A stretch of DNA of 32,260 nucleotides from positions 1 through 32,260 of the forward strand of contig JARGGI010000011.1 of NCBI GenBank assembly GCA_029210775.1, in the 5' to 3' direction. The notes under the pieces are model-generated. The model saw only the letters and a list, made by a program, of their open reading frames with translations. It did no database searches and was not told the origin of the DNA. Below, piece after piece: positions 1 to 32,260 of this stretch. Source of the stretch: Patescibacteria group bacterium (GTDB taxonomy: Bacteria; Patescibacteriota; Minisyncoccia; JAHIHE01; JAGLIN01). The position numbers were made by a program, and so were the translations under genes. Positions within the stretch are counted from its first letter, which is position 1; the number at the start of each line of letters is the position of its first letter.

Positions 1-212
1 TCAATATTATTATCGCAGTTTACATTGTTTAAGGGATTTCTTAATCGCTATCGCTCATTTCGAAATGACAAAAGGAGACATTTCGTAATTCAAAATAATT
101 ATTATAATCCTCCCTTAAATTAAAATAAAACCAGATGGAATTGACATAAAAATTGTCCTCCGTTTAGAAATTACCTTACTTAAAAAATTTATTTGTAAAG
201 TGTAAATTATTT
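1..212. repeat. Repeat fragments downstream of the Y-family polymerase
   Basis: No gene is visible here. Positions 83-103 match the right end (ATTTCGTAATTCAAA...) of the roughly 132-bp inverted-repeat element seen whole at 26820-26951. The stretch just before it (about 30-75) resembles the right half of the other dispersed family (GGGATT...CGCT...AATGACA). The region therefore looks like a mosaic of decayed repeats. The window edge hides the rest. Confidence 0.45.
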
Positions 213-1520
213 CTATTTCACCTCTCCCAACATTGGTAAATAAAGTTTTTTTCTTTTTGTCTCACCTCTGAACAGATTTAATTTTCTTTCAGATTGAATA
301 CCTCTTTTATTTTGATGTTGAACATTGTTCATTGCCTGAAAACTTGTCCCTAAAAAAACTGAATGTTTTCCATATTTTTTTGAAATTTCATCTATTCCTT
401 TGAATATTTTTGCAAATTTCTCCTCTTGTTCAATTTTTCCAAAAAGATCAGGCTGTTTTATTTCACAAGAATTCAAATCACTTAATATTATGCCTGTTGC
501 TCTGAACAACTCTCTTTTGTTAAATATTTTTTCAAAATGATTTCTTATTACATTTAATATACAGTTAGGCGAAAAGGTTGCATCGCTGAGTTTAATTTCA
601 ACTCCATAGTGTTTATAGTCCTGAGTTTTCAAGAAGAAAAATATCTTTTTTGCAGAAAGTTTATGTCTTCTTATTTTTATACATGCATTTTCAACATTTT
701 TTGAAAGCTGAGAAAAAACAAATTCTTTGTCATTTGAAGCAGGAGTAAATGTTTTTGTCTTGCTAATCGATTTATAATTATTTTTCTTTCCTAATTCTAT
801 CTTATATACACTTTCGCCCCTTAACTCCTGCCAAATCTCATAGTGTGGCTTTGTCAATTTTTCTTTTATCCACTGCTCGTCCTTCAAAACAAATTGAAGA
901 GCTGAGTTTATTCCAAATTTATTTAGAAATGAACTTGTCTGAGGACCGATTCCCCAAACTTTACCAACTTCTGTTTTGCTTAGATATAAATGTATATCTC
1001 TTCCTTTTATAATTGTGAGTCCAGATGGCTTTTTGTATTTTGAACCAATTTTTGCCAGAACTTTCGTCGGAGCAAGACCAAGTGAAAAAGTTATACCAAG
1101 CTCAAAATCAAGTTCCTTTTTTATCTTAAAGGCTATAGCTTCATAAGACATTCCAAGAGGTCTGCGAAGTCCAGTCAAGTCAGCAAAACACTCATCAATG
1201 CTATATTCCTCAACTTCGGGAGTATATCTTCGAACAATATTATACATTCTCATTGAAAACAAACTATAAGTTTCATAATCAGAAGGAAGAAAAATCGCTT
1301 CTGGACATATTTTTTTTACCTCACTAATCCTCATTGCGCGCTTCACTCCCATTGCTTTTGCCTCATATGACAAAGCAGAAACAATTCCCCTTTCAAGGCC
1401 TGTAACAACTGGCTTTCCTTTTAGTTTTGGATTTTTGGCTACTTCACATGACGCAAAAAAACTGTCCCCATCTATATGAACAATTGCTCGTGGAAAATCA
1501 AATAAATTAATTGGTTGCAT
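213..1520 (-). CDS. Y-family translesion DNA polymerase (DinB/UmuC type)
   Basis: This is an error-prone DNA polymerase that copies past damaged bases. The N-terminal catalytic motif HIDGDSFFASCE (residues 15-26) supplies Asp17, with Phe22 as the likely steric gate. YSIDECFADL (106-115) supplies Asp109 and Glu110. A helix-hairpin-helix-like GIGPQTSSFL follows at 190-199, then the little-finger region. QPDLF at 356-360 looks like a beta-clamp-binding motif, and a weaker similar stretch (KLNLF) lies at 413-417. FFASCE is closer to UmuC than to DinB (FFAAVE), so pol IV versus pol V subunit is left open and no symbol is given. At 435 residues it is full length. It lies downstream of lexA on the same strand, separated by about 350 bp of repeats. 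I see no SOS box directly upstream, so control by LexA is not shown. There is no SD before the ATG. Confidence 0.93.
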   Translation of the reverse strand: MQPINLFDFPRAIVHIDGDSFFASCEVAKNPKLKGKPVVTGLERGIVSALSYEAKAMGVKRAMRISEVKKICPEAIFLPSDYETYSLFSMRMYNIVRRYTPEVEEYSIDECFADLTGLRRPLGMSYEAIAFKIKKELDFELGITFSLGLAPTKVLAKIGSKYKKPSGLTIIKGRDIHLYLSKTEVGKVWGIGPQTSSFLNKFGINSALQFVLKDEQWIKEKLTKPHYEIWQELRGESVYKIELGKKNNYKSISKTKTFTPASNDKEFVFSQLSKNVENACIKIRRHKLSAKKIFFFLKTQDYKHYGVEIKLSDATFSPNCILNVIRNHFEKIFNKRELFRATGIILSDLNSCEIKQPDLFGKIEQEEKFAKIFKGIDEISKKYGKHSVFLGTSFQAMNNVQHQNKRGIQSERKLNLFRGETKRKKLYLPMLGEVK

Positions 1521-1612
1521 CTAATTTAAAATACAAAATAATAAAAGTAATAATTTTTAAACCAAAAAATACTTTTTAGTTACAAAATACAATGGTTATT
1601 ATTATAAATTTT

Positions 1613-1870
1613 CCTGTCATCCTGAACTTGTCCGACTTATACAAATCTACTAAAGACATGATTTCAGGATCTTTGATTTATTAGCAACTGATTATTCTTA
1701 AATGTCATCCCGATTGACGAGAGGAGCCGAGAGATCTCTCTTGATCACATTAAACTTTATCAGAAAAAAACAAAAAATTATGAGCAATTCCTCTGCTTCG
1801 TTTCACTCCAAAATGACACAAAATGATTAAAAAACCTCTGAAAAGTACGCTTGTCATTTACAATGACAAA
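1613..1870. repeat. Cluster of dispersed palindromic repeat fragments
   Basis: This gap between lexA and the polymerase gene carries several pieces of the kind TGTCATCCTGAACTTGT...TCAGGATCT (about 1615-1672) and TGTCATCCCGA...GAGATCTCT (about 1703-1740). It also has AGCAATTCCTCTGCTTCG...AATGACA (about 1783-1818). These are recognisable remnants of the short palindromic repeats common between genes in many CPR and Bacteroidota genomes. I see no coding sequence in the gap. Confidence 0.5.
1851..1869 (-). terminator. Hairpin just after lexA
   Basis: TTGTCATT and AATGACAA form an 8-bp stem with a 3-nt loop, 7 nt past the lexA stop. On the lexA strand a T-rich stretch follows only after about 20 nt, so this is not a classic intrinsic terminator. 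It may be a 3'-end-protecting hairpin derived from the repeat cluster. Confidence 0.35.
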
Positions 1871-1876
1871 TTATTT

Positions 1877-2443
1877 TTAATATTTTCTTACAACAGCCTT
1901 TACTATGGCTGTGATTTTTAGTTCTTCTTTTGGATAAATTGATTTATATTTTTTGTTAGCTGGCTCAAGAAAGACTTTGTTTCCAATTTTTCGAAAATAT
2001 TTGATTGTCCATTCATTATCAACTTCTGCAATGACAATGTCTCCATTTTTTGGATTAGTTTTTCTTTCAACAATTACCATATCACCCTGAATAATTCCAG
2101 CATTCTTCATTGAATCTCCACTCACTTTTAAAATAAATGTTGCTTCCTTGTTCTCAATTAAATATTCATCAAGAGTTATTGTGTCAGAAAGTTCCTCTTC
2201 GGCAGGACTTGGAAATCCAGCTTCAACAGAACCAAGAATTTTCAAATTAAAAAACATATTTTTCGGAATCAATTTTCCTTTTTCATCTTTTGCAAGAAAA
2301 CCTTCTTTTTCAAGCTTGGCAACAAGTTTGAAAACAGAATTTTTCGATTTAAAATTCAACAAATCCATTGCCTCACTATATGAAGGCATTCTCTTATTTC
2401 TGTGATAAAATTTATTTATTTTTTCCTTATATCTTGATAACAT
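1877..2443 (-). CDS. lexA: LexA-type SOS repressor (S24 autocleaving)
   Basis: LexA represses DNA-damage genes and inactivates itself by RecA-stimulated self-cleavage. With the start at 2443 the protein has 188 residues. An N-terminal winged-helix region (about 1-65) precedes the Ala75-Gly76 cleavage site in SVEAGFPSP. The catalytic Ser111 is in VSGDSMKNAG and the catalytic Lys148 in EWTIKYF. The open frame runs upstream to 2620, but that extension would read through the promoter and into the tRNA gene and adds no LexA-like sequence. The start at 2443 fits the family and sits directly behind a perfect promoter. An SOS box lies in that promoter, so the gene should repress itself. The predicted transcript begins at or next to the ATG, with no room for an SD. 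Confidence 0.95.
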   Translation of the reverse strand: MLSRYKEKINKFYHRNKRMPSYSEAMDLLNFKSKNSVFKLVAKLEKEGFLAKDEKGKLIPKNMFFNLKILGSVEAGFPSPAEEELSDTITLDEYLIENKEATFILKVSGDSMKNAGIIQGDMVIVERKTNPKNGDIVIAEVDNEWTIKYFRKIGNKVFLEPANKKYKSIYPKEELKITAIVKAVVRKY

Positions 2444-2449
2444 AAATAT

Positions 2450-2478
2450 AGTATAGGTGAACATTTGTTCACTGTCAA
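2450..2478 (-). promoter_or_regulatory. Sigma70-type promoter of lexA, predicted leaderless
   Basis: On the minus strand TTGACA (2473-2478) is followed by exactly 17 bp and then TATACT (2450-2455). The ATG begins 6 nt after the -10 box, so transcription is expected to start at or within a base of the start codon. The spacer is filled by the SOS box. Confidence 0.85.
2457..2472. promoter_or_regulatory. SOS box (LexA operator), Bacillus/DinR type
   Basis: GTGAACAAATGTTCAC (minus strand) is a 7-bp perfect inverted repeat around two bases. It contains the GAAC-N4-GTTC core known for Gram-positive LexA/DinR boxes, and not the E. coli CTGT-N8-ACAG form. It lies between the -35 and -10 boxes, where bound repressor would block RNA polymerase. 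Confidence 0.85.
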
Positions 2479-2575
2479 GAAAATATTTTGAAAAGTAAAA
2501 AAACACCTCAAAATTAATTGTTGTGTTTTTCATACCAGCTAAATTTTGAAATAATTTAGAAGATTTATATTGTTT

Positions 2576-2651
2576 TGGAGCCGTTGTGCGGATTTGAACC
2601 GCAGACCTATTCCCTACCAAGGAATTGCTCTACCAACTGAGCTACAACGGC
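2576..2651 (-). tRNA. tRNA-Thr (anticodon GGT)
   Basis: The acceptor stem is GCCGTTG/CAACGGC. The D arm is GCTC...GAGC, the anticodon stem ATTCC/GGAAT around loop TTGGTAG (anticodon GGT, reads ACC), and the T arm TGCGG-TTCAAAT-CCGCA. The discriminator is T, and CCA is encoded at 2576-2578. It lies between the second tRNA-Thr and lexA, all on the same strand. Confidence 0.95.
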
Positions 2652-2666
2652 ATAGATATTATATAA

Positions 2667-2688
2667 CCCATAACTAAAAAGTTATGGG
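2667..2688 (-). terminator. Hairpin between the two tRNA-Thr genes
   Basis: CCCATAACT and AGTTATGGG form a perfect 9-bp stem with a 4-base loop in the 42-nt spacer between the tRNAs. The bases following it on the minus strand are only weakly T-rich. It could be a weak terminator or a processing signal for a two-tRNA transcript. Confidence 0.45.
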
Positions 2689-2693
2689 CCAAC

Positions 2694-2768
2694 TGGAGCC
2701 GACTGTCAGATTCGAACTGACGACCTGCTGTTTACAAAACAGCTGCTCTACCACTGAGCTAAGTCGGC
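2694..2768 (-). tRNA. tRNA-Thr (anticodon TGT)
   Basis: The acceptor stem is GCCGACT/AGTCGGC. The D arm is GCTC-AGTGGTA-GAGC, the anticodon stem GCTGT/ACAGC around loop TTTGTAA (anticodon TGT, reads ACA), and the T arm GTCAG-TTCGAAT-CTGAC. The discriminator is T, and CCA is encoded at 2694-2696. It starts 38 nt after the end of the TPR protein gene and may be co-transcribed with it. Confidence 0.95.
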
Positions 2769-2806
2769 GAAACTCACAATAATAATCCATAAATAATAGT
2801 TTGTAA

Positions 2807-3811
2807 CTATTCCTTATTGTCGTTTTCTTTCATTTCTTTTTGTTCAACAGCTATCTTTTCCTTCTCTTCTTTCTTTATTTTCTTCTTCTCTTCCTTTTTT
2901 TTATCTTTTGTTTCCTTTTTTTCTTTCATCTTTTTCATCAAATCGGATATTTTCGTTTTAGCTTTCGTATATGTCGGATCTATTTTTGTAATTTGCTTAA
3001 AACATGAAATTGCATCTTTATAATTTTTTTTTCGTGAATAGATAATTCCCAAATTCCAATATGATTTTATATCAATCGGATTTTTTAGAATCATTTCTAT
3101 ATATTTTTTTTCTTTTTCTTCCCTTTTCACATTTTTCTCTCTTTTATCTTTTTTTTCTATTGTTTCACTTTCTTCAATAGTTTCTGAGATAATTGGTTCC
3201 CTTTCAATGTTTATCCGTTCAATTTTGTCACCTTCACTTTTTTGGTCACCTATTTCTACTTCTTCAATATTTTCATTGCTAAAAACTTCTTTTCTGTCTG
3301 CTTCATATTTATCTCTTTTCTCTTGTGAAATGGGAATAAATTCTTCTTCTTTTTTTTCTTGTATCTTTGTAATCAAGAAGGGATCCTTATTTTTGTATTC
3401 ATTAACATCTTTAATCTCTTCTTTGTATATATTTTCATATTCTCTTATATTATCAATTTGTTTAGGTTTGTCAACTTCTATTTCCGTATTTTTCTCTCTT
3501 ACTTTATCAAGAATAGAAACAATTTTATTATCAATTTTCAAAAAATTGATTCTAATTTTTCGCAATTTTTTTTCAAGCCAAACCCATAATAAATCAATTT
3601 TATTATTATATTCTTCTTTGGTTATTCTCTTTTTAAGCCTTCTGTATAAATATATAAATTTTTCTTTTTCTTTTCTAACTGCTTTTTTCTCGATAACTAT
3701 ATGCTCATCATCGCTCAAACTTCTAGCCTTAGAAATGTTTTTGCCCAAGATAACAACGATAACGCCTATTGAAAATATTATTATAAGTTGTGGAACAAAA
3801 CTAAACGCCAT
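2807..3811 (-). CDS. Membrane-anchored, highly charged TPR protein
   Basis: The 334-residue protein starts with one transmembrane helix (about residues 7-23). A long Lys/Glu-rich and probably disordered or coiled middle follows (about 35-235). Near the C-terminus is a TPR-like unit (about 237-292), recognisable from SYWNLGIIYSRKKNYKDAISCFKQITKIDP. A final strongly basic/acidic tail (KEKKETKDKKKEEKK...) ends it. TPR units bind other proteins, so a scaffold role at the inner membrane facing the cytoplasm is plausible, but the partner is unknown. It lies 57 bp behind the ricT-like gene in the rpsB-tsf run. The function is not recognised beyond the fold. Confidence 0.75.
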   Translation of the reverse strand: MAFSFVPQLIIIFSIGVIVVILGKNISKARSLSDDEHIVIEKKAVRKEKEKFIYLYRRLKKRITKEEYNNKIDLLWVWLEKKLRKIRINFLKIDNKIVSILDKVREKNTEIEVDKPKQIDNIREYENIYKEEIKDVNEYKNKDPFLITKIQEKKEEEFIPISQEKRDKYEADRKEVFSNENIEEVEIGDQKSEGDKIERINIEREPIISETIEESETIEKKDKREKNVKREEKEKKYIEMILKNPIDIKSYWNLGIIYSRKKNYKDAISCFKQITKIDPTYTKAKTKISDLMKKMKEKKETKDKKKEEKKKIKKEEKEKIAVEQKEMKENDNKE

Positions 3812-3868
3812 ATTTTTGTTTTTTTATATTAAAAGAAATGAATAATTAAAATATAAATTTTTGCATTT

Positions 3869-4645
3869 CTATTTTATTTTATTAACACCAATTCTTTTTT
3901 CACTCTTGTCTTCAAATTTAACAACTACTTCACATTTGATTATATCTCTTTCAATTACTATACACTGTTTTCCATCTACTTTGACACTCGCTTTCATTTC
4001 GGGCATCTTTTTCAAATTTTCTCTATATTGTTCTGCTTCAAACCCCAAGCAACATTTCAACCTTCCGCAAAGTCCCGAAAGCCTCTCGCTTCCTCTTTGC
4101 CCCATTTGTTGTGCTCTTGCATCTTCTATTGTAACACTTTTTAAACTTCCAGAAAATTTTATACAACATAATTCTCTGCCACATCCACCAAATCCGCCTT
4201 TTCCCCTTGCTTCATCTCTTGAACCAATTTGTTGTAACCTTATGGATTTTTGAAATTTTTTCGAAAGATTTTTTACTAAATCACGAAAATCAATTCTTTT
4301 TTCTGCAATAAAAGCAAAAACAATTTTTCCTCCATCAAAACTAAAATGAGCACCAACAATTTTCATTTGTAGCTCTTTTTCTGAAGCCAAATTTCGACAA
4401 GCCTCCACGGCTTCTTTACATTTTTTTCTATTCCTGTCAACGATTTCTAAATCAATTGATGTGGCTTTTCTTGTTATGAGTGAAATTTTTTCATCATCAT
4501 TTTTAACATTTATTTCTTTGACCACTGCGCTTTCTGCTCCTGAATCAGTATTAACAATAACCACATCTCCAACTTCCAAATTCCAACTTCCGGAATCAAA
4601 TACGCACAAATCATCCCAAGGAAATATTTTCACATTTATTTTCAT
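3869..4645 (-). CDS. ricT: PSP1-domain protein, RicT (YaaT) family
   Basis: In Bacillus, RicT (YaaT) forms a complex with RicA and RicF that carries iron-sulfur clusters and helps RNase Y mature some mRNAs. Its old name as a sporulation protein does not imply sporulation here. The family signature is clear: GGFGGCGRELCCIKF (about 150-164) and SGLCGRLKCCLGFE (190-203) hold Cys155, Cys160, Cys161, Cys193, Cys198 and Cys199. At 258 residues the length is normal for the family. It follows tsf by 47 bp on the same strand, which points to co-transcription with the ribosomal genes. I see no RicA or RicF gene in the window. Confidence 0.9.
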   Translation of the reverse strand: MKINVKIFPWDDLCVFDSGSWNLEVGDVVIVNTDSGAESAVVKEINVKNDDEKISLITRKATSIDLEIVDRNRKKCKEAVEACRNLASEKELQMKIVGAHFSFDGGKIVFAFIAEKRIDFRDLVKNLSKKFQKSIRLQQIGSRDEARGKGGFGGCGRELCCIKFSGSLKSVTIEDARAQQMGQRGSERLSGLCGRLKCCLGFEAEQYRENLKKMPEMKASVKVDGKQCIVIERDIIKCEVVVKFEDKSEKRIGVNKIK

Positions 4646-4692
4646 ACTTTAATTTCAATGTCTTATTTAATTCGTCTCTGAAAAAACAAATA

Positions 4693-5277
4693 TTATATTT
4701 CAAATCTCACAAATCTGTTAATCTTTATATTCTCTCCAAGTTTTGCAATTTTTTCTGTGATTAATTGTTCAACTGTAAGATCAGGATTTTTAACAAAAGG
4801 TTGATTCAATAAACAAATCTCGTCAAAATGTTTTTTCACTTTTCCTTCAACAATTTTTTCAGCTATGTTTTCTGGTTTATTTTCTTTTTTCACTTCTTCA
4901 ATAAGTTCTTCTTTTTTAGTTTTAATTTCTTCGGGATCTATCTCTCTGCGATCAACATATTTTGGATTAGCTGCAGCAACATGCATTGCTAAATCATGAG
5001 CAAGTTCTTTGAATTCTTCGTTTTTAGCAACGAAATCAGTTTCACAATTAACTTCAATTAAAACCCCCACCTTTCCATTGCTATGTATATATGACCCAAT
5101 ATAACCTTCTCCAGTACCTCTTCCACATTTCTTATCTGCTACTTTTGATCCACTTTTTTGTAATATTTTTATTGCCCCATCAATATCGCCAGAACTTTCT
5201 TCGAGTGCCTTTTTGCACTGCATCATACTTGCTCCAGTACGATCTCTTAGATTTTTAACTTCTTGGGCTGTAATCAT
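4693..5277 (-). CDS. tsf: Translation elongation factor Ts
   Basis: EF-Ts reloads EF-Tu with GTP during protein synthesis. The N-terminal UBA-like domain (EVKNLRDRTGASMMQCKKALEES) is followed by the diagnostic TDFVAKN motif at residues 80-86. At 194 residues it is a short form with a reduced dimerisation/core region compared with the roughly 280-residue E. coli protein, as also found in Thermus-type EF-Ts. It lies 27 bp behind rpsB, the standard rpsB-tsf pair, and probably depends on the rpsB promoter. There is no SD before the ATG. Confidence 0.96.
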   Translation of the reverse strand: MITAQEVKNLRDRTGASMMQCKKALEESSGDIDGAIKILQKSGSKVADKKCGRGTGEGYIGSYIHSNGKVGVLIEVNCETDFVAKNEEFKELAHDLAMHVAAANPKYVDRREIDPEEIKTKKEELIEEVKKENKPENIAEKIVEGKVKKHFDEICLLNQPFVKNPDLTVEQLITEKIAKLGENIKINRFVRFEI

Positions 5278-5304
5278 ATTTTTATATAAATTTATAAATT
5301 ATAA

Positions 5305-6003
5305 TTATTTTTTGGTTTTAAGTATGACATCAGCAACTGCCCCTGTTATTAATTCAATAGCCCCAACTGCATCATCGTTAGAAGGAATTACAAAATCAAC
5401 TAAATTTGGGTCATTATTCGTATCCACGAGAGCAACAATTGGAATGTTCTTAAAATTAGATTCAATTACGGCTGTTTCTTCTTCTTTTATATCAACTATA
5501 AAAACTGCTTCTGGAAGTTTTTTCATTTTCTTTATACCTCCAAATTTTTTTTCAAGCCTTACAATTTCTCTGTCTAACTCTAATCTTTCTTTTTTATTAT
5601 ATTTCTTTTCAAATTCTCCGCTTTCTTTTTGTTCAATCATAGTTTCAAGTCTTTTTATACTGGTTGCAATCTTTTCAAAATTTGTAAAAGTTCCACCAAG
5701 CCATCTTTCTGTTACATAAGGCATATCACATTTTTCTGCAGCCACTTTTACAATCTTTTTTGCCTGTCTTTTTGTACCGACAAAAAGAATTATTCCATCT
5801 TTAGATGAAGTATCTTTTATAAATTCAAGAGCTTCAGTTAACTTTGTTTTAGTTTTACCTAAGTCTAAGATGTTTACACCATTTCTCGTTGTAAAAACAT
5901 ATTGGTCCATTTTTGGATGTTTTTTCGCCTTTTTATGTCCAAAATGAACTCCTGCTTTTAGCATATTCATCATGCTTAGTTCTTCACTTTTATTACTATC
6001 CAT
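5305..6003 (-). CDS. rpsB: 30S ribosomal protein S2
   Basis: S2 is a primary component of the small ribosomal subunit. Family landmarks include AGVHFGHKKAKKHPKM (about 17-32), VGTKRQAKKIV, ERWLGGTFTNF, and the C-terminal IPIVALVDTNNDPNLVDFVIPSNDDAVGAI. The last is the nearly invariant S2 signature. At 232 residues it is complete. An SD-like AAAGGA lies 8 nt before the ATG, one of the few in this run. It leads the rpsB-tsf-ricT-TPR operon from a promoter at 6165-6192, with a leader of about 155 nt. Confidence 0.97.
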   Translation of the reverse strand: MDSNKSEELSMMNMLKAGVHFGHKKAKKHPKMDQYVFTTRNGVNILDLGKTKTKLTEALEFIKDTSSKDGIILFVGTKRQAKKIVKVAAEKCDMPYVTERWLGGTFTNFEKIATSIKRLETMIEQKESGEFEKKYNKKERLELDREIVRLEKKFGGIKKMKKLPEAVFIVDIKEEETAVIESNFKNIPIVALVDTNNDPNLVDFVIPSNDDAVGAIELITGAVADVILKTKK

Positions 6004-6131
6004 TTTTTTTCCTTTCTTTTATTTGACATTTATCGATTCAAATTAATTCAAGAATTTGAACAAAGCTTTCGCCTTTTTGATTGTCATGCCAATTTTGTCA
6101 ATTTTTTGACAAAAAAAATTAATTAAAAACG

Positions 6132-6153
6132 TTAAGGTCTTGATTAACCTTAA
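6132..6153 (-). promoter_or_regulatory. Inverted repeat in the rpsB leader
   Basis: TTAAGGT (6132-6138) and ACCTTAA (6147-6153) form a 7-bp stem, followed upstream by a shorter TGCTA-GA-TAGCA repeat at the predicted transcript start. Many bacteria control rpsB-tsf by S2 binding its own leader. This could be such a structure, but I cannot match it to a known S2-leader motif. Confidence 0.35.
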
Positions 6154-6164
6154 TGCTAGATAGC

Positions 6165-6192
6165 AGTATAACATAGATATAAAATATTGCAA
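6165..6192 (-). promoter_or_regulatory. Promoter of the rpsB-tsf operon
   Basis: On the minus strand TTGCAA (6187-6192) is followed by 16 bp and TATACT (6165-6170). It lies in the 302-bp divergent gap between rpsB and rpmE (6004-6305). That gap holds only this promoter, its leader and the rpmE promoter. Confidence 0.6.
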
Positions 6193-6226
6193 TAGAAAAG
6201 GAATAATCACAAAATTTTACAAAAAT

Positions 6227-6255
6227 TTGCCAAAACAAATTATTTCTGATAGAAT
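6227..6255 (+). promoter_or_regulatory. Promoter of rpmE
   Basis: TTGCCA (6227-6232), a 17-bp spacer, and TAGAAT (6250-6255) preceded by TGA, giving an extended -10. The leader of about 44 nt has no SD. Confidence 0.65.
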
Positions 6256-6305
6256 CAATTTGCATTTAATCAAGTGCGGTTTTTTGTTCAATTCTTAATA
6301 AATAT

Positions 6306-6632
6306 ATGAAAAAAGACATACATCCAAATTATATCGAATGTGAAGTGCAATGTGTTTGCGGAAACAAATTTACAACAAAATCAATCTTAAAAAATATCAA
6401 TGTTGAGGTTTGTGGCGGTTGTCATCCTGTTTTTACTGGCAAGCAAAAGGTTTTAGATTCCACAGGAAGAGTTGAAAGATTTCAAAAAATGATTAGTAGC
6501 AAGAAAGGAAAGCCAGAAAAAAGAACTAAAACAGAAAAAAGAGCAGAGAAATCAAGAAAAAAGATTGAAGCTACAAACAGTTTTGAAAATCTAGTTAGTA
6601 GCTCAGATGATAAGGACAAGAAAACAAAATAA
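6306..6632 (+). CDS. rpmE: 50S ribosomal protein L31, zinc-binding, C-terminally extended
   Basis: L31 bridges the ribosomal subunits. The zinc ligands of the C+ form are present: Cys16 and Cys18 in QCVCGN, and Cys36 and Cys39 in [16 protein letters not shown]. The conserved core ends near residue 62 (GRVERFQKM). The remaining 45 or so residues are a Lys/Glu/Ser-rich tail without counterpart in the usual 66-75-residue L31. It is followed by prfA, the L31-RF1 neighbourhood common in CPR genomes. A hairpin at 6649-6689 separates the two. Confidence 0.95.
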
Positions 6633-6648
6633 CATATTTATTATAATT

Positions 6649-6689
6649 ACCCCTTTATTTATATTTTTGTTTGAATATAAAAAAGGGGT
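6649..6689 (+). terminator. Long hairpin between rpmE and prfA
   Basis: ACCCCTTTATTTATATT (6649-6665) pairs with AATATAAAAAAGGGGT (6674-6689), a 16-bp stem with one mismatch and an 8-nt loop. No T-run follows, so it is at most a partial terminator. It may instead stabilise the short rpmE message and separate its level from that of prfA. Confidence 0.5.
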
Positions 6690-6712
6690 TAATTTGTAAA
6701 TAATATATTTTT

Positions 6713-7786
6713 ATGAAAAACAAACTTGATTCGCTGAAAAAAGAATATGACCAAATCACAAAAAAGCTTAGTGAAACTGAGATTATTTCTGATATGAAAA
6801 TATTTAAGAATCTCAAAAAAAGACAAAGTGAACTTGGGGAAATTGTTGATAAATATGATGAGCTATCAAATTTAAAAAGAATTATAAAAGAAAATGCTGT
6901 CATAATTAAAAAAGAAACTGACGACGAATTGATTCAGATGACTGTTGAAGAAAACGAAAAACTATCAAGTAAAGAGAAAAAGCTTGAAGAAGAAATTGAG
7001 CTTCTGATAATCCCAAAAGATCCAAAAGACGAAAAAGATGTATTAGTTGAAATCAGAGCAGGCGCTGGAGGAGATGAAGCGGGTCTTTTTGCCTCTGAAT
7101 TATTCAGAATGTATGCAAAATACGCCGAAAATAATAATTTGAAAACAATTATCTTAAATTCAAACAGAACATCAATCGGCGGATTTAAGGAAATTATTTT
7201 TGAAATTAATGGACAAAATGTATATTCAAAAATGAAATATGAAAGTGGAGTACACCGAGTTCAAAGAGTCCCCGAAACAGAAAAACAAGGACGCGTTCAC
7301 ACTTCAACTATCACAGTTGCAGTCCTACCACAAGCAGAAGAAACAGACATAGAAATTAAAAACGAGGATATAAAAATTGATGTTTTCAGATCATCTGGTC
7401 CAGGAGGACAAAGTGTCAACACAACAGATTCTGCTGTGAGAATTACACATATTCCAACTGGAGTTGTTGTTTCATGTCAAGATGAAAAATCACAACTCAA
7501 AAACAAAGCCAAAGCCATGCAAATATTGCGATCAAGATTACTTGCCACAGAAGAAGAAAAAAAAGCAAAAGAAGAATCTGGAACAAGAAAAAGCCAAATT
7601 GGCACAGGAGATCGAAGTGAAAAAATCAGAACATATAACTTTCCACAGGATCGAATCACCGATCACAGAATTAAAAAAAGTTGGCACGAAATTGAAAATA
7701 TTTTAGAAGGAAATATTAATGATATTATTGACTCACTCAGACAAGCTGATCAAAAAAAGAAACAAGAAGCTGAAACCAATCTTTGA
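6713..7786 (+). CDS. prfA: Peptide chain release factor 1
   Basis: RF1 ends translation at UAA and UAG. The protein has the GGQ peptidyl-hydrolysis motif at residues 231-233 (SSGPGGQSVN). Its codon-reading PxT motif is PET at 187-189 (QRVPETEKQGRVHTS), which separates RF1 from RF2 (SPF). The acidic GAGGDEAGLFASEL segment at 117-130 is also typical. At 357 residues it is full length. The gene itself ends in UGA, a codon RF1 does not read, so an RF2 should exist elsewhere. PrmC, which methylates the GGQ glutamine, is encoded at 27022-28020. Confidence 0.97.
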   Translation: MKNKLDSLKKEYDQITKKLSETEIISDMKIFKNLKKRQSELGEIVDKYDELSNLKRIIKENAVIIKKETDDELIQMTVEENEKLSSKEKKLEEEIELLIIPKDPKDEKDVLVEIRAGAGGDEAGLFASELFRMYAKYAENNNLKTIILNSNRTSIGGFKEIIFEINGQNVYSKMKYESGVHRVQRVPETEKQGRVHTSTITVAVLPQAEETDIEIKNEDIKIDVFRSSGPGGQSVNTTDSAVRITHIPTGVVVSCQDEKSQLKNKAKAMQILRSRLLATEEEKKAKEESGTRKSQIGTGDRSEKIRTYNFPQDRITDHRIKKSWHEIENILEGNINDIIDSLRQADQKKKQEAETNL

Positions 7787-7917
7787 CAGAAATACTGTGG
7801 ATAAAAAATTTGTTTTTTATATTACTTTATATATATTGAAGTTAATCACGATTAAGTGAGTGAGAGTGAAAAAAACGAAGAGAGGTAATTCATAACCCCC
7901 TATCCCGCCCCAATTTT

Positions 7918-7942
7918 AAAACGCACTTGTGCTGTTTTTTTT
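7918..7942 (+). terminator. Intrinsic terminator of prfA
   Basis: AAAAC-GCAC and GTGC-T-GTTTT form a 9-bp stem with one bulged base and a 2-nt tip, and the 3' arm runs directly into eight T. The T-run touches the uvrA stop codon on the other strand, so this 154-bp convergent gap is closed by one compact signal. Confidence 0.7.
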
Positions 7943-10754
7943 ATTTTTCAAACAATTCTTTGAGGGCAATACCCGTAAACGATTCCTTGTGTTTTGCCAC
8001 TTCTTCTGGAGTTCCGCTTGCTACAACTTTTCCGCCTTCATCCCCTCCTTCGGGACCAAGATCAATAATATAATCTGCAGATTTAACAACATCAAGATTA
8101 TGTTCAATTACAACAACTGTGTTTCCAGAATCAACAAGACGATTGAGAACATCTAATAATTTTTTTATATCATCAAAATGAAGTCCCGTGGTTGGTTCAT
8201 CAAGAATGTATAAAGTTCTGCCTGTTGCTCTTTTAGAAAGTTCAGTAGCAAGTTTAATTCTTTGAGCCTCACCGCCCGAAAGAGTTGTTGCTGATTGTCC
8301 AAGATGAATATATCCCAATCCAACTTCACTTAGGACTTTCATCACATCAAATATCTGCGGAATATCTTTGAAAAAATCTAACCCCTCGTCAACAGTCATT
8401 TCCAAAACTTCCGCGATATTTTTTCCTTTATATTTTATTTTTAAAGTTTCTTTATTATATCTTTTTCCATCACAAACTTCACAAGGAAGATATACATCTG
8501 GCAAAAATTGCATCTCAACTCTAATCAAACCATCTCCATGACAAACATCACATCTTCCTCCAGATACATTAAAGCTAAATCTCCCTAATTGATAACCTTT
8601 CATTTTTGCATCTTTTGTCAAAGAAAATATTTGTCTTATATGTGTAAAAACCCCAGTATATGTCGCAGGATTACTTCTTGGCGTCCTTCCAATTGGAGAT
8701 TGATCAATTTGAATAACTTTGTCTATATTCTCTATTCCTTCAACTTTCTGATGACCTCCCGGTTTCTGCATTGAGTAATGTAGTTTTCTTGCAAGAGTTT
8801 TATATAGAATTTCATTTACTAAACTTGATTTTCCAGATCCAGAAACTCCAGTTACACAAACAAATGCCCTTAGGGGAAAACTCACATCAATACTTTTTAG
8901 ATTATTCTCTCTCGCCTTATAAATCGTTATGAAATTTTTTCCAACCCTTCTTCTTTGGCTTGGAATTTGAATATTTTTTTCTCCAGAAAGATATTGTCCT
9001 GTAATTGATTTTTTTTCTTTTAAAATTCCCGAGTATGTTCCAGTATATACAATCTTTCCACCATGCGCTCCAGCACCTGGACCAATATCAACAAGAAAAT
9101 CTGCGTCTCTCATTGTCTCTTCATCATGCTCAATTACAATCAAAGTGTTTCCAAGATTACGCAAATGCTTCAATGTTTCAAGAAGTTTTTTATTATCCCT
9201 GTAATGAAGTCCAATTGAAGGCTCATCAAGGATATAAAGAACTCCGACAAGAGCACTGCCAATTTGGGAAGCAAGACGAATTCTTTGTGCTTCTCCTCCA
9301 GCAAGAGTTGTTCCTGACCTATCAAGTGTAAGATAGTTTAATCCGACATCAACCAAAAAACCAAGACGATTTTTTATTTCCATAACAACCTTTCCAACTG
9401 TCATTTCTTCTCTTTTATTTAACTTTAAATTTTTAAAATATTCGAAGGAATTATTTATAGACATTGATGATATTTCTGCGATATTTTTTCCATGAACTTT
9501 CACCAAAAGAGACTCTTTTCTCAATCTCAACCCACTGCAAGTTCTGCATGGATTTGAACTCATATATTTTTCCATTTCTTTTCTTACAGCTGGCGATTCT
9601 GTTTTAAAATATCTCTTTTCAAGATCATTTACCAGTCCATTAAATTTCATATTAAAAACATTTGAACCATGTTTCGTGTAATATCTGACTGTTAACTGCT
9701 CTTCTAATTCTCCTCCAAAAAGTATAAGATTGATTTTGTCCTTTGATATATCTTTGATTCTTATGTTAAGCGGGATTCGAAATTGTTGGGCAATTGAATT
9801 TAAAAGTGAACCATAATAATTATTAGGCTTATAACTCCACGGCAAAAATCCACCTTCCATTATTGTTTTGTTATGATCTGGAAGCACAAGTTTTTGATCA
9901 ATTACCATTCGATTTCCAAGTCCATTACAATCTGGACACGCTCCATAAGGACTATTGAATGAAAAAAGTCTCGGCTCAATTTCAGGAAATCCTATTCCAC
10001 AATCAACACAAGAAAGATCTCTATTCATTCTTATCTCATTTTTTCCAAAAACAATTAAAACAAGTCCGTCGGATAGTTTTACTGCCTGTTCAATGTCTTC
10101 AAATATTCTGCTCAAATTTTGGTCCTTAATTTCAACTTCATCAATAAAAATATCAATGCTATGCATCTTATATCTGGACAGGTTTATTTTTTCATCTATC
10201 CCAACCATTTTTCCATCAATTTTTGCCTTTGTATATCCTTTTTTATAAATGTCATTAAGAAGTTGAAGATATTCTCCCTTTTTACCCCTAACTATTGGAG
10301 AGAAAATTTTGATTTTATTACTCTTACCAAGTTCTAATATTTTTTCAACCATTTGTTCAACTGTAAGAACCGTAATCTCCTTGCCACAATTTGTGCAGTG
10401 AGGAATTCCAATTTTCGCAAAAAATAATCGCATATAATCATATATTTCTGTTATTGTTCCAACAGTTGAGCGAGGATTATGAGAAGCTGCTTTTTGACTT
10501 ATTGATATTGTTGGAGAAAGTCCTTCAATGTGATCCACATCTGGTTTTTCCATTTGACCAAGAAACTGCCTTGCATAGCTTGAAAGACTTTCGAGATATC
10601 TTCTTTGCCCTTCAGCAAAAATTGTATCAAAAGCAAGCGTAGATTTTCCAGATCCCGATATTCCTGTAAAAACAATAAATTTATCACGAGGAAGTTCAAG
10701 GTTTATATTTTTCAAATTATGCTCTCTTGCTCCCTTGATTATTATCTTTTTCAT
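7941..10754 (-). CDS. uvrA: Excinuclease ABC subunit A
   Basis: UvrA is the damage-sensing ATPase that loads UvrB in nucleotide excision repair. Its two ABC modules each have a Walker A: GISGSGKST at residues 31-39, and GVSGSGKSS in the second half. Each also has an ABC signature, LAGGEAQRIRLASQIG and LSGGEAQRIKLATEL. Zinc-finger cysteine pairs occur as CVDCG...CPDCNG, CRTCSG and CDVCHG...CEVCDG. At 937 residues it is complete. An upstream promoter is predicted at 10783-10811, and I see no SOS box there, so damage control via the LexA of this window is not supported. UvrB and UvrC are not in the window. Confidence 0.98.
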   Translation of the reverse strand: MKKIIIKGAREHNLKNINLELPRDKFIVFTGISGSGKSTLAFDTIFAEGQRRYLESLSSYARQFLGQMEKPDVDHIEGLSPTISISQKAASHNPRSTVGTITEIYDYMRLFFAKIGIPHCTNCGKEITVLTVEQMVEKILELGKSNKIKIFSPIVRGKKGEYLQLLNDIYKKGYTKAKIDGKMVGIDEKINLSRYKMHSIDIFIDEVEIKDQNLSRIFEDIEQAVKLSDGLVLIVFGKNEIRMNRDLSCVDCGIGFPEIEPRLFSFNSPYGACPDCNGLGNRMVIDQKLVLPDHNKTIMEGGFLPWSYKPNNYYGSLLNSIAQQFRIPLNIRIKDISKDKINLILFGGELEEQLTVRYYTKHGSNVFNMKFNGLVNDLEKRYFKTESPAVRKEMEKYMSSNPCRTCSGLRLRKESLLVKVHGKNIAEISSMSINNSFEYFKNLKLNKREEMTVGKVVMEIKNRLGFLVDVGLNYLTLDRSGTTLAGGEAQRIRLASQIGSALVGVLYILDEPSIGLHYRDNKKLLETLKHLRNLGNTLIVIEHDEETMRDADFLVDIGPGAGAHGGKIVYTGTYSGILKEKKSITGQYLSGEKNIQIPSQRRRVGKNFITIYKARENNLKSIDVSFPLRAFVCVTGVSGSGKSSLVNEILYKTLARKLHYSMQKPGGHQKVEGIENIDKVIQIDQSPIGRTPRSNPATYTGVFTHIRQIFSLTKDAKMKGYQLGRFSFNVSGGRCDVCHGDGLIRVEMQFLPDVYLPCEVCDGKRYNKETLKIKYKGKNIAEVLEMTVDEGLDFFKDIPQIFDVMKVLSEVGLGYIHLGQSATTLSGGEAQRIKLATELSKRATGRTLYILDEPTTGLHFDDIKKLLDVLNRLVDSGNTVVVIEHNLDVVKSADYIIDLGPEGGDEGGKVVASGTPEEVAKHKESFTGIALKELFEK

Positions 10755-10782
10755 ATAAACATTTTATATATACCGTTTTATA

Positions 10783-10811
10783 ATTTTAGTCTACTTTTAT
10801 TATTTTGTCTA
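10783..10811 (-). promoter_or_regulatory. Possible promoter of uvrA
   Basis: On the minus strand TAGACA (10806-10811), a 17-bp spacer and TAAAAT (10783-10788). It is weaker than the lexA promoter and carries no GAAC-N4-GTTC operator. Confidence 0.4.
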
Positions 10812-10873
10812 AATAAAAAATCCCAATAAAAAATCAGCTATTGGAAAAATAATATTAAATTTATATCCATTAT

Positions 10874-11308
10874 TTATGAATTGATTTGTATAATCAAATA
10901 TCCAGACATTATTAAAAAAAACTGAACCAAAAGATTTCCAGATACAAGAAAATATGATGCTAATTTTTCTTTTTTATATAGAATATAACCAAGAACTGAA
11001 TTAAACAATATTAAAACTAATCCTGTAAAAGATATCAGATAAATTTTTTCATAATCACCTAAGTAATCTACACCAAAAATCAAATTATAATGCAAAATTA
11101 TCGGATAGATACTTTCTTTTGTATTTTGAATAAAATAAATCCAAAGAGATAAATTTAATAAAATGCTTAGTCCAACCAAATTAACAATTAACCTATCTTT
11201 CCAAAATGAATTTGAAAAGAATATCTTAGTCCCACTTAATAATAATTTGAAAAAGATAACCGACCTTCTTATAAAAACTTTTGATAATTTTTCTCTTTTT
11301 TCTGACAT
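10874..11308 (-). CDS. Unrecognised small membrane protein, three predicted helices
   Basis: The 144-residue protein has a basic N-terminus (MSEKREKLSKVFIRR). Three hydrophobic helices follow, at about residues 42-61, 90-110 and 116-140, the last running to the C-terminus. I do not recognise a family. It lies 15 bp behind the presenilin-type protease gene on the same strand, so the two are probably one transcript. It could be a partner or a substrate of that protease, which is inference from position only. Confidence 0.65.
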   Translation of the reverse strand: MSEKREKLSKVFIRRSVIFFKLLLSGTKIFFSNSFWKDRLIVNLVGLSILLNLSLWIYFIQNTKESIYPIILHYNLIFGVDYLGDYEKIYLISFTGLVLILFNSVLGYILYKKEKLASYFLVSGNLLVQFFLIMSGYLIIQINS

Positions 11309-11323
11309 TTTGATTTTAATAAT

Positions 11324-12238
11324 TTATAAATAAAAACTTACAACATATCCCGCTATCGCAAAAAATGCTATAGCAGGAAGTGCTGGCATTGCTTTTTTTT
11401 CTTTTTGAGTTACAAAAAAAATATGATCAACGACAAGACCAATAACCGCTCCCAAAATTATAGCGACAGATACATTAAGCCCAGATGAAAAAGCAGAAGC
11501 TGCAAAAAATAAAGGTAGTGCAATGTCCCCCGTTCCAAGAAAAATAAATTCATTTCTATTCTTATTTTTAATTATGTTAAATTTATCTTTCCATAACAAT
11601 ATATTTTGGGGAATAATAAGCGCAAGCACGGCTCCTTTTTCCGCCATACCTTTAAAAAGATTAACCATATGACGGGTTTTATAAACTGCAATAATGTCAT
11701 AAAATGAAAGCAAAATCAAAATTATGATAACAAAAATTGGATTCATATTAACACCTAAACTTGCAGCAACACCTGAAATTCCTATTATTATGATGATATT
11801 TTGCGTCCATATTCTCGGATATATGAATCTAAAAATCACCAGTGCAACGGCCACAAAAAAAGCATAAAGTTGAGGAAGAAAAAGTCCAAATGGACCTTGA
11901 GCTCCAAAAATTATCGCTCCAGAAAAAAAGAATTCAAAGAAAAATTTACCCTTGAATTTCTTCAAGAAAAAAAACATTAACGCTGTCGCAATGAAAAAGG
12001 AAATGACAAATTGAAAAACATCAATTTGAGCAAGCCTGTATTCTGGCTTTATTTCTGGAGAAATAATTTCTAGTTGTGGTTGTGGTAGAACATAGACAGA
12101 TTTTACTGGATCTGAAACATAGAAAACATCACCAGTTATCATACTATTTGTCACCGCAATAGATAGTGTAGCGGTCAATAAAAACGCGACAATTATTTGA
12201 TATAAAAAACTTAATTTCAAATCTTTTTTTTTCTTCAC
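11324..12238 (-). CDS. Presenilin-type (GxGD) intramembrane aspartyl protease
   Basis: This looks like a membrane-embedded protease related to presenilin and signal peptide peptidase. The three hallmark motifs occur in the right order within hydrophobic helices: YD at 180-181 (LSFYDIIAVYKT), GTGD at 235-238 (FLGTGDIALPL), and PAL at 285-287 (AMPALPAIAFF). Asp181 and Asp238 would be the catalytic pair. About eight or nine hydrophobic helices are visible, close to archaeal presenilin homologues in size (304 residues). The start is GTG at 12238, from a good promoter at 12266-12294. Substrates are unknown; the neighbouring small membrane protein is an obvious candidate. Bacterial members are known but few have been studied. 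Confidence 0.85.
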   Translation of the reverse strand: MKKKKDLKLSFLYQIIVAFLLTATLSIAVTNSMITGDVFYVSDPVKSVYVLPQPQLEIISPEIKPEYRLAQIDVFQFVISFFIATALMFFFLKKFKGKFFFEFFFSGAIIFGAQGPFGLFLPQLYAFFVAVALVIFRFIYPRIWTQNIIIIIGISGVAASLGVNMNPIFVIIILILLSFYDIIAVYKTRHMVNLFKGMAEKGAVLALIIPQNILLWKDKFNIIKNKNRNEFIFLGTGDIALPLFFAASAFSSGLNVSVAIILGAVIGLVVDHIFFVTQKEKKAMPALPAIAFFAIAGYVVSFYL

Positions 12239-12265
12239 AAATCTTGTTTTTATTGTTATATATTT

Positions 12266-12294
12266 ATATTATCCTAAAATTATCCAAATGACAA
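12266..12294 (-). promoter_or_regulatory. Promoter of the presenilin-type protease operon
   Basis: On the minus strand TTGTCA (12289-12294), a 17-bp spacer and TAATAT (12266-12271), giving a leader of about 20 nt. The rest of the gap (12295-12449) is AT-rich, with one TTATCCACA at 12417-12425 and no gene. Confidence 0.55.
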
Positions 12295-12449
12295 TTAAAA
12301 AAGCTACTACTAACAATGTGATAACTAATTATATAAATTTTAATTTATTTTACTAATCTCTTAAATTTCAAACCTTATAAACATAAGATTATAAATGAAT
12401 ATATCTTAATATTTTTTTATCCACAAGAGTAAATATTATTTTTTAATCA

Positions 12450-12575
12450 TTATTTTCTTTTTTTGCTTTTTATTTTATTGAACTTATTTTTTCTATCAGA
12501 AGTAATTTTAAAAACGCTCGGTGTCCTAAAGCCAGTTTTGCCCTTAGTGCATTTTTTAGATGAATATTTTTTCAT
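12450..12575 (-). CDS. 41-residue basic peptide, unrecognised
   Basis: This short frame starts 9 nt behind the stop of the CvpA-CAP gene on the same strand, so it is probably the second gene of that transcript. The product begins MKKYSSKKCTKGKTGFRTP, has a short central hydrophobic patch (SVFKI), and ends in a run of Lys and Arg. It holds one cysteine (Cys9) and has a very high predicted isoelectric point. Its size and charge recall small ribosomal proteins or nucleic-acid-binding peptides, but it is not L34, L36 or Thx by sequence. There is no SD. The choice rests on its position, its ATG and its protein-like composition, and it could be a chance frame. Confidence 0.5.
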   Translation of the reverse strand: MKKYSSKKCTKGKTGFRTPSVFKITSDRKNKFNKIKSKKRK

Positions 12576-12584
12576 AGTTTTGAG

Positions 12585-13556
12585 TTAATCTGCAAAATTT
12601 TGTACAAAAATCATTCCGCGTTCTCCACCGTCAATAACTCCAATTCCAACTCTAAAAAAGAATTTGCGCAATATATTTTCTCTGTGTCCAAAACTTTTCA
12701 TAAGACCTTCATGTGCCGATTGAACATCTTTACTAAGAGCAAGATTTTCTCCTGATATTAAAAATTCAACCTCTTCTTTTTTCATACGCTCGGAAGCACT
12801 TTCTCCTTCAAGATTGATATGAGAAAAATATCCCTTTTTAAACATATCAATCCCATGCTTTCTAGCACTCTCACGAGCCTTTTCGTCAATAACAAGAGGC
12901 TTGAGATTTCTTGAAATTCTTTCATTGTTTATTAGTTCCAGCATTTGTATTTCCGCTTTTTCATCAATCACAGGATCAGAAACAGTAAAATTGAGAATTT
13001 TTCTTTCTTTGTCTTCGGTGCCGATTGTCAAAAAATCAAATTTATCCATCGTCACACTAATTGCATCTCCAAATATTTTTTTCAGACCATTATTAATTTT
13101 TAATGGGTCTATAGCTACAAAACTCCCAAAAGTAGATGAATTTAATTCACTCCTGAAAAAAGTTGGAAGAGAGAATGCAAAAGTTATAGACATTAAAAGA
13201 AAAATAACAATTGTGCTATAAAAAAATGAAGCAAGTCCGCTTGCAACTCTTCTTTTTATTGATTTATTAATTATAAACAGAGAATCTGGAAGTTTAACAC
13301 GAGAAACAACTAAAATCAAAAATTTAACAGTAAACATATTCAAGAAAAAACCTATGATATTGCCATATACTGTTTCCAAACCAAAATTTATACAAAAAAA
13401 TTGAGCTGTAAATGAATAAGTAAAATAAGCAAAAAATAGTGAAATTATAAAACTCCCCATATTAACTAAAATAGAATAAAATCCCCTTTTAACCCCATCT
13501 GCAAAATGAACCACTAAGTAAAATATTATTATTAGGTCAATCCAATTTCCTATCAT
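12585..13556 (-). CDS. CvpA-like membrane domain fused to a CAP/SCP domain
   Basis: The N-terminal part (about 1-130) has four hydrophobic helices and the opening NWIDLIIIFYLVVHFADGVKRG, typical of CvpA-family membrane proteins. A linker (about 135-200) follows. The C-terminal CAP domain (about 203-323) shows LELINNERISRNLKPL, YFSH (243-246), GENLA (269-273), HRENIL (291-296) and VGIGV...FVQNFAD. CAP domains of this bacterial type lie outside the cytoplasm, so the fusion ties a CvpA channel-like anchor to an extracellular module. Its biochemical activity is unknown. The 41-residue peptide gene follows directly. At 323 residues it is intact. Confidence 0.85.
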   Translation of the reverse strand: MIGNWIDLIIIFYLVVHFADGVKRGFYSILVNMGSFIISLFFAYFTYSFTAQFFCINFGLETVYGNIIGFFLNMFTVKFLILVVSRVKLPDSLFIINKSIKRRVASGLASFFYSTIVIFLLMSITFAFSLPTFFRSELNSSTFGSFVAIDPLKINNGLKKIFGDAISVTMDKFDFLTIGTEDKERKILNFTVSDPVIDEKAEIQMLELINNERISRNLKPLVIDEKARESARKHGIDMFKKGYFSHINLEGESASERMKKEEVEFLISGENLALSKDVQSAHEGLMKSFGHRENILRKFFFRVGIGVIDGGERGMIFVQNFAD

Positions 13557-13581
13557 TTTTTGATTTAATGCTTATAACCTT

Positions 13582-13610
13582 ATTTTATCACAAAAAAAAC
13601 AAAGTCTGAA
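13582..13610 (-). promoter_or_regulatory. Possible promoter of the CvpA-CAP gene
   Basis: On the minus strand TTCAGA (13605-13610), a 17-bp spacer and TAAAAT (13582-13587), preceded by TGA as an extended -10. The leader would be about 20 nt. Confidence 0.35.
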
Positions 13611-13636
13611 TAGCTTTATTTTTTATATATTTATTA

Positions 13637-15244
13637 TTATCTAAACCTATCTACGACAGCATAAGCAATATTATCAGAATGATCTCCAATTCTCTCTAAG
13701 TTTGTTAATAATTCAGTAAAATATTTACCATTTTCAGTAGAACATTTACCTCCACTGAGTCTCTCAAGATGATTGCTATGTGCTTTCTTCACAATTTCAT
13801 CAACCTTGTTTTCATGTTTTATAATTTCATGAGCAAGATCTACATTATCTTCTTCTAGAGATTTAATAACAAGATTCTGCATAATTTTTAGTTTTCCATA
13901 GATTGCTGTTAACTCATGATTTGCTTTTTCTGAAAATTCAATTTTTTCTTGCTTTATTTCTATAAATAGTTCCGACACTGTCAATATGTGATCTGAAAGA
14001 TGCTCTAGGTCCGTCAAAATGTGCATTAGACTATAAAGCTTCATTGAATCTTTTTTACTCAAATTTTGCTGTGAAATTTGAGATACATATTCGGATATTG
14101 TTCCCGTCATCTTATCAATATCGTCTTCACTTTTTTCAACTTCATCAAATAGTTCAATTTTATTTTCAAAAAATATTAACCTTGACTTTTCAAGCATATC
14201 ATTAACCTCTTTTGCCATTTCCACAACTGCGCGATTAGATTGTCCCAAAGCAACAGAGGGAGTGTAAAGAAGTTTTCTGCTCAAATATGACAATTTAGAA
14301 TTTTCTTTTTTATTTTTAGAAATATATTTATTTGTGATTTTTATAATTTTTGGAAGAAAAGGAATTATTATCAAAGCAGTTATAATATTATACAAAGTAT
14401 GTCCGTTTGCAATTTGTCTTCCCATATCATTTGAAGTCATAATTACCAAATAATTAAAATATTTAAATAACAACAAGAAAACAATAATTCCAAATACATT
14501 AAAAAATAAATGCATTATTGCGATATTGCTTAAAAAATCTCTTCTTCTCATTGCCACATAAACAACCTTCATACTTGAACCAAGATTAACACCTAAAATC
14601 ATAAAAAGGGCTGTATTAAGATCTATAATTTGTGTCGCTCCAAGCGTAACAACAAGAACAGAAGTTGCGCTACTGCTTCGCAATAACAAGGTAAGAAAAG
14701 CTAAAATAAATATATAAGAAAAATTATTTAAACTATAATGATTAATAAAATTAACCGCGGCCTCGTTTTGAGAAATAACATACATTCCGTTATATATAAA
14801 ATTCATTCCCAAAAAAAGAAAGCTAAATCCAATTATAGCTTCCCCAATATTTTTTCTGATTCTACGAATTGCAAAGATGTGAATTAAAACTCCAACAGTC
14901 AAAACAGGCAGTGCATATATTCCTACCCGAAAAGATGCAAGTTGAGTTGTGATTGTGCTTCCAATATTAGCTCCAAGCATAGCAGGAACTGCCCCACCAA
15001 TACTGATAAGTCCTGCGCTAATAAAACCAATTAACATTATAATAGTCGTGCCACTACTTTGAATTATACCCGTAATTCCTGTTCCAATTGCTAATCCTTT
15101 TATTGGATTACCTTCTACTTTTTTGAGCATCTCTTCCATTTTAAATCCCATGATTTTCTGTAAACTAACACCTGAGAGATGAATTCCATAAAGCAAAATA
15201 GCTAACCCTCCTATAATTTCAAATATTGTTTCTGATTCAACCAT
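13637..15244 (-). CDS. Na/Pi-cotransporter family protein with PhoU-like tail
   Basis: This is a membrane protein of the sodium-phosphate cotransporter II (NptA/YjbB) family. The first inverted repeat has GIIQSSGTTIIML (QSS at 62-64) and GANIGST (91-97). The second has LLLRSSSATSVLVV (189-194) and GVNLGSS (218-224). About eight hydrophobic helices fill residues 1-305. A helical cytoplasmic PhoU-like region follows to residue 535 (DLEHLSDHILTVSE and LTNLERIGDHSDNIAYAVV). An oddity is that the second repeat has Arg189 where the family normally has Gln in the substrate-binding QSS motif. Whether it still moves phosphate is therefore open. It has its own near-leaderless promoter. Confidence 0.9.
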   Translation of the reverse strand: MVESETIFEIIGGLAILLYGIHLSGVSLQKIMGFKMEEMLKKVEGNPIKGLAIGTGITGIIQSSGTTIIMLIGFISAGLISIGGAVPAMLGANIGSTITTQLASFRVGIYALPVLTVGVLIHIFAIRRIRKNIGEAIIGFSFLFLGMNFIYNGMYVISQNEAAVNFINHYSLNNFSYIFILAFLTLLLRSSSATSVLVVTLGATQIIDLNTALFMILGVNLGSSMKVVYVAMRRRDFLSNIAIMHLFFNVFGIIVFLLLFKYFNYLVIMTSNDMGRQIANGHTLYNIITALIIIPFLPKIIKITNKYISKNKKENSKLSYLSRKLLYTPSVALGQSNRAVVEMAKEVNDMLEKSRLIFFENKIELFDEVEKSEDDIDKMTGTISEYVSQISQQNLSKKDSMKLYSLMHILTDLEHLSDHILTVSELFIEIKQEKIEFSEKANHELTAIYGKLKIMQNLVIKSLEEDNVDLAHEIIKHENKVDEIVKKAHSNHLERLSGGKCSTENGKYFTELLTNLERIGDHSDNIAYAVVDRFR

Positions 15245-15254
15245 AAATTTTTTT

Positions 15255-15263
15255 ATTATAACA
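15255..15263 (-). promoter_or_regulatory. Extended -10 promoter of the Na/Pi protein gene
   Basis: On the minus strand TGTTATAAT gives TG-N-TATAAT with the perfect hexamer at 15255-15260. I see no good -35 box. The ATG begins 10 nt past the hexamer, so the leader would be only about 3-4 nt. Confidence 0.55.
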
Positions 15264-15400
15264 TATTTATTTTAATACTTCTGCGTTTATTGTAAAGTGT
15301 ATAAGTAATTTTATATTATTAAAAAATCTTTATAAAAACATTTAGAATATATTTTAAGAAAGCTATAAGAATTATGTGATAAAATATATAGTTGTTTAAT

Positions 15401-15533
15401 TAACTACTTTGAATTACGAAATAACTAAATTTGTCATAGAGAGCTTATCAAACTATGATTAAAGTTTAGAGCATTTTTCATCCTTCAACAAGCTCAGAGT
15501 GACAAATATATTGAATTTCATAATTTAAGGTTA
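15401..15533. repeat. Dispersed inverted-repeat element, about 133 bp, copy 1
   Basis: The ends (TAACTACTTTGAATTACGAAAT and ATTTCATAATTTAAGGTTA) are imperfect inverted copies. Inside them sit a second pair (ATTTGTCA/TGACAAAT) and a third (AGCTTATCAAA/CTTCAACAAGCTCA). It is the same family as 26820-26951 but more decayed. There is no coding capacity, which suits a MITE-like or REP-like element. Confidence 0.75.
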
Positions 15534-15538
15534 CTATA

Positions 15539-15793
15539 CTAAACATATATCACCATGGATGATAAGTATATTACTATAATTAAAAGATTGTTATACTCTT
15601 TGTTTTGAGGATATAAAGAGTTTTGCAGGGCGTCTTTATAACGCAAAAGTGCGAATCCAAAATAGACGATCAGCAAGATACAGAGCATCCTCGTTAAATT
15701 AAAAAACTCGCTACAAACCACCATTGTTAAAAGTTCCAATATTTTAATAAAGTTAATCAAAATGTCCAAATAGAACATTTCTAAATAATCCAA
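15539..15793 (-). CDS. Doubtful 84-residue hydrophobic frame
   Basis: An open frame with a TTG start and two hydrophobic stretches (about residues 33-50 and 68-84). Its first 10 or so codons lie inside a direct repeat (15765-15808), it has no SD, and the surroundings are repeat-rich. The hydrophobicity may simply reflect AT-rich sequence. I keep it as a weak candidate or a decayed remnant, without function. Confidence 0.2.
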   Translation of the reverse strand: MDYLEMFYLDILINFIKILELLTMVVCSEFFNLTRMLCILLIVYFGFALLRYKDALQNSLYPQNKEYNNLLIIVIYLSSMVIYV

Positions 15794-15808
15794 AGTAGGA
15801 CATTTCTA
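15765..15808. repeat. Direct repeat, two units of about 20 bp
   Basis: TCCAAATAGAACATTTCTA (15765-15783) and TCCAAAGTAGGACATTTCTA (15789-15808) are tandem copies spaced 5 bp apart. Paired internal sites like these occur at the ends of some insertion sequences, so a lost IS end is possible. No transposase frame remains nearby. Confidence 0.5.
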
Positions 15809-16070
15809 TTCCACCTTTACAATCTTACAGTCTTATAAAAGGTACCTGCCACACGCATCGAAGATGATCCAATTTTTATAAAAATAACATTTTAACGAAC
15901 CACTCCTCTTATTTGAGGAGCTAACGGAGCAGAAAAGTCTGTAGATAGTAATTAAGCTTTAAATGACAAATGTCAGTCTACTACTTAATCTTCAAACTGG
16001 CATTTTGACCTGTTTTTTTGTTGTTTAAAAATTATTTATTTAAACATTAATCATTAAAAACTTAAATGTC
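15809..16070. other. Gene-free stretch between repeats
   Basis: The 984-bp gap between the Na/Pi gene and tgt holds two repeats and this filler. I see AAAAGGTACCTGCCACAC at 15838-15855 and a small hairpin CTCCTC-TTATTT-GAGGAG at 15903-15920. There is no frame with coding character. The mix of short repeats suggests decayed mobile sequence. Confidence 0.4.
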
Positions 16071-16187
16071 ACTGTCATTGCAAGGAATAACGACGAAACA
16101 ATAATAACTACTCGCAAAGAATTAAATCACAAAATTGCCACGTTATTTCCTGTTTTACATAAACAGGAAATTCCTTACAATGACAGT
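16071..16187. repeat. MITE-like element, 117 bp, with 18-bp terminal inverted repeats
   Basis: ACTGTCATTGCAAGGAAT (16071-16088) and ATTCCTTACAATGACAGT (16170-16187) are inverted copies with one mismatch. Inside is a perfect 10-bp hairpin, TTTCCTGTTT/AAACAGGAAA (16146-16170). Its length equals that of the element at 24372-24488, which shares CGAAACAAT and the GTCATT...AATGAC ends, so both belong to one family. Confidence 0.75.
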
Positions 16188-16189
16188 CC

Positions 16190-16212
16190 TTATCGAGGTT
16201 CAACCTCGATAA
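16190..16212 (-). terminator. Hairpin behind tgt
   Basis: TTATCGAGGTT and AACCTCGATAA form a perfect inverted repeat around one base, 16 nt past the tgt stop. No T-run follows on the tgt strand, so termination may need the adjacent MITE-like hairpin or another factor. Confidence 0.5.
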
Positions 16213-16228
16213 TATACAACAAAACAAA

Positions 16229-17350
16229 CTAAACAGAATTTCTAATTCTTTTCATTAATTCCAAATAAAAATGTATATTGTGAATACTTGCTAAACGCAA
16301 AGCAAGAAGTTCTTTGGCGCTAAACAAGTGCCTCAAATAGGCTCGTGAATAGTTCTGACAAGTGAAACATCCACAATTTTTGTCAATTGATTTTTTGTCG
16401 GATTTAAATTTCTCATTTGTAATATGCATTATTTCATAAAACTTTCCTGGACTTTTACTCACTTTAATCTTATCACTTTTTTTTATAAATTTATAAAGCG
16501 TTCCATGCCTCGCGTTTCTGGTTGGAATAACACAATCAAACATATCAATCCCTCGCGCCACGGCGCCGACAACCTCTTCCGGCTTGCCAACTCCCATTAA
16601 ATATCGAGGTTTTTCTTCCGGCAAAAGAGGAGCTGTCCAATCAACGGCTTGAAACATTTTTTCACTCGGTTCCCCCACTGAAACTCCCCCAATTGCAAAT
16701 CCGTCAAAATCTATTTGTAATAATTGTTTAGCGGACTTTTCTCGCAAATCTTTATATGTTCCTCCTTGAACAATTCCAAAAAGAAGCGCTCTGTCATTTT
16801 TTCTCAACTTCACGTTTTTTTTATCAAAATGTTTTTTACATCTTTGTGCCCATCTTGTAGTCAATTCCAAAGATTCGTCAATATATTTTTTCGTCGCAGG
16901 ATATGGAGCGCATTCATCAAGAACCATTATAATGTCACTTCCTAAATTATTTTGAATTTCAATTGATTTTTCTGGAGTGAGCATATGATTTGAGCCATCA
17001 ATATGAGACTTAAACTCTGCGCCTTTTTCAGAAATTTTTCTCATCTTTGCCAAAGAAAAAACTTGATATCCTCCACTGTCAGTTAAAATCGGACCATTCC
17101 AATTCATAAATTTATGAAGTCCGCCAAATTTTTTTATGAGCTTATCTGTTGGTCTGAGGTATAAATGATAGGTGTTACCCAAAATAATTTGTGCTTTAGA
17201 TTTTTCCATCTGAACGCTATCAATGGATTTCACGCTTGCACATGTTGCAATCGGCATAAAACACGGGGTCTTGACGATCCCGTGTCTTGTTTTGATTTCT
17301 CCTGTTCGTGCTAAAGAATTTTTTAATTTTTTTATTAACTTAAAACCCAT
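16229..17350 (-). CDS. tgt: tRNA-guanine transglycosylase
   Basis: Tgt exchanges guanine 34 in tRNAs with GUN anticodons for a queuosine precursor. The general base Asp91 is in TDSGGYQVFS and the nucleophile Asp272 in FDCVIPTRNARHGT. The zinc site is Cys326, Cys328, Cys331 and His357 (CGCFTCQNY...SIHN). At 373 residues it is a normal bacterial enzyme. GGVSVGEP at 221-228 keeps the Val that bacterial enzymes use with preQ1, where queuine-using eukaryotic enzymes have Gly. This suggests preQ1 as substrate. No preQ1 synthesis or transport gene is in the window. It follows the DUF11 protein gene by 14 bp and has no separate promoter I can see. Confidence 0.97.
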   Translation of the reverse strand: MGFKLIKKLKNSLARTGEIKTRHGIVKTPCFMPIATCASVKSIDSVQMEKSKAQIILGNTYHLYLRPTDKLIKKFGGLHKFMNWNGPILTDSGGYQVFSLAKMRKISEKGAEFKSHIDGSNHMLTPEKSIEIQNNLGSDIIMVLDECAPYPATKKYIDESLELTTRWAQRCKKHFDKKNVKLRKNDRALLFGIVQGGTYKDLREKSAKQLLQIDFDGFAIGGVSVGEPSEKMFQAVDWTAPLLPEEKPRYLMGVGKPEEVVGAVARGIDMFDCVIPTRNARHGTLYKFIKKSDKIKVSKSPGKFYEIMHITNEKFKSDKKSIDKNCGCFTCQNYSRAYLRHLFSAKELLALRLASIHNIHFYLELMKRIRNSV

Positions 17351-17364
17351 AAATAAATGTTTAT

Positions 17365-19425
17365 TTAGTTTTCAGAATTTTCAACCACTATTCCCTCTTC
17401 TATCCCAATGCTATAATCATCTGGGAGTTCAGTTGTAAGCTCACTTTCATAAGTATTAATTTCTTCATTCGTAAACTTGTCGTTACTAGTTGCTTTCACT
17501 TCATTCATAATTGTCAGGATTTTTCCAATGTCAGATTCCGTTGGTCTAATACTTACTTGAAAAACAACTTCCTTTGCAGGAGAAATAATTCCAGTGTTTG
17601 CTTCTAATAGCGGTAACTCCCAAACTACTTCTCTTGATTTCGTGTTATAGAAAAAATTTTCTTCTTTTATTTTATTCTCATCAACTTCTTCACCTTCTTC
17701 TTTATTATTTTCTACTTCAAGAGCTATTGAAATATCTTCAATCACTAAATCACCAGAGTCATTTTTTTCTTCAGGAGTAAATGCTCCGTTTGTTTCATCT
17801 CCTAATGATACTTTTCCATCTGATTTTATATAATTTCCAGTCCATTTCACACCTTCTGGAAGTGTTGTAACAATACTTATATTATCTATATCTCCCAACA
17901 AGCTATTAAGATTCCAGTGTATCAGATATGTTGTTTCCTTGTCTACTTCAGGAGGAATAACGCCTTTATTTTTTATTCTGCCATCATCGTTGAAATATCC
18001 CTTAGCTTTTACAAACAAGGATGACTTAAGTTTTACGATATTTTCATTTGAAGCAATTATTTTTTCAACACTAACAGAGCCAGAATCAAAGTTGAAACTG
18101 CTTATTGTAACTTTATTGTTAATTGTAAAATTTTTATCATCTGCTTTTTTAACTTCTATATATTCATTCACTTTTATTTTGAAGCTAACTTCGCCTTCTT
18201 CTCCAACTTCAAGTAAAGCTAATTTTGGAACATTAAAAGCGCTCCAAACAATTTTGTTATCTTCTTTGTTATAAGAACCATTAATAACATCAAGGGAGTT
18301 AAAATCAACAAGTCCTTCAATCTTACTGTTAATTACTAAGCCTTTAATATTTTCTTCGCCTTGATTTTTAAATTTTATTTTATATTCTAATTCTTCTCCT
18401 TTAATGGTTGAATATTCTTCCTGTCCATTAACCATTTGTTTTATATTTATTGGAATTTCTATAATTGCTACGGAAATGCTTTTATTTACATATTCAAGCA
18501 TTCGACTATTTTTTTCAGAAGCGTTTAATGTTGCCTTGATTTCCTTCTCCTTGTCCTCTCCTGCATTAATATTTCCTTTGACAACAAGTTTACCATCTGA
18601 ATTTGGCTCTATGTTTTCAATATTCCAACTCAATGAATCTTCTTTTTTCTCAATTATTTCAGGGATAGAAGATTTATATTCAAATTCGCTCGGCAATTGA
18701 GCTTTTATATTTATAAGATCAAATTCACGCTTACTAATGTTTTTATAATTTATTGTAAATTCAATTTCACTTCCATTAATTATTTCTTCTGGAGCTTGAA
18801 TCAACAACTCAAAAGGAACAAACATTATTTTTGCTGTTGCTCTACTTAAACTGTCTGAAGATTCAAATTCATAATTGAAATTTTCAGGTGTATAGGAAAT
18901 TTTAGAATTTAAATTATATTCCTTGTCTTTTTCTCCTATAATTTTCCCACGCACTTTTATGCTCCCCATTTCTCCAGCCGAAATTTTTGTTAAATTCCAA
19001 GTGATAACTGTTTCTTCTTTTTTAGCCTCTTCTTTACTGTCGCTTGAAATAAATAGAAATTCTTTTGGAACGAAAAGGCTTATCTTCACTCCACTCAAAG
19101 CAACATTAGTTTTATTTTCATATTTTATATCAAAAAATTCTTCTTTTCCACTTGTAATGTCACTCGGAACTTCAATACTAATTTTAACATTTTCATCATC
19201 AAAAGACTGCTTGCCTTTTAGACGCATATAATATGAAAGTGATAAAAAAATTACAATAATCAAAAATAAAATTGCAAAAACGACTTTTTTACTTTTGTAT
19301 TTCTTTTTTCCATCAACTTCCCCAAAATCTGCATTTTTTAGCTGTTCTGAATTACCTATATTTTCTTCAGACAAATAATCCTTTATTTTCTCATCTGTAT
19401 GCTCATTTATAACATCTTGAGACAT
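17365..19425 (-). CDS. Membrane-anchored surface protein with DUF11-like repeats
   Basis: The 686-residue protein has a cytoplasmic acidic N-terminus (about 1-45) and one transmembrane helix (about 48-66). A long beta-rich part outside the cell follows. At least three Ig-like modules recur, each opening like IxxPxxIxxGxExxFxIxYxNxS and ending in a hydrophobic strand before WN or WS (about 80-190, 205-315, 330-460). A divergent fourth lies at about 480-650 (TYLIHWNLNSL...). DUF11-type modules of this kind occur in large surface proteins of CPR bacteria and others and probably serve adhesion or wall contact. Co-transcription with tgt looks like chance operon packing. A strong promoter lies at 19462-19491. 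Confidence 0.8.
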   Translation of the reverse strand: MSQDVINEHTDEKIKDYLSEENIGNSEQLKNADFGEVDGKKKYKSKKVVFAILFLIIVIFLSLSYYMRLKGKQSFDDENVKISIEVPSDITSGKEEFFDIKYENKTNVALSGVKISLFVPKEFLFISSDSKEEAKKEETVITWNLTKISAGEMGSIKVRGKIIGEKDKEYNLNSKISYTPENFNYEFESSDSLSRATAKIMFVPFELLIQAPEEIINGSEIEFTINYKNISKREFDLINIKAQLPSEFEYKSSIPEIIEKKEDSLSWNIENIEPNSDGKLVVKGNINAGEDKEKEIKATLNASEKNSRMLEYVNKSISVAIIEIPINIKQMVNGQEEYSTIKGEELEYKIKFKNQGEENIKGLVINSKIEGLVDFNSLDVINGSYNKEDNKIVWSAFNVPKLALLEVGEEGEVSFKIKVNEYIEVKKADDKNFTINNKVTISSFNFDSGSVSVEKIIASNENIVKLKSSLFVKAKGYFNDDGRIKNKGVIPPEVDKETTYLIHWNLNSLLGDIDNISIVTTLPEGVKWTGNYIKSDGKVSLGDETNGAFTPEEKNDSGDLVIEDISIALEVENNKEEGEEVDENKIKEENFFYNTKSREVVWELPLLEANTGIISPAKEVVFQVSIRPTESDIGKILTIMNEVKATSNDKFTNEEINTYESELTTELPDDYSIGIEEGIVVENSEN

Positions 19426-19461
19426 ATTTTTAATTTATTTTATAAAAATGTCTATATTAAT

Positions 19462-19491
19462 ATTATACAATGATTAAATGAGAATAGTCAA
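19462..19491 (-). promoter_or_regulatory. Promoter of the DUF11 protein-tgt operon
   Basis: On the minus strand TTGACT (19486-19491), an 18-bp spacer and a perfect TATAAT (19462-19467). It lies back to back with the ATP synthase promoter in the 282-bp divergent gap. Confidence 0.7.
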
Positions 19492-19622
19492 AGAAATTAT
19501 TATACCTATTTTATTAATTATAAAATACGAATATATTTTAATTTTATAATTTTCTGATTTATAAAAATTAAGTGATGTCATATTTCTATGATTTTAATAA
19601 ACAATCCTAAAATTTCAAACTA

Positions 19623-19651
19623 TTGACATTTATAAAAAAATAGGATAGAAT
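19623..19651 (+). promoter_or_regulatory. Promoter of the ATP synthase operon
   Basis: A perfect TTGACA (19623-19628), a 17-bp spacer and TAGAAT (19646-19651). The leader is about 50 nt long and ends with only a weak AAGG 9 nt before the atpB start codon. Confidence 0.8.
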
Positions 19652-19707
19652 TGCCCTGTTATAGAAGAATTTACGGGTCAATCTTTAAGTTTTAAGGCAA
19701 ACAAAGA

Positions 19708-20466
19708 ATGCATGTCTCAATTACTGCAGAGGTCATAACAACCATATTTGGAATTCCAATAACTAATACTCTTATAGCCTCAGTTATTGCAAGTATAACG
19801 CTTATAATAATAGCTTATTTCGCTACAAGAAATATAAAGGAAGTTCCACGAGGATTACAAAATCTATTTGAAATGATTATAGAATCACTTTTTGATATGG
19901 TTGAAAATGTGACAGGAGATCGAAAACAGTCGTATCAATTTTTTCCACTTGTAGCAACCATCTTTATTTTTATCATCGTTTCCAATTGGCTCGGTCTTCT
20001 TCCAGGTTTTGGATCTATTGGTTTTTATGAAACTACACAAGGTATGCATGGAGAAGAGCATGCTGTTTTTGTTTCTTTTTTCAGATCTGCTAATAGTGAC
20101 CTCAATACAACACTTGCACTAGCTGTTATATCCGTAATGGCAACTCAAGTTTTTGGAATTATGGCACTGGGAGTTTTAAAATATAGCAAGAAATTTATAA
20201 ATTTTAGCTCTCCGATAAGTTTCTTTGTAGGAATTTTGGAACTCATTGGAGAACTTGCCAAAATGATTTCCTTTTCTTTCAGACTTTTTGGAAATGTATT
20301 TGCTGGAGAAGTTCTTTTGGTTGTTATAATGACACTTGCTCCTTTTATTGCTCCAATCCCCTTTTTCGGACTTGAGCTTTTTGTCGGTTTCATCCAAGCT
20401 CTTGTATTTGCCATGCTTACTTTAGTATTCCTCAAAGTGGCTGTAACGGCTCACGAAGAACATTAA
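19708..20466 (+). CDS. atpB: ATP synthase F0 subunit a
   Basis: Subunit a forms the ion half-channels against the rotating c-ring. The essential Arg192 is in SFRLFGNVFAGE (190-201). SDLNTTLALA (130-139) and the C-terminal FVGFIQALVFAMLTLVFL are also typical. At 252 residues with about six helices it is complete. It opens the operon a-c-b-delta-alpha-gamma-ORF-beta-epsilon. I see no atpI before it. Confidence 0.97.
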   Translation: MHVSITAEVITTIFGIPITNTLIASVIASITLIIIAYFATRNIKEVPRGLQNLFEMIIESLFDMVENVTGDRKQSYQFFPLVATIFIFIIVSNWLGLLPGFGSIGFYETTQGMHGEEHAVFVSFFRSANSDLNTTLALAVISVMATQVFGIMALGVLKYSKKFINFSSPISFFVGILELIGELAKMISFSFRLFGNVFAGEVLLVVIMTLAPFIAPIPFFGLELFVGFIQALVFAMLTLVFLKVAVTAHEEH

Positions 20467-20493
20467 AATCATTTTGCTATTTTAAAAATATTC

Positions 20494-20567
20494 GGAGTTC
20501 AGACTTTAGTCTGTAAAATCGTAGAAAATAAAAACTTAATTTTCTTACAGATTAAAATTTGAACTCC
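20494..20567 (+). repeat. 23-bp-stem hairpin between atpB and atpE
   Basis: The arms 20494-20516 and 20545-20567 pair over all 23 positions in RNA if three G-U pairs are allowed, with a 28-nt loop. The left arm alone contains CAGACT-TT-AGTCTG (20500-20513), a second possible hairpin, so the RNA could switch between two folds. It may be a dispersed palindromic element or an operon-internal control. Confidence 0.7.
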
Positions 20568-20613
20568 AGGAATAAAATATTAACATTAGAATAGCACTTT
20601 AAATAATAAATAA

Positions 20614-20862
<249 letters not shown>

Positions 20863-20874
20863 CAATCATTCAGT

Positions 20875-20898
20875 CAAAAGAGAGTCACCTCTCTTTTG
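20875..20898 (+). promoter_or_regulatory. Stable hairpin behind atpE
   Basis: CAAAAGAGAG and CTCTCTTTTG form a perfect 10-bp stem with a TCAC loop, 13 nt past the atpE stop. No T-run follows, and atpF continues 135 nt on. It most likely protects the 3' end of an atpE message, which the cell needs in excess for the c-ring. Confidence 0.6.
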
Positions 20899-21033
20899 GA
20901 GTATGTTTGTTAACTCGTTATAAAATAAAATATTTAAAATTTGTTCTGCAAAATAATTTAAAATAATACTTCGATAAGCTTGCAAAGGTTACTTTCAACT
21001 TTATAACTTCATAAACTTTTAACTTAATATATT

Positions 21034-21531
21034 ATGCCAGAAATATTTGCACAATTAGGATTAGACTACAAATTATTAATCGCACAAGTTGTAAATTTTG
21101 TCTTGCTCCTTGTAATTCTGCAACGACTTGCCTATAAGCCGGTTTTAAAAATGCTTAATGACCGAACTGAAAAAATAGATAAAAGCCTAAAACAAGCGAG
21201 AAAAATTGAAGAAGAGCTCAAAAATACAGAGGAAACAAAATTATCTGAAATGAAAAAAGCTAAACAAGAATATCAAAAAATCATAAAAGATGCTCAGGAA
21301 TTATCAGAAAAAAAATCAGAAGAATCAATTGAAAAAACTAGAATAAAAACTCAAGAAATTGTAGAAAATGCAAAAATTGAAATACGCAACGAAAAAGAAA
21401 AATCCATTAAAGAAGCAAAAAAAGAAATAGCAGATATATCCATCTTAATCGCAAGTAAAATTATCGGAAATAATTTCAATGAAAAAGAACAAAGAGAAAT
21501 GGTAAACAATATGTTGTCAAAACTAAAATAA
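21034..21531 (+). CDS. atpF: ATP synthase F0 subunit b
   Basis: Subunit b is the peripheral stalk that holds F1 still against subunit a. One N-terminal transmembrane helix (about residues 10-30, LLIAQVVNFVLLLVILQRL) is followed by KPVLKMLNDRTEKI and a long charged coiled coil to residue 165. That length is normal. It ends 7 bp before atpH. A 171-bp gap with the atpE hairpin precedes it. Confidence 0.95.
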   Translation: MPEIFAQLGLDYKLLIAQVVNFVLLLVILQRLAYKPVLKMLNDRTEKIDKSLKQARKIEEELKNTEETKLSEMKKAKQEYQKIIKDAQELSEKKSEESIEKTRIKTQEIVENAKIEIRNEKEKSIKEAKKEIADISILIASKIIGNNFNEKEQREMVNNMLSKLK

Positions 21532-21538
21532 CCGACTT

Positions 21539-21925
21539 ATGAAAATTACCCCCAAGCAATATGCTATAAGCCTATACGAATCAACAATAAAAGTTGATAA
21601 AGTTCAAGCTGAGAGAAGAATAAAAAAATTTGTTGATATTTTAAAAAAAAATAATGACCTTTCACTATCCAATAAAATTATTGAACAATATTACAGACAC
21701 TATAGAGATGAAAAAAATATTTCAAAAATAGAGATTGTAAGTCACAAAAAACTGAATCCAGAAACTTTAAATCAGATTATCCAAAAATTTAATAAACAAA
21801 TTGAGGTTGAAGAAAAAATAGATAAATCTTTGATAGGCGGAATAATTATCAAAATGGATAACAATCTTCTGATTGATGGGAGTGTTAAAAGAAAATTGAA
21901 AAATTTAAGAAAAAATATTAAATAG
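21539..21925 (+). CDS. atpH: ATP synthase F1 subunit delta, short form
   Basis: Delta links the peripheral stalk to the top of F1. The identification rests on position between b and alpha and on the C-terminal signature [26 protein letters not shown] (about 97-122). At 128 residues it is well short of the usual 175-180. The missing part lies in the N-terminal helical domain that grips alpha. Either that domain is reduced in this lineage or it is very divergent. No frameshift is visible. Confidence 0.85.
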
Positions 21926-21959
21926 AACTTTTAATTTTATTATTCATAATTTAAATAAA

Positions 21960-23456
21960 ATGAACAGTCATATTATAGAAACTTTAAAACAACAGATAAC
22001 ACAAACAAAACTTGAAACTCAAGTTGAAAAAGTTGGTAAAGTTGTAAAAATTGCTGATGGAGTTGCAATTCTAAACGGTCTGACAGATGTTATGAGTGGT
22101 GAACTGCTTGAATTTCCAAATGAAATTTTCGGTGTTGCTCTAAACCTTGAAGAAGATAGTATTGGGGCTATGATTTTGGGAGATTATCTTAAAATTAAAG
22201 AAGGAAATATTGTGAAAAGCACGGGAAGAATTCTTGAAGTTCCAGTTGGAAAAGAAATGATTGGACGAGTTGTAAACTCTATCGGACAAACAATTGACGG
22301 TAAAGGAGAAATTAAAACTGACAAATTTTATCCAATAGAAAAAACTGCACCTGGTGTTATTACAAGAAAATCAGTTGACACTCCTCTTCAAACAGGAATA
22401 AAAGCAATCGATTCAATGATTCCAATTGGAAGAGGACAACGAGAGTTAATTATTGGAGACAGACAAACTGGAAAAACAGCTATAGCGGTTGATACAATTA
22501 TCAATCAAAAAGGTAAAGATGTTGTTTGTATATATGTTGCAATTGGACAAAAAGAATCTAAGATTGCAAGAATTGTTGCCAAACTTGAAGAAAGTGGAGC
22601 AATGGAACACACAATTATCGTTCTTGCTGGAGCGTCTGACCCTGCGTCAATGTCATATATAGCTCCTTATGCAGGATGTGCAATTGGAGAATATTTTATG
22701 GACCAAGGAAAAGATGCTTTAATTGTTTATGATGACTTAAGTAAACATGCTTGGGCGTATAGACAAATATCCCTAATTCTTCGAAGACCACCTGGAAGAG
22801 AAGCATATCCTGGAGATATTTTCTATCTTCACTCAAGGCTTCTTGAAAGAGCGGCAAAACGTGATGAAAAATATGGCGGAGGGTCGCTTACTGCACTACC
22901 CATAATTGAAACTCAATCTGGAGATGTTAGCGCATATATTCCAACAAATGTGATTTCAATCACAGACGGTCAAATTTTTCTTGAAACAGATTTATTTTAT
23001 CAGGGAATTAGACCTGCTATAAATCCTGGTATTTCCGTTTCTCGTGTAGGGTCAAATGCTCAAACAAAAGCAATGAAAAAAGTTGCTGGAAAACTCAGAC
23101 TTGAACTTGCACAATTTCGAGAACTTGCTGCATTTGCACAATTTTCAAGTGATCTTGATAAAGAAACAAAAAACCGAATTGAAAGAGGAAGAAGACTTAC
23201 GGAAGTTCTTAAACAAGATCAATATGTTCCAATGCAGACAGAAGAACAAATAGCAATTATATTTGCAACAATTAATGGATTTTTAGATGACATCAATGTT
23301 GAAAAAGTTAAAGACTTTGAAAGAGATCTTCTTGATTATTTAAGAGATAGAAACAATCACATATTAGAAGATATTGCAAAAAAAGGAAAAATATCAGAAG
23401 AAACAGAAAAAGATCTAAATCAAGTTATTGAAGAATTTAAAAAGACATTCGCATAA
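21960..23456 (+). CDS. atpA: ATP synthase F1 subunit alpha
   Basis: Alpha forms the non-catalytic nucleotide sites of the F1 hexamer. The Walker A GDRQTGKT is at residues 166-173. [42 protein letters not shown] and the family signature around [14 protein letters not shown] are intact. At 498 residues it is complete. It is followed 9 bp later by atpG. Confidence 0.98.
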
Positions 23457-23465
23457 GAAATATTC

Positions 23466-24365
23466 ATGCAATCAACACAACAAATTAGAAGACAAATACA
23501 ATCAACTAAAAATACATCGCAAATAACTAAAGCAATGGAAATGGTTGCTGCCTCAAAAATGAAAAAAAGTCAAGAAAGAGCTCTTATGGCACGTCCTTAT
23601 GCAATGGCTGCTCTTGGGATACTTGAAAGTGTAAGTGAGTCTGTTGAACCCAAAAAACATATTTTGCTCAGAAAAAGAGAAGTAAAAAACCTATGCCTTC
23701 TTGTTGTAACTTCTGACAAGGGTTTATGTGGTGGATTAAATAGTAATATCCTTAAAGAAGCAAAAAAAATAATCAAAAAAGAGAAAGATAAAAACATCAC
23801 TATAATTGCAATAGGAAAAAAGACTGAAAATTATTTTAAAAATAAAAATGAAGTTTGTGCTGTTTTTAACGCAATCGGAGATACAATAGAGCTTAGAGAA
23901 ACATTACCAATTTCAAAAATTATCATTGAAGATTTTACAAACAGAAAATATGACAAAGTCATTGCAATATACACAAATTTCATCTCTACAATCAAACAAG
24001 AGGTTAAAGTTAAAAAGCTTTTACCTATAACAAGAAGAAGCATAGAAGAAACTATTGAAGAAATTGAAGATAAACAAGAAAAAGAAGAAACAAATTCGAA
24101 TAATATTGAATATAAATTTGAACCTTCAGCTGAAAAAGTGCTTTGTGATTTGCTTCCAAACTTAATTGAGACACAAGTTTATCATATAATTCTTGAATCA
24201 AATGCCTCTGAACATAGCGCAAGAATGGTTGCAATGAAAAATGCAACTGATAGTGCTCTTGAAATTCTTGATGACTTGAAATTATCATATAATTATATTA
24301 GACAGCAAAAAATTACACAAGAAATAAGTGAAATTTCAGCAGGAGTTGCAGCGCAAGAAGGATAA
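23466..24365 (+). CDS. atpG: ATP synthase F1 subunit gamma
   Basis: Gamma is the central shaft that turns inside the alpha-beta hexamer. The N-terminal helix has IRRQIQSTKNTSQITKAMEMVAASKM and the C-terminal helix has SEHSARMVAMKNATDSALEILDDL, both standard. At 299 residues it is slightly longer than usual because of an acidic insertion near 200-215 (IEEIEDKQEKEETNSNN). A repeat element starts 6 nt past its stop. Confidence 0.97.
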   Translation: MQSTQQIRRQIQSTKNTSQITKAMEMVAASKMKKSQERALMARPYAMAALGILESVSESVEPKKHILLRKREVKNLCLLVVTSDKGLCGGLNSNILKEAKKIIKKEKDKNITIIAIGKKTENYFKNKNEVCAVFNAIGDTIELRETLPISKIIIEDFTNRKYDKVIAIYTNFISTIKQEVKVKKLLPITRRSIEETIEEIEDKQEKEETNSNNIEYKFEPSAEKVLCDLLPNLIETQVYHIILESNASEHSARMVAMKNATDSALEILDDLKLSYNYIRQQKITQEISEISAGVAAQEG

Positions 24366-24371
24366 AACATC

Positions 24372-24488
24372 GTCATTACAAAGGAGTCACAATGACCGAA
24401 ACAATCCCGTGACTATGCACGATGAGTTTAATTACGGGATTGCTTCGTCGCTCACTCCGTTGCGGCTCCGTTTACTTCTCGCAATGAC
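24372..24488. repeat. Dispersed palindromic element, 117 bp, inside the ATP synthase operon
   Basis: The outer ends are GTCATTACAA and GCAATGAC. Inside, CGAAACAATCCCGT (24397-24410) and ACGGGATTGCTTCG (24434-24447) are inverted copies with one mismatch. It begins 6 nt behind atpG. It has the same length and shared blocks as 16071-16187. It has no coding capacity. Confidence 0.75.
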
Positions 24489-24562
24489 ATAATTCCGTTC
24501 TTTGAAAATTTGAAATTGAGTTTTGAAAAAGTATTTTAAAAAAAATACTGGAGGAAGTTATT

Positions 24563-24943
<381 letters not shown>

Positions 24944-24982
24944 TTTTCCTATTTTTTATTTTTTTAAGATTCAATTTAATAA

Positions 24983-26380
<1,398 letters not shown>

Positions 26381-26404
26381 ATAATTATAATCAGACATTG
26401 TCTT

Positions 26405-26815
26405 ATGAAAATAAACCTACAAATTATAACTCCTGAAAAAGTCGCTTATAAAGGCGAAGCTGACCAAGTCACCTTGCCGACAAGAGAAGGAGAAATCACA
26501 ATTCTCGCTAATCATATTCCTCTTATAAGCACAATGAAACATGGCGAATTATGTATAAAAAATGGGAACGAAGAAATTCCCATGGCTGTTTGTAATGGTT
26601 TTGTTGAAGTTAAAAAAAACAATATTACAATTATGACCGACATTGCTGAAAGAGTGCATGAAATTGATGAAGAAAAAGCGAAAGAAGCTCGAAAGAAAGC
26701 AGAAGATATGCTAAAAGAAAAAGACAGAATGTCAGATGTTGCTTTTGCAGATGCAACAGCAATTCTTGAGAAGTCCTTAGCAAGAATTAAGGTTCTTAAA
26801 AAAAGAAGAAAATAA
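26405..26815 (+). CDS. atpC: ATP synthase F1 subunit epsilon
   Basis: Epsilon couples the shaft to the c-ring and can brake hydrolysis. The N-terminal beta domain has ITPEKVAYKGEADQVTLPTREGEITILANHIPLIS, and the C-terminal helical pair (about 87-136) is present. At 136 residues it is full length. It ends the operon, with an inverted-repeat element starting 5 nt later. Confidence 0.96.
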   Translation: MKINLQIITPEKVAYKGEADQVTLPTREGEITILANHIPLISTMKHGELCIKNGNEEIPMAVCNGFVEVKKNNITIMTDIAERVHEIDEEKAKEARKKAEDMLKEKDRMSDVAFADATAILEKSLARIKVLKKRRK

Positions 26816-26819
26816 ATAT

Positions 26820-26951
26820 AATTCCTTTGAGTTACGAAATAGCTAAATTTGTCATAGTGAGCTTGTCGAATTATGATAAATTTGAAGCATTTTCCACCCT
26901 TCGACAAGCTCAGAGTGACAAATATATTGAATTTCGTAATTCAAAGTAATT
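26820..26951. repeat. Dispersed inverted-repeat element, 132 bp, copy 2
   Basis: The 21-bp ends (26820-26840 and 26931-26951) are inverted copies with two mismatches. A second pair, ATTTGTCA/TGACAAAT, and a third, TGAGCTTGTCGAA/TTCGACAAGCTCA (13 bp, perfect), are nested inside. It is the best preserved copy of the family seen at 15401-15533 and in part at 83-103. Lying directly behind atpC, its RNA would fold into a strong hairpin and may serve as the end of the ATP synthase message. Confidence 0.8.
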
Positions 26952-27021
26952 CCAAAATAATATTTATCATAACCATCCAGATGCCATATTAAATTTAGTT
27001 TATGATAACTGTAAAACCTAC

Positions 27022-28020
27022 ATGAATATCAAACAAACTCTTCAAAATTCAATAAGTATATTAGAACTTCACAACATTCCTTCCGCCTCATTAGATGCGG
27101 AAGTTTTGTTAGTGGAAGTATTAAATAGGAATAAACCGTATAACTATAATAATGTCAACAATCTTAAACGAGAGACTGTCTCGTCAATCTGCGATGCTCC
27201 TCGCAATGACAGTAGAAATTTAGATAAAAGCTGGCTTTATGCAAATAATAACTATGAATTAAACAAAAAAGAAGAAAAACTATTTAATTATTTTATTAAT
27301 CAAAGAAAAAAACAAAAACCTGTTGCATATATTATTAATCGAAAAGAATTTTTTGGTTACGATTTTTATGTGGATGAAAATGTTCTCATACCAAGAGTTG
27401 AAACTGAATTTATCATTGAAGAGACTTTAAAAATTATTAATGAAAATAAAATTCAAAAAAACAAAATTAACCTAATTGATATTGGAACTGGTTCTGGATG
27501 TATTTTAATAAGTATCTTGAATGAACTTAAAAAAAATAATAAAAATAAAATTATACACAAATCTTTTGCAAATGATATTTCTTCAAAAGCAATCAAAATT
27601 TCTCAGTTTAATGCAAAAAAATATAATTTAACAAAACAGATAATATTTTTTAACGAAACTTTTGAAACTTTTATAAAAACAAATAAATCTATTTTTCAAA
27701 ATCAATGTATAATAACTGCAAACCTTCCATATATAAAAAAAAGTGAATATAAAGATCTTCAAATGAATGTTAAAAAATTTGAACCCAAAAATGCTCTTGT
27801 TGGCGGAGAAAACGGACTTGAATTAATTATATTATTAATCAATTTGATATTAGAAATCAAAAACAATTTTAATCCAGATAGTTATATTTTATTTGAAGCT
27901 GATCCGGATCAAATCACAAGAATAAAATTACTATTAAAGAGTAAGTTAAACACTACAGAAATTAGAATAGTTAAAGATTTACGTGGAAAAAATAGAATTA
28001 TTTTGACTAAAATAAAGTAA
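27022..28020 (+). CDS. prmC: Release factor glutamine methyltransferase with coding repeat
   Basis: PrmC methylates the GGQ glutamine of release factors, here the RF1 encoded at 6713-7786. The N-terminal helical domain (about 1-110) is followed by FYVDENVLIPRVETE (116-130). The SAM-binding motif is LIDIGTGSGC (151-160), and the catalytic motif appears as NLPY (ANLPYI, 233-238) where the classic form is NPPY. At 332 residues it is about 50 longer than usual. Much of the excess is at residues 41-78, where bases 27168-27212 are a dispersed palindromic repeat read in frame. The frame is open through it, so the gene is probably active. There is no SD. Confidence 0.93.
   Translation: MNIKQTLQNSISILELHNIPSASLDAEVLLVEVLNRNKPYNYNNVNNLKRETVSSICDAPRNDSRNLDKSWLYANNNYELNKKEEKLFNYFINQRKKQKPVAYIINRKEFFGYDFYVDENVLIPRVETEFIIEETLKIINENKIQKNKINLIDIGTGSGCILISILNELKKNNKNKIIHKSFANDISSKAIKISQFNAKKYNLTKQIIFFNETFETFIKTNKSIFQNQCIITANLPYIKKSEYKDLQMNVKKFEPKNALVGGENGLELIILLINLILEIKNNFNPDSYILFEADPDQITRIKLLLKSKLNTTEIRIVKDLRGKNRIILTKIK
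27168..27212 (+). repeat. Palindromic repeat fragment read in frame within prmC
   Basis: The sequence runs ACGAGA-GACTG-TCTCGT (6-bp inverted repeat) and then GCTCCTCGCAATGACAG. That is the right half of the GTCATTGC...GCAATGAC family also seen at 24372-24488. It codes for about 15 residues around SSICDAPRNDS in the N-terminal domain of PrmC. Confidence 0.75.
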
Positions 28021-28030
28021 AATGAACAAT

Positions 28031-28059
28031 CTAAAACACGGGCTTTAACCGTGTTTTAG
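28031..28059. terminator. Bidirectional hairpin between prmC and the Lys-rich gene
   Basis: CTAAAACACGG and CCGTGTTTTAG form a perfect 11-bp stem with a 7-nt loop in the 51-bp convergent gap. T-rich bases flank it only loosely, but its position and symmetry suit termination from both sides. Confidence 0.65.
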
Positions 28060-28071
28060 ATCTGTAAAAAA

Positions 28072-28194
28072 TTACTTTTTTCTTTTTGCTACTTTTTTCT
28101 TTGCAGGTTTTTTAGCAACTTTTTTCTTTGCTACTTTTTTCTTTGCAGGTTTTTTAGCAACTTTTTTCTTTGCAGGTTTTCTTTTTGTAACCAC
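28072..28194 (-). CDS. 40-residue Lys/Ala/Pro repeat protein, histone-H1-like
   Basis: The frame starts at GTG (28192-28194), with a very strong SD, AAAGGAGG, 9 nt upstream. The product is almost only Lys, Ala, Val and Pro in repeating PAKKKVAK units, ending KRKK. It resembles the C-terminal tails of eukaryotic H1 and the small H1-like proteins of some bacteria that bind and compact DNA. The repeat is visible in the DNA as near-identical 24-45-bp units. It probably binds nucleic acid, which is inference from composition. It is far too small for a folded domain. Confidence 0.75.
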   Translation of the reverse strand: MVTKRKPAKKKVAKKPAKKKVAKKKVAKKPAKKKVAKRKK

Positions 28195-28331
28195 AATACT
28201 CCACCTCCTTTCTTTTTAAATTTAATAGTTAAATTCCAACTAAAATTAGTGCGTTATATTTTAGTTAAATGTGTTTTTTTATTTTTGTTTTAAATCTTAT
28301 CAAAAATATTTTAAAATCTTTTTATAGTTTA

Positions 28332-28360
28332 ATTATATAGTATAAAATAATAATTTACAA
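28332..28360 (-). promoter_or_regulatory. Possible promoter of the Lys-rich gene
   Basis: On the minus strand TTGTAA (28355-28360), a 17-bp spacer and a perfect TATAAT (28332-28337). The leader would be about 130 nt. A TTGACA lies slightly upstream (28366-28371) but at the wrong distance. Confidence 0.4.
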
Positions 28361-28669
28361 TAGCTTGTCAATAGTTATTGCAAAAATATTTTTTAAATAA
28401 TATTATATTTATTTTCAAAATTAATTATATATTTATTGTTCTAAATAAAATTATTTACCATCACAAAATAATATACAAAATAAAATAAATACAAACGCCA
28501 TCATTATGTCTGACAATAAATAAAACATTTCTTCCAACATCAAAATATATATTTCGAAAATAAATATAATAATTAGAATAGTAATCAATTGATCAAATAA
28601 TTATTATTATACAATTTAAAATAATTGATACTGGAGTAAATTAATATCAAATCTTTTCTTGCTCCAAAT

Positions 28670-28698
28670 TTGCCAACATTAGCCATTTATGATACTAT
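28670..28698 (+). promoter_or_regulatory. Promoter of the GEGITHL membrane protein gene
   Basis: TTGCCA (28670-28675), a 17-bp spacer and TACTAT (28693-28698), preceded by TGA as an extended -10. The leader of about 50 nt ends in the SD GGGGGTGA. Confidence 0.55.
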
Positions 28699-28754
28699 TT
28701 TATGGTAAGATCTTTAACAATTTAATTTAAAAGAAAGGGGGTGAAGAAAATATA

Positions 28755-29417
28755 ATGGAAAGTGAAATTGACATAACTGAAATAGAAAATAGGGGTTGGT
28801 TTGAAAAAATAAAAGACTGGAGTTATGAGAATTGGCAAACTATTTTAGTTGTATTAATCGTTCTTATCGTGGGAATAAGTGCTTATAATTATAATCAACA
28901 AGATAATAATTCTGAAAATGATTCAAACTCAGTTGCAATTGTTGATGAGGAATTAAACGAAAGTGATTATGAAAACGATATGAGCGATATAGAAGAAAGT
29001 GATCAAGAAGCCGAAATAGAAAAAACCGATCAAGAAGAAGCTATAAAAGAAGATGCACAAAATAATGAATCAATCAATGAAAATGAAAACACAAACAAAA
29101 TAGAAGAAAGTAGAGTTCTTTCAAGCTCAAATGAATCCGAAAAAAATTATACAATAATTGCAGAAAAGGGAGAAGGAATTACACATTTATCAAGAAGAGC
29201 ATTAGAAAAATATATTTCAGAAACTAAAACTGGAGCTGAATTAACAAAAGAACAAAAAATATATGCAGAAGATTACATTCAAAACAGAACTGGGGATAGT
29301 AAAATTGAAATTGGACATCAAGAGACTTTTTCAGAAAGTCTAATAAGCGAAGCAATCTCAAATGCACAAAATTTATCAGAAAAATCACTTGCAAATCTCA
29401 AAAAATATGTAAAATAA
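28755..29417 (+). CDS. Single-pass membrane protein with GEGITHL-type C-terminal domain
   Basis: The 220-residue protein has a short cytoplasmic N-terminus and one transmembrane helix (about 28-44). A very acidic, probably unstructured linker (about 50-125) follows, then a C-terminal domain from about 131 (YTIIAEKGEGITHLSRRALEKYI...LTKEQKIYAEDYIQNRTG). I recall similar domains as a recurrent uncharacterised type in Parcubacteria. The fold slightly recalls LysM, which would fit wall binding, but this is not certain. The SD before the ATG is strong. It is transcribed toward the lytic transglycosylase gene, with a shared terminator between. Confidence 0.75.
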   Translation: MESEIDITEIENRGWFEKIKDWSYENWQTILVVLIVLIVGISAYNYNQQDNNSENDSNSVAIVDEELNESDYENDMSDIEESDQEAEIEKTDQEEAIKEDAQNNESINENENTNKIEESRVLSSSNESEKNYTIIAEKGEGITHLSRRALEKYISETKTGAELTKEQKIYAEDYIQNRTGDSKIEIGHQETFSESLISEAISNAQNLSEKSLANLKKYVK

Positions 29418-29507
29418 AATTTTTTCAAATTATAAAATTACAAGGATTAACCTCAAAAACGCATAAAAATAAAACAAATTATCTTAAAAATAAAATGCAT
29501 TTAGATA

Positions 29508-29545
29508 AAAAAAGAGACTACGATAATAATTCTGGTCTCTTTTTT
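29508..29545. terminator. Bidirectional intrinsic terminator
   Basis: AAAAAAGAGAC (29508-29518) and GTCTCTTTTTT (29535-29545) form an 11-bp stem with a 16-nt loop. The A-run and T-run at its foot give a T-tract in both directions. It serves the convergent genes 28755-29417 and 29567-30976. Confidence 0.8.
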
Positions 29546-29566
29546 GTTATATTGTGTTGTGTTGTT

Positions 29567-30976
29567 TTATTTTAATTCTTCTTCATATAAACTGGCATAA
29601 AGCATTACCTTATTGGGATAAAAATATAATCCTTTATTTCTCCAATTTCCCCCTCCTAAATATCTACCAGCTGCTTCATATTCCGCATTATAATCACCAC
29701 CAATGACACCAGGAATATCAGAAACTTTTACAGCCATTGCAGCCATTGCATCTGCCAGATCCCATGGACTTGGAGGATAGTGTCCTGTAATATTACTAAT
29801 CCTATCTTCATATGCAAGCCAAGTTGATGGAATAAATTGAGCAGGACCCATAGCGCCACCACATCCATATGTAGGCTCTTTCGAAACTTTAACTGAATAT
29901 GGATCAATGTTTAATCTTTCAACTATAGAGAAAAATGCATTTTTCTCCGTATTAGCTCTTTTTACATAGTGTGCTCTTCTTGATGAATAAATATTTGACA
30001 ACCTCATATAACATCCATACATATCATCCTCCCAGTTACCACTTCCAGTATTTTTTCCCAAATTTGACTCAACTTTTAAAATGCCAAGTAAATATGCAGG
30101 ACGAACTCCAATAGTTGCGCCTATATGTTTTGCTGTAGAAAAGGCATCATCAAACTTAATCTTATTTCCCAAAATTTGCAAATCGTGTAACTGAGCTTTT
30201 AGCGATGGTAAAATGTTTTTATTATCTGCCAATAATTGCTGAAATTGTTTTTCCTCTTCTTTGGTAACTTCTAAAAGTTCTTTCTTTTGAGCTTTCAACT
30301 CAACCAAAGATTCATTTTGATATGCTCTGACTTGAATCAATTCTCCTTTTTCATCTAATTGTTCTATAAGATCGCCATTTCTCAAATCAAGTTGTTCTTT
30401 CTCTTTTTTTATTTCAACAATGGAATCAAATATATCATTTTTCACAGAATCCAAGGCGTCAACTTCATTAAAAAAATCAGAAATATTATCTTTTGTCATT
30501 AAAATTTCAAGAATTGAATCCTGTTCATATGTATACAAAAGCTTTATTAAATTTTTCAAATTATTTCTATCTATGATTATTTTTTCCTCTCCTTTTGCAA
30601 TTTTTTCCTTAACTTGTTCAATTTCCAACTCCGCCTTCTCTATTGATAACCTCGTTTCTTTTATTTCAAGTTCATTTTTATATATATTGTTTTGATATAT
30701 TCCAATCTCAGTTTTTAGTGTTCTTTCCTTTTTTTGCTGAGCCTTAATTTCAGAATCATACTTATTAATTTCATCTTGTACTTTTTTTATCTCTTCCCTT
30801 AGTTCCTCTTCTTTACTATTAAGATCTTCTATGTTTACCTCACTATTATTATCTTCCATAGAACTTACCGTTCCAACTAATAATTGAGAAAAAAATATAA
30901 ATAAAATAAACAAACCACATAACAAAATTGTTTTGTGGCTTATTAAAACATAAATATTTTTATTCAATAAATTCAT
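29567..30976 (-). CDS. Exported coiled-coil protein with lytic transglycosylase domain
   Basis: The protein probably cuts peptidoglycan glycan strands during growth or division. A signal peptide or anchor helix (about 15-36) is followed by a long coiled coil (about 48-265), like the N-terminal parts of PcsB- and CwlO-type hydrolases. The C-terminal catalytic domain (about 280-469) resembles soluble lytic transglycosylases: GILKVESNLGKNTGSG with Glu303 as the acid, and GCGGAMGPAQFIPSTW at 371-386. The coiled coil may be the handle for control by an FtsEX-type complex, as in the other coiled-coil hydrolases, but that is inference. It lies 56 bp behind rplY. 469 residues, intact. Confidence 0.88.
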   Translation of the reverse strand: MNLLNKNIYVLISHKTILLCGLFILFIFFSQLLVGTVSSMEDNNSEVNIEDLNSKEEELREEIKKVQDEINKYDSEIKAQQKKERTLKTEIGIYQNNIYKNELEIKETRLSIEKAELEIEQVKEKIAKGEEKIIIDRNNLKNLIKLLYTYEQDSILEILMTKDNISDFFNEVDALDSVKNDIFDSIVEIKKEKEQLDLRNGDLIEQLDEKGELIQVRAYQNESLVELKAQKKELLEVTKEEEKQFQQLLADNKNILPSLKAQLHDLQILGNKIKFDDAFSTAKHIGATIGVRPAYLLGILKVESNLGKNTGSGNWEDDMYGCYMRLSNIYSSRRAHYVKRANTEKNAFFSIVERLNIDPYSVKVSKEPTYGCGGAMGPAQFIPSTWLAYEDRISNITGHYPPSPWDLADAMAAMAVKVSDIPGVIGGDYNAEYEAAGRYLGGGNWRNKGLYFYPNKVMLYASLYEEELK

Positions 30977-31032
30977 ACGATTTATATATTTTTAGATAAA
31001 TAATCTAATGAACATACAATGATGACTGAATT

Positions 31033-31719
31033 CTATTTATCTGTTTTCTTTTCTTTCTTCTCGTTCTCTGGCGACTTTTCTTCTATCTCTTTTTCCTCAG
31101 CACCTTCTACATCTTCAATATTTTCTTCAACCTTCTCTTTAAGATCTGCAATTTCTTTTTCAGTTCTTGGTGGAGCGACTGTAATAACAGTCACTTCCGG
31201 ACTTGAAACGATTTCTATTTTATCAGAAATTTTCAAGTCTTTAACTCTAATTATATCATCAATATGTTCCAATTCAGAAAGATTCACCTCAATATTATGG
31301 ATTAAATCTCCAGGCAAACATTTAATTTCAAAAACATCATGACTTTTAATTAAAATTCCACCTTCATTTTTGACAGCAGGAGATTCTCCAATAAATTTAA
31401 CAGGAACGTTAGTAATAATTTTTTCATCCATTTTTACTTGATACAAATCAAAATGAATAATATTATCAGTAACTGGGTCTGTTTGATAATCACTTATAAC
31501 AACCTTTCCTAAGTTCTTATCATCTACACTAAGATCAATTAAGGTGCTTTCCCCTGCTTTTAAAAATGCTTTTTTAAATTCTTTGCCATTAACTTCAATT
31601 ATTCTATTTTCCTTTTTATGACCATAAACAACTCCTGGGATTAATCCTTCTTTTCTAATCTTTTTTGTTTTTCTTCCTCTTGTTTCTCTGGTTTGAGCAG
31701 AAATTACTATTGTTTCCAT
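31033..31719 (-). CDS. rplY: 50S ribosomal protein L25 (CTC/TL5 family)
   Basis: L25 binds 5S rRNA. The N-terminal L25 domain (about 1-92) has QTRETRGRKTKKIRKEGLIPGVVYGHKKE and VTDNIIHFDLYQV. The C-terminal beta domain of the long CTC/TL5 form follows (about 97-185). The last 40 residues are an acidic, Lys-rich tail. At 228 residues it has the length of the long form. It sits 15 bp behind the zinc-ribbon gene in one transcript. Confidence 0.95.
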   Translation of the reverse strand: METIVISAQTRETRGRKTKKIRKEGLIPGVVYGHKKENRIIEVNGKEFKKAFLKAGESTLIDLSVDDKNLGKVVISDYQTDPVTDNIIHFDLYQVKMDEKIITNVPVKFIGESPAVKNEGGILIKSHDVFEIKCLPGDLIHNIEVNLSELEHIDDIIRVKDLKISDKIEIVSSPEVTVITVAPPRTEKEIADLKEKVEENIEDVEGAEEKEIEEKSPENEKKEKKTDK

Positions 31720-31734
31720 ATAATTTGTTATTAC

Positions 31735-32031
31735 TTATTTTTTAAAAAATTTGTGCATTTCCAAGACATCATCATACTCAATTTGATTACCTTCGATATT
31801 ATTCAGGTCGTCTTCAATAATATCAGAAATCATACTTACTGATGTTATACCAAAAGAACCAGCCATAATAACCATCATCACAGAACCTTTACATTTTGGA
31901 CAATTCAAATAGAGAGTTATCATCCCATCCTTATTGTCAACAACTTTTATATTACTTTTATCATATTTGAAATCACACATAGGACATTTTGTCACTACCT
32001 GCATGCTGGCCATTGGATCTAATTTTGACAT
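31735..32031 (-). CDS. 98-residue zinc-ribbon protein, function unknown
   Basis: Two CxxC knuckles, Cys16/Cys19 (KCPMCDF) and Cys44/Cys47 (NCPKCKG), should bind one zinc. A Met/Ile/Val-rich segment (about 51-70) and an acidic C-terminal helix (about 70-98) follow. I know no function. It leads the operon zinc ribbon-rplY-lytic transglycosylase from a good promoter, so a role tied to ribosomes or simply to growth is possible. Confidence 0.75.
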   Translation of the reverse strand: MSKLDPMASMQVVTKCPMCDFKYDKSNIKVVDNKDGMITLYLNCPKCKGSVMMVIMAGSFGITSVSMISDIIEDDLNNIEGNQIEYDDVLEMHKFFKK

Positions 32032-32098
32032 ATTTTTGATTATATTTAGTTTATTTTAAGCCTAAATTGATGACTTTAGATATAAACACAACAAGTCT

Positions 32099-32127
32099 AT
32101 ATTAATATATAATAACCTTTGTGTCAA
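32099..32127 (-). promoter_or_regulatory. Promoter of the zinc ribbon-rplY operon
   Basis: On the minus strand a perfect TTGACA (32122-32127), a 17-bp spacer and TAATAT (32099-32104). The leader is about 60 nt. Confidence 0.7.
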
Positions 32128-32227
32128 GATATTGAATATTATATCTGTTTCCATTCTAACAAAATAATGACTTCTGATCAAATAAATGTGGCTCTACACT
32201 AATAACTGTGGTGGATAACTAAAGAAG

Positions 32228-32236
32228 TGGTAGAAT
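32228..32236 (+). promoter_or_regulatory. Possible extended -10 promoter at the window end
   Basis: TGGTAGAAT gives TG-N-TAGAAT, the same -10 hexamer as the atp and rpmE promoters. The -35 region is poor. It would serve a rightward gene beyond the window. Confidence 0.3.
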
Positions 32237-32260
32237 TATATTGATAAATTAACAATTCAC

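Follow-up and report, generated by a model that had tools for sequence, protein, structure and literature searches.

The window (the whole stretch of 32,260 nucleotides analysed, from the genome designated G000) contains the gene prmC, inside which sits a single arm of a palindromic element; fuller copies of this dispersed element lie between other genes (table 1). How secure is the identity of prmC? The open reading frame matches the PrmC equivalog TIGR03534 at 199.5 bits, above the cut-off of 199.1, as well as the Pfam domain PrmC_N, and it is the sole PrmC match in the whole genome. An AlphaFold model, for which 17 sequences (the window and the relatives' loci) were used, has a mean pLDDT of 89.2. 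Its best matches in the PDB are HemK/PrmC structures, with a TM score by target of 0.91 to 2b3t, the E. coli PrmC–RF1 complex. Both the equivalog score and the predicted fold thus point to PrmC. The catalytic motif at residues 234–237 is NLPY, not NPPY. The former is also found in nearly all relatives of the same class (L052–L066), the latter in the distant L067 and L074. Because of this variant we treat PrmC as a family assignment made from profile and modelled fold. The protein is 33% identical to its only named relative, a PrmC from a Rickettsiales MAG, and 43–58% identical to its family relatives; genomes of the class span 0.5–1.5 Mb and 36 families, small sizes that make CPR a plausible placement but are no more than suggestive. 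Two minor features flank the gene. Between atpC and prmC, at 26843–26927, lies a palindrome of a second family (GAGCTTGTCGAA / TTCGACAAGCTC, ends TTTGTCA / TGACAAA), with a fold z of −7.1 and a similar copy at 15401–15531. At 28072–28194, on the minus strand, a short lysine/alanine-rich open reading frame (VTKRKPAKKKVAKKPAKKKVAKK...) with AGGAGG upstream resembles a histone H1-like tail protein.

Table 1. Positions in the window of prmC and of the copies of the dispersed palindromic element.
Feature	Position	Strand	Remarks
prmC (release factor N5-glutamine methyltransferase; family assignment)	27022..28020	+	332 aa, single copy
Right arm of dispersed palindromic element, within prmC	27173..27213	+	in frame as ETVSSICDAPRNDS (residues 51–64)
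Candidate left-arm remnant (TGTCA...CAATCT), internal deletion	27153..27164	+	letters compared with full L002 copy
Full element copy, intergenic between ORF 23466–24365 and ORF 24563–24943	24371..24491	+	right arm 24433–24490, 32.7 bits
Degenerate full element copy, intergenic	16071..16187	+	arms 16071–16102 (−), 25.8 bits; 16128–16187 (+), 16.4 bits

The sequence-only reading of this DNA had proposed that bases 27168–27212 are half a copy of the element, read in frame. The half copy proves to be real and in frame, but its clear part is 27173–27213. Model R1, built from an alignment of 17 arms located elsewhere with the prmC arm left out, finds that arm at 23.6 bits (E 1.5e-6) when compared with the window and at E 5.4e-5 when compared with the whole genome. 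A DNA search of the genome yields a full palindromic copy, G000:C11:145727-145783, that is 79% identical to the prmC arm (E 5.5e-7). To judge from its letters, a remnant of the left arm may precede the right arm (table 1). Might this simply be ordinary PrmC sequence that happens to resemble the repeat? In favour of this there is only the shortness of the match (41 nt). Against it, the arm aligns locally with the arm consensus at a score above those of all 2000 of 2000 shuffles, its GC content is 0.51 within a low-GC gene, and the residues it encodes are absent from insert-free orthologues. The held-out match, the shuffles and the orthologues together refute chance likeness, to which we assign a negligible probability.

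How much longer is PrmC at this point? The sequence-only reading put the excess at about 50 residues. The spacer from the end of helix 2 to the SW(L) motif is 35 residues in this genome, 33 in G006 and 31 in G007, but only 4–10 in the insert-free G001, G002, G004, G005 and G017. An excess is therefore present, at about 25 residues. Alignment with relatives, which had been suggested as a check, shows that the residues of the insert are missing from insert-free PrmC. The same residues were also sought in distant PrmC proteins, where their conservation would have spoken against a repeat, and were not found. As for the suggestion that the insert might fall in a surface loop, the model has it in a loop for which disorder is predicted: residues 41–64 are the only segment with a pLDDT below 50, and no secondary structure is predicted for them between flanking helices 22–36 and 69–74.

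A repeat inside a gene may also mark a decaying or misassembled copy, and this assembly is in 65 contigs, repeats being where assemblers fail. The open reading frame, however, runs without a stop across the arm and scores above the family cut-off. Outside the insert pN is 0.25–0.28 and pS 0.47–0.65; with pN at about half of pS, prmC does not have the appearance of a pseudogene. Moreover an insert of this type occupies the corresponding position in G006, a separate genome. A pseudogene or an assembly artefact is thus very improbable.

What kind of element is this? With an E limit of 0.05, a genome-wide model search detected 106 arms, distributed over about 65 sites. In a full copy two arms, each some 40 nt long, face one another, and the loop between them is of similar length (about 40 nt); the arms read TGTCATTGCGAGGAG...CAATCCCGAG, and the ends of full copies are TGTCATTGCGAGGAG... 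and ...CTCCTCGCAATGACA. The full L002 copy folds at a z of −6.85 relative to shuffles, while single arms fold no better than their shuffles (z 0.95 and 0.25). Hairpins within single arms, of the kind found in REPs, are accordingly rejected, and the element is a single long palindrome, not two paired REP units. No open reading frame of 80 aa spans the intergenic copy at 24371–24491; the small open reading frame downstream of it contains an AAT microsatellite encoding a run of asparagines. Among the family relatives, G003 has 108 matches to the element and the others 7–65 (E up to 1). Mobilisation by a RAYT was also considered and was not established: the genome has six matches to a Y1-type transposase, and an arm lies within 1.5 kb of only two of them, never flanking both sides.

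The sequence-only reading had suggested looking for other open reading frames that translate the repeat. A survey of 92 of the 106 arms for overlying open reading frames of at least 80 aa identified about 14 proteins that include the element in frame, and 13 of them have a family match. The proteins are HypE, a MurF-like ligase, Elp3, MnmA, LeuRS (in the editing domain), CysRS, an O-antigen ligase (Wzy_C), MiaB, RecO, AlaRS, two GT4 glycosyltransferases, PrmC itself and one weakly assigned protein. The core of the element occurs in translation in five frames out of six, as APRND, LAMT, VIARS, CHCEE or LSLQG. When LeuRS is compared with a solved homologue, both flanks align and residues 269–298, which correspond to the element, have no counterpart. 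In MurF the element fills the gap separating two aligned stretches, in the GT4 glycosyltransferases it lies between two domains, and in MnmA, RecO and AlaRS it interrupts the profile matches. Orthologues without the insert were found for PrmC, AlaRS and MnmA. The CysRS alignment has no clear gap at the element, which may therefore have replaced residues there. The 14 genic sites compare with roughly 53 of 65 expected from a coding fraction of 0.81, itself taken from this window; such a deficit is expected if selection loses most genic insertions.

If the repeat is translated, is its protein sequence of any use? The sequence-only reading described the insert in PrmC as exapted. For that we find no support, since the comparable insert in AlaRS has similar pN and pS. 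In the AlaRS insert pN is 0.15–0.49 and pS 0.14–0.54, alike in most pairs (32–35 codons, with an uncertain alignment), compared with pN of 0.11–0.17 and pS of 0.62–0.74 in the rest of AlaRS. This suggests little constraint on the amino acids that the insert encodes. Synonymous change is lower inside the AlaRS insert than outside it, which points to some force acting at the level of DNA, possibly gene conversion among the copies or a younger age. The structure model of AlaRS is poor, with a mean pLDDT of 57.

True exaptation would mean that the repeat-derived loop had been recruited for a function, for example in binding the release factor or in regulating PrmC. Retention of the PrmC loop in three related genera (G000, G006 and G007) and of the AlaRS insert in at least five, and the status of PrmC as a single-copy gene of translation, would fit such a role. 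Yet the sequence of the loop differs among those three genera and derives in part from different repeats, the related G001 and G004 do without it, the loop is predicted to be disordered, and the AlaRS insert shows the similar pN and pS just described. We regard exaptation as decidedly unlikely.

The history of the inserts was followed on a tree of MnmA, AlaRS and PrmC with the inserts removed, which groups this genome with G007 and G006 (UFBoot 91). In AlaRS the loop carries the element in G000, G001, G004, G006 and G008 and a remnant of it in G007; the element is absent from G002, G014, G015 and G017. The insert of G000 aligns with those of G006 and G008 at scores of 58 and 57.5, and with the copies of its own genome at 38.5 at most (76 tested). 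Being closer to the inserts of its relatives than to the other copies tested in its own genome, the AlaRS insertion was most likely inherited across genera. The same loop of AlaRS in G005 holds another repeat (PLTPTLSP...). The AlaRS inserts of G004 (L179), G001 (L181) and G007 (L178) look chimeric at the orthologous site, with a left arm of the CATTGCGAG repeat and a right arm like a CATTCTG-type repeat. In MnmA the element occupies one site, and only in G000 and G003.

PrmC presents a more varied picture. At the site described above (site 1) the main element is present in G000 and G006, and none of 2000 shuffles reaches either score. The insert of G007 at this site was tried as the main element and rejected, there being no match to the consensus (P 0.53); instead it is another type of repeat, which matches a repeat in its own genome at E 5.3e-5. 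In G003 the site holds a GC-rich palindrome (PHPSPLPRGEG) with about seven further strong matches in that genome. A second site lies just before motif I. There one repeat is common to G004 and G001, and 19 matches to it occur in the G004 genome; G003 has a different one, with 33 matches. An insert in G016 resembles a third repeat family.

Could site 1 reflect one ancestral insertion that has diverged beyond recognition? This history is compatible with the insert being a tolerated repeat. G000, G007 and G006 form a clade and all have an insert, G008 retains RND, and the authors of the Rickettsia study preferred to derive RPE-4, -6 and -7 from a common origin (PMC3767692). It must nevertheless accommodate the other family at the G003 site, the insert of G007 drawn from a different repeat type of its own genome, and the fact that every insert is closer to genomic repeats than to its PrmC neighbours. 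We consider it possible, though doubtful. The plainest account of PrmC loops filled by varied repeats is that these loops tolerate insertion. That the two loops of PrmC and the one of AlaRS are genuine hotspots, to which unrelated palindromic families are repeatedly steered at the same codons in different genera, seems to us unlikely. If it were so, a preference for the target, or recombination between palindromes, would swap repeats in and out of essential proteins.

We read the PrmC insert as a neutral, tolerated repeat insertion akin to the palindromic elements of Rickettsia, a reading to which we assign a probability of about 0.85. A dispersed palindromic repeat would spread through the genome as non-autonomous DNA; copies that break genes would be purged by selection, and copies that fall in frame in disordered, surface-exposed loops would be tolerated. 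The PrmC copy would be one such survivor, cut down to a single arm between helices 2 and 3 of the N-terminal domain. Its probable translation product is a flexible loop of 20–25 residues that presumably neither aids nor much hurts methylation of the release factors.

The parallel with Rickettsia, already drawn from the sequence, turns out to be close. The Rickettsia palindromic elements (RPEs) are palindromes found in frame within conserved genes (PMC2229807). RPE-4, -6 and -7 have an ATGAC motif in common and occupy solvent-exposed positions. Genes for tRNA synthetases and for tRNA modification are among their targets, as is an O-antigen ligase, and orthologues can carry different RPE groups close to one site (PMC3767692). 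Like the RPEs, the present element is a dispersed palindrome of many copies (about 100–150 bp in the RPEs), located in spacers and also, in frame, within conserved genes that it leaves unbroken. It enters the same classes of gene, carries the frequent ATGAC motif at its ends (TGTCATT...AATGACA), and is one of several repeats that occupy about one position in orthologues; the solvent exposure of RPE inserts may have a counterpart in the predicted disorder of the PrmC loop. It differs in that several unrelated repeat families here fill the same loop in related genera. By analogy, then, the element is one that works like an RPE, the likeness being of behaviour and of the ATGAC motif. The Wolbachia palindromic elements (WPEs), likened by description, are also protein-coding palindromic repeats, in another host. 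Intragenic REPs are known in several phyla (PMC3733652). The CGTC-tagged REPs (Di Nocera 2013, PMC3733652) share TGTC/CGTC ends with an adjoining AT (here in alignment A1, of 17 arms), are mostly head-to-head pairs and have intragenic copies in repair and tRNA genes. Their unit, however, is a stem of 8–9 bp with a loop of 4–5 nt, a hairpin that a single arm here does not fold, and their tail is CCA where the present element has CCCG.

The phenomenon is thus apparently of a known kind in a new lineage. A search of the open-access literature gave no report of elements like these for CPR bacteria. Most descriptions of protein-coding palindromic repeats come from Rickettsia and Wolbachia, and there it was left undecided whether shared sites go back to one old insertion or are hotspots (PMC3767692). 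In the lineage studied here there are signs of both: an AlaRS insert inherited across genera, and a PrmC loop that different repeats occupy in related genera. Since one small genome has about 14 affected proteins, half of them acting in translation, genome comparison can put the question to the test. For annotation there is a warning, that peptides such as APRND, VIARSEATKQS and CHCEE within proteins can be translated repeat. In Elp3 (L129:67-1878) the stretch PPIPAYPKGKPFIKGE after the repeat resembles another translated repeat, and LeuRS (L131:1-2334) has, besides its repeat insert, a NUDIX domain at residues 467–559 in the editing region.
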